A stretch of DNA of 30,758 bases, from positions 1 to 30,758 of the IMG/VR virus record IMGVR_UViG_3300025769_000530; one strand, 5' to 3'. A program made the position numbers and the translations under genes. This document shows positions 1 through 30,758 of this stretch, in pieces (the first letter of the stretch is position 1; each line of letters opens with the position of its first letter). Under the pieces are notes generated by a model that was given only the letters and a program-made list of their open reading frames with translations, ran no database searches and was not told the origin of the DNA. Source of the DNA: a virus.

Positions 1-4
1 TGGT

Positions 5-199
5 ATGAATGGATTGGTGAAGCAGAACTTTAAGACTAATGCTGATGACGAACCAGTCTTAGATGCAGACGGCAATCAAGAAGAGTATCTTTCTGTAAAA
101 TACTCTGTGTTGTACATGAAGGCTGTTAAAGCACTGCAAGAGGCTATGGCTAAGATTGAAGCATTAGAGGCCAGAGTGACGGCATTGGAGGAAGTATAA
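5..199 (+). CDS. C-terminal end of a tail fibre with S74 (endosialidase-type) chaperone domain, cut by the window edge
   Basis: The visible 64 residues end in a helical, coiled-coil-like segment (LSVKYSVLYMKAVKALQEAM, then heptads ending ALEARVTALEEV). This pattern is typical of the last part of the intramolecular chaperone (peptidase S74) domain of phage tail fibres and tailspikes, which trimerises the fibre and then cleaves itself off. The reading frame is open to the left edge, so the ATG at 5 is probably an internal Met and the gene begins outside the window. The catalytic Ser/Lys part of S74 is not visible, so cleavage cannot be judged. The gene lies directly upstream of the tail cassette in the same direction, which fits a receptor-binding role at the virion tail. 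The assignment rests on the C-terminal pattern only. Confidence 0.6.
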   Translation: MNGLVKQNFKTNADDEPVLDADGNQEEYLSVKYSVLYMKAVKALQEAMAKIEALEARVTALEEV

Positions 200-200
200 C

Positions 201-665
201 ATGGCTGGATATTTAGGCGCTATACCTGTCCCGCAGGCTACACAAACGCGACAGACCTTCACGGCTACCTCTGGGCAAACTAGCTTTGCTACGGCGGGCT
301 ATACGGCGGGCTTCGTGGATGTCTATATGAACGGCGTGAGGCTGGTCGATGGCACCGATTTCACGGCTACCAACGGTTCTGACGTTGTGCTGACATCTGG
401 CGCTGCCACTGGCGACATCATCGATTTGCTGATGTTCACGGCGGTTGACCTTGCGACTGCGGTTGGCGGGGGTCGCTACAAAGGCGAGCGCGGTACGGTT
501 GGCCCTGCGGCTGCGGCTGGTGACATCTTTCGTGTGTCTGAGCAAACCCTTAACACAAATGTAACCATCGACGCGACAGAGAACGCTTCTGCTACTGGCC
601 CCTTGGCTGTAGCATCAGGTGTTACGCTAACAGTCGCAAGCGGAGGGAACTTGTCCATTGTCTGA
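201..665 (+). CDS. Small tail-fibre-type protein
   Basis: This 154-residue protein starts one base after the S74 fibre stop, with GGAGG about 9 nt before the ATG. The N-terminal part (about residues 13-80) reads QTRQTFTATSGQTSF, then a GYTAGFVDVYMNGVRL segment and a DFTATNGSDVVL segment, a beta-rich module I recognise from many phage tail-fibre and adhesin proteins. The C-terminal part is Ala/Thr/Val-rich and has the look of a short beta-helix or capping strand (TGPLAVASGVTLTVASGG). There is no signal peptide or membrane segment. It probably forms a fibre tip or connector together with the next proteins; the exact role is not visible. Its base composition is clearly richer in G+C than that of the next three genes, suggesting a separate origin for this module. 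Confidence 0.7.
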   Translation: MAGYLGAIPVPQATQTRQTFTATSGQTSFATAGYTAGFVDVYMNGVRLVDGTDFTATNGSDVVLTSGAATGDIIDLLMFTAVDLATAVGGGRYKGERGTVGPAAAAGDIFRVSEQTLNTNVTIDATENASATGPLAVASGVTLTVASGGNLSIV

Positions 666-1050
666 TATTAGAGCAAATACGATAAGCGCAGCAAATGGGA
701 CTGACCCCGTTACGCTGACTAAGCAGAGTGCTTCTAAGGCTCATTGTACTTTTAATGGCACTGGCACTATTGCTGTAAGTGGTACGAGTTTTAATATATC
801 TTCACTAACGGATAACGGCACTGGTTTGTATCGCACAAATTTTACAAACAATATGGAAGATGGAGAGCATGTAGATGCTTTTGCTTGTCGTGAAAACACA
901 TCATCTGATGGCGGTGATATAAACAGGGTAGCTAATTACAATAGGGTAAGTCAGGCGGCTTCTTACACTGACTTAACTACACAAACAAGTTTAACAACTC
1001 CAGTTGATGTGGCTCGGATTTGTGTTGTTACGCATGGAGGTCTAGCATGA
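658..1050 (+). CDS. Small tail protein, paralogue 1 of 3
   Basis: 130 residues, starting with TTG at 658 inside the end of the previous gene (8-bp overlap). GGAGGG at 642-647 lies 10 nt upstream and supports this start. The N-terminus (SDIRANTISAANGTDPVTLT) and the core (HCTFNGTGTIAV, then a SLTDNGTGLYRTNFTNNM segment) match the two following genes in plan: a short N-terminal strand, an FNGTGT motif, a DNGTG turn, and a common ending in G-(D/G)-L-A. I know this FNGTGTIAI/DNGTGDY pattern from phage tail-fibre proteins, where it often sits at fibre ends; the function has not been shown here. It is probably an alternative or additive adhesin subunit of the tail. Confidence 0.65.
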   Translation: MSDIRANTISAANGTDPVTLTKQSASKAHCTFNGTGTIAVSGTSFNISSLTDNGTGLYRTNFTNNMEDGEHVDAFACRENTSSDGGDINRVANYNRVSQAASYTDLTTQTSLTTPVDVARICVVTHGGLA

Positions 1051-1388
1051 GTACACTAACGGTCACAAACATCCAAGCCACGGGTGAAACAGCTAGTCGT
1101 GCAGTGTCAGGCGTTGCGGCGGCGTTATTGTTTTATGGAAGCCAAGCTATAATTGGCTCAAGAAACATTAGTTCTGTAGCCGATATTGGCACAGGCCAGT
1201 TAACAATTAGTTTTTCAAACCACTTTGCAGATGACGATTGGGTTGGGCATCACACGACAGAAGATGAGCAGCCATATATAAACACAAACAGGACAGCCTC
1301 TGGGGTTACTTTAGTTAACAAAACCAGAACAGATGCTACTTCGGACTGTAGTGATGGAAATGCCACAATACACGGAGACTTAGCATGA
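1047..1388 (+). CDS. Small tail protein, paralogue 2 of 3
   Basis: 113 residues. I chose the ATG at 1047 (MSTLTVTNIQA) rather than the possible start at 1020, because it forms an ATGA overlap with the previous stop and has GGAGG at 1036-1040. The layout is that of its neighbours: an MSTL-V-NI start, a DIGTGQLTISFSNHFADDDW core that parallels the DNGTG core of the paralogues, and the ending GDLA. It has lost the FNGTGT motif, so it is the most diverged of the three. It presumably sits in the same tail-tip structure as its neighbours. The sequence does not reveal a ligand. Confidence 0.65.
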   Translation: MSTLTVTNIQATGETASRAVSGVAAALLFYGSQAIIGSRNISSVADIGTGQLTISFSNHFADDDWVGHHTTEDEQPYINTNRTASGVTLVNKTRTDATSDCSDGNATIHGDLA

Positions 1389-1759
1389 GTACGTTAAACG
1401 TTTCCAACATCACCGATGGCACAGATACAGTCGGCACCAGCTATGTGGTCAATGGGTCTGCAAAGGCTTGGGTAAACTTTAATGGGACTGGGACCATTGC
1501 TATACGGGACAGCATGAATATTGGTAGCCTAACGGATAATGGCACAGGCGATTATAATGTTAATTTCAGTGCTAACATGGCAAACTCAAATTATTGCGCA
1601 GTTCTGGGTCATAGGGGCAATAGGCCCGGTGATGGCGATAACGGGCTGTCTGGTTATGCTGCATCAACTTATGAACTAAACTCACGCTCAGGAAACCAAG
1701 ACTCTTCGAAAGAGGATAGTGACCGTATGCACAGTTCAATATTCGGAGACCTAGCATGA
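1385..1759 (+). CDS. Small tail protein, paralogue 3 of 3
   Basis: 124 residues, joined to the previous gene by an ATGA overlap, with a GGAGA-type ribosome binding site about 7 nt upstream. The protein starts MSTLNVSNITDGTDTVGTSY, then has the clearest form of the shared core (AWVNFNGTGTIAIRDSMNI, SLTDNGTGDYNVNFSANM) and ends in FGDLA. This core is widespread in tail-fibre genes of marine phages and looks like a compact beta-sandwich. A hydrophilic, variable loop (HRGNRPGDGDNG and following) precedes the C-terminus and would be the natural place for receptor specificity; that is inference. It shares most sequence with paralogue 1, so these two probably arose from a tandem duplication. Confidence 0.7.
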   Translation: MSTLNVSNITDGTDTVGTSYVVNGSAKAWVNFNGTGTIAIRDSMNIGSLTDNGTGDYNVNFSANMANSNYCAVLGHRGNRPGDGDNGLSGYAASTYELNSRSGNQDSSKEDSDRMHSSIFGDLA

Positions 1760-2181
1760 GCCACCTCTGGGATCGCCTAGCAGAAGCTAAGTCACGCCTT
1801 GCACCTGTGCAGTCGAAGTATCGTGTGCTGTTCGAAGACCCGACACAGCCTGATGCTCCTGCCGCTGTGCTTGTGCCTGACCCTAACTGGATGGCTGCTG
1901 CACTGGCTGGTGGTGTACTGCCACCCATCGACACATACCTTCGTGACCAGAACGTACCAGACGGACAGCCCAAAGAGCATCCGTATGCTGAGCCTATCCC
2001 TGCTATGACTGAAGAAGAGGCGATTGAGTACCTCATTATGAAAGACATCCCGCCGCAAGTGTGGCGTGACTACCAAGGCAACAGAGCAGTCATGAAGATT
2101 GTACCTGTAGAATTGATCCCATCGGATCGTAGTTTCCGCAATGCGTGGAAGATTAATCAAGAAATGGAGATGGCAGCATGA
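1756..2181 (+). CDS. Conserved phage tail-region protein of unknown function
   Basis: 141 residues, ATGA overlap with the preceding gene. No enzyme motif is visible. The first part (WDRLAEAKSRLAPVQSKYRV) is helical and the middle is proline-rich. The C-terminal part carries VPVELIPSDRSFRNAWKIN, which is closely similar to the N-terminal VVPADRTFRGAWSFN of the next protein, so the two products share a short module. The DRTFR-AW motif is common in small phage proteins encoded beside tail-fibre genes, possibly as tail assembly or fibre-attachment factors. The DNA is richer in G+C than the fibre genes on either side. A role in tail assembly is inferred from position. Confidence 0.6.
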   Translation: MSHLWDRLAEAKSRLAPVQSKYRVLFEDPTQPDAPAAVLVPDPNWMAAALAGGVLPPIDTYLRDQNVPDGQPKEHPYAEPIPAMTEEEAIEYLIMKDIPPQVWRDYQGNRAVMKIVPVELIPSDRSFRNAWKINQEMEMAA

Positions 2182-2525
2182 CCACTTACATCAATATCAA
2201 CGGTGATGTCCGTGAGGCATCTTCTCTGGTCGTACCAGCGGATCGCACCTTTCGTGGCGCTTGGTCATTTAATGGCGATGCTGTCGAAGTAGACATGACA
2301 GCGGCAAAGGCCATCCACAAGGACAACCTACGCGCAGAACGTGCGCCTCGCTTGGCTGACTTGGACGTAGAGTACATGAAGGCTCTTGAAGCTGGTACAG
2401 GCGCTGATGCTATTGCTGCACAAAAGGCAACGCTACGTGACATCACAGACGATGCTCGCATTGATGCTGCGGCAAACCCTGATGCGCTGAAGGCATTGGA
2501 CTTGGCTACCCTGTTGGGAGAATAA
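2178..2525 (+). CDS. Phage tail-associated helical protein (DRTFRGAW family)
   Basis: 115 residues, ATGA overlap with the gene before. After an N-terminal strand (TTYININGDVREAS) comes the VVPADRTFRGAWSFNGDAVEV motif region. The rest is a helical segment (DMTAAKAIHKDNLRAERAPR, then LADLDVEYMKALEAG) with a helical end (ALKALDLATLLGE). I recognise this plan (DRTFR, AKAIHKDxLRAARxPxLxxLDVxxMKALE) from small phage proteins next to tail fibres. It has been labelled tail-fibre assembly or unknown function in phages; the actual role is uncertain. It follows a gene that ends in a copy of the same motif. Confidence 0.65.
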   Translation: MTTYININGDVREASSLVVPADRTFRGAWSFNGDAVEVDMTAAKAIHKDNLRAERAPRLADLDVEYMKALEAGTGADAIAAQKATLRDITDDARIDAAANPDALKALDLATLLGE

Positions 2526-2528
2526 GCT

Positions 2529-3593
2529 ATGAGTAAAGCAAGACAAAACGCCAACATATCCCCTGCTGTTGGTCGCAATATGGTAATCAATGGTTCCATG
2601 AACGTGGCCGCTAGAAGTTCGTCTGTGGCAGACTTGGGTGCTACTGATGGTTATTTTACTGTAGATAGATTTGCTTTAGCTGGAGGTAATACTGCCGGTC
2701 GTTTAACAATGTCACAAACAGCGGATGGGCCAAATGGTATTTCTGCTAATTGTCTTAAACTAGACTGCACTACTGCTGATACATCTATAGCTGCTTCTGA
2801 GTTCTTACATATTCAGCAGAGATTTGAAGGCCAAAACCTACAACGCATTGGTAAAGGGGTTGTTGGAGCAAAACAAATTACGTTAAGTTTTTACGTTAAA
2901 GCTAATGCTGCATTTACGTTTGGCTGTGAGCTTTTTGATAATGATAATACCCGACAAATAACTAAATTGTATAATACTACAACGGATTGGGTTAGACATG
3001 AAATTACATTCCCTGCTGATGTAGATGATGGTAGTAGTCCTTTTGATGACGATAATGCAGTAAGTTTATATTTATTATTTTGGTTACACGCAGGTTCTAA
3101 TTTTACAAGTGGCACACTAAACACAGCATCATGGGCTAATGTTACAAATGCTAATCGTGCCGCTGGCATAGACAGCTTCTTCAGCAGCACTGACAACAAC
3201 TTCTTCATCACAGGCGTACAGATGGAAGTCGGCCCAGTGGCTACAGATTTTGAGCAAGAAGAAATAAGTACCACGTTAGCTAAGTGCCAAAGGTATTTTC
3301 AAACAGTATTAAAGGCTTATGGAGTTGTCCATAGTTGCAATACATCAGGAAATGCCTACGCTAATATTAATTTTGTTTCAAAAATGAGAGCAGCCCCTTC
3401 TATCACAATGGGTGCTGCAAATACAGCTCAACTGTACGAGAAAAATGCAAACAGAGGGGTATCTGCATTTACTGCCCAAAATATTCAAGCTGAGAATTAC
3501 CAGCTTCACACGCAAACAAGTGGTGCAACGGCAGGTAGTGCAGCACATCTGGATATTACCCCGTTACTTTATCAAGCCGATGCGGAGTTATAG
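2529..3593 (+). CDS. Tail-fibre/receptor-binding protein
   Basis: 354 residues with a start near GGGAG. The N-terminus (ISPAVGRNMVINGSMNVAAR) and the following jelly-roll-like region are characteristic of a large group of phage tail-fibre proteins. The segment at about residues 110-235 (ITLSFYVKANAAF ... WVRHEITFPADVDD ... FFITGVQMEVGPVATDFE) resembles a carbohydrate-binding beta-sandwich followed by the very conserved 'GVQ-EVG--ATDFE' hinge. After it comes LAKCQRYFQT and a variable C-terminal domain, which should carry receptor specificity. Most of the gene is low in G+C, but the hinge region at about 3160-3242 is about 55% G+C against about 33% in 2941-3120 (counted by hand). Such a conserved block would be a good crossover point for exchange of the distal domain. 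Confidence 0.75.
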   Translation: MSKARQNANISPAVGRNMVINGSMNVAARSSSVADLGATDGYFTVDRFALAGGNTAGRLTMSQTADGPNGISANCLKLDCTTADTSIAASEFLHIQQRFEGQNLQRIGKGVVGAKQITLSFYVKANAAFTFGCELFDNDNTRQITKLYNTTTDWVRHEITFPADVDDGSSPFDDDNAVSLYLLFWLHAGSNFTSGTLNTASWANVTNANRAAGIDSFFSSTDNNFFITGVQMEVGPVATDFEQEEISTTLAKCQRYFQTVLKAYGVVHSCNTSGNAYANINFVSKMRAAPSITMGAANTAQLYEKNANRGVSAFTAQNIQAENYQLHTQTSGATAGSAAHLDITPLLYQADAEL

Positions 3594-3595
3594 TT

Positions 3596-3778
3596 ATGGA
3601 TAGTTCAATGACAATTTTATCGGCACAATATATAGCAATAGATAATGTAAATGATACAGTTAAAGCCACTATAGACGGACAAGAGCTATCAGTCCCACTA
3701 GACCCAGCCAACAGACACTACGCAGAGATACTACGCCAAGTAGAAGCTGGCACACTAACCATTGCAGATGCTGACTGA
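3596..3778 (+). CDS. Small tail-region protein, unknown function
   Basis: 60 residues beginning two bases after the fibre gene stop. GGAG lies about 8 nt before the ATG at 3596; a second in-frame ATG at 3608 (MTILSAQY) is an alternative start. The protein consists of a short beta part (ILSAQYIAIDNVNDTVKATI, DGQELSVPLD) and a helical part (ANRHYAEILRQVEAGTLTI). The last pattern, N-R-H-Y-A-E-I-L-R-Q-V-E-x-G-x-L-T-I, recurs in small proteins beside phage tail-fibre genes, but I know no proven function. The TGATG overlap with the next gene suggests translational coupling. Confidence 0.65.
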   Translation: MDSSMTILSAQYIAIDNVNDTVKATIDGQELSVPLDPANRHYAEILRQVEAGTLTIADAD

Positions 3779-4125
3779 TGTTAGGTTTTTCCCCACTAGC
3801 TGACAACTCTATCGCGGGGTTTGACACGCTAAACTCTACGGTGACGGGAGTTCAAGCTACTGGTGCCGTGGGAACAGTAAGCGTTGACACAGAAATATCT
3901 GTAACAGGCGTTCAAGCCACAAGCGCGGTTGGAACGGTCAGCGTTTCTGCAGAAATATCTGTAACAGGCGTTCAAGCCACGGGCCTTATTACGAAGGCAC
4001 TTGTTTGGGGACAGATTACACCTTCTCAGTCTTCAAGTTTTTCTGCGATTACACCTTCTCAGTCTTCAAGTTTTTCTGCGATTACACCTTCTCAGTCTCC
4101 AAGCTGGGAGGATATCGCTGCGTAG
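3778..4125 (+). CDS. Repeat-containing tail/adhesin protein
   Basis: 115 residues, start codon overlapping the previous stop (TGATG). The protein is almost wholly made of two sets of tandem repeats: a 20-residue unit, VTGVQAT-AVGTVSV---IS (two and a partial copy), and an 11-residue unit, ITPSQSSSFSA (three copies, the last changed to ITPSQSPSWED). Both repeat types are familiar from tail proteins of marine phages, the second in forms such as W--I-PSQ-P-W. Such repeats would give a thin extended beta structure. Because the DNA copies are nearly identical, copy number may change easily between close relatives. No catalytic motif is present. Confidence 0.7.
   Translation: MLGFSPLADNSIAGFDTLNSTVTGVQATGAVGTVSVDTEISVTGVQATSAVGTVSVSAEISVTGVQATGLITKALVWGQITPSQSSSFSAITPSQSSSFSAITPSQSPSWEDIAA
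3841..3980 (+). repeat. 60-bp tandem repeat within the adhesin gene
   Basis: Units begin exactly at 3841, 3901 and 3961, and the third is partial. The part running from agaaatatct across the unit boundary into gtaacaggcg ttcaagccac is identical at the second and third boundaries. Each unit encodes 20 residues (VTGVQAT-AVGTVSV---IS), so unit gain or loss keeps the frame. Confidence 0.9.
4015..4113 (+). repeat. 33-bp tandem repeat within the adhesin gene
   Basis: The copies at 4015-4047 and 4048-4080 are identical. The copy at 4081-4113 is identical for its first 18 bases and then diverges. Each encodes 11 residues, ITPSQSSSFSA. The exact identity of the first two copies points to recent duplication or ongoing homogenisation. 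Confidence 0.9.
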
Positions 4126-4154
4126 TTGCTTAGAAGCAGAAGTATGGGTATAGT
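4126..4154 (+). promoter_or_regulatory. Possible promoter before the repetitive tail protein gene
   Basis: The 58-bp gap at 4126-4183 is the only sizeable one within the structural block. It holds TTGCTT (4126-4131), a 17-nt spacer and TATAGT (4149-4154). The -10 matches the sigma70 consensus at 5 of 6 positions, but the -35 at only 3 of 6. A tiny stem, TGCTT-AG-AAGCA, overlaps the -35. GAGG precedes the ATG at 4184 by about 8 nt. The call is tentative. Confidence 0.3.
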
Positions 4155-4183
4155 ATATTTAAATTTATGGTTGAGGTCACATC

Positions 4184-5509
4184 ATGGCTACATACACTAG
4201 CGCCAACGCAATTAAAAAAATATCTACTGGTGATGAATCAGGCACATGGGGCGATAGCACCAATAACAACTTTGATATTATAGATCGTGCGGCCAACGGC
4301 TTTGTTTCGATTGCTTTGTCCAGCACTTCTTACACGCTGTCGTTGTCCACTACGGCGGTCCTGTCTGATGGTCATTACAAGGCTGTAAACTTTACGGGAA
4401 CTCCGGGCGGTACATGCACTGTTACTTTAGAGCAAAACAACAAAGCTCGAATGTACATGATCGTTAATAGCACAAACCAAAGTTTGTCCATTACGCAAGG
4501 GTCTGGTGCCAACGTCACGATAGCCGCTACAAAGTCGGCTATTGTTCTAGCTGACGGCGCGGGTTCTGGGGCCGCAGTCACAGATTTCACAGCGGTTCTT
4601 AGTGCGCTGACGGAGCTTGATGTAACTGCGGGTACAGTTAGTGCCAGCAAAGCGGTTGTTGTTGACAGCAACAAAGACATTACGGGCTTTAGAAACGTCA
4701 CAATGACGGGCGAGTTGGACGCGGCAACGCTAGACATTAGCGGTGACGCGGACATAGACGGGACCACAAACTTAGATATTGTGGACATAGATGGCGCGGT
4801 AAACATTGCGGCTGCTACAACGATAGCCACCAATAATAAAATACAGTTTCGTGATACGGCTATATATATTCAATCCAGCGCGGACGGTCAGTTAGATATT
4901 GTTGCGGACACTGAGGTGCAGATTGCAGCAACCACGATTGATATAAACGGTGCGGTGGCTTTAAACGGTGCGATTACAGGGGCTACTAACATTGCCCTGT
5001 CAGGTGCGATTACAGGGGCTACTAACATTACCCTGTCAGGAGAGTTAGACGCCGCAACCTTAGATATATCGGGTAATGCGGACATTGACGGCACTCTTGA
5101 GACTGACGCTTTATCCCTCAACGGCACCGCAGTTACTAGCACCGCAGCAGAATTAAACGTAATGGACGGTGGAACATCTGCTTCTAACATTACTATCGTA
5201 GACGCAGATCAGTTTGTTGTAAACGACAATGGCACGATGAAGCAAGTTGCTGCTACTAAAGTAGCGGCTTATACGGCTCCTAGCACAACTTATGGAGATG
5301 TTGGCACTTACGTTTTTGCCAACCGATTTACTGTGCTAAGTGGTGCGATTGTTCCCGGCGACACATATGCAGGTAGCACTCTCAAGCCAGCCGCAACAGA
5401 TAGTGCTCAAGGGGTCGGGAATGCTCTATCCGGCACTTGGCGAGCAATGGGATATGCGGGTGGGCGACAAGGGTATTTTCCAACAACTCTCTTCGTGAGG
5501 GTGTCATAA
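4184..5509 (+). CDS. Repetitive tail fibre / structural protein
   Basis: 441 residues. The N-terminal domain (about 1-130: ANAIKKISTGDESGTWGDST, then NNNFDIIDRA and YTLSLSTTAVLSDGHYKAVN) resembles a common phage tail-fibre head domain. The middle (about 165-320) is a series of short beta-helix-like repeats, including two copies of GELDAATLDISG(D/N)ADIDGT and the tandem GAITGATNI-LS. The C-terminal part has the TAAELNVMDG turn found in many marine phage tail proteins, followed by a short domain that ends one base into the next gene's ATG. It probably forms part of the tail or a fibre that binds the virion through its N-terminus. It has no enzyme motif. Confidence 0.7.
   Translation: MATYTSANAIKKISTGDESGTWGDSTNNNFDIIDRAANGFVSIALSSTSYTLSLSTTAVLSDGHYKAVNFTGTPGGTCTVTLEQNNKARMYMIVNSTNQSLSITQGSGANVTIAATKSAIVLADGAGSGAAVTDFTAVLSALTELDVTAGTVSASKAVVVDSNKDITGFRNVTMTGELDAATLDISGDADIDGTTNLDIVDIDGAVNIAAATTIATNNKIQFRDTAIYIQSSADGQLDIVADTEVQIAATTIDINGAVALNGAITGATNIALSGAITGATNITLSGELDAATLDISGNADIDGTLETDALSLNGTAVTSTAAELNVMDGGTSASNITIVDADQFVVNDNGTMKQVAATKVAAYTAPSTTYGDVGTYVFANRFTVLSGAIVPGDTYAGSTLKPAATDSAQGVGNALSGTWRAMGYAGGRQGYFPTTLFVRVS
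4967..5038 (+). repeat. Tandem 36-bp duplication in the tail protein gene
   Basis: Two adjacent 36-bp copies, 4967-5002 and 5003-5038, differ by one base (g/a in attgccc versus attaccc). They encode GAITGATNIALS and GAITGATNITLS, so the duplication preserves frame and repeats one turn of the beta-rich stalk. Confidence 0.9.
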
Positions 5510-7716
5510 TGCCGCTTACAGACCTTAAATTTAAACCCGGAATAAACAAAGAGATTACGCCGTACTCTGAAGAAAACGGTTGGGTTGATTGTGATAAGGT
5601 AAGGTTTCGGTTTGGCTTTCCTGAAAAGCTAAACGGTTGGGAAAAAAATTCTAATAATGCTTTCTTGGGCCTGTGTCGTGGATTGCATGAGTTTGTTGCC
5701 CTAAGCGGCGAAAAGTTTCTAGGCGTTGGAACTCAAGAAAAGTTTTACATTAAACAGGGTACAGCATTTAAGGACGTTACCCCTATTCGCCTTACTACTA
5801 GCGCAGGAGACGTTACATTTGCTGCAACAAATGGATCGGCTGTTCTCACTGTAACAGATACAAATCACGGCTGTATAGTAAACGACTTTGTAACTTTTTC
5901 TGGCGCGGCAACATTGGGCGGAACAATTACAGCAAACGTCTTGAACCAAGAGTATCAAATTACAGAGGTTGTAAACGGAAGCACGTACAAAATATCGGCT
6001 AGAACCGTTAGCACAATAGAAAGTATTACGGTGTCTGGTGGTATAAGCGCCACAGCGGTCAATGCTAATGGCAGCGATACGGGTAACGGCGGCGGTAGTG
6101 TTGTCGGCACTTATCAGATTGGCGCAGGATTAAACTCTTCTGTGCAAGGCGGCGTTGGTTGGGGCGTTGGACTTTGGGGCGGCACAACAGATGGTGCGTT
6201 GGTTGGTCAACTTAACGAAGCCTTAGATACCAGCGAGACTACGATCACCTTGGATAGCACAACGGGCATTGTGGCTAATGACGTTATACTTGTGGACTCT
6301 GAGTTAATAAAAGTGGGTGGAATTAGTAGTAACGATTTAACTGGCTGTACTCGCGGTCACTTAGGAACCACTGCCGCTACTCACGCTGATAATAGTGTCG
6401 TTCTTTTAGCTGTTGGCAACGCGGCAAGTTCAAACGACTTTGTTGGTTGGGGTCAGCCGATAAATACAGATTCAGTAAGTGCCGCAAGCACACTGCGTAT
6501 TTGGACCCAAGATAACTTTGGTGAAGACTTAATTCTTAATGACCGTAACGGCTCAATCTATTATTGGGATAAAACAAACGGCGTAGGAACACGAGCCAAG
6601 GCTCTAACAGATAGCGGCTTGAGCCTCGGAACGCGCACCTCGGTTCCTACAGTGGCTTTACAGGTGTTACTCTCCGACAGGGATCGTCACGTTATTGCGT
6701 TTGGTGCGGATGGCCTTGGTGCATCCTCAACGGCCACTGATGGTGATGGGACTCAAGACCCTTTGCTTATACGGTTTAGTAGTCAGGAAAACCCTGTCCA
6801 GTGGTATCCAACAGCCAGTAATACAGCGGGTGATTTGCGCATAAGTTCTGGCTCCACTATTGTTCAAGCCGTTGAAACACGTCAACAAATACTTGTGTTT
6901 ACAGATGTTTCTATTCACGCGATGCAGTTTATTGGGCCACCGTTTACTTTTGGCATTAACTTAATCTCTGAAAACATTACAATCGCTAGTCCCAAAGCTG
7001 CAATCGCGGTTGATGACCAAGTATTCTGGATGGGTGACGCAGAGTTTTACGCTTACTCAGGTGCAGTGCAGCGAATACCCTGCACAGTCAGGGACTTTGT
7101 GTTTGACGGCATGAACAGGGACCAAAAAGAAAAGGTTGTAGCTGGGGCTAATGTTTCCTTCTCGGAAGTGTGGTGGTTTTATCCTTCTAACGATGCTGGC
7201 AACACCGAGAATGACCGTTATGTAGTGTATAACTACATGGAAAAGCTTTGGTTTATAGGAACTTTGGGACGCACTGCGTGGTTAGATCGTGGTATCTCTG
7301 CGTTTCCGATTTCTACATCTACAGATAACTTTTTGTTTGACCATGAAAAAGGAACTGAGGACGATGGGTCAGCTATGTCCACGTTTATTGAGTCTGGTGA
7401 CATGCGTATATCACAAGGCAATCAGTTTTCATTTATCAGTCGTGTAATTCCTGACGTTAATTTCAGGGAAACTACGGACACATCTACGATGAATTTTATT
7501 TTGGAAACAAAGAACTTTCCGGGCCAAGTGGATCAGAACTCTTCTACAAACGCGGTTGCAAAAACGTCTGCAACTCCCATCGACCAGTACACAAACCAGT
7601 ATTTTACACGGTTGCGAGGCCGCAGCTTTACGTTGAAGGTGCAGTCCACTACGGAAAACGTGCTTTGGCGCTTGGGTGTGCCTCGTATTGAAATAAGACC
7701 AGACGGGAGGCGCTGA
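5509..7716 (+). CDS. Large tail-hub/nozzle-like structural protein
   Basis: 735 residues from the ATG at 5509 (MPLTDLKFKPGINKE). This start has GAGGG at 5497-5501 and overlaps the previous stop as TAATG; the longer possibility from 5437 would run deep into the fibre gene. The N-terminal pattern (GW-DCDKVRFRFGFPEKLNGW, later LGVGTQEKFYI, then DVTPIR) and the later IVQAVETRQQILVFTD ... FWMGDAEFYAYSG region resemble the beta-propeller of podovirus tail-nozzle proteins (T7 gp12, P22 gp10 type) that close the tail channel. Residues about 234-302 (TITLDSTTGI ... ELIKVGG ... LTGCTRGHLGTTAATH) are a small beta module found inserted in many phage tail proteins. The nozzle role is inferred; the structural assignment is firm. 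Confidence 0.65.
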   Translation: MPLTDLKFKPGINKEITPYSEENGWVDCDKVRFRFGFPEKLNGWEKNSNNAFLGLCRGLHEFVALSGEKFLGVGTQEKFYIKQGTAFKDVTPIRLTTSAGDVTFAATNGSAVLTVTDTNHGCIVNDFVTFSGAATLGGTITANVLNQEYQITEVVNGSTYKISARTVSTIESITVSGGISATAVNANGSDTGNGGGSVVGTYQIGAGLNSSVQGGVGWGVGLWGGTTDGALVGQLNEALDTSETTITLDSTTGIVANDVILVDSELIKVGGISSNDLTGCTRGHLGTTAATHADNSVVLLAVGNAASSNDFVGWGQPINTDSVSAASTLRIWTQDNFGEDLILNDRNGSIYYWDKTNGVGTRAKALTDSGLSLGTRTSVPTVALQVLLSDRDRHVIAFGADGLGASSTATDGDGTQDPLLIRFSSQENPVQWYPTASNTAGDLRISSGSTIVQAVETRQQILVFTDVSIHAMQFIGPPFTFGINLISENITIASPKAAIAVDDQVFWMGDAEFYAYSGAVQRIPCTVRDFVFDGMNRDQKEKVVAGANVSFSEVWWFYPSNDAGNTENDRYVVYNYMEKLWFIGTLGRTAWLDRGISAFPISTSTDNFLFDHEKGTEDDGSAMSTFIESGDMRISQGNQFSFISRVIPDVNFRETTDTSTMNFILETKNFPGQVDQNSSTNAVAKTSATPIDQYTNQYFTRLRGRSFTLKVQSTTENVLWRLGVPRIEIRPDGRR

Positions 7717-7886
7717 TGGCTACACCTACTCCACTTCCATTTTTTCCTGTTGCGCCTTTGGACTATGACCAACGTTATCTTAACGAAGTCGTGCGGTCTT
7801 TCTCCACTTTCCTAGCGCAATACAATGCGTCTCAACAGGACAGCGATGAGAATAAAGCTACCGCAGTAGGGTGGTTTATGGGCTGA
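7716..7886 (+). CDS. Very small virion-region protein
   Basis: 56 residues between two overlapping neighbours (TGATG at both ends), with GGGAGG at 7705-7710 before its ATG. The sequence starts MATPTPLPFFPVAPLDYDQR, continues with a short amphipathic helix (YLNEVVRSFSTFLAQYNA) and ends in GWFMG. The tight coupling on both sides and a good ribosome binding site argue that it is a true gene. Function is unknown; its proline-rich start and helix could suit a small tail or head-tail completion protein, but nothing proves it. Confidence 0.7.
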   Translation: MATPTPLPFFPVAPLDYDQRYLNEVVRSFSTFLAQYNASQQDSDENKATAVGWFMG

Positions 7887-8206
7887 TGGCAAATGTTTAT
7901 GTAAATGCAAAAGTTGACCTTACGACAACGGACGTGACCACACTTTATACGTGTGGCTCTTTTTCTACCGCAATTATAAAATCTATTCTTGTGTCAGAGG
8001 ATAGCAACAACGCGGACACGTTAACGTTAACGTTGACCAACGGGTCAAGTGTATTCAGCTTGTTCAAAGACAAAGCAGTGGGGGCCAAGGGTACAGTTGA
8101 ATTATTGACCGCACCGCTTGTGGTTCAGGCAGATGAAATTTTAAAAGTCACGGCAGGGACAGCAAACAGGTTGCATGTTGTGGCTAGTATTTTGGAGATA
8201 TCGTGA
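7886..8206 (+). CDS. Small structural protein, unknown function
   Basis: 106 residues from the ATG at 7886, which overlaps the stop of the preceding small gene (TGATG); the GTG at 7871 is less likely. The protein is all-beta in appearance: MANVYVNAKVDLTTTDVTTL, then TIIKS-type strands, VSEDSNNADTLTLTLTNGSS, and a C-terminal EILKVTAGTANRLHVVASIL strand pair. This plan is common in small phage virion proteins with an Ig-like or jelly-roll fold. It has no cysteine pair needed for disulphides and no membrane segment. It may decorate the tail or join tail and head; the assignment rests on position and composition. Confidence 0.65.
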   Translation: MANVYVNAKVDLTTTDVTTLYTCGSFSTAIIKSILVSEDSNNADTLTLTLTNGSSVFSLFKDKAVGAKGTVELLTAPLVVQADEILKVTAGTANRLHVVASILEIS

Positions 8207-8239
8207 TAATGTGCGGTCAATTCATAGTGGTGGTTTGGT

Positions 8240-9055
8240 ATGGGCATTAACTTTGGTGGCATTCTAGGAGGCATTGCTGGGCTTCTAGTCCCCGGAGCAG
8301 GAACCTTCTTGGCTCCTGCTATTGGTGCAGGGTTAGGTACGTTGGCTGGTGGCGGTAGTTTTAAGAACGCTATCAAGTACGGGCTTCTGGCTGGCGGTGC
8401 TAACACAGCCTTCAGGGGTGGTATTGGTACTGCCCTTCAAAACCACCCGATGGGTGCTAAGATTAGTGGTCAGTTAGGAAAGTTAGGTTTCATTGGAAAG
8501 CCTATGAGCACAATAGCGGGTCCAGAGAAGAAAGGTATTCTTTCAAATCCTCTTGCTCAAGCGGTTCTTCTATCGTCAATAGTACCAGAACAAAAGACGT
8601 CTCCTTTAAGTACTGAAGGATACGATGGGACGAGTATAACTGAAAAGGAAAAGAAGGCTCGTTTAGACAACCTCTACGCAAGTTATAATGATGGCACGAG
8701 GTTTAGCACTCCTGAAGAACGGGACGAGTACGACAGGCAAATTGAGGAGGGGGATGATATTTCTCCTTTTGAAACACAATACGCGGCAAGGGGTGGTCTG
8801 ATGGGGGGCCTAATCGAAGGCCCCGGAACAGGGACCAGTGATGATATCCCTGCAATGATCTATCAGGATGGCAATCCCGTTCAGGAAGCAATGCTTTCAA
8901 ACGGGGAAGTTGTTCTGTCTCTAAAGGACTTGAGAAATATAGGTGGCGGAGACGCCGAGATGGCAGGCAAGATGATCGGGGATGCGCCCAACGGCACCCG
9001 AGGAGCCGTAGCCGCCAAGCTATTTAGAAACATGCAGGAATTTAAAAATGTCTAA
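8240..9055 (+). CDS. Virion protein with N-terminal glycine zipper
   Basis: 271 residues. Residues 6-65 are a glycine/alanine-rich hydrophobic stretch (FGGILGGIAGLLVPGAGTFL and following) with small residues spaced like a glycine zipper, able to insert into membranes. The C-terminal part has a motif I know from marine podovirus virion proteins: LIEGPGTGTSDDIPAMI ... VQEAMLSNGEVVLS ... LRNIGGGD, at about residues 191-240. Gene order (just before two other glycine/glutamine-rich proteins and a giant protein) suggests an internal or ejection protein that helps DNA cross the cell envelope. No strong Shine-Dalgarno sequence precedes the ATG. Ejection is inferred. Confidence 0.6.
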   Translation: MGINFGGILGGIAGLLVPGAGTFLAPAIGAGLGTLAGGGSFKNAIKYGLLAGGANTAFRGGIGTALQNHPMGAKISGQLGKLGFIGKPMSTIAGPEKKGILSNPLAQAVLLSSIVPEQKTSPLSTEGYDGTSITEKEKKARLDNLYASYNDGTRFSTPEERDEYDRQIEEGDDISPFETQYAARGGLMGGLIEGPGTGTSDDIPAMIYQDGNPVQEAMLSNGEVVLSLKDLRNIGGGDAEMAGKMIGDAPNGTRGAVAAKLFRNMQEFKNV

Positions 9056-10166
9056 TACAGTAACACAGATTAGCAGGACCGAGATTCCTGACTACCTTCG
9101 TAAGTACCAAGAAGAAATACTGGAACGAGCGCAGGCTTTAGGTAAGGACGATGGTTTTGTTCTGCCAGAGTATAATGTTGCGGGTCGAAGTGGTTTGCAG
9201 CAACAAGCCTCGGACCTTACGGCTTCCGGTTTAGGGGCATATGCTCCTATGTTGCAGGCTGGAACAAATACACTGGGCGCAGGCATTGGCACCATGTATG
9301 GAGCAACAAACCCGTTAAACCAAGCTATGGGTTCTATCGGCGGCACGGGTCAGGCGATTAGTGGTATTCAAGGGGCCGTTGGTCAAGGGTACTCGGACCT
9401 TGCAGGAACGGGCGCACAGTTTGACCCGAGTAACATTCAACAGTTTATGGACCCGTATGAGGATCAGGCTGTTCAGCAAGCTATGACGGACATTCGCCGT
9501 CAGGGTGATCAGCAACGTTCTGGCATTGATGCTCAGGCTACTGCGGCTGGAGCGATGGGCGGGTCTCGACAGGCTGTTCGTCAGGGCCAGTTGGATGAAA
9601 GTATTTTAAACCAGCAAGGTCGCACTGCGGCAGGCATGCGGCAGGCTGGGTATCAAGGTGCCGCGCAACGTGCGCAGCAAGCTTACGAGCAGTCTATGGG
9701 CCGTCAGCAACGTGCTGCGTTGTCGGGTGCGCAGATGGGCATTCAAGGCGGTCAGGCTTCGGGGCAGTTGGGTCTTGGTGCAGGAAGTGCGTACAGTGGG
9801 CTGGCTGGTCAATATGGCTCCTTGGGCCGTGGTCTTGGGTCCTTGGGCATGCAGCAAGCGCAGCTTGGCGAGACGGCTCAGGGTCTTGGGTTTAAAGACA
9901 TCAACATGCTTAGTACGATGGGCGGTCAAGAGCAGGCACAACAGCAGGCTATGCTGGATGCGCAGCGTCAGAACCAATACCAAAATGTTATGGCTCCGTA
10001 TCAACAGCTTGGGTTCTACTCGGACATTTATCAGGGTATGCCCACGGCGCAGCAGACATTCTCGCAGCAACAACAACCAAGCCCGAGTGCGATCTCGCAA
10101 ATTGCGGGTCTTGGAATGGGACTGTACGGTCTACAACAGTCAAATATGTTTGGAGGTTCGAGATGA
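9048..10166 (+). CDS. Gln/Gly/Ala-rich virion protein
   Basis: 372 residues, overlapping the previous gene by 8 bp. The N-terminal 25 residues (TEIPDYLRKYQEEILERAQA) form a helix, and most of the remainder is low-complexity Gly, Ala, Gln and Ser (for example GSIGGTGQAISGIQGAVGQG). A middle segment reads PSNIQQFMDPYEDQAVQQAM, then DIRRQGDQQRSGIDAQATAA and GAMGGSRQAVRQG. This combination is characteristic of a family of marine phage structural proteins placed just upstream of large internal proteins; their biochemical role is not known to me. It probably lies inside the capsid or the tail. The Gln-rich composition gives long false open frames on the other strands. Confidence 0.65.
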   Translation: MSNTVTQISRTEIPDYLRKYQEEILERAQALGKDDGFVLPEYNVAGRSGLQQQASDLTASGLGAYAPMLQAGTNTLGAGIGTMYGATNPLNQAMGSIGGTGQAISGIQGAVGQGYSDLAGTGAQFDPSNIQQFMDPYEDQAVQQAMTDIRRQGDQQRSGIDAQATAAGAMGGSRQAVRQGQLDESILNQQGRTAAGMRQAGYQGAAQRAQQAYEQSMGRQQRAALSGAQMGIQGGQASGQLGLGAGSAYSGLAGQYGSLGRGLGSLGMQQAQLGETAQGLGFKDINMLSTMGGQEQAQQQAMLDAQRQNQYQNVMAPYQQLGFYSDIYQGMPTAQQTFSQQQQPSPSAISQIAGLGMGLYGLQQSNMFGGSR

Positions 10167-13100
10167 TTAATATGTCACGAAACTTTAATGGATTTGGTAT
10201 GATGCCTTATCGTCCTCAGCGTGATGTTCCTGATTATGCTTTAAACAAGAACAGTGGTGGCATAGATCAGTACGGCGAGTATTTAGAGCAGACTTATGGT
10301 GTTCCTGCGATTTCTGCAGCGCAGAATTTTGATCAGAAGCGAGATGACTTTTTGCAAAACGTTTCTCAGCAGGAGCAGCAGACATTTGGCGGTGGCATGA
10401 ACAGTTTTGCACCAAGCACTAGCCCCCAACCGTCTATGGGGCGTCCTATGTTTAGCGGACAGGTTATTGGCTCGCCGTTTGGAGGCTCTGTTGGTAGTCC
10501 CTCCGCCAATCAGTCACTACCTTCCAGTCCGTATGAATCGTTCTTTGGAGGCATAGGCACACCTAATTTTAATGTACATACTTTTTTTCAAGAAGGAGGT
10601 TCCGTGTCAGGTCCTCCCCCGACACACGGTCCTAACGCAAACGGTGTTTCAAACAGGGGCATGTTCAAGAACCGTGACTCTCGAAAAAAGTTGGCTCAAA
10701 TGGGTGGCATTCTTAGCTCGTCACCGGAGCTACAAGAAACAGCCATGACGTTTGCGAACGGTGGTGGTGCTGATTTACCGGACTACATTATTAATGTTCC
10801 GGGTCTTACGGCTGAAGGTGAGTATCTGCGGATTAGTTCTGCCACTCTTGAGAAATTAAACAACGCTGTGCCCGAGGTTATGGCTAACGCTAGTATGGTT
10901 TCCCCTGTTGAAATGGTTATCTCTGAGGGCTTTAGCAGTCTTGTAGCTAACGCACGACCCGGAGATGCGGTGGTTGGAACTCGGGTCAATAGACTTCGGG
11001 AGCAACGCGCAGCGTCTGATCCCTCTCTTGTGCCTATGCCTCCTGAGATAGAGCAGGTTAGTTCCCCTGAAGATGTGTTTGCAGCATCCAACGCTGCAAA
11101 TGACGCTAGAGATAATAGGGTAGCTCGTTCTATTGCGGCGGCGAATAATGAAGACTTGACTAGCCCAGCGCAGTTACGTGCTGATCCTCTTCAATCGAAA
11201 GAAATATTGGGAGACCCTTACGCTGGAGATATTTTTTCCGATGACCGGATTAGGGTTAGACCTCGTGAAAATGTTGGCGGTGGTATAGAAGCACAAGACG
11301 CGGCTAACTTTGAAAAAGAAAAGATTAGTGCTGCTTTAATTGAAAGCCTAGCGCCTAACAATGCACAGGGACAACCGGGAGGTATTCTTGGTAAAAGGTA
11401 CGCTGAGTCCGATGATGATCTGAGAATGATAAATTCTCAAAGATATATAGAGTCTCTTATTAAAGGTAATCCTTTCAGCGGTGAGTTGTCTCCGTCACAA
11501 ACAGCACGTAATCAAGAGACTCTTAGGAATACGTTAGGACGGGAAGAGATTGCGCAGCAACGGGAAGACAGCACCGAGGCTGGAAGAATAATTCGGGATG
11601 CAGCGGACACACGCGAGGCGTTTAGTGTTCCGTTGGAGTCGGGCATAGCGAAGGCTGTTCCAACAGAAGTTAATTCTGACGCAGAGCGTCTTATACAGGC
11701 AGAGCGCGAAAGAATTTTAAAGTTGCAGGCATTAAATAAAATGCGGAAGCCGACAGTAACGCCTGCCGAAGAGTTGCAAGCGGTTACTCCAGACATTGCT
11801 GAGTTTGCAAAGTACGCAGATCAATATACAAAAATGCGTGATGATCGTGAAGTTGACATGGCTGTTGAAGCTGCAGAACGTGATGAGAACGCTAGGATTG
11901 CAGCTAGAACAGAAAAACAAGAGGCATTAAATACGTCTGAAAAAGAATTAGCGGAAAGATTAGATACAGAAGGTAGCATTTTTGATACTGCCGGAGACTA
12001 CATCACTGAGTTTTTCTTAAACCCAGAGATACAGGAAAAAATTAATAGCGCGATTGAACAGTCTCAAGCGGCTACTGCTGAAGCTGTTCAAAAAAGAGTT
12101 GGCCCAGCAATCGCCGCCTCCGAAGATGCTGTTCAGGCTCTTGGCAATGAAGCTGCAATAGATGCAATGGATGCGCGTAACGAAGCGGGGCCATATAGAA
12201 TAGCTGGGAAAGGTTTTACTGGGGACGGCAGCGAAGTAGACGTTAAGATTGAAGCCGACCCTGAAGGAGCAGGGACCGTAAGTGCAGACCCTCTTAAAGC
12301 AGTAGTTCCTATTGCAAAAACTGTAACCGAAGTGGCAGCGGCTATGTCTGGTTTGGGTCCAGATGTGTTGGGTGATGATGTAAAAGGTGTTTCTAAATCG
12401 GTTGGAGACGCTGACCAACAACTAGCCGAGGAGCAAGTCTCCGCGCAAGACTCGGCTGAGGATTTGTTGAAAGAACTTTCTGCGGAAAGGGCTACCAACG
12501 AACAAGAACAGCGTCAGGTAGAAATAGAAGAGGAAGTAGACAGAAAGGTTGTCTCACCTCCTGTGACCCCTACAATTACACCAGCGATTAAGGAAAAAAT
12601 TACTACGTTAGGCGCAAATGCAGACTTGGGCGAAAACTTTGGTGGTGACGGCAGCATTGGAGACTTAACCAAGGATTATGTAAAGCTGCTCAAAAGCCTG
12701 CTTGGAGAGTCAGACGAGGACAAGGCTGCGCGTAAGGGCGAGTTGTTCATGCTCATGGGTGCGGCGTTGATGTCGGGCAAGTCTTCGAATGCCCTGACCA
12801 ATATCGGTGCTGCCTTGCAGATCGGTGCTAAGTCCGCGATCCAAGATCGCGCCACCCGCAAGAAGCGTGAGGACACCATCGGTCTCAAAGGCTTTGAGAT
12901 GGCTGCAGACCGCATCGCGAAACGTGACGCCTTGGAAACGACCTTAGCGGCTGAAGGAAGGGACGAGCAAAGAAGGCTAAGGGCAACGGCAGCGCAAAAT
13001 AAAGAACGACGAGACTTTGAAACTTGGAAACTTTCAAACAAAACGTATTTTGGCTCTGCTCCATACAAAGCCGTAGATGCGAACTTCAAGGCCCTTTTAA

Positions 13101-13288
13101 AAGCAGGAAGAGACAGTGCGACTATTGACTTAGTATCAGGGGAAAGTCCAAGAGATTACGCATTAAGAAAACTTAGTGAACTTTTTGAGCCGGACAATAT
13201 TGCATTGTATCTTTCTACAATAAACGCTCTTCCATCAGGAGCAGATGGCGGCGGTGGTCAAGAAGATAGCGGCGACTTTAAGATTTAG
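10163..13288 (+). CDS. Large putative internal virion protein
   Basis: 1041 residues; ATGA overlap with the previous gene and GGAGG at 10151-10155. A second Met three codons in is possible. The first 200 residues are rich in Asn, Gly, Ser and Pro and include FFQEGGSVSGPPPTHGP. The centre (about 310-780) is strongly helical and charged, as expected for an extended coiled structure. Near the end, GELFMLMGAALMSGKSSNAL, then TNIGAALQIGAKSAIQDRAT, is a conserved-looking helical block. The gene segment for that block (about 12721-12900) is about 57% G+C, against about 37% in 11881-12060 (counted by hand), suggesting exchange within the gene. A role in DNA ejection is inferred from size, composition and position. 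Confidence 0.65.
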   Translation: MINMSRNFNGFGMMPYRPQRDVPDYALNKNSGGIDQYGEYLEQTYGVPAISAAQNFDQKRDDFLQNVSQQEQQTFGGGMNSFAPSTSPQPSMGRPMFSGQVIGSPFGGSVGSPSANQSLPSSPYESFFGGIGTPNFNVHTFFQEGGSVSGPPPTHGPNANGVSNRGMFKNRDSRKKLAQMGGILSSSPELQETAMTFANGGGADLPDYIINVPGLTAEGEYLRISSATLEKLNNAVPEVMANASMVSPVEMVISEGFSSLVANARPGDAVVGTRVNRLREQRAASDPSLVPMPPEIEQVSSPEDVFAASNAANDARDNRVARSIAAANNEDLTSPAQLRADPLQSKEILGDPYAGDIFSDDRIRVRPRENVGGGIEAQDAANFEKEKISAALIESLAPNNAQGQPGGILGKRYAESDDDLRMINSQRYIESLIKGNPFSGELSPSQTARNQETLRNTLGREEIAQQREDSTEAGRIIRDAADTREAFSVPLESGIAKAVPTEVNSDAERLIQAERERILKLQALNKMRKPTVTPAEELQAVTPDIAEFAKYADQYTKMRDDREVDMAVEAAERDENARIAARTEKQEALNTSEKELAERLDTEGSIFDTAGDYITEFFLNPEIQEKINSAIEQSQAATAEAVQKRVGPAIAASEDAVQALGNEAAIDAMDARNEAGPYRIAGKGFTGDGSEVDVKIEADPEGAGTVSADPLKAVVPIAKTVTEVAAAMSGLGPDVLGDDVKGVSKSVGDADQQLAEEQVSAQDSAEDLLKELSAERATNEQEQRQVEIEEEVDRKVVSPPVTPTITPAIKEKITTLGANADLGENFGGDGSIGDLTKDYVKLLKSLLGESDEDKAARKGELFMLMGAALMSGKSSNALTNIGAALQIGAKSAIQDRATRKKREDTIGLKGFEMAADRIAKRDALETTLAAEGRDEQRRLRATAAQNKERRDFETWKLSNKTYFGSAPYKAVDANFKALLKAGRDSATIDLVSGESPRDYALRKLSELFEPDNIALYLSTINALPSGADGGGGQEDSGDFKI

Positions 13289-13300
13289 TAGGATTAAACT

Positions 13301-16300
13301 ATGGCTACTTTTGAAGAATTAAGACGGGCTTCGAATGCAGCGTTTGATGCTGGTGACGAAGAAAGAGCAGCGAACTTAAAGGCTGACGCCCTGCAAGCCA
13401 GAGAGTTTGAAACCCTACGGTCTCAATCGAACGCTGCCTTTGACGCCGGAGATGAAGACTTGGCCCTAGAACTAAAGGACCAAGCTCTTTCTATCCAGAA
13501 GGGCATGACCGAATCTGCCTTCACCGGAATAGGTCGTGGCATCAAGGCCGCTCCTGTAACAATGGCCCAAGGGTTGTTGGAGATCGGGGCCGCTGGCATA
13601 GATGCGTCTATAGGTTCTAACTACTCTCGTGGTGTGACAGAATCCTTTGAAGAGTTTAAGAAAAATAACGACCTCAACCCTAACACCGCTGCGGGAGAAA
13701 TCACCGAGGAGATCGTGGCCTTTGGCTTGGGGTTTATTCCTATTGCTGGCTGGCTTGGTCGTGCGGGTTCCGTTGCTAAGGCAGGGCGCATTGCTAGACC
13801 ATCGAAGAGCAGGTTTCTAAAGTCGGCAGAGTCGTTTGGTGATAGTGCAGCGGGTCGTGCTATGCTCAAAAATAGAACGAGGTTGGCTGGAACAACGGCA
13901 CTGGCTGCGGTTGGATATGAAACTCTAATAACGCCCGATGGTCGCGCTACATTGTCGGACTCCTTTGATGTGTTTCCCGATTTCTTAAAGACCGAAGAGG
14001 ACCTCAATCTGTCAGGCAGTGCAGAAGGCGGACGCAAACTTCGCAACAAACTTCGCAGCGGCTTTGAAGCAGGGGCCTTTAGCCTTGGATTTGACATGGC
14101 CCTGCCCGTGGTGGGCGGTGTGGCAAGAGGCATTGGTGCAACTCCCGTTCTAGGTGACGGCATCTCGGCCCTTGCTCGTGGTACAAACAACGCCTTCGGC
14201 TTGGCGTTTAATTACCTTGGTAACACGGTGGTAGGAGAGAAGATTGGCAGGGGGTACAACAAGTACCTTACGGCTTCCGGTGGCGTTGATGCCAAGCTCT
14301 TTGAGGGGCAGGAAGACACGATAGCCATGAACCAAACTGCTAAATCCTTAGCCGTCTCTTACTTTTCAAGCTTTGATAAAGAGCTTTCTAAGTTTATTGG
14401 CACAACTGTTAGGCCCGGAAAAAAGAAAAACCTAATAACAGCCGCAAAAAATAACTTAGAACATTATTTAGACACAGGGGATACTGCCTTTTTAAGAATA
14501 GGTGACGAAGGTAGTGCGCCTCTTAGCGCAGAGGCTATAAAATCTGCGAAACGTATGCTTGACTTAAACGTAGAGCATCAAGACAGGATACTTGTAGAGG
14601 TTGAGTCAGAAATAGACCGCCTGTCTGAGATGGTCTCATCGGATGTTCCAGTAGGAGACATGCCTACTGGGATGTCCTTACAAAAGCTGCGGCTAGAGAA
14701 AGTTCGTGACACTATTAGGGAAAACCTAACTGCAAACGAACAGATGCAAAAGGCGTATCTTCGGCGCAGGTTTGACGTTCACGAGAACCCGTTGTCTTTT
14801 TACAAGAACGGGATAGACGAGAGCGGGAAAGACTTTGCTCAAGGGTTGAACGACATTGAGCATTTTATTCGGCAAGCTCCAGAAGAGTTTGGGACTACCG
14901 CTGATCCTGCGGCGGTGAGCAGCACGGCTCGTAATGTGTTGTATGAAATCTTGGGGTTAAGCGGCGTTAAAGAAGGCATGTCTGTAAACGATGCCATGAA
15001 ACAAAAAGTTCTGGCGTTAAAGACGGCTCGTAACAACTACGTTTTGCCCGGATCATCAAAGGTTGATCTAGCTACTGATATGTTTATCGAACGGAAAGCT
15101 TTAATTGATAGCTCTGACTCGCTCAAAAGACTTATGGGCATGCGAAACGATGTGAAAGAAAGCTACATCAATACCATAGATGACCTGTCCAGAACCGTGG
15201 GCGGTCTCAAGTTCTATCGCGACTCCGCAAAGAATGTTGCAGACGGTGGCCTGACTATGGCTGAAGACGCAGGTATGTCGGCTCTTGCAAATGGCGGTCG
15301 CCCAACATTCATTCGGTTAAACATGAAACCCGAAGACTATGCTCAGGCAGAACTAACTGAGGTAGGGTCTATGGCTAGGACAACCAAGGACCGCGCACAA
15401 ACGTTGACTGATCTGGGGTACGTTAGCCTTGGTCAACAAAACCCTAACCAAGTGTTTCAGGGAAACTTCGGAGACTTATCAGGGGTCTATGCTGCTCCGG
15501 AAGTCTACAGTGCAATCACAACTCCGGGCCGTCTGGGTCAGACTGTGTTGAATGAAGTGGCTGCTCTTGCGGTTCAGGCCAAGGGCCTGTCGCAGAAGAT
15601 GGCTATCATTCCAAACCCGTTGTCACAGGTCCGAAACATCTTGGGCAACATTCAGATGATTGGTGCGCAGGGGCTGCTTGGCAGAGACTTGGACTTCTTT
15701 GATACGTTCGCCATGCATGCCGCCAACATGAGTAACTTGGATGACGAGGGTATGAAGAGCATGACCCAACTCATGGGTGAAATGGGGCTTCGGGATTCCA
15801 GCTTGATTGCCAAGACCCTCAAGGATTTGCAGGAAGTGGGCAAAGACCTGACTGTCGCGGGGAAAGTAAGCAGGGGCGCAGAGAAACTAACGAACCTTGT
15901 TGGTAACGTTGGCGGAGTCGTGCCTCTCATGCAGGCGTTCGAGAAAGTATACGCTGAGTCAGACTCGTTCTTTAAAGTCATGGGGGTCTTGGGTGAGCGG
16001 TCCCGCTACGGTACAGCGATTGGCAAAGCAGTAGACATCAACAACATACCGGATGACGTGAAGCAAACCTTTTTGGATGCGGGTCTTGTATCTCGGCTCT
16101 CGGCTGGCCCCGATAGCAAGATGACATTCTTGGATATGATGTCTGCTCAAGCGGTCAAAGAAACTATGCCTATGTATAACCGGATCGGGAACCTCGTTCG
16201 GAACCTCGACCGCATTCCTATCTTGGGTAACTTCACTTCGTTTGCCGCAGAAAACATCCGCAACTCTGCCAACACTTTGTCTCGTGGTATGAAGGAACTA

Positions 16301-17743
16301 GGCTATAAGATTGATCTGGACTCGGCTGCAGGGCAGCGGCTTTTGAGCGACCCAAAAATTGGAGAAGAGGGTATCAGGAACCTTGAGCGGTCCATCAGGG
16401 GCATCGGTTCTCAACGCCTGACATCCTATCTGGCTGTATCAACGGCCCTTCCTTATGCGGCAACCAGAGCGTCTATGATTGCAACAGGAACCACGCAAGA
16501 GGAGATGGATGCAGCGGAATCTCTGAACGCTGACTACACCAAGGGCCACCAGTTGATTGTTCTGAACAACGATCACCGTGGCAAGATGCAGTTTGCTGAC
16601 CAGAGCTACGTTGCACCGTTCTCGTTTGTCACTGACCCTGTTCGCGCTGCACTACAGGTATACCAAGAGAAGGGCATTCTTAACAAGTCGGAGGCGGAGA
16701 AGATTGCATCCGCTGCCTTTGCTGGATTGAGTGGGTACGCAGAGCCGTTTGGTTCTGAATCGTTGTTCTTTGAGCGGCTGCGCAATGCGTTGCCCTCTGA
16801 CAACCCCATCGGCAGGGGTGGTAGAACCCCACAGGGCGCTCCTATCTGGGATGACACCGATGATCTTGGGACAAAAATCAGTCGTGGGTTTACCCATGTG
16901 ATGGGCGGCTTTGAGCCAGCGTACATCAGAGAGATTGTTACCGAGAAGAATGGTAGGATCGAAGGGGGCAGGGCCTTCCGTGCAGCAACCGATACACCAA
17001 CGGGTACGGGTGTACAGTACAACGCGGAGGCGGAGCTTGCTCGGGCCATTACGGGGTTCACGCCCATCGAATTAAACCTACGCAAAGACTTCAACTACAA
17101 AGGCTCGGAGTATTTAAACCTGCGTTCTGGTGCCAAGACCCAAGCGTCTCGTGCCATCAAGCAGAACTTCACCTCTTCGGAGGATATGGCTGACGCATGG
17201 GGTGGCTATCTTGATAACTTGTACAGAGCGCAAAGCAGTATGTACGCCAAGATTCTAGCGGCACGGCAAGTAGGTCTTTCAGATCAGCAAATCCGCAAGG
17301 AGTTGGTACAGAAGGCTGGTCTTGGTGCGGCGGAAGCAAACATCATCATGCGTGGAGAGTTCTACCCCGGAATGGTGAGCAAGGAAGTAATCAAAGAGGT
17401 TGCTCTTGAGGTTCGTGAGGATCAGCCACGGGTTACAGAGCGTCCGGACTATGCAATGCTGAACCGATTGTCTAACGAACGTATGCGTCAGCCGCTGTCA
17501 CCTGTCCCTGAACCGGAGCCAGAGGTAGCGGAGGGCGTCACAGCGTCCATACAATCGCCTGTAGAGGCCCCTATCGCTCAGGCGCAGCAAGTGGCCCCCG
17601 CTCCAGCTAACCCCGCTCCTACGGTCCCTGCAGCGGCTCCCGTGCAGCAAGCGGATGCAGGCTTGCGCCAGTTCATTCCGTCCACGCTACTCGGGGACTT
17701 CCGCAACATGGATATCGCCCGAAGACTTGGGATGGGACAGTAG
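13301..17743 (+). CDS. Giant internal/ejection-type virion protein
   Basis: 1480 residues, the largest product and the last gene of the structural block. The N-terminus has two 33-residue-spaced helical repeats (residues 5-31 and 38-64, both with SNAAFDAGDE and L-L---AL), reminiscent of TPR units. Residues about 137-155 (EIVAFGLGFIPIAGWLGRAG) form a hydrophobic segment. The centre is a long helical region, and the tail (about 1400-1455) is rich in Pro, Ala, Gln and Glu before a conserved-looking end (QFIPSTLLGDFRN). I see no lysozyme or transglycosylase catalytic motif, unlike T7 gp16. Size and position match large podovirus ejection proteins; this is inference. AGGA precedes the ATG. Confidence 0.65.
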   Translation: MATFEELRRASNAAFDAGDEERAANLKADALQAREFETLRSQSNAAFDAGDEDLALELKDQALSIQKGMTESAFTGIGRGIKAAPVTMAQGLLEIGAAGIDASIGSNYSRGVTESFEEFKKNNDLNPNTAAGEITEEIVAFGLGFIPIAGWLGRAGSVAKAGRIARPSKSRFLKSAESFGDSAAGRAMLKNRTRLAGTTALAAVGYETLITPDGRATLSDSFDVFPDFLKTEEDLNLSGSAEGGRKLRNKLRSGFEAGAFSLGFDMALPVVGGVARGIGATPVLGDGISALARGTNNAFGLAFNYLGNTVVGEKIGRGYNKYLTASGGVDAKLFEGQEDTIAMNQTAKSLAVSYFSSFDKELSKFIGTTVRPGKKKNLITAAKNNLEHYLDTGDTAFLRIGDEGSAPLSAEAIKSAKRMLDLNVEHQDRILVEVESEIDRLSEMVSSDVPVGDMPTGMSLQKLRLEKVRDTIRENLTANEQMQKAYLRRRFDVHENPLSFYKNGIDESGKDFAQGLNDIEHFIRQAPEEFGTTADPAAVSSTARNVLYEILGLSGVKEGMSVNDAMKQKVLALKTARNNYVLPGSSKVDLATDMFIERKALIDSSDSLKRLMGMRNDVKESYINTIDDLSRTVGGLKFYRDSAKNVADGGLTMAEDAGMSALANGGRPTFIRLNMKPEDYAQAELTEVGSMARTTKDRAQTLTDLGYVSLGQQNPNQVFQGNFGDLSGVYAAPEVYSAITTPGRLGQTVLNEVAALAVQAKGLSQKMAIIPNPLSQVRNILGNIQMIGAQGLLGRDLDFFDTFAMHAANMSNLDDEGMKSMTQLMGEMGLRDSSLIAKTLKDLQEVGKDLTVAGKVSRGAEKLTNLVGNVGGVVPLMQAFEKVYAESDSFFKVMGVLGERSRYGTAIGKAVDINNIPDDVKQTFLDAGLVSRLSAGPDSKMTFLDMMSAQAVKETMPMYNRIGNLVRNLDRIPILGNFTSFAAENIRNSANTLSRGMKELGYKIDLDSAAGQRLLSDPKIGEEGIRNLERSIRGIGSQRLTSYLAVSTALPYAATRASMIATGTTQEEMDAAESLNADYTKGHQLIVLNNDHRGKMQFADQSYVAPFSFVTDPVRAALQVYQEKGILNKSEAEKIASAAFAGLSGYAEPFGSESLFFERLRNALPSDNPIGRGGRTPQGAPIWDDTDDLGTKISRGFTHVMGGFEPAYIREIVTEKNGRIEGGRAFRAATDTPTGTGVQYNAEAELARAITGFTPIELNLRKDFNYKGSEYLNLRSGAKTQASRAIKQNFTSSEDMADAWGGYLDNLYRAQSSMYAKILAARQVGLSDQQIRKELVQKAGLGAAEANIIMRGEFYPGMVSKEVIKEVALEVREDQPRVTERPDYAMLNRLSNERMRQPLSPVPEPEPEVAEGVTASIQSPVEAPIAQAQQVAPAPANPAPTVPAAAPVQQADAGLRQFIPSTLLGDFRNMDIARRLGMGQ

Positions 17744-17751
17744 ATTTAGCG

Positions 17752-17806
17752 TCTCAAAGGCGGGATTCGCTATATATACTATTAATAGGGAATCCCGCCT
17801 TTGAGA
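17752..17806. terminator. Bidirectional terminator between structural and replication blocks
   Basis: A perfect 17-bp inverted repeat (17752-17768 TCTCAAAGGCGGGATTC, matched by 17790-17806) encloses a 21-nt AT-rich loop. It lies between the converging ends of the giant virion protein gene (stop at 17743) and the polymerase gene (stop at 17813). TTTT follows at 17811-17814 on the + strand; there is no strong T-run on the other strand. The loop contains the palindrome CTATTAATAG (17779-17788). Confidence 0.8.
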
Positions 17807-17812
17807 GCGGTT

Positions 17813-19714
17813 TTACCCTACCTCTCCCCAGTTACTACCCAACTCCTCATCCACCTTGGATGGTACTTTCAGAACGTCATCAAGACCGTGCTCCATGATC
17901 TCGGTAATGCGTGACGCTTGCTTCTGATCCTGTACCGAAAAGCACAGTTCGTCATGCACCGTGAGCGAAGGAACCAAGCCCTCGTTATAGCAATCCAACA
18001 TCGCTCGTTTGGTTTGGTCGGCGGCTGATCCTTGGATCAACTTGTTAAGTGCCTTGTATGTAAACGCCCTGCGCAAGTTCATGCCGTGCTTTTTCTGCGC
18101 ATCCTCTAACGGGAGCGGCTTCTCATACCCGTAGGTGCGAGGCTCCCATAAATGGAAGCGGCACCGCCTACCAAGCAACGTGCGTATCGAACCGTGCTTG
18201 GATGCCTGTACCGTTGCCAGTTCCGCAAGCCCCTTAACAAAAGGCACCTTCGAATGGTGCGTGGACAGCAATGCCTTGGCCTCGTCCGGCGTGATCGACA
18301 ACTGAGCCGCCAGCTTTGCAACTCCCATGCCATACATGATCCCAAGGTTCACGGTCTTGGCTTGCTTTCGGGTAATCCCCGCGAAGTCTGCCACCATCTG
18401 GTGTAGATCGACATCGCCTGAGTGGTACTCTTTGACAATCTGATCCACCATGTCATGCCTATGCACACCCGACACGCTTGCCGCAAAGTGAACCAAGAGC
18501 CTTGGCTCCTGACTGGCGTAGTCAAACGAACCCCACTGGCACCCGTCCTCCGGAATGAACAGCCCACGAATGAGCTTCTTGATGTCCGGATCACGCGCAG
18601 GGATTTGCTGCAGGTTCGGGTTTGAGGACGAGAACCTTCCGGTTACAGTGCCTCCGTCATCGCTCCGTAGCTGGTGGAACTCGCAGTGTATGCGTCCCTT
18701 GTGACTGTGCCGCTGTATGGTTTCAATGAACGTACCGTCTGCCTTGTCAAACTCGCGCAGCTTAACGATAGCCTGAGCCACTTCGTTCGGGTGAGAGGAC
18801 AGATACTGTTTGGTGAAGGACGGGGCACCAGCTTCCGTATTTGGATACGATAGGTCCAAAGCCTCAAAGACTTTCTTTACTGACTCTGCAGCCCACGGTT
18901 CTATCTGCACCCCGCTCTTGTGTTTGATGAACTCCTTGAGCGTCTTGACCTGTTTGCGTAGCCCGTTCCTAGCTTGATCCGCCTTGTCCAGATCAACGCG
19001 CACCCCGTTCTTACGCATCTCCAACATCAAAGGTATGAGGCCCGTTTCGAGATCAAAGATTGCGCCCAAGTCTTGTTCGCTGATCTCTATCTTGAGCCGA
19101 TGCCAAAGCTTCAGCGTCATGATTGCGTCCTGCTCCGCGTATGCACCAACGTACATCGGAGGCAGACGCCACATCTCTGACTTGGGATCAAAGCCAAAGT
19201 CCTTTGCTGCAGCGCGTAACATCTTCTCGTTCTTACGCATGTCAATCCAGTCACGACCCAGATTGTTTAGGCTATATGAAAACCTGTTCTCGTCTATCAA
19301 AGGAGCAGCAACCATCGTGTCGATGATCCGACCCTGCACCTCTATGCCCTCCGCGTGTAGCCACCCTGCATCATAGGTTGCATTGTGCATGATCTTATCA
19401 ATCCGAGGTGTAGCCATCTGCTTTTTGAACCAGCGCAGCGTGACCTTCGGATCAAGATTGTGTCCGTTCTGGTGCCGGATAGGAAAGTACCCAGAGTAAT
19501 CCCCCGCTGCTACCGCAATGCCCACAATATTTCCGTCACCCCTAGCCCATCCGGGGCCAAGGGTGGTGAGGTTCGGGTCTCTCGTCTCAAGGTCCACGGC
19601 TATTTCTTTGTAGCCCGTCAGGTCGGGCAACTCGAAAGGGATATTCCAATCGGGATCAAAGTTATCCATTTCCATGCGCTCAATGAAACTAATCGTCTTA
19701 TCTTTTTTCGCCAT
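17813..19714 (-). CDS. polA: Family A DNA polymerase with proofreading exonuclease domain
   Basis: 633 residues. The 3'-5' exonuclease domain (about 35-210) shows all DEDD motifs: VDLE (D41, E43), HNATYD (N111, D115) and YAEQD (Y192, D196). The polymerase domain follows, with TGRFSSSNPNLQQIP (358-372), motif A DYASQEPR (D398), motif B RKQAKTVNLGIMYG (R449, K453, Y461) and motif C VHDE (D588). There is no 5'-3' nuclease domain, as usual for phage enzymes. The residue at the place of E. coli Phe762 is Leu457; in virioplankton studies this Leu form has been tied to slower or temperate phages. It copies the phage genome. Its start overlaps the DUF6378 gene by 17 bp, so it is the last gene of the replication operon. 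Confidence 0.95.
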   Translation of the reverse strand: MAKKDKTISFIERMEMDNFDPDWNIPFELPDLTGYKEIAVDLETRDPNLTTLGPGWARGDGNIVGIAVAAGDYSGYFPIRHQNGHNLDPKVTLRWFKKQMATPRIDKIMHNATYDAGWLHAEGIEVQGRIIDTMVAAPLIDENRFSYSLNNLGRDWIDMRKNEKMLRAAAKDFGFDPKSEMWRLPPMYVGAYAEQDAIMTLKLWHRLKIEISEQDLGAIFDLETGLIPLMLEMRKNGVRVDLDKADQARNGLRKQVKTLKEFIKHKSGVQIEPWAAESVKKVFEALDLSYPNTEAGAPSFTKQYLSSHPNEVAQAIVKLREFDKADGTFIETIQRHSHKGRIHCEFHQLRSDDGGTVTGRFSSSNPNLQQIPARDPDIKKLIRGLFIPEDGCQWGSFDYASQEPRLLVHFAASVSGVHRHDMVDQIVKEYHSGDVDLHQMVADFAGITRKQAKTVNLGIMYGMGVAKLAAQLSITPDEAKALLSTHHSKVPFVKGLAELATVQASKHGSIRTLLGRRCRFHLWEPRTYGYEKPLPLEDAQKKHGMNLRRAFTYKALNKLIQGSAADQTKRAMLDCYNEGLVPSLTVHDELCFSVQDQKQASRITEIMEHGLDDVLKVPSKVDEELGSNWGEVG

Positions 19715-20003
19715 TTGATAAACCTATTTCTGCGCCCAGTGCGCTGTAACCTGCCTTGTCCACCCACGAGTCTTGATGTGACGTGTCATTGAGCAGCCGT
19801 GTTGTTTTCAACCAGTCCATCATCAACGCTACATGCGCGGGAGTAATAGGGGCAAACTTCCCGTTCTGTTTAATTGCCCTAGAAACAATGACGTTCCACC
19901 CATCTGCAATGGCCCTGAACGATTGTGTTGCATCCCCGTAGTCCTCTTGCCTGTCACCAGATATCAGAGACTTGGCTTTGTCTAGCACCTCATCTCTTTT
20001 CAT
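19698..20003 (-). CDS. DUF6378-type phage protein
   Basis: 101 residues. The sequence follows the DUF6378 pattern: LISGDRQEDYGDATQSFRAI, a middle ITPAHVALMMDWLKTTRLL and the end DSWVDKAGYSALGAE. Such proteins are common in phages and prophages, often next to nucleotide or DNA metabolism genes, but I know no demonstrated activity. The mostly helical fold with conserved Asp, Tyr, His and Trp residues would suit a nucleotide-pyrophosphatase-like (all-alpha) enzyme; this is speculation. The gene begins inside the end of the helicase gene (ATGA) and overlaps the polymerase start, so all three are likely translated together. Confidence 0.8.
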   Translation of the reverse strand: MKRDEVLDKAKSLISGDRQEDYGDATQSFRAIADGWNVIVSRAIKQNGKFAPITPAHVALMMDWLKTTRLLNDTSHQDSWVDKAGYSALGAEIGLSNGEKR

Positions 20004-21529
20004 AGCATGTACCTGTACCGTTTGTCTGATTCCAAAATGTGCAGGTTCTCTTTGGTCCTAGTCACCGCAACATAGAACACCCGATGCTCCGCGTCTGGGT
20101 TCTTGGACTCCTCACACGCCTTCGTTGAACCCAAATACACCATGCAGTTCTCGTCCTCCCCACCCTTCATCGCGTGGATGGTTGAGATTTTAATACGAGG
20201 TGTATCAGAGATGTTCTCCCCCCGTGCCTCAAGCGACTCTATGTATAGCCTGTCCTCGTTACCAAGGTTCATTACGTCCGTAGCCGGACGATTTAGCGGA
20301 GCAACCATGCCAAACTCTGATACAAGATCATCGTAAGAAAGCATCGCGTCATCCGCTGCAGCATCCAACAAACCAACCGCTCCCCGCTTGACCACCCGAT
20401 AGTCCCCCATCTTCGGGACGTTCTTGTATAGGTCCCTGATCCTCGCAAGACCAACACGCTCCCCATCTTGCAGCTTCCGCCATACGTCTAGGCCATCGGC
20501 AACCGCTTCGCTTACGCTCCCCCGTCCTCGAAAACTATACAGGTATCCATACGCTCGAACCTGCTTTGCCAACTCCCAAGCATAGGAATTAGTACGAGCC
20601 ATCAAGGTCCACGAACCTTTCCACAAGGGCACCGTCTCAATGTTTACATGGTATCTAATGGAGCCTTCTCTGTCCGTTGGCTCGAACTCTTTCACAATGC
20701 GGTTATCTATCCGCTTTACAATCATCTGAGACAGATTGTGAACAGCCTGCGGCATCCTGTAGGACTGGCTCAATACAATCCTTTTGTCTGAGCAACTTAG
20801 GAAGTCTTCTACCTTTACGCCCGTCCACTCATGGATAGCCTGATCGTCATCCCCTGCAATGATAGTTCGCTTGGCATCCTCCGACATCTTCGCAACCATC
20901 TGCCACTGTGACGGCGTTAAATCTTGGGCCTCGTCCACAATCAACAGGTCTAGCTCCGGAGGATTAACAATCTCCACATACCGTGAAATAAAATCCCCGA
21001 AATCTAGCTTTGCTTCCTGCGTCTTGTACTTAGTCAGCGTGGCTTCCACATTCACCAGCTTGGAAAATGCTAGGCCATAATTTCCCGAGTCGTTGAACTC
21101 CTCTTCAAGAGAGAGCAAGCGAGACCGCGCTCGGTCGATTATGTTTAGGTACTGAGCACCTGACCCCGACAGTGTTGTCTTGATTAACCCGTCCGCTGCA
21201 TCAACCCCGTCTCTCGCCAGTAGGTCAAGACGTAGGAGACCTGACAGCTTTCTGTAATCATCAGCCCCCATAACATCGGAGGACTGTAGCCCAAGACCGT
21301 GGAACGCCGTGGCATGCAACGTCCTGCAGTGCGGCAACTCTTTTGGCTTGAGACTAAACTTCAGACAAGCCCGTTCCATAGCCTCCTGAATGGACTTGCG
21401 AGTAAATGAAACAAACGCAAATCTGTGAGGCGCACCGCCCTCCTCAAAGTAATCGTTCACCCGCTCCATCAACGTGTGTGTTTTCCCAGTTCCGGGCGGT
21501 CCCAGTATCAGTTCACTATTCGTAATCAT
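20000..21529 (-). CDS. UvrD/Rep-like superfamily 1 DNA helicase
   Basis: 509 residues with the full SF1A motif series: Walker A GPPGTGKT (10-17), motif II VDEAQD (198-203), motif III GDDDQAI (226-232), motif IV SQSYRMP (254-260), motif V ISTIHAMKGGEDEN (448-461) and motif VI YVAVTRTKENL (486-496). It is shorter than host UvrD/Rep (about 700 residues), lacking most of the 1B and 2B insertions, which is usual for phage members. It should translocate 3'-5' on single-stranded DNA and unwind duplex DNA during replication or recombination. The start overlaps the HTH gene by 14 bp and the end overlaps the DUF6378 gene by 4 bp. The fold and class are secure; the exact job is inferred. Confidence 0.9.
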   Translation of the reverse strand: MITNSELILGPPGTGKTHTLMERVNDYFEEGGAPHRFAFVSFTRKSIQEAMERACLKFSLKPKELPHCRTLHATAFHGLGLQSSDVMGADDYRKLSGLLRLDLLARDGVDAADGLIKTTLSGSGAQYLNIIDRARSRLLSLEEEFNDSGNYGLAFSKLVNVEATLTKYKTQEAKLDFGDFISRYVEIVNPPELDLLIVDEAQDLTPSQWQMVAKMSEDAKRTIIAGDDDQAIHEWTGVKVEDFLSCSDKRIVLSQSYRMPQAVHNLSQMIVKRIDNRIVKEFEPTDREGSIRYHVNIETVPLWKGSWTLMARTNSYAWELAKQVRAYGYLYSFRGRGSVSEAVADGLDVWRKLQDGERVGLARIRDLYKNVPKMGDYRVVKRGAVGLLDAAADDAMLSYDDLVSEFGMVAPLNRPATDVMNLGNEDRLYIESLEARGENISDTPRIKISTIHAMKGGEDENCMVYLGSTKACEESKNPDAEHRVFYVAVTRTKENLHILESDKRYRYML

Positions 21530-21734
21530 CTTCCCTAGCCCTTTCGTTTACCCATTGTTCCACTTCGCTCAGAACCCAACGCTTGGTCTGTCGCTGCTTG
21601 GGTTTCATCGGTCCAAGCATTATGGGCCGTGGAAATTGGCCCTGTTTCACCCACTTGTAGAGCGTTGAGGTCGATACTCCCAAAAGCTTTGCGACCTCGG
21701 ACACCCTTAACAAACGGTTAGAAGGGGATGTCAT
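21516..21734 (-). CDS. AlpA/excisionase-like helix-turn-helix protein
   Basis: 72 residues. LLRVSEVAKLLGVSTSTLYK (8-27), followed by WVKQGQFPRPIMLGP, is the winged helix-turn-helix seen in AlpA, Xis and MerR-type small DNA-binding proteins. The end, TKRWVLSEVEQWV, is the typical closing helix. Such proteins regulate transcription or bend DNA in excision. The gene overlaps the primase gene (17 bp) and the helicase gene (14 bp), so it is made together with the replication proteins. With no integrase in view, a regulatory or replication-initiation role is as likely as excision. Confidence 0.85.
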   Translation of the reverse strand: MTSPSNRLLRVSEVAKLLGVSTSTLYKWVKQGQFPRPIMLGPMKPKQRQTKRWVLSEVEQWVNERAREDDYE

Positions 21735-23247
21735 TTGGAATCTCCTTTACATCTAGTTCTACATCCGTTTCCTCGAACGCAGGCACACGCCATACACGCG
21801 CCGTTGTTCTCTTCCCGTCAGCCTTGCGATAGTTCAGGACATACTCGGCGTCCTTGCCCCCGTTCAGCTTCTTTAATGCTTCCGTAACCTCGGCTCTTGT
21901 GTACTGATTGAAGTTACGATTATGCAAATAATCCATGAGACCCGAGATCATGAACGAGGTAAACCCGCCCTCGGTCCACGGCTTTCCATGCGTTATTTCC
22001 TCTGCCTGCACAGCCCGTATCCTACTGGTGCAGTACATGCGTAGGTGATCTTTAAACTGGCCTGAGTAGGTCAGTTCTTCTGGCACCTCTATTCGTGTGG
22101 AGTTTGTCATGAGCGCAGAGATAAGCATCTGCCACCTTGCTGGACGCATGGTAGGAGGCATAACACTTAGCTGATCCATACATGCCCGTTGAAACAGCGT
22201 CTGGTTTTGTAACTGCTCCGTTGATAGCTGCACCCGCCGCCCTGTAACGTCCAAGAAGTGTAGCCTTGGCTCCGACAACATGGTCACAAGACCGCCTAGC
22301 TTGGGCGCATCCGGTACGTCATCACCCACACCGTACTTTCTGGTGCGGCATACGTCCGGATCACAGTAGCTTTTGATAGGCTCTTGCTTACAGGTGTAGA
22401 AATAATCCTTCTTGCCCACCGATTTCTGCAGCGCAGATATCTCAGAGGCCGGAAGTGGAGAGGCCGTAAGGTTTCGGTTCATCTCTTCTAGTTTCTCAAC
22501 CCAATCATCCGCCCACTTCTTACGGCAGTACACGCCACAGTTGAACAGCGTTGAGTTTCTATCACTTGAGATTGCACCCTGCGAACAGATGTGTTGTAGG
22601 CATGGCGGTCCATCAAAGAACTCTTCCTTGCCCCCAAGTCTTAAAGCTTCCAGATCATCTAGCGTGGTCTCGGACTTCTCCGCATGATCCAGAAAATCAT
22701 CCAACTCTAACGCCTCGACGTTGCTATCAAAGCAGTATCGAAGCGTCTCCTCCGCCTTGAAGTACGGTAGGTTAATAAAGTTACCCACGTCTCCCTGATC
22801 TGATAATATTGTGTCCTGCTTGGGGAAAATCTCTGAACCTGAGAACCCCAAAGCAATAGACATCTCGGTCAGGAACTCTCGAACCACCGCCGCCGACTCT
22901 TTCTGATTAAGAAACAGGTAGAGGTGCGCTCCACCAGACTTAGAACGGCAGTGAGACAACGGGAACTTTAACTGCGTAATCTTTTGCTGCAGTTGCTTGT
23001 GATCCAGATCGTAAACATCAATGTCAATGCACCCAAAACGGCAGGCATTCTCCTCGTCTATCGGTATGGACCCAACACCTAACGATCCATCCAAATGTTT
23101 TTGCATAGCCTCCTCGGTCAGAGGATCACGCACAATCCAACTGTCGGCTTCCGTTTTACCGTTCCGGCCCACACGTTTTATTTTTGTAGAGCCATACGCT
23201 ACCCGCGAACCAGCGAAGATAGCCAGCATCCTACTAGCTTGTGTCAT
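21718..23247 (-). CDS. Archaeo-eukaryotic primase (TOTE-type AEP)
   Basis: 509 residues. The N-terminal half has the AEP catalytic motifs: GCIDIDVYDL (D75, D77, metal ligands), SKSGGAHLYLF (S104, H108, nucleotide binding) and GNFINLPYF (155-163). This pattern matches the primase domain seen in TOTE conflict systems and many phages. Cysteines at C216/C221 and C286/C295/C300 (YTCKQEPIKSYCDPDVC) may bind zinc. The last 150 residues look like a winged-helix end (FTSFMISGLMDYLHN, YTRAEVTEALKKL). The protein ends in EIPNDIPF, much like the acidic tail of SSB. It should make primers for the polymerase encoded three genes downstream. Confidence 0.85.
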   Translation of the reverse strand: MTQASRMLAIFAGSRVAYGSTKIKRVGRNGKTEADSWIVRDPLTEEAMQKHLDGSLGVGSIPIDEENACRFGCIDIDVYDLDHKQLQQKITQLKFPLSHCRSKSGGAHLYLFLNQKESAAVVREFLTEMSIALGFSGSEIFPKQDTILSDQGDVGNFINLPYFKAEETLRYCFDSNVEALELDDFLDHAEKSETTLDDLEALRLGGKEEFFDGPPCLQHICSQGAISSDRNSTLFNCGVYCRKKWADDWVEKLEEMNRNLTASPLPASEISALQKSVGKKDYFYTCKQEPIKSYCDPDVCRTRKYGVGDDVPDAPKLGGLVTMLSEPRLHFLDVTGRRVQLSTEQLQNQTLFQRACMDQLSVMPPTMRPARWQMLISALMTNSTRIEVPEELTYSGQFKDHLRMYCTSRIRAVQAEEITHGKPWTEGGFTSFMISGLMDYLHNRNFNQYTRAEVTEALKKLNGGKDAEYVLNYRKADGKRTTARVWRVPAFEETDVELDVKEIPNDIPF

Positions 23248-23268
23248 TACAATAATCCCTGAGAAAGT

Positions 23269-23308
23269 GGGGGGAGCCTCGCAGTGCGAAACCTGACCCG
23301 CGCCCCCC
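23269..23308. other. GC-rich hairpin between ssDNA-binding and primase genes
   Basis: In the 70-bp gap 23248-23317, GGGGGG (23269-23274) faces CCCCCC (23303-23308), extended inward by one mismatch and two further pairs. The loop is about 22 nt. No T-run follows on the minus strand, so it is a poor intrinsic terminator. It could modulate expression of the primase relative to the gene upstream, or protect the upstream messenger end. Confidence 0.4.
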
Positions 23309-23317
23309 TAAAGCAGA

Positions 23318-24112
23318 TTAGAACGGGATTTCGTCATTCCGTTCTGCAGAGGCTGGCTTGGAGGTTTCAACCTCTGGTGCTGCTTTAACCTCACCCGCTG
23401 CAACCGACTGCCTAAACAGCATGGCTTCTTGCAACTGGTCTTTCTCTTTAACCAACCCGACCTTTTCAATAGCCCAGTTGTTCCATGTACCCTGATCGTT
23501 ACTCTCCTCAACAGATCGGAGACGCCAGATCGTGGCAAAGACCGCAGGAGTAACCATCGCACCCGACTTAGGATGCTTAACTTTCTGCATGGCGATCTGT
23601 GTTTTCCAACGGCGGCTTACTTTAAGGGCAGTAGATTTCATATCTACTACCGCAGGTTGATAAGAACCGTCTTCCTCAACAATCAACACAAAGTGTTGGT
23701 CTGATTTCACCAGTTCATTGCCGTTGGGTAACATTTCCTTGGACCCTGACCGTGTTGTCTTGGTCAGTACAGGATCAGTGGCGGCAATCTCTCCTTTGAA
23801 CCCGCCGCCCAAGTCACGCGGCACGAACTCTAGGTATTTGGTACACTGATAGCAGGGGATAACCTGTATACCTTTCTCGCCTTCCCATATCTGAAATGTC
23901 ACATTGTTAAACGCATCACCCTGCTGAGAGCCTTCAATGTACTCAGCGTTGCGCTTGTTTAACTGTGGAGACATAGCCTGAAGCAACCGTACAAACGGTA
24001 TCTGCATCTCGCTACTGTCAAACGATGCACCTTCCCCCGCTGTGGCAAAGATATCGTCCATTACGTCTGTGCTTAACTCTGCACTTTTTTTATTTGCTAC
24101 CGCGTTACCCAT
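23318..24112 (-). CDS. Putative phage single-stranded-DNA-binding protein
   Basis: 264 residues from the ATG at 24112 (MGNAVANKKS); a TTG at 24127 is possible, but the G-run at 24121-24125 is best placed to act as the ribosome binding site of the ATG. The body has beta strands typical of an OB-like domain (FQIWEGEKGIQVIPCYQCTK, HFVLIVEEDGSYQPAVVDMK, AVFATIWRLRSVE). The C-terminus is Glu/Ser/Ala-rich and ends in ERNDEIPF, almost the DDDIPF tail of bacterial SSB. I recall similar phage proteins annotated as ssDNA-binding. It sits directly upstream of the primase. The role is inferred from tail, size and context. Confidence 0.65.
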   Translation of the reverse strand: MGNAVANKKSAELSTDVMDDIFATAGEGASFDSSEMQIPFVRLLQAMSPQLNKRNAEYIEGSQQGDAFNNVTFQIWEGEKGIQVIPCYQCTKYLEFVPRDLGGGFKGEIAATDPVLTKTTRSGSKEMLPNGNELVKSDQHFVLIVEEDGSYQPAVVDMKSTALKVSRRWKTQIAMQKVKHPKSGAMVTPAVFATIWRLRSVEESNDQGTWNNWAIEKVGLVKEKDQLQEAMLFRQSVAAGEVKAAPEVETSKPASAERNDEIPF

Positions 24113-24398
24113 TTTTATGTCCCCCAAGAATAGATTTAATCAAAGAGATGCGATCCTTCGCCATGTTCTTCGCAACCTTCATACCTATCATCCTATTGTA
24201 TAAAGCTCTTTGATGCCCTTTTAGATCAGCCTCCAGTTCCAAAAGAGTTTGAAGCTCTTCGTCAATCTGTCTCTCAATCAACTGATCTTCCATGCACTCT
24301 TCGAAATCTGTCTCGTCATTGTCCATGAAGCCACCATACTCATCAGTGTGGTCTTCATCATCCATCTCTTCCAACATTTTATTCTTATACGCACCCAT
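24105..24398 (-). CDS. Small acidic coiled-coil protein
   Basis: 97 residues, overlapping both neighbours (8 bp with the ssDNA-binding gene, 1 bp at its start with the gene upstream). Residues 9-40 are very acidic (EEMDDEDHTDEYGGF and following), and residues 40-65 form an amphipathic helix (LIERQIDEELQTLLELEADL). The C-terminal third is basic (MKVAKNMAKDRISLIKSILG). An acidic head with a basic tail could mimic or contact nucleic acid-binding proteins, but there is no recognised family. Its tight coupling to the ssDNA-binding gene suggests a replication-linked role. Confidence 0.6.
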   Translation of the reverse strand: MGAYKNKMLEEMDDEDHTDEYGGFMDNDETDFEECMEDQLIERQIDEELQTLLELEADLKGHQRALYNRMIGMKVAKNMAKDRISLIKSILGGHKNG

Positions 24399-24958
24399 TA
24401 TACTTTCCTCCGGATTTCTGCCGCGTTTGCGATGAATGCCCCAAACATGTCGAGGTCGATAGGCTTCCCGTCCGTCACACGCTCTTTGATAAACGCTTTC
24501 AACGTAGAGGGATGAACGTGGGTCTTGGTATTCGGTTCGAAACCACGGTCACTTAGGATGCCAACAACATCTTTCGCCATGTTGTCTTGCCCCTTACCGA
24601 AGGTGCAGATCACATCGTTCTTTATAATGTCATCTAGCCCCTGCTCCCGAAGCCAAGAGAAAGCTTCTTCTCTCCGAGATACTGGGATACTGGCATGCAC
24701 CATCATCTTTCGCTGCACAGTCAAGCCGTCTACATCAAGACGCTCAACGCCCATCTCATCCATGAGTGATGGTATTTGTTCGACCGATAGCTTGTGCTTC
24801 TCAGCCTTCAATGCTTTCAAGTGCGCCTCGGCATCGACCATCTGGTCTTCGATCCCGCGCATTGTACGCACTAGATCACTGAGGTTTTTCCCAGTGCTTG
24901 TATCAACTCCAGCCAACGCTTGGCCTTCGTCAAACATATCGTCAAAAATATCGTTCAT
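24398..24958 (-). CDS. Conserved phage protein of unknown function, first gene of the replication operon
   Basis: 186 residues, with GAGGA 8-9 nt before its ATG. The first 60 residues are helical and contain a heptad-like segment (DQMVDAEAHLKALKAEKHKL). A conserved-looking core follows: QIPSLMDEMGVERLDVDGL (61-79), VHASIPVSRREEAFSWLREQ (87-106), GLDDIIKN and VHPSTLKAFIKERV (148-161). I recognise this series (IP-LM-E-G, ASIP--RREEAF-WLRE-G, P-TLKA-I-ERV) from proteins of T7-like and marine podoviruses, always of unknown function. Being first in the replication operon, it may be an early regulator or replication accessory factor. Confidence 0.65.
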   Translation of the reverse strand: MNDIFDDMFDEGQALAGVDTSTGKNLSDLVRTMRGIEDQMVDAEAHLKALKAEKHKLSVEQIPSLMDEMGVERLDVDGLTVQRKMMVHASIPVSRREEAFSWLREQGLDDIIKNDVICTFGKGQDNMAKDVVGILSDRGFEPNTKTHVHPSTLKAFIKERVTDGKPIDLDMFGAFIANAAEIRRKV

Positions 24959-24983
24959 AAGTTGATCCTCTTCAGGGTTGTAG

Positions 24984-25012
24984 TTGACGGGTCAGATTAT
25001 TATCTGTAGAAT
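24984..25012 (+). promoter_or_regulatory. Sigma70-type promoter for the SNF2-like helicase gene
   Basis: TTGACG (24984-24989), a 17-nt spacer and TAGAAT (25007-25012), each 5 of 6 to consensus. The start site would be about 30 nt before the ATG at 25052, with GGGA at 25041-25044 as ribosome binding site. It is the best promoter in the window and points away from the replication operon. Confidence 0.65.
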
Positions 25013-25015
25013 AAT
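24996..25015. promoter_or_regulatory. Inverted repeat overlapping the divergent promoters, possible operator
   Basis: ATTATT (24996-25001) and AATAAT (25010-25015) form an inverted repeat with an 8-nt centre that covers the + strand -10 box and the minus strand candidate. The position suits a repressor site, for which the phage encodes small DNA-binding proteins (AlpA-like, ribbon-helix-helix, HTH). The repeat is AT-only and short, so chance is possible. Confidence 0.35.
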
Positions 25016-25037
25016 AAACAATCCGTAAAATAGACAA
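25008..25037 (-). promoter_or_regulatory. Candidate promoter for the replication operon
   Basis: On the minus strand TTGTCT (25037-25032) is followed by TATTCT (25013-25008) with an 18-nt spacer, or TATTAT (25016-25011) with 15 nt. An alternative is TTGTTT (25021-25016) with TAATCT (24999-24994), 16 nt apart. Each is a moderate match. Some such promoter is expected here because the replication genes start at 24958, and it would overlap the + strand promoter. Confidence 0.35.
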
Positions 25038-25051
25038 TAAGGGAAACTGTC

Positions 25052-26503
25052 ATGGACTTCAAGTACAATTTTAAAAAAAATCCGTTCGACCATCAAAGGG
25101 ATGCGTTGGAGGAGGGGCTGTTGCGACCTGAGTTTGGTTACTTCATGGAGATGGGGACCGGAAAGTCTAAGGTTCTTATAGATAATATGGGCATGCTATA
25201 TCTAAGGCATGACATAGATTTCGCCTTGGTCATCGCACCCAAGGGCGTGTATCGAAACTGGGTGGAGAAAGAAATACCGGAGCACATGTCTGACAATGTG
25301 TACTACCGTGTAATCCGCTGGGTTGCAGGGGGAAACAAAAAACAGCAAGAAGAAATGAGGGCGGTTCAAGAACCCTTCGAGGGCTTGACGATCTTCGTCA
25401 TGAACGTTGAAGCTTTCAGTTCCCTCAAAGGTAGGACCGCAGGGGAATGGTTTTCTAAACGATACGGGTCCCGTGGTATGATTGCCGTGGATGAAAGCAC
25501 CACGATCAAAAACCCCAAGGCCAAACGCACCAAGGCCCTGCTCAAGATTGCTCAGAACTTTAGATACAGGCGGCTGCTCACCGGATCACCCGTTACCAAA
25601 AGCCCGATGGATATCTGGGCGCAAGCAGAGTTTCTACGCTCCGGAATCATGGGCTTCGAATCATTCTGGGCCTTTCAAAGTCGATACGCCGTTATGCAAA
25701 AGGTAAAAATGGGTGCCACTGCCTTCACTCAAATACTGGGATACAAAAACATAGACGAACTCACCGACAGAATAGATTCGTTTTCCTTTCGGGTCCTAAA
25801 GAAAGACTGCCTCGACTTGCCCGAAAAGATATACACCTATCGAAATGTATCTATGACGCCGGAGCAACGCCGAATGTATGAAGGACTTCGGACCAATGCT
25901 ATGGTGATGTTCGAGGATGGTGAAATGACCACGGCCCCCGCTGTAATCACCCAACTCCTACGCATGCAGCAAGTTATGTCCGGTCATCTCAAGACAGATG
26001 AGGGCGAGATGCTTACGTTCCCCTCAACCAGATTGGATGCGCTGCTTGAAATAATAGAAGAACACCAAGGCAAAGCCATAATCTGGTCACGGTTTCGGCA
26101 CGACATACAAACAATTACTGAGGCATTAAACAAACGGTTTGGTGAGGGCTGTGCCGCTGCATACTTCGGGGATACATCCGATGATAAACGTAGCCAGATC
26201 GTGAAGGACTTTCAAAACGGGGATAAACTCAGGTTCTTTGTTGGCAACCCCGCAACCGCAGGGTACGGTCTGACATTGACTGAAGCAAACCTCGTGGTCT
26301 ACTATGCCAATGACTTCAACCTCGAAACTAGAATACAATCAGAGGACCGCGCTCACCGCATCGGGCAACATAACCCAGTGACATACGTTGATCTCATCAC
26401 AGAGAAAACGATTGATGAAAAGATCGTCAAAGCTTTGAGAAACAAAATCAACATAGGTGCAGCGGTTCTAGGGGAACAAGCAAGAGAATGGCTAACCGTG
26501 TAA
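25052..26503 (+). CDS. SNF2-like superfamily 2 helicase/translocase
   Basis: 483 residues. Motif I MEMGTGKSK (32-40), motif II VDEST (146-150, a DEAH variant), motif III LTGSPVTKS (177-185), then the second RecA domain with AIIWSRFRHD (342-351), motif V GYGLTLTEA (404-412) and motif VI QSEDRAHRIGQ (429-439). The DRAHRIGQ form and the SPMDIWAQAEFL segment after motif III are typical of the SNF2/RapA branch. These proteins translocate on double-stranded DNA and remodel protein-DNA complexes. Phage members occur in replication regions, but their task is not settled. It is set in its own + strand unit with a good promoter between two minus strand blocks. Confidence 0.9.
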   Translation: MDFKYNFKKNPFDHQRDALEEGLLRPEFGYFMEMGTGKSKVLIDNMGMLYLRHDIDFALVIAPKGVYRNWVEKEIPEHMSDNVYYRVIRWVAGGNKKQQEEMRAVQEPFEGLTIFVMNVEAFSSLKGRTAGEWFSKRYGSRGMIAVDESTTIKNPKAKRTKALLKIAQNFRYRRLLTGSPVTKSPMDIWAQAEFLRSGIMGFESFWAFQSRYAVMQKVKMGATAFTQILGYKNIDELTDRIDSFSFRVLKKDCLDLPEKIYTYRNVSMTPEQRRMYEGLRTNAMVMFEDGEMTTAPAVITQLLRMQQVMSGHLKTDEGEMLTFPSTRLDALLEIIEEHQGKAIIWSRFRHDIQTITEALNKRFGEGCAAAYFGDTSDDKRSQIVKDFQNGDKLRFFVGNPATAGYGLTLTEANLVVYYANDFNLETRIQSEDRAHRIGQHNPVTYVDLITEKTIDEKIVKALRNKINIGAAVLGEQAREWLTV

Positions 26504-26748
26504 AAAAACCCGCAACCCACGAGGACATCATCGAAACAATGGTGGACTTTAAAAAAGGGTTGCGGACCCTCGACACTGGGGCCACGGTCCTATCAGAACA
26601 AACAGGCTTGACTGAGGACGTGGCAAGGGCGTATCTGAGGGGGTTAAAAAAGTCATCCCTCAACGTCACACAGATACGAGGCTATAGTAAAGAAAAGCCC
26701 GAAACCCTCGCGGGTAAGAAGGGCAAATGGAACGAGGCCCGACGATAA
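26488..26748 (+). CDS. Small basic protein linked to the SNF2-like helicase, possible HTH
   Basis: 86 residues, beginning 16 bp inside the end of the helicase gene. The middle (TVLSEQTGLTEDVARAYLRG, residues 33-52) has the look of a helix-turn-helix, and the C-terminal third is basic and Gly/Lys-rich. No family is recognised. The last four codons lie within the left arm of the transcription terminator. Coupling to the helicase by overlap suggests it acts with it, perhaps as a DNA-binding partner or regulator. Confidence 0.65.
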   Translation: MANRVKKPATHEDIIETMVDFKKGLRTLDTGATVLSEQTGLTEDVARAYLRGLKKSSLNVTQIRGYSKEKPETLAGKKGKWNEARR

Positions 26749-26763
26749 AATCGGGCCTCGTTC
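26730..26763. terminator. Bidirectional terminator overlapping the end of the small basic protein gene
   Basis: GAACGAGGCCCGA (26730-26742) pairs perfectly with TCGGGCCTCGTTC (26751-26763), with an 8-nt loop. It includes the last codons and stop (26746-26748) of the + strand gene and lies 23 bp from the stop of the minus strand ribbon-helix-helix gene. T-runs are weak on both sides, though the minus strand block ends just before it with many T residues (TAGTTTTTTTCTTC). It separates two convergent units. Confidence 0.75.
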
Positions 26764-26785
26764 TGTCGTTCATAGAAGAAAAAAA

Positions 26786-26929
26786 CTATTCTTCGTCAGA
26801 AAACTTATTAATAATTAACGATAACTGTTGCAGCATGGACCTCCGCTCTCGCACCGCGATCCTCCGAAGGATTTCCAAATCATCTGACCGAATTGTCACG
26901 GTCACGTATTTCTTATCAGTCTTCTGCAA
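26786..26929 (-). CDS. Ribbon-helix-helix (Arc/CopG-like) small regulator, TTG start
   Basis: 47 residues: a short strand KKYVTVTIRSDDLEILRRIA (6-25), then VRERRSMLQQLSLIINKFSD (26-45). A strand of alternating residues, an aspartate-rich turn, helix A, the turn RERRS and a second helix is the Arc/CopG fold plan. The TTG at 26929 overlaps the end of the upstream gene by 14 bp, and GGAG (26937-26940) is 7 nt away, so the start is well supported. Such proteins bind DNA as dimers and repress. It is the last gene of the accessory block and close to the divergent promoter region. Confidence 0.7.
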   Translation of the reverse strand: MQKTDKKYVTVTIRSDDLEILRRIAVRERRSMLQQLSLIINKFSDEE

Positions 26930-27497
26930 TAGTCTTCTCCAGTTCTAGAACTTCTTTCGACGGTGGAAAGAAAGCCCCAACGTCTATCGACCACCGAATG
27001 AACGAACCCCTAGATGAAAGCCCCGGACGTTGGTGCGTGATGTTCTTAACAAGCTTACCCTGAGCAAACAATCTATGTAGTGAATTACTTACCGTCTGAC
27101 TGTCTAACTCCAACTCATAGGCCAGTTCTCCACACGACCATGCATCGTCCTGCACGTTCTCGTGAGTATCGCCCATTACATCCAACACCAAACGATCTAC
27201 CTCGTCCGGTGTGGGAACCTTTTTCACAGATGCTTGCACAGGGATCGGCTCCGCCGTTGAACCGTTCATAGGCTTAACACCCACGGCTCTCCAAGGGGTT
27301 CTATCTCTCTTGTCCGGAGCGTTTGCCACAACAACATACGTCTCCATCAACCCCTCTTCCACCCCATGCTTTCGCACAAAGATCGGGTCAAAGAAAACGC
27401 TCTCTCCACCCGTTGTTACCCCAAAACCGTGGCCCTGTGGAAAGATGTTTTCTACATAAACTTCGTGACTTTGTATTAATCCAGTTAGTTGCTGCAT
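26916..27497 (-). CDS. OB/cold-shock-like domain fused to winged helix, putative regulator
   Basis: 193 residues, with AGGAGG five or six nt before the ATG. Residues about 12-76 (VYVENIFPQGHGFGVTTGGE, then SVFFDPIFVRKHGVEEGLME and TPWRAVGV) follow the cold-shock pattern GFGF-----VFF, suggesting an OB fold that binds single-stranded nucleic acid. Residues about 118-160 (DAWSCGELAYELELDSQTVS, NSLHRLFAQGKLVK) look like a winged helix-turn-helix. The C-terminal 30 residues are hydrophilic. The two domains together suggest an RNA- or DNA-binding regulator. Both domain calls rest on pattern recognition by eye. The ribbon-helix-helix gene follows with an overlap. Confidence 0.55.
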   Translation of the reverse strand: MQQLTGLIQSHEVYVENIFPQGHGFGVTTGGESVFFDPIFVRKHGVEEGLMETYVVVANAPDKRDRTPWRAVGVKPMNGSTAEPIPVQASVKKVPTPDEVDRLVLDVMGDTHENVQDDAWSCGELAYELELDSQTVSNSLHRLFAQGKLVKNITHQRPGLSSRGSFIRWSIDVGAFFPPSKEVLELEKTIAED

Positions 27498-27505
27498 TGT
27501 TCCTC

Positions 27506-27760
27506 CTAATGCATTGTTGTTGCGTCACCAGACGCTTTGCTACATTGAGCTATTACGTTGATACCCATCATCTCACGGGCGTCTTCAGGCCCGTGAACAT
27601 CAATCATCATATCAACCAATATCCCAAACATGACCGGAACCATTAGGTCCGGATCACGCTTCTCTTCGTGAAGTTCTGCCAGAAACTCCCCGAACCTCTC
27701 AACACAGTCCTCAAACTCTTCTTCGGACCACATGCTCTTATCTGTAACAACAGTTACCAT
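27506..27760 (-). CDS. Small acidic protein of unknown function
   Basis: 84 residues, with GGAGAG before the ATG and a TAATG junction with the previous gene. It is acidic and helical: EEEFEDCVERFGEFLAELHE (13-32), then DPDLMVPVMFGILVDMMIDV, GPEDAREMMGINVIAQCSKA. The central hydrophobic segment VPVMFGILVDMMIDV is too short and broken by Asp to be a clear membrane helix. No family is recognised. It is one of a string of small coupled genes likely transcribed early. Confidence 0.6.
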   Translation of the reverse strand: MVTVVTDKSMWSEEEFEDCVERFGEFLAELHEEKRDPDLMVPVMFGILVDMMIDVHGPEDAREMMGINVIAQCSKASGDATTMH

Positions 27761-28014
27761 TATTCTCTCCTTCGTCTTAAAATGTCTCGGGCTTGCCGCA
27801 GGCTTAAACCTGCGGCTCTTGCGGCTTCCTGTACCCCAACACCCTCATCCACCAAAGAAATCAAAGCAACTGTTTCCGGACGCTTCTGCCTGCCCGAATA
27901 CTCAGATGTATGCTTCTGACCGTACTTCTGACTGCCACCGTTGTGATCTAACATGCGCTTGTTATCCGCCGCCGTTACGGTCAGATATTGTATTCTCCGC
28001 TCTTGTGGGGTCAT
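27760..28014 (-). CDS. Small helix-turn-helix protein
   Basis: 84 residues. The C-terminal half, PETVALISLVDEGVGVQEAA, then RAAGLSLRQARDILRRRRE (46-84), is a clear helix-turn-helix of the homeodomain-like/resolvase-C type, ending in a run of four arginines. The N-terminal 45 residues are hydrophilic (NGGSQKYGQKHTSEYSGRQK) and resemble the preamble seen in phage HTH proteins. DNA binding is likely; the target is unknown. ATGA overlap with the upstream gene and TAATG with the downstream one. Confidence 0.7.
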   Translation of the reverse strand: MTPQERRIQYLTVTAADNKRMLDHNGGSQKYGQKHTSEYSGRQKRPETVALISLVDEGVGVQEAARAAGLSLRQARDILRRRRE

Positions 28015-28358
28015 TCAATTACCTCCACCGTCTCAATTTCTACAGAAGATACTCGCACCACGGCCCCTATCTTCTCATCGTACTCAATCGTTACTACATC
28101 CCCCGCCGTGGCCCGTTTCGACAGCCCTTTGATGGATAGAAGCTTATCGCCACGAGGACGCCGATACAGCCTGATCTCTGTCTCAGTGTATCCATCCCCG
28201 TCATCATAAACCGCTCTAACAATCTGCTTCGCACCGTTGTCTATGTTCACGTAACCTCGGTGTACCAAGTTGCGTAAGAATAAATTCACAACGCTCTTAT
28301 TGGCGTCTATGATGCTTTTGTTGAGCATCCTTTGTGTGATCGTGATCGTGGCTTTCAT
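28011..28358 (-). CDS. Unknown protein with possible B3/EcoRII-N-like domain
   Basis: 115 residues from the ATG at 28358; GGAAGGAAG just upstream is its ribosome binding site, so the ATG at 28376 that contains this site is not the start. The protein begins with a helical part (MLNKSIIDANKSVVNLFLRN) and then is beta-rich: GYVNIDNGAKQIVRAVYDDG and TETEIRLYRRPRGDKLLSIK, GLSKRATAGDVVTIEYDE. The last stretch (TEIRLYR, I-GL-K-A-AGD-V-I) reminds me of the B3-like DNA-recognition domain of EcoRII-type proteins, a tentative reading. If right, it could bind host DNA sites or mimic a restriction enzyme effector domain. Confidence 0.55.
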   Translation of the reverse strand: MKATITITQRMLNKSIIDANKSVVNLFLRNLVHRGYVNIDNGAKQIVRAVYDDGDGYTETEIRLYRRPRGDKLLSIKGLSKRATAGDVVTIEYDEKIGAVVRVSSVEIETVEVIE

Positions 28359-28543
28359 TACTTTCCTTCCTTCCATGCGTTGTGGGCATCAACGCCCATG
28401 TTAAAAATAAGCTCGTGTCGTAACTCCTCAACCAAAAGATCAGAGAATACATCAACGTCAGGGTTTAACTTAATGTCCTCCTCAACCTTCTTGGATATCT
28501 CAACTAACCTCTCCACAATGTAATGAGCGCATACCTTAGTCAT
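28358..28543 (-). CDS. Small helical protein of unknown function
   Basis: 61 residues, coupled at both ends (8-bp overlap upstream, TAATG downstream), with GAAGG about 8 nt before the ATG. It is predicted helical: YIVERLVEISKKVEEDIKLN, then VFSDLLVEELRHELIFNMGV. The C-terminus encodes the ribosome binding site of the next gene (WKEGK). There is no recognisable motif. It is likely a true gene because start signals, overlaps and helix-like composition agree. Confidence 0.6.
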   Translation of the reverse strand: MTKVCAHYIVERLVEISKKVEEDIKLNPDVDVFSDLLVEELRHELIFNMGVDAHNAWKEGK

Positions 28544-28874
28544 GAAATATCCTTCCCAGTTTCATCGTCGCTTCCTTTCTATCCTGCGTGTAATACTTAC
28601 ACGCCAACATCAAAGCATTCTGCAATGTCTCGTACTCTAACTCAGTCAAAACCTCTCGCGCCTTGGCCCTGAGCAACTTGTAATCCCAGTGAGCGTCAGT
28701 CTCCTCCCCCTGTATGGGTGAGGTTACGTTACTATCAAACGTCCTCGAATAATCCTTCGCCATTGATTGCACCAAAGAAAGAGCATGGCCCTCGCTCAAT
28801 GCCTCAACCTCCCGAAAAATGTCCCTCGTGTCTTGGCCCCTCGTGCCATATCGTAACCAAACCTTGTATCTCAT
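28536..28874 (-). CDS. Small protein of unknown function
   Basis: 112 residues from the ATG at 28874 (MRYKVWLRYGTR). The ATG at 28880 is directly next to the GGAAGG and too close to use it; 28874 has 7-nt spacing and an ATGA overlap with the upstream gene. The N-terminus forms a beta strand pair (YKVWLRYGTRGQDTRDIFRE) followed by a helix (LSEGHALSLVQSMAKDYSRT) and a C-terminal helix (EVLTELEYETLQNALMLACK). This plan is seen in small phage early proteins. No catalytic signature. Confidence 0.6.
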   Translation of the reverse strand: MRYKVWLRYGTRGQDTRDIFREVEALSEGHALSLVQSMAKDYSRTFDSNVTSPIQGEETDAHWDYKLLRAKAREVLTELEYETLQNALMLACKYYTQDRKEATMKLGRIFHD

Positions 28875-29050
28875 TCCCATTCCTTCCTGTCCTCCTCCTG
28901 CTCATAGCCGCGATAGTAATCCGCAACCTGCTCATCGGTCATGTCAGTGATCCTCGCACCCTTAACAATGCCCTCCGGATACCAATGCGGGTCCGGACGC
29001 CGCCTGTAATAAGCGTCCGCACTGCCACGATCATACGGTGATTTTATCAT
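28871..29050 (-). CDS. Small tyrosine/arginine-rich phage protein
   Basis: 59 residues from the ATG at 29050 (MIKSPYDRGSADAYYRRRPD), with GGAGG 7 nt upstream and an ATGA overlap with the upstream gene; the ATG at 29098 is not needed. SPYDRGSADAYYRR-PDPHWYP, then a DMTDEQVADYYRGYEQEEDR helix, is a pattern I recall from many phages, where a conserved PYDRG-ADAYY block is followed by G and a helix ending in GYE. It has a distant resemblance to ribosome-modulation-factor-like proteins (short, basic aromatic helices), which is speculative. It is a member of the accessory cluster. Confidence 0.65.
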   Translation of the reverse strand: MIKSPYDRGSADAYYRRRPDPHWYPEGIVKGARITDMTDEQVADYYRGYEQEEDRKEWE

Positions 29051-29421
29051 GCGCTGACCTCCAACCCATGCTTCTTTGCAACGCGCTCCAATGCCCAAAC
29101 AATCTGATCAGACCAATCCTCGCACCGCGAACCTTGGTCATGCGCGTTCTGTAAATCAGACAACAAATCTAACTGCTTGTCCTCTAAACAATCCTGACCC
29201 CACGATAAGGCAACCGCCTCCCTCGCCCTCATGTTAGAGCCGTCTATTCCACAGCCCTCCATGTCCTCGTAATAATGCTCGTCAGATATGAATACGCCAA
29301 CCGCGCACATCGCACCGTCCTCACCACGGTACATGCAACTATCCCCCATATCATCTAACGATGGACCGTCCATGCTTCTTAAATGAGCCGATGCCTTGTT
29401 GAATATCTCTTGCTGCTTCAT
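29047..29421 (-). CDS. Conserved small phage protein with Cys-containing core
   Basis: 124 residues. The sequence SCMYRGEDGAMCAVGVFISD, then EHYYEDMEGCGIDGSN, and LLSDLQNAHDQG--CEDW is a pattern common in phage early genes (C-YR--DG--CA-G--I-DE-Y---EG, then L--LQ--HD). The function is unknown to me. Four cysteines (about 29, 38, 57 and 78) may bind a metal, but this cannot be decided from the sequence. The start uses an AGGAGATGAGG leader identical to that of the next upstream gene. Confidence 0.65.
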   Translation of the reverse strand: MKQQEIFNKASAHLRSMDGPSLDDMGDSCMYRGEDGAMCAVGVFISDEHYYEDMEGCGIDGSNMRAREAVALSWGQDCLEDKQLDLLSDLQNAHDQGSRCEDWSDQIVWALERVAKKHGLEVSA

Positions 29422-29433
29422 GCCTCATCTCCT
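29418..29433 (-). repeat. 16-bp gene-junction repeat, copy 1
   Basis: The minus strand reads AGGAGATGAGGCATGA. The same 16 bases occur at 29657-29672. In both places they encode GDEA-stop of the upstream protein and at the same time the ribosome binding site and start codon of the next one. Confidence 0.85.
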
Positions 29434-29660
29434 GAACCGTTTTGTGGGTAACGTAATATAAAATTATCAACGTGAAACTTAACCATCTTGCGAGTGTTAT
29501 GAACAAACCGCTTGCCGCTTCCTCGCTGAGTAGCTTGCCAATGACCGTGGCAGTTTTTCCACGGCTTGTTGACAAACCGAAACCCACGGTAATCATATTC
29601 AGGCAAATCAAGCTCTCGCCCCAGACTGTTATGAGTGATCTTTTTGAATTTATACGTCAT
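29418..29660 (-). CDS. Small basic protein of unknown function
   Basis: 80 residues, ATGA overlaps at both ends. It is rich in Arg, Lys, Phe, Tyr and His: ELDLPEYDYRGFRFVNKPWK, then NCHGHWQATQRGSGKRFVHN, TRKMVKFHVDNFILRYP. The central strands with G-GHWQAT could be a small beta barrel that binds nucleic acid. It ends in SGDEA, and the DNA of this end is the ribosome binding site of the next gene. No family recognised. Confidence 0.6.
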   Translation of the reverse strand: MTYKFKKITHNSLGRELDLPEYDYRGFRFVNKPWKNCHGHWQATQRGSGKRFVHNTRKMVKFHVDNFILRYPQNGSGDEA

Positions 29661-29672
29661 GCCTCATCTCCT
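29657..29672 (-). repeat. 16-bp gene-junction repeat, copy 2
   Basis: Identical to 29418-29433 on the minus strand. It joins the 73-residue protein (ending EGDEA) to the small basic protein gene that starts at 29660. Confidence 0.85.
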
Positions 29673-29878
29673 TCATCAATGCGAACTAAGGCCGCTTCAG
29701 CTTCCCTGAAATCAGATAAATCCTCATCAGATATAAACTCAGAACTATGATCAACACGCCATTGAACGCGCCTAGATATCTCGTCATCCAACCATTCTGT
29801 CAGCTCAGTAAACTCTTCAAAACTCTTGACCATCGGATCAGGGTCCAAACTGTCTACCGCATACGTTAATTTCCACAT
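29657..29878 (-). CDS. Small acidic protein of unknown function
   Basis: 73 residues from the ATG at 29878 (MWKLTYAVDSLDPDPMVKSF), which has GGGGAGG 7 nt upstream; the longer reading from 29995 lies within the ArdC-like gene and is unlikely. The protein is a short strand followed by helices (FEEFTELTEWLDDEISRRVQ, DEDLSDFREAEAALVRIDEG). It is strongly acidic, as some phage early proteins that mimic DNA are, but the charge pattern alone proves nothing. It ends in EGDEA through the 16-bp junction repeat. Confidence 0.6.
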   Translation of the reverse strand: MWKLTYAVDSLDPDPMVKSFEEFTELTEWLDDEISRRVQWRVDHSSEFISDEDLSDFREAEAALVRIDEGDEA

Positions 29879-29894
29879 GTTATTTCCTCCCCTC

Positions 29895-30758
29895 TCAGGC
29901 CGCTTGCGCGACCTGAGCATTAGATGATTGCAAAATGTACTCAGATGCCTTCTGAGCGGCGGACGTGGCCTTGATGATGGCGTTGGGATGCTCACCCAAC
30001 ATGCGTATCCAAGAGTTCAAATATTTGGCATGGTCCGGAGCCGGATCAACATCAACCTTACTAATGATCGACAACATAACCGCGCCCAACTCAGCAACCA
30101 ACTCCTCCATCGCATACTTGGCATCGCCAAACCGATTGCCAAACTCACGGTCCAAGCGAGACTTATGACCCGTCCAATGAACCAACTCATGAAACGCCGT
30201 GCCATAATACCCACTCGCGTCCTTGAATTGTGAACGCAATGGAACCGTCACACTGTCAGACCCGCGATTGTAATAAGCACGATTGCCCTGAGTGTGATGA
30301 AACGTAGCACCACAAGCCTCTATCAAGGCATCAGCATCAACAGCGTCCTCCCAAGCCTGATCCTCCGGAGCTTGGTCCTTGATCCAATCACCGTTCCAAC
30401 CCTCAACCTGATCAGCGTTAAACACATAAAATGCCTTCAACATTGGAACCGTCTTGTCCTCGTCGGTCTTCTTGTCCTTGATCTTAATCGGACTGTAAAA
30501 AACAACAGGAATGCCAGACGATCCCTTCTTGACCTTGGCACCCAATGACTTCCACTGCTTAAACGTGCCAAAGACCGGAGAGCTATAACCTTGCAACGCG
30601 ATCACAAGGCCAAGGTTCATGCGATTGATCCCAGTGTAATGACGCTTCTTGGCACTCAACGGCTCACCCGTTGCACCAACCGCCTTGCGCCACGGCTTGG
30701 CCCAATCCGCACCGTGCTCCTTCATCATGCCAACAACATTGTTAGCGATATTCTTCAT
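29895..30758 (-). CDS. ArdC-like antirestriction / zincin protein, start at window edge
   Basis: 287 visible residues. The N-terminal part (WAKPWRKAVGATGEPLSAKK, then YTGINRMNLGL, FGTFKQWKSLGAKVKKGSSG) is the ArdC/TraC-type ssDNA-binding domain. The C-terminal part holds the zincin site AFHELVHWTGH (HELVH at 190-194) and the third-ligand region YAMEELVAELGA (E218/E219). Such proteins protect incoming plasmid or phage DNA from restriction and may bind single-stranded DNA. The ATG is at the very window edge; similar proteins often carry more residues before this point, so the gene may be truncated. All expected catalytic residues are present. It heads the accessory block seen here. Confidence 0.85.
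   Translation of the reverse strand: MKNIANNVVGMMKEHGADWAKPWRKAVGATGEPLSAKKRHYTGINRMNLGLVIALQGYSSPVFGTFKQWKSLGAKVKKGSSGIPVVFYSPIKIKDKKTDEDKTVPMLKAFYVFNADQVEGWNGDWIKDQAPEDQAWEDAVDADALIEACGATFHHTQGNRAYYNRGSDSVTVPLRSQFKDASGYYGTAFHELVHWTGHKSRLDREFGNRFGDAKYAMEELVAELGAVMLSIISKVDVDPAPDHAKYLNSWIRMLGEHPNAIIKATSAAQKASEYILQSSNAQVAQAA

Follow-up and report, generated by a model that had tools for sequence, protein, structure and literature searches.

A predicted phage primase and the adjacent ssDNA-binding candidate end in the same SSB-like acidic tip

In a 30,758-nucleotide stretch of viral DNA (IMG/VR record IMGVR_UViG_3300025769_000530; the whole of this stretch is referred to here as the window), a predicted primase and an adjacent candidate ssDNA-binding protein end in EIPNDIPF and ERNDEIPF, respectively. 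A sequence-only reading had pointed out the two tails, and the translations confirmed both. The tip of bacterial SSB is described as DDDIPF (PMC5872125), and both window proteins resemble it in sequence and in placement, with acidic residues and I-P-F at the extreme C terminus, closing a tail that is predicted to be disordered. We tentatively favor the explanation, to which we give a little less than an even chance, that two proteins of the phage replisome bear one and the same docking peptide as their tips, which a common phage-encoded partner recognizes. By analogy, the arrangement is best read as a shared docking tail like that of phage T7, with the tip of bacterial SSB placed on an unrelated primase. 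The genes and tails concerned are as follows.

21718 to 23247, minus strand: primase gene, 509 aa, C terminus ...VKEIPNDIPF
Primase residues about 1 to 204: AEP-TOTE/Prim-Pol domain (PF22548, E 3.5e-16)
21721 to 21780, minus strand: flexible C-terminal tail of the primase, residues 490 to 509, tip NDIPF
23318 to 24112, minus strand: ssDNA-binding protein candidate (SSB candidate), Pam3 gp34 family (PF23977, E 9e-65)
23321 to 23395, minus strand: flexible C-terminal tail of the SSB candidate, residues 240 to 264, tip NDEIPF

The primase contains an AEP catalytic domain by profile, residues and fold. PF22548 scored 59.9 bits (cut-off 27), and residues D75, D77, S104, G105, G106 and H108, which we take to be the catalytic DxD and SxxxH-type motifs, were invariant in 46 primase sequences. 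The AF2 model (pLDDT 88) aligned with the CAPP Prim-Pol structure 7nqf over 186 residues (Z 20.9, rmsd 2.6), a sequence-based search of solved structures gave a weak CAPP match, and the ORF matched the primase family phrog_21866 (E 3e-91). Primer synthesis is its predicted function, as judged from sequence and model. The modelled catalytic domain likens the protein to CAPP and TOTE-type AEP primases, but in the phage family this domain is followed by a further, C-terminal half, in which four cysteines are invariant, and by the tail. The C-terminal half gave a weak PriCT_1 match (E 0.0035, below the PriCT_1 cut-off), and we read the secondary structure of the model as suggesting a winged-helix-like end. 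Secondary structure ends at residue 489, and residues 491 to 509 have pLDDT values of 57 to 59.

The SSB candidate has 264 aa, counted from an ATG at 24112, and ends ...SAERNDEIPF. Pam3_Gp34 was the sole profile above its cut-off. Unlike bacterial SSB, the candidate gave no match to the bacterial SSB profile PF00436 up to E 1; a sequence search of solved structures returned nothing useful for it, and Foldseek with its AF2 model (pLDDT 85) returned no match at E ≤ 0.001. In VIA-align comparisons, the model aligned with the T4 and RB69 gp32 cores over 151 to 158 residues (Z 6.5 to 6.6), and a phiC31 integrase-RDF fusion scored above gp32 (Z 8.8). From the model, the candidate is probably a gp32-like OB protein, and its ssDNA binding is putative. 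Residues 241 to 264 have pLDDT values of 42 to 56. Both window proteins are thus predicted to have an ordered core, then about 20 to 25 flexible residues (disorder being read from low pLDDT), and then an acidic-[IV]-P-F tip.

The tail is conserved in close homologues of both proteins, as the proposal required. Among IMG/VR relatives (the best 80 of 295 loci for the primase and the best 80 of 415 for the SSB candidate, i.e., the closest relatives), 81 of 82 distinct primase C termini, at 48 to 100% identity, end in [IV]PF, the exception being L136; 8 further primase loci were 3' incomplete and were left out of the 82. For the SSB candidate, 87 of 88 distinct C termini end in IPF, the exception (L007) being apparently frameshifted. 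Within the clade of the window, 74 of 75 distinct primases have the [IV]PF end. As a control for chance, we searched the other ORFs of at least 80 aa in the phage loci, the window excluded, and found a [DENQST][DE][IV]PF end in 4 of 11,694 distinct ORFs, all four of them BLAST related to annotated SSB genes of phages K227 and K21lambda1. In an earlier control of 7,884 other ORFs of at least 50 aa, five ended in [ILVM]PF; one of these (DKKRDDEIPF) spans 56 aa at the edge of a contig and seems to be a piece of the SSB candidate. The rarity of the tip elsewhere and its near-universal conservation here argue that the tail is not due to chance.

The end of the primase gene overlaps the next gene, which raises the question of whether the primase tip has been kept solely because its codons double as the start of that gene.

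21516 to 21734, minus strand: small gene, helix-turn-helix-like by eye; its start overlaps, in another frame, the codons of the primase tail

Of 74 distinct clade primases, 70 have a start codon of the next gene placed 17 bases before their stop codon ends, and all 74 have TTC as the last codon, as such a by-product would have it. However, the codon for the tip proline varies (CCA in 28, CCC in 24, CCT in 11 and CCG in 11) with the residue always Pro, whereas residue 4 of the overlapping frame changes with it (H in 26, P in 24, L in 10 and R in 10). Because change is synonymous in the primase frame and alters residues in the other, the primase tip is selected as protein. Moreover, the four primases that have no start codon at the overlap site all end in VPF, two of them (L092 and L115) with no overlapping start whatever, and the SSB tip is conserved even though the next gene begins 70 bases downstream of it in the window. 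We therefore rejected the view that gene overlap accounts for the primase tip, a view that we regard as very improbable.

A common partner could be sought among the products of the neighboring replication genes.

17813 to 19714, minus strand: family A DNA polymerase with 3'-5' exonuclease (PF00476, E 6e-59; PF01612, E 4e-15), candidate tail receptor
20000 to 21529, minus strand: UvrD-like helicase (PF00580, E 3e-24), candidate tail receptor
24398 to 24958, minus strand: Pam3 gp33-like protein (DUF7307; PF23984, E 2e-27), possible partner

Of 20 phage records used for comparison, 18 had PF00476. In the six larger clades, the share of loci with a homologue of the UvrD-like helicase ranged from 59/67 to 65/65. 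For the gp33-like gene, separated from the SSB candidate by one gene, the share in these clades ranged from 33/67 to 56/58, many of the loci being short. The PF end was absent from homologues of the two helicases, UvrD (451) and SNF2 (271), and from those of PolA (285) and the gp33-like protein (368). Neither PolA nor gp33-like homologues ever ended in an aromatic residue (0/285 and 0/368), three UvrD homologues ended in an acidic residue followed by Phe, and one SNF2 homologue ended in EDVPY. Membership in a defense system was also considered and was set aside: PADLOC gave only general Prim-Pol/helicase matches for the primase, UvrD and SNF2 proteins and no match for the SSB candidate.

The sequence-only reading had called a second tail, on the primase, unexpected, but T7 offers a precedent. 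There, gp2.5 ends in DEDGDF and the primase-helicase gp4 in SNDTDF, with D-x-D-F in common (sequences checked). The gp4 tails are described as binding basic patches on the family A polymerase gp5 (PMC8472574, PMC8835902 and PMC12593628). In the window clade, likewise, the SSB candidate and the primase both have acidic, aromatic-ended tails, [IV]PF on each in 131 of 133 pairs, and T7 and the window phage each encode a family A polymerase. The systems differ in that the T7 primase is fused to a hexameric helicase, whereas the window primase is a separate AEP Prim-Pol, and in that D-x-D-F is all that the long, acidic T7 tails have in common, whereas the window tip is short with an IPF consensus. 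Binding of both tails to the same polymerase would be the T7-type case, by analogy. A phage helicase as receptor would have its counterpart in T4, in which the gp32 C terminus is described as recruiting the phage SF1 helicase Dda (PMC11551737); the SSB candidate probably has a fold similar to the gp32 core, and the UvrD-like helicase would be the candidate partner of the window tail.

Under the shared-tail reading, both tips would bind the same pocket of a phage replication protein, the family A polymerase being the likeliest and the UvrD-like helicase the next. The SSB tail would keep this partner on SSB-coated ssDNA, and the primase tail would draw the primase to the same partner in competition with the SSB tail; primers would thereby be made close to where the polymerase takes them over. 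That primase and SSB compete at a single polymerase or helicase site is, we infer, the best reading of the paired tails. The logic would be that of T7 gp2.5 and gp4 toward gp5, built from unrelated proteins, and would extend the T7 arrangement to an unrelated and widely found module of AEP primase, gp32-like protein, UvrD-like helicase and family A polymerase. This suggests that competing tails may be how phages more generally achieve primer hand-over. No title or abstract opening among those listed in searches of the literature described a primase with an SSB-like tip, a weak negative at that depth.

An unlikely alternative is that the two tips imitate the tip of bacterial SSB, so that the phage proteins either dock onto the partners of host SSB or drive host SSB off them. 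The window-clade tip is close to the bacterial consensus, the small SSB-like genes of phages that have one end in DD[DG]IPF, and the sampled SSBs of SAR11, the order of Pelagibacter, on which HTVC027P was isolated, end like the window-clade tips (DD[DE]IPF in 14 of 15 and DDPPF in one, all from strains other than HTCC1062). In the clade of pelagiphage HTVC027P, however, both proteins end in IV in 65 of 65 loci, unlike those SAR11 SSBs, which favors a phage-encoded receptor over host mimicry. HTVC027P and HTVC023P were isolated on the same strain, HTCC1062, yet their SSB candidates end in DIV and VPF, respectively; other tips (SPF, STPY, EENF and SEF) are unlike the host tip, and the phages encode their own polymerase and helicases. 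The recruitment of host SSB partners proposed earlier is weakened accordingly. Within the clade of the window itself, where the tip equals the bacterial consensus, docking to host proteins may still apply.

In a third explanation, the acidic tips act in self- or cross-regulation as mimics of ssDNA in the DNA groove of the SSB, and the primase tip, placed there, loads the primase onto coated DNA. Acidic tips that mimic ssDNA have been proposed for T7 gp2.5 and other SSBs. The probable resemblance of the SSB candidate to OB-fold ssDNA-binding proteins and the Asp or Glu that always occupies position -4 of the clade primases are in keeping with it, but a charge mimic needs no fixed Pro-Phe, and this pair is invariant in 74 of 74 clade primases, which vary at position -5 (N, D, Y or S). 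We consider this explanation quite improbable.

The second tail is not universal, which counts against the shared-tail reading. Among 64 pairs of the HTVC023P clade, no primase has a terminal Phe, and 59 primases carry KF[RK]T in their six final residues, although the SSB candidates all end in PF; in Nanhaivirus, the primase has no such tip in 3 of 3 records, and the SSB candidate ends in PF in all. The second tail is therefore dispensable. These tail-less HTVC023P and Nanhaivirus records carry PF00476, so that a rule confining the primase tip to phages with a family A polymerase was unusable. A scan of viral contigs with a Nanhaivirus primase as the query gave one locus only.

Agreement between the two tips also varied among lineages. 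The two proteins have different tips throughout the 023Pt_psg01 clade (67 of 67; one EENF-like, the other STPY-like). For the ct3Et533 clade, both proteins are aromatic ended in 44 of 58 pairs, with [IV]PF on both in one pair. Shuffling within clades reached the observed similarity 764, 1146, 402 and 2668 of 5000 times, i.e., without significance, and sign tests on independent pairs gave a median p of 1. Fine tip-by-tip coevolution of the two proteins is thus unsupported both within clades and on independent branches, which leaves agreement between clades only; that match involves very few independent events, the change to IV being one.

A somewhat unlikely extension of the shared-tail reading is that one phage receptor reads a lineage-specific word (IPF, SPF, DIV or others) on both the SSB and the AEP primase, and that in some lineages this word has drifted from the host SSB tip. 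The primase would then have turned from a reader of the tip into a bearer: E. coli DnaG is described as binding the SSB tip (PMC6783573), whereas the window primase itself bears it. If so, a drifted word would separate phage from host replication traffic. The tip differences among lineages, including those between two phages of one host strain, make the question of host versus phage partners of the SSB tail directly testable with short peptides.

The sequence-only reading held that the primase and the neighboring ssDNA-binding (SSB) candidate both end in an acidic IPF tip like that of bacterial SSB, and translation of the window gave both C-termini exactly as stated there. The genes concerned are as follows, the minus-strand run being in transcription order.

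24958-24398, minus strand: Pam3 gp33-like gene, first in the run
between the Pam3 gp33-like gene and the SSB candidate, minus strand: 97-aa gene
24112-23318, minus strand: SSB candidate
23247-21718, minus strand: primase
21734-21516, minus strand: small gene, helix-turn-helix-like by eye
21529-20000, minus strand: UvrD-like helicase
between the UvrD-like helicase and the family A polymerase, minus strand: DUF6378 gene
19714-17813, minus strand: family A polymerase
in the window, plus strand: SNF2-type helicase

We scanned IMG/VR with each protein singly, taking the best 80 of 295 loci and the best 80 of 415. Among the pooled best-scoring loci, an [IV]PF end was kept in 81 of 82 distinct primase C-termini, eight loci whose primase lacks a complete 3' end being left out (74/75 when distinct rows were chosen differently), and an IPF end was kept in 87 of 88 distinct C-termini of the SSB candidate. 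A [DENQST][DE][IV]PF end occurred in 4 of 11,694 other distinct ORFs of at least 80 aa in the comparison loci, all four of them small proteins whose BLAST kin, in Vibrio phage K227 and Klebsiella phage K21lambda1, carry the annotation single-strand DNA-binding protein.

Most distinct clade primases (70 of 74) have a start codon 17 bases upstream of the end of their own stop codon, which makes the tip codons serve two frames. The tip proline was Pro in every case, through CCA (28), CCC (24), CCT (11), and CCG (11), and the Ile/Val position used seven different codons, while residues 3 (S 48, Y 18, F 4) and 4 (P 24, H 26, L 10, R 10) of the overlapping frame varied. The last primase codon was TTC in 74/74, which the overlap could explain. 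The four primases with no start codon at the usual place all end in VPF; two (from loci L096 and L095) have another same-frame start nearby, and in the other two (L092 and L115) no ORF of at least 45 aa has a start that overlaps the primase. Thus, the codon pattern and the VPF ends in primases without the overlap (a sample of two) indicate that the tip is maintained for the primase itself.

The primase matched the AEP domain of TOTE systems (PF22548, E 3.5e-16) and PHROG 21866 ("primase"). Its model (mean pLDDT 88) resembled the CRISPR-associated Prim-Pol of Marinitoga (Z 20.9, rmsd 2.6, 186 aligned residues), and D75, D77, S104, and H108 were invariant in an alignment of 46 sequences. In the same alignment, C216, C286, C295, and C300 were also invariant, suggesting that a zinc or iron-sulfur module separates the AEP domain from the C-terminal part. 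The SSB candidate belongs to PF23977 (Pam3_Gp34, E 9e-65) and to PHROG 2402, which has no function label. A Foldseek search with its model (mean pLDDT 85) gave no matches at E <= 0.001. The top VIA-align match was a phiC31 integrase-RDF fusion chain (9teh_I, Z 8.8, 151 residues), ahead of a BRCA2 structure (Z 6.9) and the T4/RB69 gp32 cores (Z 6.5-6.6 over 151-158 residues). Because Z values in this range may reflect no more than a shared arrangement, an OB-type role in ssDNA binding is probable, though unproven; the phiC31 RDF and the Pam3 gp34-like family may share one fold. The last 20-25 residues of both models lacked secondary structure and were of low confidence, as expected of free tails.

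We extended the survey with primase queries from phages DSL-LC04, ct3Et533, 023Pt_psg01, HTVC027P, and HTVC023P, each clade being named after its nearest query. Both proteins were present in 474 of 558 loci; besides the groups below, the tally includes four more records (PSA28, PMBT28, Kokobel2, and Barton). The window clade had [IV]PF on both in 131 of 133 pairs. All 80 DSL-LC04 pairs had a Phe end on both proteins (primase SPF in 76, SSB PF in 71), the 023Pt_psg01 clade combined a Phe-ended primase with a PY-ended SSB in 67/67, and the HTVC027P clade ended in IV on both in 65/65. Among 58 ct3Et533 pairs, both proteins were aromatic ended in 44, with [IV]PF on both in one. In ct3Et533 itself (L152), both proteins run one residue past the aromatic tip (PPPFV and KDIPFA), and in its relative L254 only the SSB does (DVPFA). 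The HTVC023P clade had no Phe-ended primase in 64 pairs and SSB PF in 64/64; 59 of these 64 primases have another conserved end with KF[RK]T. In three Nanhaivirus records, the primase has no tip and the SSB ends in E[IV]PF. The tip-less primase genes of HTVC023P (L160) and Nanhaivirus R5C (L159) directly overlap the UvrD-like helicase start, by 35 and 14 bases. PSA28, PMBT28, and K21lambda1 have a primase ending in SEF, an SSB-like gene elsewhere ending in DDDIPF, and a Met-ended gp34 homologue. Six phages (L154, L155, L168, L169, L172, and L696) have an extra small SSB-like gene ending in DD[DG]IPF and a Met- or Ala-ended gp34 homologue (NDM, TEM, AEM, DEM, EFA, and EDM), as if the tip had been transferred from the gp34 homologue to that small protein.

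For a tree, we drew on 418 of the 474 pairs and picked 95 primases at an identity level of 85%; short rows were removed, and the HTVC027P clade was left with two rows. With one additional residue tolerated, the end was aromatic on both proteins in 69 pairs, on the primase only in 6, on the SSB only in 16, and on neither in 4. Independent-pair tests of tip co-variation on this tree gave a median p of 1, the informative pairs being too few. Over all rows, cognate tip similarity exceeded shuffles (0/5000 equaled it), an excess that kinship alone can explain, and it was not clearly above within-clade shuffles (764, 1146, 402, and 2668 of 5000 reached it). On these sequences, therefore, the tip is common to both proteins lineage by lineage, but the tests gave no support for residue-by-residue co-evolution.

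HTVC027P and HTVC023P have one recorded host strain, HTCC1062, yet their SSB candidates end in DIV and VPF, respectively. Of 20 SAR11 genomes selected among 16S-probe matches, 15 had an SSB match, ending in DD[DE]IPF in 14 and DDPPF in 1. The IV tips of the two HTVC027P proteins thus agree with each other and seem not to be copied from the sampled host-group tip (the host of the environmental relatives being assumed), a pattern that favors a receptor encoded by the phage in this lineage. The window clade, by contrast, has a tip identical to the host-type consensus, and its receptor may be a host protein. Four phage proteins present across clades are receptor candidates: the polymerase (18 of 20 comparison records have PF00476 and the other two Pol III alpha), the UvrD-like helicase, the SNF2 helicase, and the gp33-like protein. 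Aromatic ends occurred in 0/285 PolA, 0/368 gp33-like, 6/451 UvrD, and 7/271 SNF2 homologues (one SNF2 homologue ends in EDVPY), indicating that the candidates' own C-termini differ from the tip.

A second tail on the primase, which the sequence-only reading had thought unexpected, is indeed there but is less surprising given T7, in which the SSB gp2.5 (ending in ADEDGDF) and the primase-helicase gp4 (ending in SNDTDF) both have tails. On the T7 polymerase gp5, the gp2.5 and gp4 tails compete for a single site, and the terminal Phe of gp2.5 is reportedly essential for strand displacement. According to passages in PMC8472574, PMC8835902, and PMC12593628, gp4 tails bind positively charged gp5 patches, and their removal lowers processivity or coupled synthesis. 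PMC11551737 and PMC6783573 describe, respectively, recruitment of the helicase Dda by the C-terminus of T4 gp32 and binding of the Escherichia coli SSB C-terminus by DnaG and chi. In the literature searched, we found no AEP Prim-Pol primase that has the bacterial IPF tip and lies next to a same-tipped gp32-like protein. We read the two tips most readily as a shared docking tail of the T7 kind, whose receptor is probably encoded by the phage and on which both tails would dock in competition.

Elsewhere in the window, 30758-29895 (minus strand) encodes a protein with a zincin-like FHELVHWTGH motif that, by sequence alone, resembles ArdC-type antirestriction proteins, and 3778-4125 (plus strand) encodes a small repeat-built protein with three copies of VTGVQAT and two of ITPSQSSSFSA plus a third, variant copy.
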